A DNA stretch of 18,396 nt from an uncultured delta proteobacterium (GTDB lineage Bacteria; RBG-13-61-14; DRUE01), in the NCBI GenBank assembly GCA_903930515.1, contig CAIYYW010000389.1, forward strand, positions 1 through 18,396, written 5' to 3'. A model generated the notes under the pieces. The model searched no databases. It saw only the letters and a program-made list of their open reading frames with translations, and had not been told where the DNA came from. The position numbers and the translations under genes were made by a program. Shown here in pieces: positions 1 through 18,396 of this stretch. Numbering within the stretch: the stretch's first letter is position 1; every line of letters begins with the position of its first letter.

Positions 1-300
1 GTCTGCACCCCAGAGGTGTATTCAGAGCTATCGCGCCTTCCGCCTTCGCCTACAGATTGTCCGAGCAAGAAGTGGCTTCCGGCCTTCGCCAAAGCTTCGG
101 CGGACAAGTCGGCGGACAAGAAAGGCGCTCGCACATTCAAGAAGCAAATGGCGACTAAAGTCGCCCGCAGAAAAAGGGAAAATTCTTTGCGTAGGACACT
201 GCGTGTCCCTTTGCGCCTTTGCGGTGAGAATGCATTGGTCAAGGGCTGCGCCCTTGTCGCTCTTCACTACCGCCTTCTGCCATCTATTTTCAGGGTTTGA
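1..300. repeat. Intergenic mosaic of short tandem and palindromic repeats
   Basis: No convincing gene is seen. The stretch holds a perfect tandem duplication of a 12-mer, TCGGCGGACAAG (97-108 and 109-120), next to the near-palindrome CGCCAAAGCTTCGGCG (87-102). Further on are three compact perfect hairpins: GCGACT-AA-AGTCGC (151-164), GGACAC-TGC-GTGTCC (194-208) and CAAGGGC-TGC-GCCCTTG (240-256). The last two share the loop TGC. Between them lies TTTGCGCCTTTGCGG-type sequence (about 210-224), which resembles a short interspersed repeat I remember from intergenic DNA of many environmental bacteria. Open frames crossing both strands here are best explained by these repeats. What the repeats do is unknown. 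Confidence 0.6.
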
Positions 301-400
301 CATTCGGGTCTATGAAATTAAACTGGATGCGGAATAGGCAGGCGAAAAAATTTGAACCTGTTTTATTATGATGCCTTAAAATTAAGGAGAACTTGAGGTA
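301..400 (+). promoter_or_regulatory. AT-rich leader of the phosphatase operon
   Basis: This 100-nt stretch is clearly more AT-rich than its surroundings and leads into the first gene of the 401-7055 run. A -10-like TATGAT lies at 367-372, but no acceptable -35 stands 16-18 nt upstream. TTGAAC at 352-357 pairs only with TAAAAT (377-382) at a 19-nt spacing, which would leave almost no leader. A Shine-Dalgarno AAGGAG is at 384-389, 11 nt before the ATG. A promoter is probable here, but its exact elements are not resolved. Confidence 0.3.
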
Positions 401-1057
401 ATGGCTAATAACGAAATCCCGGCTCCGCGGCTGCGGGTTTATTTAGTCCGGCACGGAGAAGTGGCGAACTTTTCCGAGCGTGTGGTTAACGGGCATCGGG
501 ATGTGAAGCTGAGCGAGCTGGGCGAGGCTCAGATGAGGCGGGTTGCGGAGGAGCTTTCGCTCCGGCCGATCCGGGCGGTTTATTCCAGCGACCTTTACCG
601 GAGCCGGAGGGGGGCGGAACTTCTCGGGGAAAAGCTTGGTCTAAAGGTCGTGCTGATGCCTGAAATAAGGGAAATGCATTTCGGGGAAGTGGAAGGATTG
701 GGATGGATGGAGGCGGTGAAGCGTCTGGGCGATTCTCCGGTCCAATGGTTTGACTGGGTCAACAACCGTTTCCCGGGCGGAGAAAACCTTTTGGATTTGC
801 GCGCCCGGGTGATCCCTGCTTACCGGAAGATTCTGGAAAAGGAAAATGGGGAGATTGCGATCTTCGCCCACGGCGGGACCAACCGGACCATCCTGGGCGA
901 GGAGTTGGGGATGGATTTGAAGAATTTTTTTATGCTGGACCAATCATACGCCTGCCTCAATATCCTGGATTATTATTCAAAGGAAGGTAAAATGATCCGG
1001 GTGATCAACGGGGACATCACCGGGTTGAGGCCTATTTTAGGGTTTGACATTTGCTAG
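401..1057 (+). CDS. Histidine phosphatase family protein (phosphoglycerate mutase-like)
   Basis: This 218-residue protein belongs to the histidine phosphatase superfamily, which removes phosphate through a phospho-histidine intermediate. The nucleophile motif LVRHGE has R17 and H18. R67 in SSDLYRSRR is the usual phosphate-binding arginine. E91 in REMHFGEVEG fits the acid/base position, and FAHGGT carries the second catalytic histidine, H157. Length and the absence of a signal peptide fit a cytoplasmic enzyme of the alpha-ribazole phosphatase/PhoE/cofactor-dependent mutase type. The substrate cannot be read from the sequence, and no cobalamin genes are nearby to support a CobC role. The ATG follows AAGGAG at 384-389. 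It is the first gene of a same-strand run, and the next start lies 49 nt after its stop. Confidence 0.9.
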   Translation: MANNEIPAPRLRVYLVRHGEVANFSERVVNGHRDVKLSELGEAQMRRVAEELSLRPIRAVYSSDLYRSRRGAELLGEKLGLKVVLMPEIREMHFGEVEGLGWMEAVKRLGDSPVQWFDWVNNRFPGGENLLDLRARVIPAYRKILEKENGEIAIFAHGGTNRTILGEELGMDLKNFFMLDQSYACLNILDYYSKEGKMIRVINGDITGLRPILGFDIC

Positions 1058-1095
1058 GGGGCTGATAGGAATTATGCTCAATAAATCTCAAGTTA

Positions 1096-1100
1096 AAGGA
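1096..1100 (+). promoter_or_regulatory. Shine-Dalgarno that decides the S55 gene start
   Basis: AAGGA stands 6 nt before the ATG at 1107. The reading frame is open further upstream (ATG at 1074, also 1044), but 1107 gives a clean signal peptide at once and has the best ribosome-binding spacing. It is therefore preferred. Confidence 0.6.
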
Positions 1101-1106
1101 AAGCAA

Positions 1107-2792
1107 ATGAAACGAATGGTTACGGTCTTGATCGGATTATTTCTCGCCCTCCGCCTGAGCGCGGTGGAGATGATCAAGGTGAGCGAGCTCAAGCCGGGTA
1201 TGAAGGGATACGGCCTCTCGGTTTTCCAGGGCTACTCCCCGGAGCGGTTTGAGGTGGAGATCATAGACATTATCCCGCGCGCTCTTCCCGGAACGGACCT
1301 GATCCTGGTCAGATGCGCGGGCGCGGGCCTGGAAAAAAGCAGGATCATCGCCGGGATGAGCGGGAGCCCGGTTTATTTCAATGACAAGCTGGCCGGCGCG
1401 GTCGCCTACACCTGGGGTTTTTCCCAGGACCCGATCGCCGGGGTCACTCCCATTGAAAGTATGCTCAAGGCCACCACTGCTTCGGGAAAAAATATCAGCG
1501 CGATCGGCTCCGACAAATTTATTCCGTCCGGATCAGAAACCGAGCTTAAGCCGGTGGGCGCCGCGATCACGGTTTCCGGGCTGGTCCCGGACCTTTTGCC
1601 CAAAGCCAAGGCGCTCCTGGAATCCTTCCAACTCGGCCCGGTGATGACCGGGGGCGGTGCGGTTGACGAAAAAGAGGCTCCGCTGAAATTGGAGCCGGGG
1701 AGCGCGCTGGGGGTTGATTTGGTCACCGGAGACCTCAATGTCAGCGCCATCGGCACGGCCACGATGGTGGACGGAAACACCGTGCTCGCGTTCGGACACG
1801 GCTTTTTCAACGCCGGCTCGGTCTCGTTCCCGATTTCAGTGGCCAAGGTTCATACGGTCATTTCCAGCAGTTCGCTCTCGTTTAAATTCGCGTCCCCGGT
1901 GAGAGAAGTCGGGGAGATGAACCAGGACTCAATGATGGGGATCGCGGGCAAGATCGGGGTCACGCCGAAGAAAATCCCGGTTTCGGTGGAAGTGAAAAAT
2001 CTGGCCACCGGGATCAACAGCGCGTTTAGTTATCAGGTTGCGAACCATCCCCTGCTCAGTCCTCAACTGGTCGGCTTGTGCCTGATGCAATCTCTTTCCA
2101 GCGGCGGTGCGGTCAGCGATAACGCGATGGTGGATTTTGAGCTGGAGATGAGCCTGGAGGATTACCCGGAGCCTATCCGTTACCGCGACACTTTCGCGCT
2201 GATCAGCGGGAGCTTTGTTCCGGACTATCTGACGCCGCTGATGATTTTTTCCACCAACCCCTTCTCCAAGGTCCGGGTATCCGGCCTGAAATATAACCTG
2301 GTGATCCGGCCCGGCTGGGAATTGGCCGAGATCAAATCCATCTGGGCCAGCAAGACCGAGGTCTCTCCCGGAGACACCGTGATCATCGGGGTGCGGCTGA
2401 AGAAGTTCCAGGGAGAGGAGTTGGAAAAGCAGATTGAATTCAAGGTCCCGGAAGACGCCAAGCGGATGTTGCTGCTCAAGCTGATGGGCGGGGAGCAAAT
2501 GCCCCTGGACATCGCCCAGCCGGAGTCGGTGGACGACCTGATCCGGGCGTTCCGGCAATTGCCCAGCCCGGAATGGCTGGTGGTCCAGTATCAGAATCCC
2601 GGGTTTGCCGTGGATTATCAAGGGGAGCGGATGAAGGCCCTCCCGGCCAGCGTCCTGGCCCTGCTGTCGGGGAAAACCGATTCCCGGGCGCGGCCTGCGC
2701 CGGACCTGGAATACCTTACTTTTGAGATGCCCTTTCTGATCAAGGGCCGGGCCGCGATCCAGCTCAAATTGAAAAACGATCCCAGGAGGTAA
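1107..2792 (+). CDS. Secreted SpoIVB/S55-type serine peptidase domain protein
   Basis: This is a 561-residue protein from the preferred start. Residues 1-19 form a signal peptide ending LRLSA, so export to the periplasm is expected. The region at about 25-120 carries the S55 signature: ELKPGMKGYG, then GMSGSP (83-88, putative nucleophile S85), KLAGAVAY and GVTPIESML. A second motif, VLAFGHGFF (227-234), resembles the GALGHGI motif that holds the catalytic histidine of Bacillus SpoIVB, giving H231 here. In SpoIVB the His motif precedes the Ser motif; here the order is reversed. I recall this order from large S55-annotated families in Acidobacteria and relatives. The catalytic aspartate was not identified, so activity is not assured. 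No PDZ domain is evident. Its stop codon overlaps the ribosome-binding site of the next gene, suggesting coupled expression with the secreted propeller protein. Confidence 0.8.
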   Translation: MKRMVTVLIGLFLALRLSAVEMIKVSELKPGMKGYGLSVFQGYSPERFEVEIIDIIPRALPGTDLILVRCAGAGLEKSRIIAGMSGSPVYFNDKLAGAVAYTWGFSQDPIAGVTPIESMLKATTASGKNISAIGSDKFIPSGSETELKPVGAAITVSGLVPDLLPKAKALLESFQLGPVMTGGGAVDEKEAPLKLEPGSALGVDLVTGDLNVSAIGTATMVDGNTVLAFGHGFFNAGSVSFPISVAKVHTVISSSSLSFKFASPVREVGEMNQDSMMGIAGKIGVTPKKIPVSVEVKNLATGINSAFSYQVANHPLLSPQLVGLCLMQSLSSGGAVSDNAMVDFELEMSLEDYPEPIRYRDTFALISGSFVPDYLTPLMIFSTNPFSKVRVSGLKYNLVIRPGWELAEIKSIWASKTEVSPGDTVIIGVRLKKFQGEELEKQIEFKVPEDAKRMLLLKLMGGEQMPLDIAQPESVDDLIRAFRQLPSPEWLVVQYQNPGFAVDYQGERMKALPASVLALLSGKTDSRARPAPDLEYLTFEMPFLIKGRAAIQLKLKNDPRR

Positions 2793-2796
2793 CCAA

Positions 2797-4887
2797 GTGA
2801 AATTGAAAATTTATTATGGAGCGCTCTTTGCCGCGGCTGTGCTGCTGGTTTCCGGCCGGACCGACCGTCTGGTTTTGGAAAAGGCCGCTGATTTTGAAGC
2901 GGGAAAATTTCAAACCGCGGCCTTGTCTTCCAAAGGAAAAATCTTGAGCGGCAAATCCGTGGAAGAATTTAAAGTGGACGCGGCATCGGTCTGGTCAATG
3001 CTGGAGTTGAAGCCGGGTCAGCTGCTGTTGGGAACCGGCAACCAGGCCCGGCTCTATCAATTTGAGAACGGCAAGCTGGAGAAAATTTTTGAGGACCAGA
3101 CCAAGGGGCGGCTGGCGATCCCGGTGATCGCAAAATCGTCCACGGCGGAGATATTTTTCGCGGTCATCCCCAAGGCCGCGATCTACCGTCTCAAGGGCCA
3201 AAGCGCGGAAAAAATTGCGGAGCCGGGGGTGGACTATCTCTGGACCTTGTGCCCGATCGGCGGGGGCAATTTCCTGGCCGGGGGCGGTCCCAAGGCCAAG
3301 ATTTTCCTGGTCAAGCCGGACGGAAAATTCAGCCAACTCGCCGAATTCAAGGCCGAGCAGGTGATGGATATTATTGACGCGGGGGATGGGGAATACCTGG
3401 CCGGGACTTCCAAGCCGGCGATGCTGATCCGCTTCAAGCTGGACGGAAGCTACCGCGTGCTCTCCACCTTCAGCCAGGAAGAATTGCGGGCGGTCCGGAA
3501 GCTCTCGGACCAGAGCCTTTTGCTCGCGCTCAATCAGGGGCCGATGCCGGGAGGGATGCCGGTGATGGAGCAGGAAGGGCCTCCGCAGGGGATGGATCCG
3601 GAGGAGATGTCGGAGGGAGACGATCCGGGGGAAGAGGCTCCGCCGCCTCCGCAGATCCAGCCGCGGATGCCCGGGGGCAAGGGCGCGGTCTATCGCTACT
3701 ATCCGGACCGGGGTATGAAGCAGCTTCTGGCCCTCAAGCAGGCGACCATCCTTTCCCTGTCCGGCGACGAACAGAACGGTTTTTTTCTCGGAACCGACGA
3801 TCAGGGCAAGGTGTATCAAATTTGGCCGACCCGCGACGAATTCCTGCTCGGCTATTCGCTGGCTCCGGGCAAGGTGGTGAGTTTTGCCGGGGGAAAATCC
3901 GGCCTGGCCTGGATCGGGACCGCCCAGCCGGCGCGCCTGTTCAAGGTTAAAGAGGCCTCGGGCACGGCGAGCTACCAGAGCAAAATCCTGGACAGCCAAT
4001 TCCCGTCGCATTGGGGCAGGGTGGAATGGAGGGGGCAGGGCAAGGTGAAATTCCAGACCCGCTCCGGCAACACCCCCATTGAAGACCAGTCCTGGTCCAA
4101 CTGGGAAGAGGTGGAAGGCCCGGACCTGAAAATAAAAAGCCCGGCCGGAAGGTATATCCAGTTCCGCGCGGAATGGCCGGGCAATGAGCAGATGGAACTC
4201 AGCCGGGTGGAAATCAGTTTCCTTAATTTCAACCAGGCCCAATCTGTCACGGACCTGAAGGTGGACCTTCCCAATAATTCCGGGGACTCCCGGAGGCCGA
4301 TGCCGGAAGGGGAAGGAGGGCCTCCGCAGAAACCCTCAGCCTCGGTAATGAATCAATGCCAGATCAGTTGGCGCGTGGATAATCCGGACCAAGACCCGCT
4401 GTTCCTCGCCCTGGCCTATCAGCAGGATGGAGATTCGCTCTGGACCAAAATCGCCGATGGGGATGAGATCAAGGGCAGCCGCTTCCAATGGAACGCCGGC
4501 TCGCTTCCGGACGCCTGGTATCGGATCAAGCTGACCGCTTCGGACAGCCCGGACAACCCGGCTCCGGAAAGCTTCCAGGCAGAGCAGGTGAGCGGCCGGT
4601 TCCTGATTGACTCCACCAAGCCGGAAGTAAATTTCGCCATCGCCGAGAACGGAACCGTGAACGGAGAAGCCACCGACTCCACCAGCGCGATCAGCGATAT
4701 TGAATTCGCGGTTGACGACGAGGATTTCCGGCCGGCATCGGCATTGGACCAGGTGCTGGACCAGAAATCGGAAAAGTTCGAGTTCAAACTCAAGAAGCTC
4801 TCCAAGGGTACTCACCGGATCACGGTTCAGGCCTGCGACCAGGCGGATAATTGCCGGATGAGGGCGCAGGAATTCAATGTGAAATGA
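2797..4887 (+). CDS. Secreted beta-propeller protein with C-terminal Ig-like region
   Basis: This 696-residue protein starts at GTG 2797, 6 nt after a near-perfect AGGAGGT (2784-2790) that overlaps the upstream stop. Residues 1-20 look like a signal peptide, with no lipobox. At least five blade-like repeats share the pattern hydrophobic-G-T/G-x-aromatic: LLLGTGNQARLYQF (76-89), FLAGGGPKAKIFLV (159-172), YLAGTSKPAMLIRF (200-213), FFLGTDDQGKVYQI (329-342) and AWIGTAQPARLFKV (371-384). A Pro/Met/acidic low-complexity insert at about 248-296 interrupts the propeller. Residues about 390-480 (WGRVEWRGQG, TRSGNTP, WSNWEE) resemble a beta-sandwich found after propellers in other exported proteins. 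Residues about 520-696 look Ig/fibronectin-like. No catalytic motif was found. A binding or scaffold role beside the peptidase is an inference. Confidence 0.75.
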   Translation: MKLKIYYGALFAAAVLLVSGRTDRLVLEKAADFEAGKFQTAALSSKGKILSGKSVEEFKVDAASVWSMLELKPGQLLLGTGNQARLYQFENGKLEKIFEDQTKGRLAIPVIAKSSTAEIFFAVIPKAAIYRLKGQSAEKIAEPGVDYLWTLCPIGGGNFLAGGGPKAKIFLVKPDGKFSQLAEFKAEQVMDIIDAGDGEYLAGTSKPAMLIRFKLDGSYRVLSTFSQEELRAVRKLSDQSLLLALNQGPMPGGMPVMEQEGPPQGMDPEEMSEGDDPGEEAPPPPQIQPRMPGGKGAVYRYYPDRGMKQLLALKQATILSLSGDEQNGFFLGTDDQGKVYQIWPTRDEFLLGYSLAPGKVVSFAGGKSGLAWIGTAQPARLFKVKEASGTASYQSKILDSQFPSHWGRVEWRGQGKVKFQTRSGNTPIEDQSWSNWEEVEGPDLKIKSPAGRYIQFRAEWPGNEQMELSRVEISFLNFNQAQSVTDLKVDLPNNSGDSRRPMPEGEGGPPQKPSASVMNQCQISWRVDNPDQDPLFLALAYQQDGDSLWTKIADGDEIKGSRFQWNAGSLPDAWYRIKLTASDSPDNPAPESFQAEQVSGRFLIDSTKPEVNFAIAENGTVNGEATDSTSAISDIEFAVDDEDFRPASALDQVLDQKSEKFEFKLKKLSKGTHRITVQACDQADNCRMRAQEFNVK

Positions 4888-6602
4888 GCAGGCGGCTCAA
4901 CTATTTATATTTTCTGCTCGGCTTCTTCCTGGCTTTTTCTCTGTCTGCCCGGCCTGCTCCGAATGCGGTTTCAAAAAAAGGAATGGTTGCCAGCGCGCAT
5001 CCGATCGCAAGCGAAATCGGCGCGAAAATCCTGGCGCAAGGCGGAAACGCGGTGGATGCAGGAATCGCCGCGGCTTTTGCCCTATCGGTGGTTGAGCCTT
5101 ACAGTTCGGGCTTGGGCGGAGGCGGATTTATGATGATCTACACCGCGGGGACGGGAAGGCCGGAAGACAATGTGATCGCGCTGGATTTTCGCGAAACCGC
5201 TCCCATCCTCGCGCGTAAAGACCTGTATAAAAAAGACGGCGTCGTGGTTCCGGGCTTAAGCCTGACCGGGCATCTCGCGGCCGCGGTTCCGGGCGAAGCC
5301 GCCGGCTTGGAATACGCTTATAAGAATTTTGCGAGCGGAAAGTTGTCCTGGCCGGAACTGATCCAGCCGGCGATTAACTTGGCAAAAAACGGCTTCCAGA
5401 TTGACCCGGAATTTTTCAAACGCGAACTCGTGGATTTAAAAAAATTAAACCAATTCCCCGCGACCGGAAAAAACTTTCTGAAAGCCGGTCTTCCTTATCT
5501 GCCGGGAGAAAATTTCCGCCAGCCGGACCTGGCAAAAAGTCTTCAGGCGATTGCCAATGAGGGCGCGAAAGTTTTTTATCTGGGATGGATTGCGGAGGCG
5601 ATAGACAAGGAGATGCAAAGTTCCGGCGGACTGATCCGGAAAGAGGATCTGGCGAATTTCAAGGTTCGGGTGCGCAAGCCCATCATCGGAACTTATCGGG
5701 GGTCTAAAATAATTTCAATGCCCCCTCCCAGCTCGGGCGGAATTTGTCTTCTGGAAATATTGAACATCCTGGAAGGATATGATCTGGCCTCGCTCGGGTT
5801 TGATTCCGCGCAAACCGTGCGGATTCAGGGCGAGGCAATGAAGCTGGCTTTTTATGACCGGTTCCGGTATCTCGGCGATCCCGCCTTTGTGCAGATTCCC
5901 TTGGACAAACTCTTAAGCAAGGAATACGCAGGCGAGCTCAGAAAATTGATCACGGACAAACCCATTCCAAGCGCGGAGCTTTCCAAAATCTCCGCGCAAC
6001 AAAATTCACCGGAGAAATTCGGCCATACCACACATCTCTCCGTGGTTGACGCAAAGGGAATGGCGGTTTCCCTCACCCAGACCATCAACACCAATTTCGG
6101 CTCCGGCGTAGTGGTTCCTGGAACCGGCATTCTGCTCAATAATGAAATGGATGATTTTTCCGCGGCCCCCGGAGCGCCCAACGCTTTCGGCTTGATCCAG
6201 GGAGAGGCCAATGCGATCGGGCCGGGGAAAATTCCGCTCTCTTCAATGAGCCCGAGCCTGGTCTTCAAGGGCGATCAGCTCTGGCTCGTGATCGGCTCTC
6301 CGGGCGGACCCAGGATCATCACCAGCGTTTTGCAAACCATCCTCAACCTGATTGACTTCAAGATGAGCCTGCCCGAGGCCATAAACGCGAAACGGATTCA
6401 TCAGCAATGGCTTCCGGATCAAATCCTGATGGAAAACGGCAGATTGCCGATCTCCGAGAAAACCGAGCTGGAAAAAGCCGGGTATCATTTATCGGGATAT
6501 TTTCTGCCCGGCAATGTCCAGGCGATCTTAATCACAGAGGATGGCGCTCTGCTCGGCGTGAGCGACCCGCGAGGAATCGGAAGGCCGGCAGGAGTTGAGT
6601 GA
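4884..6602 (+). CDS. ggt: Gamma-glutamyltransferase (secreted, Ntn-hydrolase)
   Basis: This is a 572-residue gamma-glutamyltranspeptidase precursor. The family cleaves or transfers the gamma-glutamyl group of glutathione and similar compounds in the periplasm after cutting itself into two subunits. The self-processing and catalytic threonine is T382 in GHTTHLSV. Other signature positions are R103 (DFRETAP), the acidic NNEMDDF loop (419-425), PLSSMSP (451-457) and GSPGGPR (471-477). Residues 1-22 (ending FSLSA) form a signal peptide. The start at 4884 overlaps the previous stop as ATGA; a longer frame from 4851 would spoil the signal peptide. The family is certain. The substrate in this organism is unknown, and the neighbours (exported peptidase and propeller) suggest peptide or glutathione scavenging in the envelope. 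Confidence 0.95.
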   Translation: MSRRLNYLYFLLGFFLAFSLSARPAPNAVSKKGMVASAHPIASEIGAKILAQGGNAVDAGIAAAFALSVVEPYSSGLGGGGFMMIYTAGTGRPEDNVIALDFRETAPILARKDLYKKDGVVVPGLSLTGHLAAAVPGEAAGLEYAYKNFASGKLSWPELIQPAINLAKNGFQIDPEFFKRELVDLKKLNQFPATGKNFLKAGLPYLPGENFRQPDLAKSLQAIANEGAKVFYLGWIAEAIDKEMQSSGGLIRKEDLANFKVRVRKPIIGTYRGSKIISMPPPSSGGICLLEILNILEGYDLASLGFDSAQTVRIQGEAMKLAFYDRFRYLGDPAFVQIPLDKLLSKEYAGELRKLITDKPIPSAELSKISAQQNSPEKFGHTTHLSVVDAKGMAVSLTQTINTNFGSGVVVPGTGILLNNEMDDFSAAPGAPNAFGLIQGEANAIGPGKIPLSSMSPSLVFKGDQLWLVIGSPGGPRIITSVLQTILNLIDFKMSLPEAINAKRIHQQWLPDQILMENGRLPISEKTELEKAGYHLSGYFLPGNVQAILITEDGALLGVSDPRGIGRPAGVE

Positions 6603-6605
6603 TAG

Positions 6606-7055
6606 ATGAAGAAGACCGCGCCATTGCCCCTGGAGGATTTGCTGGGAAAATTCTTCCGCTCCCAGGGACAGGGACAGAGGTTCCAGGAACTCAAGGTTTT
6701 CCAGCTCTGGAACGAGGCGGTGGGGGAAGAGATCGGCAAGAACGCCCGGCCGGTGTCGGTCAATCAGGGGCGGCTGGTGGTCGCGGTGAGGAATTCCATC
6801 TGGCTCTCGGAACTGGGGTTTGAGCGGCAGAAGCTGAAAAAGAAATTGAACCGCGTTCTGGGCAAAGGGATCATCCAGGAGATCTCCTTCCGGATCGGAC
6901 CGATCCCGGATTCAGTTCCCGATCCGGAAGAATCCCCACCCGATTCTAAACCCCTGACCCCGGAGCTGGAACAAAAACTTCAGAAGCTGCTTTCGCGGAT
7001 TGACGACCCGGACCTGAAAAGCGCGCTGAAAAACCTGCTCCGCGCGCTTCAATAA
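6606..7055 (+). CDS. DUF721 / DciA-like protein
   Basis: This is a small 149-residue cytoplasmic protein. Residues about 8-98 match the DUF721 pattern: an N-terminal helix, LWNEAVGEEIGKNARPVSV (34-52), RLVVAVRNSIWLSEL (56-70) and a basic helix, KLKKKLNRVLGKG (76-88). Members of this family include DciA, which helps load the replicative helicase in many bacteria. That role is not shown for this protein, and no replication genes are nearby. A Pro/Asp-rich linker (about 99-118) leads to a C-terminal helix. The ATG lies 3 nt after the ggt stop, so it is probably the last gene of the run. Its stop touches the stop of the convergent metF with no spacer. Confidence 0.75.
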   Translation: MKKTAPLPLEDLLGKFFRSQGQGQRFQELKVFQLWNEAVGEEIGKNARPVSVNQGRLVVAVRNSIWLSELGFERQKLKKKLNRVLGKGIIQEISFRIGPIPDSVPDPEESPPDSKPLTPELEQKLQKLLSRIDDPDLKSALKNLLRALQ

Positions 7056-7940
7056 TTACGCCACTCCCGCCTTTTGCATCAGGTCCGGCACATATTTTGC
7101 CCAACCCATGGCCATAATGTGGAATCCCTGGCACATCGGCTTCAAGTCTTTCATCAGTTTTGCCATCAGGTCAATGGCGAGTTTGGGCCGGTCTTCCTTG
7201 CCCGCCTCCGAGAGCGGCTTGATGATGCTGTCGGGCACGAACACCCCCGGGACCTTCTCGTTCATATATTTGGCCATAGCCGGGCCTTTCACGATCACGA
7301 TTCCGGCCAATACCGGCGTTTTGAACCGGCTCGCGGTTTTCATAAACTTTTCAAACTTGTCCGGATCGTAGATCGCCTGGGTCTGAAAAAATTCCGCGCC
7401 CGCTTCCACCTTCTTCTCCATCTTGAGCAGTTGCGGCTCCACCGGGTCGGCCCCGGGAGTGACCGTGGCTCCGGCGAAAATATCCTTGGGCGATCCGACC
7501 AGGTCGGCTCCGGAAAGGTCTTTTCCGTTCTTGAGCGTGCTGATGGTATGGAGGAGCGAGACCGAGTCCAGATCAAACACGCATTTGGCGCCGGGATGGT
7601 CTCCGAGCGAGGGATGGTCTCCGGTAAGGGCGAGGATGTTCCTGATCCCGAGCACATACCCGCTCAGGATGTCGGACTGGATCGCGAGCCGGTTGCGGTC
7701 GCGGCAGGGGATCTGGTAAATCGGCTCAAAGCCGGCCTGCACCAGACGGGCGCAGATTCCGAGCGAACCGATCCGCATCACCGAGCTTGGGTTGTCCGTG
7801 ACATTGACCCCGAGCACGCGGCCTTTGAGGAACTTCTCCGCCTCTTCCATCATCGGGCCGATCTCCACCCCCTTGGGCGGTCCCAACTCTCCGGTGACGG
7901 CAAAGTTTCCCGCTTCCAAAGCCTGCTTCAGCTTGCTCAT
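7056..7940 (-). CDS. metF: Methylenetetrahydrofolate reductase, MetF flavoprotein subunit
   Basis: This 294-residue TIM-barrel flavoprotein would reduce 5,10-methylene-THF to 5-methyl-THF for methionine synthesis or the methyl branch of the Wood-Ljungdahl pathway. Family landmarks are E18 in TGELGPPKG (E28 of the E. coli enzyme), D108 in LTGDHP (D120) and FFQTQ with Q187 (Q183). By eye, the position of E. coli F223, which packs against NADH, is P220 here, and the usual ILPV motif reads IVIV. This is consistent with an electron donor other than NADH. The ATG follows AAGGAGG (7947-7953) by 6 nt, and that site overlaps the metV stop. It is the last gene of the hydrogenase operon. Enzyme identity is very secure; the electron partner is an inference from context. 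Confidence 0.93.
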   Translation of the reverse strand: MSKLKQALEAGNFAVTGELGPPKGVEIGPMMEEAEKFLKGRVLGVNVTDNPSSVMRIGSLGICARLVQAGFEPIYQIPCRDRNRLAIQSDILSGYVLGIRNILALTGDHPSLGDHPGAKCVFDLDSVSLLHTISTLKNGKDLSGADLVGSPKDIFAGATVTPGADPVEPQLLKMEKKVEAGAEFFQTQAIYDPDKFEKFMKTASRFKTPVLAGIVIVKGPAMAKYMNEKVPGVFVPDSIIKPLSEAGKEDRPKLAIDLMAKLMKDLKPMCQGFHIMAMGWAKYVPDLMQKAGVA

Positions 7941-7952
7941 CCCAGTCCTCCT

Positions 7953-8657
7953 TTATTGCCTGCCCGCGGATTTTGGCGCGCGATATAGTTGCTCTTCTTC
8001 CAAAGCCCAGCGGGTGTTTTTGCGCTCCTGGTCCGAGACCTCCCAGTTCCGGTAGTCGCGGAGTTTCGGCAGCTTCTTCAGGTTGTCCAGCTTGCCCAGC
8101 GCTTTCAGCTTCTCGTAGATCAAATGCCAGGCGCAATCCCTTTGCGTCTCCACCTCGCATTTGCCGTCTTGAGTGCCCCCGCATTGGCCGTTGAGCAAAC
8201 TTTTGGCGCAGCGCGTGATCGGGCAGATGCCCCCGGTGAGATGGAGCAGGCAGTCCCCGCACCCGTCGCAACGCTCCACACTCGGCCACAGCCCCTGCAT
8301 CCCCTGGCTGTTCAAAGTGTTGTTGGCCGGAAGGGAGGGGAGATCTATCATCGCCGCAGTCGCCTGCACGCCCACCCCGCAACTCACCACCAGCACCGCG
8401 TTGGAATTTTTCAGAGCCGGAATCCGGCAACGGAGCTGGGCGCCGACCAGGGCCTTGTTGCAGAGGAAATCTATCATCTGAATCCCGGAGACCTTCTTCC
8501 CGGACTTGATCAGTTCGGCCTTCAAATCCTCCAGCCTGGCCCGGCCCCCGCTCTCGCACCCGATCGGGCAGCCGCCGCATCCCAGGATATATACCCCCTG
8601 GTAATCGCTCAGCAATTCCTTCAATTCCTCCATCGGTTTTGGGACATTAACTATCAT
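7953..8657 (-). CDS. metV: MetV, Cys-rich Fe-S/zinc partner of MetF
   Basis: This 234-residue protein belongs to the MTHFR C-terminal-domain family. It accompanies a short MetF in acetogens and is thought to carry electrons to the flavin. There are 14 cysteines: an N-terminal cluster CGGCPIGC (C27, C30, C34), C66, C77, C93, and the family core at about 130-180 with CDGCGDC (C130, C133, C136), C145, C150, C159, C167 and C175, ending CAWHLIYEKLKALGKLD. These can hold one or more Fe-S clusters and a structural metal. Its ATG overlaps the protease stop as ATGA, preceded by AAGGAGG (8664-8670) at a 6-nt spacing. It lies directly between the hydrogenase genes and metF, which makes it the natural electron bridge if the proteins form a complex. 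Confidence 0.92.
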   Translation of the reverse strand: MIVNVPKPMEELKELLSDYQGVYILGCGGCPIGCESGGRARLEDLKAELIKSGKKVSGIQMIDFLCNKALVGAQLRCRIPALKNSNAVLVVSCGVGVQATAAMIDLPSLPANNTLNSQGMQGLWPSVERCDGCGDCLLHLTGGICPITRCAKSLLNGQCGGTQDGKCEVETQRDCAWHLIYEKLKALGKLDNLKKLPKLRDYRNWEVSDQERKNTRWALEEEQLYRAPKSAGRQ

Positions 8658-9145
8658 TCCCGACCTCCTTTGGTTTCGCTGAATTCCTTCTCAACCGCGT
8701 CAAGCAACTGGTCCATTTTGCCGGAAACCGTCTCGCTCAATTCCAGGCTGGGGATGATCTTTTCCGGCTCCATTCCGAGGAAAATAATTTCTTCCGGCAA
8801 TTTGGAAACCAATTTCTCCAGGGCGAGAGCCTTGGGCACATCCAATTCGTGGAGCGAGAGCATCCGGCCCGGATCGCCGGTCTGCTTGGATTCCAGCTCC
8901 TGCAAGGTGAACCGGTAGATCGCCCCCGGAGCCGAACCTCCCTTGACCGCGTCAATGATCACCGCCTTGTCAAACCCCTCAAGGGTCCCCAGCAACGAAT
9001 GCAAAAAAGTTCCGCCGTCAAAGAGCGTGACATTCAGAGGAACTTTCCGGGCTTCCAGCTTTTCCACCGCCCGCACCCCCAGGCCTTCGTCTCCCATCAA
9101 GATGTTGCCGACCCCGATCACGGCGATTCTTTTGACCTTATCCAA
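8654..9145 (-). CDS. [NiFe] hydrogenase maturation endopeptidase (HupD/HybD/HycI type)
   Basis: This 163-residue protease trims the C-terminal tail of the hydrogenase large subunit once nickel is inserted. The signature GVGNILMGDEGLG carries E20, IIDA carries D65 and LSLHEL carries H99. These match the nickel-binding E16, D62 and H93 of E. coli HybD. The start is inferred to be TTG at 9143-9145, because an in-frame TGA lies two codons upstream and GVGN must begin near residue 10. GGAG stands about 7 nt upstream. The start overlaps the large-subunit stop by 8 nt, and the end overlaps the metV start by 4 nt, so synthesis is tightly coupled. The adjacent large subunit has the expected cleavable tail, so the pair is matched. 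Confidence 0.93.
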   Translation of the reverse strand: MDKVKRIAVIGVGNILMGDEGLGVRAVEKLEARKVPLNVTLFDGGTFLHSLLGTLEGFDKAVIIDAVKGGSAPGAIYRFTLQELESKQTGDPGRMLSLHELDVPKALALEKLVSKLPEEIIFLGMEPEKIIPSLELSETVSGKMDQLLDAVEKEFSETKGGRE

Positions 9146-10694
9146 AATTCAACTCCGACACTTTAGTCCCTTGATAATTGATGATATGGACCGCGCAGGC
9201 CAGGCAGGGATCAAAACTCCTCACCACCCGGACCAGCTCAAACGGATGGTTCGGATCCTTGACCGTAGTATTCATCAGGGCCTGCTCCATCGGCCCGGGT
9301 TGCCCCTTCTCGTCCTTGGGAGAGGCGTTCCAGGTCGTGGGCACCACCAACTGGTAGCGGTCTATTTTTTTGTCCTTGATCTTGATCCAGTGGCCGACTG
9401 CTCCCCGGGGAGCCTCGGTGATCCCCATCCCTTCGGCCTGGTCCGGGAGCTGGTAATACGCGCAGACCGGCTCGCCCGGCTTCAGCTCCAGCACCCAGCC
9501 CGCCATCGCGTCTGCGATCAATTTGGCTTCCAGCGCCCTGGCCCCGTGTCTTCCGAGCAGGGAATTAAGCGCGTTGGCATCAGCCTTAAGCTCGCTCAGG
9601 GTTGCATCCACAATTTTCTTCACCGGCGCCACCCCGGCAAAATAGCTTACCAGAACCCGGGAGAGCGGGCCGACCTCAAAAACCTTGCCTTGATAGCGCG
9701 GAGTCTTGATCCAGGTATAGGCCCCGGATTTCTTCCGGTTCGGGACCGTGTCCTCCCGGCCGGGATGCGCCGCGTCCGGTCCGTCAAACCAGGAATTCCG
9801 GACGCTCTCCGTGATCTGGGAGGCGTCCAGCGGTTTGAGCTTTCCCTGCTCCAAGACCCCCTGGGCCAGGAACCGCTTGCGCTTCGCGTAATCGGGATTT
9901 TGGGTTTCCAGGTCAAACCCTCCGTAGGAGAGAAAATTTCCGGACCCGGCTCCGATCTGGAAATGATCGGAATATTTCTTCGCCACCGCGATCACATCCG
10001 GGATATAAATGTTGTCCACAAACTCGCGGATCCGGTTCAGCCTCCAGAGGAACCCGGTGATCTTGTCCACCGTCGGAGGCTCGGTGCACCCGCCCGGGAC
10101 GATGCTCGCGGTATGGGGCATTTTTCCCCCGAAAATCGCCAGCATCTCATGCGCGAGTTTCCTCATCTCCAAAGCCATCACATAATGCCTGACCAGTTCT
10201 CGGTTGGTCTTTTTATCAAACCGGTAATCGCCATCGTAGCGAGGCACAAACGGCTCCAAGGCTCCGCGCGAGATGAAATCCTTGATGGAATGCAGGGCCG
10301 GGTCAGCTCCGTCATAGTCCGCGACCGCAGTCACATCCACATAATCCAGCGCGGCCAGATGATAGAAATGAAGGATATGCGATTGCAGAAAATTGGAGCC
10401 GAAGATCAAATTCCGGATGATCCTGCCGTTGTCCGGTATTTTGTCCGCGATCCCGAACGCGGAGTCCAAATTCAGGGTGCTGGCGATGCCATGCGCGATC
10501 GGGCAGACCCCGCACACGCGCTGGGTCAGGAACTGGGCGTCGCGCGGGTCTCTGCCTTTGAGTATTATTTCAAAACCGCGGAACAGGGTTCCGGAGCATT
10601 TGGCCTCCTTAACCTTGCCTTGGTCCAACATCACTTCAATCCCCAGGTGTCCTTCAATCCTGGTTACCGGGTCAATCACAATCTTTTGCGACAT
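9138..10694 (-). CDS. [NiFe] hydrogenase large (catalytic) subunit
   Basis: This 518-residue subunit carries the Ni-Fe(CN)2CO site. Both metal-binding motifs are intact: RVCGVCPIAH (C61, C64, H68) and SFDPCLACAVH (C497, C500, H503). E14 in TRIEGH is the conserved proton-path glutamate. The codons for both C-terminal ligands are TGC, so this is not a selenoenzyme, although the sequence (GGCTEPPTVDKI, DNIYIPDVIAVA, GNFLSYGGF) resembles the group 1a/NiFeSe branch. Fifteen residues follow H503, the expected peptide removed by the neighbouring protease. GGAGG (10702-10706) precedes the ATG by 7 nt. No membrane anchor or cytochrome gene follows it. The group assignment is by eye and needs a tree. 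Confidence 0.97.
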   Translation of the reverse strand: MSQKIVIDPVTRIEGHLGIEVMLDQGKVKEAKCSGTLFRGFEIILKGRDPRDAQFLTQRVCGVCPIAHGIASTLNLDSAFGIADKIPDNGRIIRNLIFGSNFLQSHILHFYHLAALDYVDVTAVADYDGADPALHSIKDFISRGALEPFVPRYDGDYRFDKKTNRELVRHYVMALEMRKLAHEMLAIFGGKMPHTASIVPGGCTEPPTVDKITGFLWRLNRIREFVDNIYIPDVIAVAKKYSDHFQIGAGSGNFLSYGGFDLETQNPDYAKRKRFLAQGVLEQGKLKPLDASQITESVRNSWFDGPDAAHPGREDTVPNRKKSGAYTWIKTPRYQGKVFEVGPLSRVLVSYFAGVAPVKKIVDATLSELKADANALNSLLGRHGARALEAKLIADAMAGWVLELKPGEPVCAYYQLPDQAEGMGITEAPRGAVGHWIKIKDKKIDRYQLVVPTTWNASPKDEKGQPGPMEQALMNTTVKDPNHPFELVRVVRSFDPCLACAVHIINYQGTKVSELNFG

Positions 10695-10709
10695 CGTTAT
10701 GCCTCCCTA

Positions 10710-11597
10710 TTATCCGCGGGTTTTAATCTGGAACCGAGAGAGCCGGTCTTCGTTGATCTTTTCAAAAACCGGCTGAACATCGTCCGGAAAGGTCGGCTCG
10801 CAACAGCCGATGCAGGGCGATCCCGCGCCAACGCACCAGTTCACCCCGTTGTTCCAAAGCCGGGTCGGACAGTCCGCGTAAGTCAGCGGACCCTTGCAGC
10901 CGATCTGGTAAAGACAGCCCGGATCGCTGGCGCGCTGGGCGAACCGGCCGGCGTCAAAATAAGCCCGCCGCGGACAATTATCGTGGATCAGTTTTCCGTA
11001 AAAGGCCTTGGGCCGGAGCGCATAATCAAGATCATCCGCGCTCGGCAGTCCCTTCAGCATCACCATTGCGACCGTGCCCAGCAGCCAGTCCGGATGAGGC
11101 GGACAGCCCGGGACATTGATCACCGGCTTCTTGATCCCGGCCTGGTCCAAGGCCTGCTTCACGCCCTGCGACCGGCTCGGATTGGGATGAGCCGCGGGGA
11201 TCCCGCCGAAGCTGGCGCAGGTGCCTACGCTCACCACCGCGAGCGCGTCCCTTGCCAAATCCAAAAGCTTGTCCTGGAAGGCGATCTGCTTTCCACCGAC
11301 TTCGCCGATGGTGCAGTAAAGCCCGTCATCTTGGCCCACCACCGAGCCTTCCACCAGCACCAGGTATCCGCCTTTGTCGGCTTTCCGGGTGGCTTGAAGA
11401 ACCTGCATCGCCGGTTCCCCCTGCCCGGCCATCACCGTGGAGTGGAACCGGAGGTTGAGGTGCTTGCCCGGGATGATCGGGTCAATCAGGAGGTTCTTCA
11501 CCGTGGGCGACACCGCATTCAGCAGCGAGACCGAGCAGCCGCTGCAACTGGCGCCCGCGATCCAGACCGCGGGTATCTCTACGACTTTAGTGGACAC
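10710..11597 (-). CDS. [NiFe] hydrogenase small subunit without Tat signal
   Basis: This 295-residue electron-transfer subunit has all cluster ligands visible: proximal C18, C21, C127 and C165; distal H205, C208, C228 and C234; medial C243, C262 and C265, plus C255 in NWC where standard group 1 enzymes have NWP. The extra cysteine predicts a medial [4Fe-4S] rather than [3Fe-4S] cluster. The protein starts directly with VVEIPAVWIAGASCSGC and has no twin-arginine leader. The frame upstream of GTG 11597 meets a TGA at 11649-11651, and the 17 codons between contain no start codon and no RR motif. The start is preceded by AAAGGGGGA. It is the first gene of the hydrogenase-metVF operon and probably cytoplasmic, unlike typical exported group 1 enzymes. 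Confidence 0.95.
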   Translation of the reverse strand: MSTKVVEIPAVWIAGASCSGCSVSLLNAVSPTVKNLLIDPIIPGKHLNLRFHSTVMAGQGEPAMQVLQATRKADKGGYLVLVEGSVVGQDDGLYCTIGEVGGKQIAFQDKLLDLARDALAVVSVGTCASFGGIPAAHPNPSRSQGVKQALDQAGIKKPVINVPGCPPHPDWLLGTVAMVMLKGLPSADDLDYALRPKAFYGKLIHDNCPRRAYFDAGRFAQRASDPGCLYQIGCKGPLTYADCPTRLWNNGVNWCVGAGSPCIGCCEPTFPDDVQPVFEKINEDRLSRFQIKTRG

Positions 11598-11729
11598 TTT
11601 GATCCCCCTTTGTTTGGAATTGTTTAAGCGAGAAAAAGACTGAACCCGTCATTTGTCTTCCCTGCTCCCTTACTGTCCTGTCGTAAACATAGTTGAGTTG
11701 CGCTTCAGAACTGCCGCACCGGTTGGATA
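11598..11729 (-). other. About 130-nt leader of the hydrogenase operon
   Basis: This is the predicted untranslated leader between the promoter and hydrogenase start. No known riboswitch class was recognised by eye. It contains a possible short upstream frame (minus strand, 11652-11587, 21 codons beginning MTGSVFFSLK). An AGGGA lies about 7 nt before its ATG, and the frame runs through the hydrogenase start codon. The ATG of this frame overlaps the TGA that closes the hydrogenase frame. Confidence 0.3.
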
Positions 11730-11731
11730 AA

Positions 11732-11753
11732 ATTGAAAATAGCAAAATTCAAT
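11732..11753. promoter_or_regulatory. Operator-like inverted repeat over the hydrogenase -10
   Basis: ATTGAA (11732-11737) and TTCAAT (11748-11753) form a perfect 6+6 inverted repeat with a 10-nt spacer. It overlaps the -10 element of the hydrogenase operon promoter. The 16-bp centre-to-centre spacing fits a dimeric regulator on one face over about 1.5 turns. A repressor site is plausible, but no regulator gene in the window can be assigned to it. Confidence 0.35.
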
Positions 11754-11764
11754 CAGGCTGTCAA
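11736..11764 (-). promoter_or_regulatory. Sigma70-type promoter of the hydrogenase-metVF operon
   Basis: On the minus strand a perfect -35 TTGACA (11759-11764) is followed after exactly 17 nt by TATTTT (11736-11741), 4/6 to the -10 consensus. Predicted transcription start is near 11729, giving a leader of about 130 nt before the GTG at 11597. It lies just beyond the TonB-family stop, so the operon can be expressed independently of that gene. Confidence 0.6.
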
Positions 11765-11785
11765 GTTTTGCGACACCCAATGGGA

Positions 11786-12589
11786 TCACCGCGTCAAAAT
11801 CCGGAATTCGCAGATGATTGAGAGCTGTCCGTTCTCGTCCAGCAGCTCTTTGGGAACACTGAACACCGGCGTGGAATTCTTGATCGCGGAGAGCGCGGCC
11901 CGGTCCACTGCCTGGAACCCGGATGAGGAAAGCACTTCAAGGTCCTTGAGGAGACCGTCCTGGTTAAGAACGAATCTGGCCTTGGTGACCAGGTCGGCGC
12001 CGGTCGCCGGAACCAGGCGGAGGGACGGTCCGGGGTTCCAGTAAAAGGCGATTGAGCGCTTGAGCTGGTTGAAGAAATATGCGTATTGGTATTTGTAGGA
12101 ATTGGCCAGGGTGATTTGCCCGGAAGCGGCCCCTTCCAGGAAATCAATGGAACCCGGCTGATCCTGGAACAGGCCCTGGGGCTGGAAAATTTCCGGCTTC
12201 AGCTTCTCGGCCAGGGTCAAATCCCCGGAATCCTCCGCAGGCGGTTTCTGGAAAAGGTTCTGGCTGGATACCGGCGCCGCGGAATGACCGGCAATGGGCT
12301 TGCCCGGAGGAGCCACGGTTTCCCGGTCCGCCTTCATCGCCCGTTCGGAAAGGTATTTGGCTGAATCCGGCTGCTGGTCCGGCCCGGGAGGAAGCTCAAT
12401 GATCTGATGGGCCGACGATTGGTCCAAATCCTTAAGCTCAATCGGAACCACCTCAATATAATCGTCCGGCTTTTGATCAAGGGTCTGGGCCGAAGCCGTT
12501 CCGAATTGATATATCCGGAACAGCAGCAACTGCGCGAAGAAGGCAAGCAGGAACAAACAAGTCAGATATAAGGTTCGGAAACCGCTCAT
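11786..12589 (-). CDS. TonB/TolA-family energy transducer
   Basis: This is a 267-residue inner-membrane protein with a single N-terminal membrane segment (about 8-27), a Pro/Gln-rich periplasmic linker (about 35-145) and a C-terminal domain of TonB type. Residues 161-190 (ANSYKYQYAYFFNQLKRSI, YWNP) match the helix preceding TonB domains in TonB/TolA-like proteins. Residues 198-264 (VTKARFVLNQDGLLKDLEV, SSGFQAVDRAALSAIKNS) are the TonB_C fold. Such proteins pass proton-motive-force energy from ExbB/ExbD-type motors to outer-membrane receptors, or act in envelope upkeep. No ExbB/ExbD or receptor genes lie in the window. There is no Shine-Dalgarno, but a promoter sits immediately upstream, implying a near-leaderless mRNA. 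Confidence 0.85.
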   Translation of the reverse strand: MSGFRTLYLTCLFLLAFFAQLLLFRIYQFGTASAQTLDQKPDDYIEVVPIELKDLDQSSAHQIIELPPGPDQQPDSAKYLSERAMKADRETVAPPGKPIAGHSAAPVSSQNLFQKPPAEDSGDLTLAEKLKPEIFQPQGLFQDQPGSIDFLEGAASGQITLANSYKYQYAYFFNQLKRSIAFYWNPGPSLRLVPATGADLVTKARFVLNQDGLLKDLEVLSSSGFQAVDRAALSAIKNSTPVFSVPKELLDENGQLSIICEFRILTR

Positions 12590-12597
12590 CTTTAATT

Positions 12598-12626
12598 ATG
12601 ATACCTGGAATTGATTTGCGTTCCAA
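12598..12626 (-). promoter_or_regulatory. Promoter for near-leaderless TonB-family mRNA
   Basis: On the minus strand TTGGAA (12621-12626) and TATCAT (12598-12603, 5/6 consensus) are separated by exactly 17 nt. Counting 7 nt from the -10 places transcription start at about 12591, only 1-2 nt before the ATG at 12589. This fits the absence of a Shine-Dalgarno. Confidence 0.5.
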
Positions 12627-12662
12627 ACCGGGCAGGGGAGGGATCGTCCCTATTCTTCGTCC

Positions 12663-13307
12663 TTACCAACCTTCCCGGGCGAGCAGGGCGATGATCCGGT
12701 CCAGCCTGGGGATCAGTTCCTTGGGGGTATCGCTGGGGCCAAGCCCGGCATACTTGGCCGGGGCAAGGTATTTGATCACCTTCTTGAAGGTGTCGTCAAC
12801 CGGCTTGTGGGTCAGGAACAGGATCGGAACCAGACCGTGTTTGGGATAGGTCTTTTCAATGGCGCGGATCCCGATTGCGGCGTTGATCCCGTTCAGATAC
12901 GGCATCGGAACATCCAGGACCAAAAGGTTGATCTGATTCCCGGTATCGCTGCTCAGGTCCGGAATCAGCTTGATAATAATTTCCTCGCCGCTCTCGCACG
13001 GAATCACCGAACGCGCCAGGTTCTTGCGGCTGACTTCGTTGACAATAATGTTCATCAGCTCCGGCCGGTACCCGGCAACCATCACCGTGTCATAAGTCGG
13101 GATGACGATGCTATCGTCGCTGAAGGCTATTTCCTGCGAATCCGAAAGGAGCGCGTCCCGGAAACCTTCGTCCGCGACGGCTTCATCAAGGAAAGCCCCG
13201 CAGTTGGAACAGCGGAGCCGCTCCACCCCTTGCACCCCGAGGGAAACCGACACCACTTCCACTTTTCTGCCGCATCTCTGGCAGAACTTTAAATCATCAC
13301 CCAACAT
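12663..13307 (-). CDS. Zinc-ribbon protein with degenerate receiver-like domain
   Basis: This is a 214-residue soluble protein. The N-terminus is a zinc ribbon: CQRCG (C9, C12) and CSNCG (C33, C36). After a linker, residues about 72-210 look like a CheY-type receiver. LLVLDVPMPYLNG gives the phospho-acceptor-like D132, FLTH gives T166, and LAPAKYAG gives K185. The acidic pair that normally follows beta-1 is missing (the strand reads DTVMVAGY), so Mg-dependent phosphorylation is doubtful and the domain may work without it. No DNA-binding output domain is present and no kinase is adjacent. A role in protein-protein signalling is possible, but the true function is unknown. The gene has its own strong promoter and no Shine-Dalgarno. 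Confidence 0.7.
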   Translation of the reverse strand: MLGDDLKFCQRCGRKVEVVSVSLGVQGVERLRCSNCGAFLDEAVADEGFRDALLSDSQEIAFSDDSIVIPTYDTVMVAGYRPELMNIIVNEVSRKNLARSVIPCESGEEIIIKLIPDLSSDTGNQINLLVLDVPMPYLNGINAAIGIRAIEKTYPKHGLVPILFLTHKPVDDTFKKVIKYLAPAKYAGLGPSDTPKELIPRLDRIIALLAREGW

Positions 13308-13336
13308 TTTACTAATATTATAATCTAAAAGATAAT
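13308..13336 (+). promoter_or_regulatory. Promoter of the glycerate kinase gene
   Basis: On the plus strand TTTACT (13308-13313) and GATAAT (13331-13336, 5/6 consensus) are 17 nt apart. Predicted transcription start is near 13343, leaving about 22 nt with AGGGGA (13356-13361) before the ATG at 13365. This promoter is interleaved with the divergent promoter of the zinc-ribbon/receiver gene. Confidence 0.45.
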
Positions 13337-13344
13337 AGAGTCAA
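13317..13344 (-). promoter_or_regulatory. Promoter for near-leaderless zinc-ribbon/receiver mRNA
   Basis: Minus strand: TTGACT (13339-13344), a 16-nt spacer, and a perfect TATAAT (13317-13322). The predicted start, near 13310, is about 3 nt before the ATG at 13307, so the transcript would be essentially leaderless. The -10 lies in the palindrome ATTATAAT (13317-13324). Confidence 0.6.
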
Positions 13345-13364
13345 AACCAGGGGACAGGGGAAGA

Positions 13365-14696
13365 ATGGGAAGATTGGATGGTTTAAGACAGGCAGGCTTG
13401 GGAATATTTTCAGAGGCGCTCCGGGCCGCGGACCCGCTGGAAGCGGTTCACCGCTGGTTCCGGCTCAAGGAGAGCGTGATCAAGATCGGGGAAGTGGATT
13501 ATTTCCTCAATCAATTCAAACATATCTGGGTGATCGGAGCGGGAAAGGCCTCCGCCCGGATGGCCAAGGCGATTGAGGAATGTCTATCCGACCGGATCAC
13601 CGGCGGGTTGGTGATTGTCAAGTATGGCTATGGCGAAACCCTGAAAAAGATTCTGGTGAAAGAGGCCGGTCATCCGATCCCGGACCAGGCCGGAATATCG
13701 GCCACCCGCGAACTGATGGACCTGGCGAAGACCCTGGAAAAAGAAGATCTGGCGATCAACCTGATTTCCGGGGGAGGGTCTTCACTGCTGGTCGCGCCGG
13801 CTGATGGGGTTTCGCTGGAAGACCAACAAACGATCACCGAGCTGATGCTGCGGTCCGGGATGAAGATCGGGGAGATCAACCTGGTGCGGAAGCATCTTTC
13901 GCGGGTCAAGGGCGGGAGGCTGGCGGAAATTTTATATCCGGCAACCGTGATCAGCCTGATCTTTTCAGATGTGATCGGAGACCGGCTGGAAGTTATCGCG
14001 AGCGGGCCGACCGCTCCGGATTCAACCACCTATTCGGAAGCGATCGGTCTGGTCAGGAAGTATCAGCTCTGGGATCAAATCCCGGAATCGGTCCGAAAAG
14101 TCCTTACGCTGGGCGCGGCCGGGAAGCTTTCCGAAACCCCCCGTGCCGATCACCCGGCCTTCAGCCGCGCGCAAAACCTGGTCATCGCCTCCAACCGGCT
14201 CTCGCTGGAATCCGCCCGTTACTGCGCGTCCAAGCTCGGCTTCAACACCGTCCTGCTCTCCAGCGCGATCCAGGGAGAGGCGCGCGAGCTGGCCAAGGTT
14301 TACGGCTCGATTTTCCGGGAAATGCTCAAGAGCGGAAACCCGATCAAACCGCCGGCCTGCGTGATCGCCGGGGGAGAGCCGACCGTAACCGTCAAGGGCA
14401 AGGGCAAAGGGGGGAGGAGCCAGGAACTGGCCCTGGCCGTGGCAATGGAGATTCAAGGGATGGAGGGGGCGCTGTTCGTTTCCGCGGGAACCGACGGGAC
14501 CGACGGGCCGACCGACGCGGCCGGGGCGGTTGCCGACTGGGAAACCATCTCCCGCGCTTGGGCAAGGGAAATGGATCCGGACCGGTATCTGAGCGAGAAC
14601 GACTCCTACAATTTTTTCCAACCCCTCGGAGACCTGATCATCACCGGCCCCACCCGGACCAATGTGATGGATGTTCATATCCTGCTGGTCGGATGA
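13365..14696 (+). CDS. Glycerate 2-kinase (type 2, MOFRL family)
   Basis: This 443-residue enzyme would phosphorylate D-glycerate, in this family usually to 2-phosphoglycerate, which enters lower glycolysis. Family motifs in order are WVIGAGKASARMA (55-67), NLISGGGSSLL (132-142), IASGPTAPDS (211-220), IAGGEPTVTVKGKGKGGRSQ (334-353), SAGTDGTDGPTDAAGA (373-388) and TGPTRTNVMD (427-436). Length is normal for the family and no export signal is present. The ATG follows AGGGGAAG closely. It appears monocistronic, with about 140 nt to the next gene, which has its own promoter. No serine-glyoxylate or tartronate semialdehyde genes adjoin it, so the source of glycerate is not shown. Confidence 0.93.
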   Translation: MGRLDGLRQAGLGIFSEALRAADPLEAVHRWFRLKESVIKIGEVDYFLNQFKHIWVIGAGKASARMAKAIEECLSDRITGGLVIVKYGYGETLKKILVKEAGHPIPDQAGISATRELMDLAKTLEKEDLAINLISGGGSSLLVAPADGVSLEDQQTITELMLRSGMKIGEINLVRKHLSRVKGGRLAEILYPATVISLIFSDVIGDRLEVIASGPTAPDSTTYSEAIGLVRKYQLWDQIPESVRKVLTLGAAGKLSETPRADHPAFSRAQNLVIASNRLSLESARYCASKLGFNTVLLSSAIQGEARELAKVYGSIFREMLKSGNPIKPPACVIAGGEPTVTVKGKGKGGRSQELALAVAMEIQGMEGALFVSAGTDGTDGPTDAAGAVADWETISRAWAREMDPDRYLSENDSYNFFQPLGDLIITGPTRTNVMDVHILLVG

Positions 14697-14733
14697 GCAT
14701 ATTGGGTCAGGGCTTCACAGACAGAATCCGTAA

Positions 14734-14753
14734 ATGTCGCCAAATATGTCGCC
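14734..14753 (+). repeat. Direct repeat upstream of the mdh promoter
   Basis: ATGTCGCC occurs twice in direct orientation (14734-14741 and 14746-14753), 12 bp start to start, and ends 21 nt before the -35 of the mdh-fum operon. The arrangement could be an activator site. It may equally be chance. Confidence 0.25.
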
Positions 14754-14774
14754 CCCCCTCTCAATTTTATCGGC

Positions 14775-14802
14775 TTGACAATTCGTTGGGGCAAGAAATA
14801 AT
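14775..14802 (+). promoter_or_regulatory. Promoter of the mdh-fumarase operon
   Basis: A perfect -35 TTGACA (14775-14780), a 16-nt spacer, and AATAAT (14797-14802, 5/6 consensus). The predicted start near 14809 gives a leader of about 28 nt before the mdh ATG. Confidence 0.6.
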
Positions 14803-14836
14803 AGAGCGGAAACTTTTAGCGAGGTAAAAACCGGGG

Positions 14837-15769
14837 ATGCGGAAAAAAATCACGATTTTCGGGGCCGGTAATGTGGGCGCAAGCCTGGGGCAACTGGTGG
14901 TGTTCAGCGGGATCGCGGACCTGGCAATGATTGACATTGCCGAGGGGATTGCCGAGGGCAAGGCCCTGGACCTGGCGCAGGCGCGTCCGGTTTACGGCTC
15001 GGATTCCAAAGTGATCGGAGGCTCCGACCCTTCGCTCACGCGAGACGCGGACCTGGTTGTGATCACGGCCGGGATTACGCGCAAGCCCGGGATGAGCCGG
15101 GAAGAACTGCTGGAGACCAACGCGAAGATCGTGGGACAATGCGCGTCCGCGGTCGGGCAATATGCCGGAAACGCCTTGGTGATCGTGATCTCCAACCCGC
15201 TGGATGTGATGACTTATGTGGCGAGCGAAGCCGGCAAATTGGACCGGCGCAAGGTGATGGGAATGGCCGGGGTGTTGGACTCGGCAAGGTTCCGTCATTT
15301 CCTTTCCGAGGCGATCGGCGGAAGCGTCAAGGACATCCAGGCAATGGTCCTGGGCGGGCACGGAGACGAGATGGTCCCGCTCTTAAGCTACGCGGTCTGG
15401 CAGGGGGAAAAGATTCAAAAATTGGTTCCTGCCGAGGTCCTGGAAAAAATCGTAACCCGGACCAAGAACGCGGGCGCGGAGATCGTGTCCAAACTCAAGA
15501 CCAGCGCGTTCTACTCGCCGGCCGCGTCCGCTTTTGAAATGATCAAGGCGATCTTCGGCGACGAGAAGCGTCTGCTTCCCTGCTCGGCCTGGCTCAACGG
15601 AGAATACGGGGTCAAGGGGATTTATGTAGGGGTCCCGGTCATCCTCGGCAGCGCCGGGGTGGAGAAGGTGGTGGAGTTGGAGCTGACAGCGCAAGAGAAG
15701 GAATCCTTCGCCAAATCCTGCCAGGCGGTCCGGAGTTCAGTTGAAAAGTTGAAAGGTTTAAAGGGATGA
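14837..15769 (+). CDS. mdh: Malate dehydrogenase (LDH-like type)
   Basis: This 310-residue cytoplasmic enzyme interconverts malate and oxaloacetate with a nicotinamide cofactor. The Rossmann motif is FGAGNVG (8-14), and D33 ends beta-2, favouring NAD over NADP. The substrate loop TRKPGMSR has R82 at the position that separates malate from lactate dehydrogenases, plus R88. SNPLDVMTY (119-127), D148-x2-R151 and GGHGDEMV with catalytic H175 complete the active site. A GAGG lies about 12 nt before the ATG. Its stop overlaps the fumarase alpha start as ATGA. With fumarase next to it, this forms the oxaloacetate-malate-fumarate segment of the TCA cycle, usable in either direction. Confidence 0.96.
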   Translation: MRKKITIFGAGNVGASLGQLVVFSGIADLAMIDIAEGIAEGKALDLAQARPVYGSDSKVIGGSDPSLTRDADLVVITAGITRKPGMSREELLETNAKIVGQCASAVGQYAGNALVIVISNPLDVMTYVASEAGKLDRRKVMGMAGVLDSARFRHFLSEAIGGSVKDIQAMVLGGHGDEMVPLLSYAVWQGEKIQKLVPAEVLEKIVTRTKNAGAEIVSKLKTSAFYSPAASAFEMIKAIFGDEKRLLPCSAWLNGEYGVKGIYVGVPVILGSAGVEKVVELELTAQEKESFAKSCQAVRSSVEKLKGLKG

Positions 15770-16608
15770 ACCAGCGCGGACTCAGCAGGGAGAAACTGGT
15801 CAAGGCGGTCAAGGAACTTATTCTCCGGGCGAACTTTGAGCTGGAGCCGGAAGTGATTCGCCTGCTGAAAAAGGCGGAGCGGGAGGAAATTTCTCCAGAG
15901 GGGAAAATTGCGCTCAAGATTATTTTGGAGGATATCAGGGTCGCGTCTGAGAAGAAATTGCCGATCTGCCAGGATACCGGTTTGAGCGTTTTTTTGGCGG
16001 AGCTGGGGCGAGGGGTATCTCTGGATTTTGATTTGGCGGACGCGCTCAACCAGGGCTTGCGCGAAGCCACCCAAGAAGGATATCTCCGGAGATCGGTGGC
16101 CGACCCGCTCACTCATAAAAACACCGGCGACAACACTCCGGGGATCGTTCATCTGAATTTAGTTTCCGGCAACCGGCTCCGGATCCGGCTTCTGGTCAAG
16201 GGAGCGGGGTCTGAGAACAAGAGCCGGGTCCGGATGCTGACTCCGGCGGAAGGAAAAGAAGGGATAAAAAAATTCGTGCTGGAAACCGTATCCAGGGCCG
16301 GGGGCCAGGCCTGTCCGCCCCTTTTCATCGGCCTGGGCATCGGCGGCGATTTGGAAATGTGCGCGATTTTGGCCAAGCAGGCCTTGGCGCGAAAAGCCGG
16401 GAGCAGATCAAAAGACCGGGAACTGGCAAGGCTGGAGCGGGAAATTCTGAAAGAGGTGAACCGGCTCGGGATCGGTCCCGGAGGATTGGGCGGAAAATTC
16501 ACCTGCCTCGGCGTGCAGGCGGAAAAATCAGCGGGACATATTGCGAGTCTGGCCGTGGCGGTGAACCTTCAGTGCTGGGCGCACCGGGGCGGAGAGATTG
16601 TGCTATGA
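15766..16608 (+). CDS. Fumarate hydratase class I, alpha subunit
   Basis: This 280-residue N-terminal-domain subunit of the two-gene class I fumarase/L(+)-tartrate dehydratase family would interconvert fumarate and malate with a catalytic [4Fe-4S] cluster. The three ligands are C68 (LPICQDTG), C183 (QACPP) and C270 (NLQCWAHRG). Other family markers are DPLTHKNTGDNTP (113-125), GAGSENKS (146-153) and GIGPGGLGGKFT (235-246). The ATG overlaps the mdh stop by 4 nt. Tartrate dehydratase has the same domain plan, but the mdh partner favours fumarase. The exposed cluster makes this type oxygen-sensitive, fitting an anaerobe. Confidence 0.95.
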   Translation: MNQRGLSREKLVKAVKELILRANFELEPEVIRLLKKAEREEISPEGKIALKIILEDIRVASEKKLPICQDTGLSVFLAELGRGVSLDFDLADALNQGLREATQEGYLRRSVADPLTHKNTGDNTPGIVHLNLVSGNRLRIRLLVKGAGSENKSRVRMLTPAEGKEGIKKFVLETVSRAGGQACPPLFIGLGIGGDLEMCAILAKQALARKAGSRSKDRELARLEREILKEVNRLGIGPGGLGGKFTCLGVQAEKSAGHIASLAVAVNLQCWAHRGGEIVL

Positions 16609-17174
16609 AATTGGAGCAGGCGAGAAGAATTCAAACCCCGCTCACAGCCGGGGTTTGCCATTCGCTTAAGGCCGGCGATTGGGTCTTGCTCTCGGGAAGG
16701 GTTTACACCGCCAGAGACCAGGCGCACCGGAGAATGGCGGATGCGATTGATCAGGGAAAGCGGTTGCCGTTTTCCTTGCAAGGAGAATTGATCTATTATA
16801 CCGGGCCGACTCCGGCGAGACCGGGGCGCGTGATCGGAAGCGCCGGCCCGACCACCAGTTCGCGGATGGACCAATATCTGGAAAAAATTCTCGGCCTGGG
16901 GGTTCTTGCAACTATCGGCAAGGGGGAGCGGTCTAAAGAGGCCAGGGAGGTGTTCCAGAAGTTCAACGCGCTCTATCTGACTGCCATCGGCGGGGCTGGG
17001 GCGTATCTGTCGGAGCGGATCAAGAAAAGCCGGGTCCGGCTCTGGCCGGATCTGGGACCGGAGGCGGTTTACGAATTGGAAGTGGAAGACTTTCCCGTCC
17101 TGGTGGCCTATGATCTTTCGGGCAATGATTATTTTGAGCGATGCCGGGATAAATATCGCAAGGGAGTGGAATGA
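16605..17174 (+). CDS. Fumarate hydratase class I, beta subunit
   Basis: This 189-residue C-terminal-domain partner of the alpha subunit has the family motifs LLSGRVYTARDQAHRRM (28-44), YYTGPTP (64-70), IGSAGPTTSSRMD (77-89), TIGKGE (103-108) and AIGGAGAYLSERI (127-139). R37, H41 and K106 are conserved active-site candidates. The correct start is ATG 16605, which overlaps the alpha stop as ATGA; an in-frame extension back to 16359 only reads the alpha gene in another frame. Length is normal. It would assemble with alpha into the active enzyme. A probable terminator follows. Confidence 0.95.
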   Translation: MKLEQARRIQTPLTAGVCHSLKAGDWVLLSGRVYTARDQAHRRMADAIDQGKRLPFSLQGELIYYTGPTPARPGRVIGSAGPTTSSRMDQYLEKILGLGVLATIGKGERSKEAREVFQKFNALYLTAIGGAGAYLSERIKKSRVRLWPDLGPEAVYELEVEDFPVLVAYDLSGNDYFERCRDKYRKGVE

Positions 17175-17281
17175 ATTGTTTTCTGATCGGTTCGCGGGAT
17201 GTCCGCGCCGCGGATTTTTTGGCCGCGGGTTCTGATGGACAGGCGGGATTTCCGCGTTATGAAAGAGAGGTAAATAGATGA
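17171..17281 (+). CDS. Possible 36-residue micro-ORF in the fumarase-uxs gap
   Basis: A 36-codon frame begins [20 protein letters not shown]. Its ATG overlaps the fumarase beta stop (ATGA, 17171-17174) and its TGA overlaps the next ATG (ATGA, 17278-17281), so it bridges the gap exactly. No domain is recognised, and there is no clear Shine-Dalgarno other than AGGGAGTGG within the fumarase end. The probable terminator lies inside it, which argues against a real gene. It is kept as a low-confidence candidate only. Confidence 0.15.
17191..17220 (+). terminator. Probable intrinsic terminator of the mdh-fumarase operon
   Basis: TTCGCGG (17191-17197) can pair with CCGCGGA (17208-17214) in a 7-bp stem with one T-G pair and a 10-nt loop. 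Six Ts follow directly (17215-17220). Its position 17 nt after the fumarase beta stop fits an operon end. The loop itself could form alternative pairings (CCGCG at 17203-17207). Confidence 0.5.
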
Positions 17282-18219
17282 AGCGGGCGCTGGTGACCGG
17301 GGGAGCGGGTTTTATCGGATCGCATTTATGCGAGCGGCTGATCCAGGAGGGGTTTGCGGTGATTTGCATGGACAATTTGATCACCGGAGATTTGAAAAAC
17401 CTTTCCCGATTGAAAAAATCCCCCCAGTTTGAGTTTCTGAAAAAAGACGCGTCCAATCCGCTCAAGCTCAAGGGCAGGCTGGACTGGGTATTCCATTTCG
17501 CCTCTCCGGCCAGCCCGATTGACTACCTTGAGCTTCCGATTGAAACAATGAAGGCCGGCTCGTTCGCGGTCTATTCCACCATTGAACTTGCCAAGGAAAA
17601 AAAGGCCTCCTATTTCCTCGCTTCCACCAGCGAGGTTTACGGGGACCCGATGGTTCATCCGCAAAAGGAAAACTACCTCGGCAATGTCAACCCGATCGGG
17701 CCGAGAGCGGTTTATGACGAGGCCAAGCGGTTCGCCGAGGCGATGACCCACGCCTATCACCGCTATTTCCAGGTGCCGATCCGGCACATCCGGATTTTCA
17801 ATACCTACGGGCCGCGGATGCGTTTGAACGACGGCCGGGTGGTGCCCAATTTCGTGGGACAGGCGCTCAAAGGCGAGGACATCACGGTGTTCGGAAACGG
17901 GAGTCAGACCCGCTCCTTCTGCTATGTGGACGATCTGGTGGAGGGGATTATCCGGCTGCATCGGACGGAATATTTCAAGCCGGTAAACCTGGGCACGCCT
18001 TATGAGATCAGCATTTTGAATTTCGCGAAAAAGATCATTGAGCTGGTCGGGTCCCGCAGCAAGATCGTGTATCAGCCGCTTCCGGAAGACGACCCCAAGC
18101 AGCGGAAACCGGACATCGGTTTGGCGAAGAAGCTTTTAAAGTGGGAGCCGAAAGTGGGCCTGGACCAGGGGATGAGCCGGACGATTGAGTTTTTCAAAAT
18201 GAAAATAGGAGTGAAATAA
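17278..18219 (+). CDS. UDP-glucuronate decarboxylase-like (UDP-xylose synthase) SDR enzyme
   Basis: This is a 313-residue extended short-chain dehydrogenase. [10 protein letters not shown] (7-16) binds [12 protein letters not shown] (116-124) and the catalytic pair Y146/K150 in YDEAKR follow. The stretches GNVNPIGPR (135-143), [19 protein letters not shown] (174-192) and [12 protein letters not shown] (210-221) are characteristic of UDP-glucuronate decarboxylases, which make UDP-xylose for surface polysaccharides. A dTDP-glucose dehydratase or UDP-glucose epimerase is less likely because of these stretches. AGAGAGG (17264-17270) lies 7 nt before the ATG. The stop overlaps the next ATG (TAATG), so the downstream gene is probably co-translated. 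Whether transcription comes from the fumarase operon or from a local promoter is unclear; no good local promoter was seen. Confidence 0.88.
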
Positions 18220-18396
18220 TGCCGGAAGAATTCCAGGAACTGAAAAAGCGGGCCAAGGGAGAGTTGGAGGAGGCGGAGATTTTATACCGCAAGCGGAAGC
18301 GCAGGCTGTCCGCGGATTCCAAGGCGCAACTGAAAGGCATTATTGAAGAGCTGGAGCGCGATCTCAAGGACAAGGACGGCCCGGGCCTGGGCAATA
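18219..18396 (+). CDS. Partial gene, helical N-terminus, function unassigned
   Basis: The first 59 codons of a gene run off the window edge. The ATG at 18219 overlaps the previous TAA (TAATG), with AGGAG (18207-18211) 7 nt upstream. The visible part is highly charged and helical (KKRAKGELEEAEI, RKRKRRLSAD, IIEELERDLKDKDG), with no signal peptide or membrane segment yet. Similar Lys/Glu-rich helical stretches precede the membrane anchor of some bacterial signal peptidase I proteins, in my recollection, but nothing visible here proves that identity. Confidence 0.6.
   Translation, partial: MPEEFQELKKRAKGELEEAEILYRKRKRRLSADSKAQLKGIIEELERDLKDKDGPGLGN

Follow-up and report, generated by a model that had tools for sequence, protein, structure and literature searches.

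Which electron donor serves the MetVF-type methylene-THF reductases (MTHFRs) is a recognized puzzle in the energetics of acetogens (PMC8760232), and group 1 hydrogenases of Chloroflexi have been noted without a known electron partner (PMC3971608). The window, the whole 18,396-nucleotide stretch of DNA analyzed here, raises the question of whether the two belong together: it carries a [NiFe]-hydrogenase in one operon with metV and metF (Table 1), and such an operon would answer both questions at once in one lineage, with MetVF as the partner of the hydrogenase. In the order of transcription, the five genes are joined by a 15-nt gap, an 8-nt overlap, a 4-nt overlap, and a 12-nt gap; when we rechecked the coordinates, the five minus-strand genes with their boundaries, overlaps, and gaps were all as an earlier note on this DNA had given them. 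Shine-Dalgarno sites are found upstream of the large-subunit gene, metV, and metF. According to family searches, the adjacent metF and metV (PF02219 and PF12225) make up the core of a MetVF-type MTHFR. Near the operon, the window also harbors a cluster of genes for a malate/lactate dehydrogenase and a two-subunit class I fumarase (positions 14837 to 17174).

Table 1. Features of the hydrogenase-metVF operon in the window
Feature	Position	Strand	Description
[NiFe]-hydrogenase, small subunit	10710..11597	-	295 aa, GTG start; hydA/NiFeSe-type family match
[NiFe]-hydrogenase, large subunit	9138..10694	-	518 aa; PF00374/NF033181
HyaD/HycI-type hydrogenase maturation protease	8654..9145	-	163 aa, TTG start; PF01750, TIGR00072
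metV	7953..8657	-	234 aa; PF12225
metF, flavin methylene-THF reductase barrel	7056..7940	-	294 aa; PF02219
Promoter-like site upstream of operon	11736..11764	-	TTGACA-17-TATTTT, 10/12, sigma-70-like; consensus match only

The large subunit scores 714 bits against the NF033181 model (cut-off, 600), and its RVCGVC and DPCLACAVH motifs provide a CxxC at both ends, as in group 1 [NiFe]-hydrogenases, while a tail of 15 residues follows His503 for cleavage by the protease. The residue at the Ni site is Cys497 instead of selenocysteine, with a score under the NF045518 cut-off, and we discarded a reading as [NiFeSe]-hydrogenase since the encoded residue is Cys. Among solved structures, the closest come from sulfate reducers and are periplasmic hydrogenases of both the [NiFeSe] and the [NiFe] kind. 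The 12 small-subunit ligands of three Fe-S clusters align with the positions of Desulfovibrio baculatum 1cc1_S, an NiFeSe enzyme with three [4Fe-4S] clusters. With the VhuA model for group 3c Mvh hydrogenases, the score was 99 bits (cut-off, 800), and MvhD is missing from the window.

No Tat leader could be detected on the small subunit of the window. Its frame offers only 17 codons upstream of the GTG start, devoid of an Arg-Arg motif, and for this reason no Tat leader is possible from it; the earlier note was thus right in describing a hydrogenase without an export leader. Export was also rejected for the wider set described below, since none of the 33 leaderless loci has a Tat motif and no upstream start in the window adds one. 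In family searches, neither a cytochrome b nor a cytochrome c partner was found among the window genes searched. Judging from its sequence, the enzyme is a group 1 [NiFe]-hydrogenase without a leader, predicted to be cytoplasmic and paired with MetVF. A distant group 1-like hydrogenase of Cytobacillus firmus DS1, a Bacillus-type organism, likewise has no recognizable Tat motif and sits on a very long branch.

With the large subunit as the query, a scan of species genomes in GTDB yielded 52 relatives, only two of which have protease, metV, and metF genes downstream, namely, a Spirochaetota MAG (L005, large subunit 66% identical) and a Dehalococcoidia MAG (L006, 57%), both leaderless. The remaining relatives have no metVF downstream and nearly all bear a Tat leader. 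The phylum of the window comprises three genomes in the collection, and the genus-mate of the window genome (G001) has the operon on two contigs, both ending inside the protease gene, which we infer to join into one operon. Among the 393 genomes of the Dehalococcoidia, 25 of the best 30 matches are leaderless; four more genomes of the Spirochaetota harbor the operon, and a complete 3.56-Mb genome of the Bacillota, the phylum of L052 (Gracilibacter), has the genes in the order small subunit, large subunit, metV, metF, and protease. Of the 33 leaderless loci, two (L110 and L122) break off with their contigs short of the region tested. The other 31 are evaluable, and every one has metV downstream of the hydrogenase genes; 30 also have metF after it, the corresponding stretch of L159 reading as N. 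The loci belong to the genus of the window, the Spirochaetota, the Dehalococcoidia, and one Bacillota-type complete genome and therefore span four phyla. Conversely, metV was not found beside any of 52 homologues with a Tat leader; for 46 of these, the downstream sequence extends over 3 kb or more. The conservation of the linkage, proposed as a check in the earlier note, is hence confirmed in related genomes.

The hydrogenase-metV junction persists where the rest of the operon varies: metV stands directly after the large-subunit gene in L119, L120, L123, and L180, where the protease gene is absent or moved behind metF, and in L180 the junction is kept although the gene order is rearranged. The nearest exported sisters, L131 and L133, have cytochrome b in place of MetVF, and L131 has a Tat-exported Fe-S subunit besides. 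The Dehalococcoidia enzymes with and without a leader group together as one clade in a tree of the large subunit (SH-aLRT, 99). Since metVF accompanies the leaderless forms and cytochrome b their nearest exported relatives, a leader with cytochrome b and no leader with MetVF seem to be two alternatives within a single lineage of hydrogenases.

MetV consists of an N-terminal alpha/beta domain and a C-terminal PF12225 domain, and its eight C-terminal cysteines, all of which are conserved, would bind two [4Fe-4S] clusters. A sequence search found no solved relative, and the structural matches of a moderately confident model (pLDDT, 79.7) were to generic alpha/beta domains only. The hydrogenase-linked MetV proteins form one clade apart from the Hdr-linked and other MetV proteins (support, 96/93; 95% of bootstrap trees). 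For the hydrogenase-linked MetF proteins, a group from which L164 and L165 were left out of the tree analysis, the tree requires five or more changes, and monophyly is rejected (P = 2.7e-11). The distance correlation with the small subunit is 0.85 (r) for MetV and 0.54 for MetF. As these trees show, MetF was exchanged several times while the hydrogenase and MetV stayed together, and since MetV was kept through these replacements, we deem it the likely docking subunit, that is, the contact of the hydrogenase. A weaker hint in the same direction comes from the C-terminal tail TRWALE of the window MetV, since similar TxWALE-like tails occur in about 20 hydrogenase-linked MetV proteins and in none of nine others, although one Dehalococcoidia subclade lacks the tail. 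On the side of the small subunit, a comparison of leaderless with exported forms singled out Gly227, which is specific to the leaderless ones (32 of 32) and borders the distal-cluster ligand Cys228; Ala212 and Ala220 of the same region also separate the two forms. These few positions are suggestive at most.

In our view, the operon probably encodes an H2:methylene-THF oxidoreductase that is soluble and located in the cytoplasm. Its small and large hydrogenase subunits would oxidize H2 at the Ni-Fe site. From there, electrons would travel along the three small-subunit [4Fe-4S] clusters, reach those of MetV, docked near the distal cluster, and move on to the flavin of MetF, where methylene-THF would be reduced to methyl-THF; the protease would serve only to mature the large subunit. 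The earlier note had proposed this route from H2 to MetVF, and the conserved linkage and the retention of MetV, not MetF, with the hydrogenase support it. We infer, beyond this, the physical complex and its composition, a direct path from cluster to cluster, the reducing direction, and the lack of bifurcation. The E0' of the methylene-/methyl-THF couple is -200 mV (PMC6895022), from which we computed a standard value of about -41 kJ/mol for the reduction of methylene-THF by H2; at 1e-5 bar H2, the value is -13 kJ/mol. Where H2 is plentiful, a direct transfer that does not bifurcate would squander energy, which counts against this reading.

How does such an enzyme compare with the known systems? 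Four MTHFR types have been distinguished: MetF alone, MetVF, MetVF-RnfC2, and MetVF-HdrCBA-MvhD (PMC8760232). Type II, found in Clostridium ljungdahlii and Thermoanaerobacter kivui, comprises homologues of MetF and of the Fe-S subunit MetV and has no dedicated partner known, whereas in the window a hydrogenase is coencoded; T. kivui, named in the earlier note as an HdrABC-MvhD system, is in fact placed in this type, with MetVF alone (PMC8760232). Type III RnfC2-MetVF of Acetobacterium woodii is likewise soluble and joins MetVF to one dedicated electron-input module, but its input is NADH through RnfC2 instead of H2 through a hydrogenase, and no NuoF/RnfC-like gene was found among the window genes searched. 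In type IV (Moorella thermoacetica and Sporomusa ovata), an Fe-S redox module is also encoded beside the same MetV-MetF core, but it is HdrA/MvhD working with NADH or a membrane chain, whereas the module in the window is a [NiFe]-hydrogenase working with H2; here, the hdrCBA-mvhD genes lie on another contig (C366), without metVF. The overall reaction, from H2 to methyl-THF, is shared with S. ovata, in which, however, a periplasmic hydrogenase delivers the electrons via the membrane (PMC9430772), while the hydrogenase in the window has no leader, cytochrome, or membrane subunit. The closest relatives of the latter, the group 1 [NiFe]- and [NiFeSe]-hydrogenases such as Desulfovibrio HysAB and Dehalococcoidia Hup, have the same Ni-Fe site and cluster ligands but are Tat exported, in contrast to the cytoplasmic, MetVF-paired clade of the window. 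Among the open-access papers checked on Chloroflexi, Spirochaetota, NPL-UPA2, and acetogens, none describes a hydrogenase-metVF operon.

Hydrogenase-MetVF is accordingly put forward as a candidate fifth MTHFR type beside the published types I to IV. We are inclined to think that it constitutes a class of its own, a soluble enzyme that passes electrons from H2 directly to methylene-THF, needs neither NAD(P)H, ferredoxin, or quinone nor bifurcation, is present in at least four phyla, and is the sole MTHFR found in some of its hosts. Since the pairing recurs in 31 sampled species of four phyla, some anaerobes probably have an as yet undescribed route by which electrons from H2 enter carbon fixation directly. 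If this is true, a single soluble enzyme would allow uncultured anaerobes to link low H2 with the methyl branch of the Wood-Ljungdahl pathway, and the operon offers a small, testable target for expression.

When we inspected the window genome (G000) by family searches, we identified one MetV and one MTHFR, a single PF02219 match, and no other MTHFR was found in G000, G001, G443, or G106. G000 has a second [NiFe]-hydrogenase with NAD(P)H-module genes (contig C138) and one HdrCBA-MvhD cluster beside a Flx-like NAD(P)H module (C366, locus L146). The absence of Hdr and MvhD reported in the earlier note therefore holds for the window but not for the genome; as for an Hdr- or RnfC-type partner encoded elsewhere, which it had also considered, one HdrCBA-MvhD cluster does exist, but it comes without MetVF and with its own Flx-like module. 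In G002, of the same order, MetVF is adjacent to MvhD and a hydrogenase of this kind is missing. Of the 18 genomes checked, 17 have acetyl-CoA synthase, which favors the reading as an H2:methylene-THF oxidoreductase; G000 is the exception and counts against it, as family searches of G000 detected neither acetyl-CoA synthase beta nor a CdhD match, whereas G001 has acetyl-CoA synthase and CdhD on one contig. Since the G000 assembly is 93% complete in 401 contigs and its genus-mate has both genes, the cluster may have been lost from the assembly; such a gap, or a methyl branch used alone, is possible but unproven.

The main rivals of direct transfer are transfer through ferredoxin and an assembly with Hdr-MvhD in trans. 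In the former, the operon partners would have no direct wire, the hydrogenase reducing ferredoxin or another soluble carrier and the carrier reducing MetVF. Group 1 hydrogenases do reduce viologen-like acceptors. Furthermore, purified type II MetVF takes reduced ferredoxin in vitro, which argues for a carrier and counts against direct transfer (PMC8760232). However, the operon contains no ferredoxin gene, and a carrier leaves unexplained both the hydrogenase-specific MetV clade and the position of metV directly after the large-subunit gene where the protease is absent. In addition, the reduction of ferredoxin by H2 alone is unfavorable at environmental H2, and we regard this explanation as unlikely. 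A shade less likely is a larger bifurcating machine, where the hydrogenase-MetVF unit (HyaSL-MetVF) would bind HdrCBA-MvhD in trans and H2 would reduce methylene-THF and ferredoxin together. MvhD is indeed present in 18 of 18 genomes checked, with HdrCBA-MvhD on C366 in G000, Hdr genes are often found apart from MetFV-MvhD (PMC6085437), and S. ovata MetVF interacts, though weakly, with Hdr/MvhD proteins, which again counts against direct transfer (PMC9430772). The Hdr cluster of G000, however, has its own NAD(P)H-dehydrogenase-like genes, and G003 and G004 encode, besides the hydrogenase-linked MetVF, a separate MetVF pair linked to HdrA-MvhD or MvhD (L072 and L074), whose MetV proteins fall outside the hydrogenase-linked clade.

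The enzyme might also run in reverse, with methyl-THF as the electron donor and H2 as a product, during the syntrophic oxidation of methyl groups or acetate, as hydrogenases are reversible and some Wood-Ljungdahl organisms oxidize acetate (PMC6895022), but with the -200 mV couple we computed that H2 would have to fall below about 1e-7 bar for its release to be downhill, and we judge this improbable. Chance or mere co-regulation of unrelated genes, to which the different neighboring genes of the operon in different lineages might point, is hardly credible and was rejected, since a gene order recurring in 31 of 31 evaluable loci from four phyla, including the rearranged L180 with its intact hydrogenase-metV junction, is far beyond chance.

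Several loci show further features. In the Dehalococcoidia loci L111, L116, and L117 (e.g., the region of L117 from 11583 to 14540), a gene of about 385 codons lies between metV and metF. The one scanned, that of L117, encodes a sensor histidine kinase that includes a cyclic-nucleotide-binding-like domain; downstream of metF, this locus has two single-domain response regulators, and the arrangement suggests dedicated signaling for the hydrogenase-MetVF operon. A second, divergent MetV gene is found between metV and metF in L006 (positions 10767 to 11490) and L107 (positions 4862 to 5533); in L006, this copy contains an in-frame TAA where the frame is normally open, and decay of the gene or a sequencing error may account for it. 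In one Dehalococcoidia subclade, the operon of L105 (positions 4274 to 10246) adjoins a CODH/ACS cluster, a CooC-like ATPase, and NuoE/NuoF-like genes, an adjacency which ties it to the Wood-Ljungdahl pathway, and the gene sizes near the operon are similar in L108 and L109.
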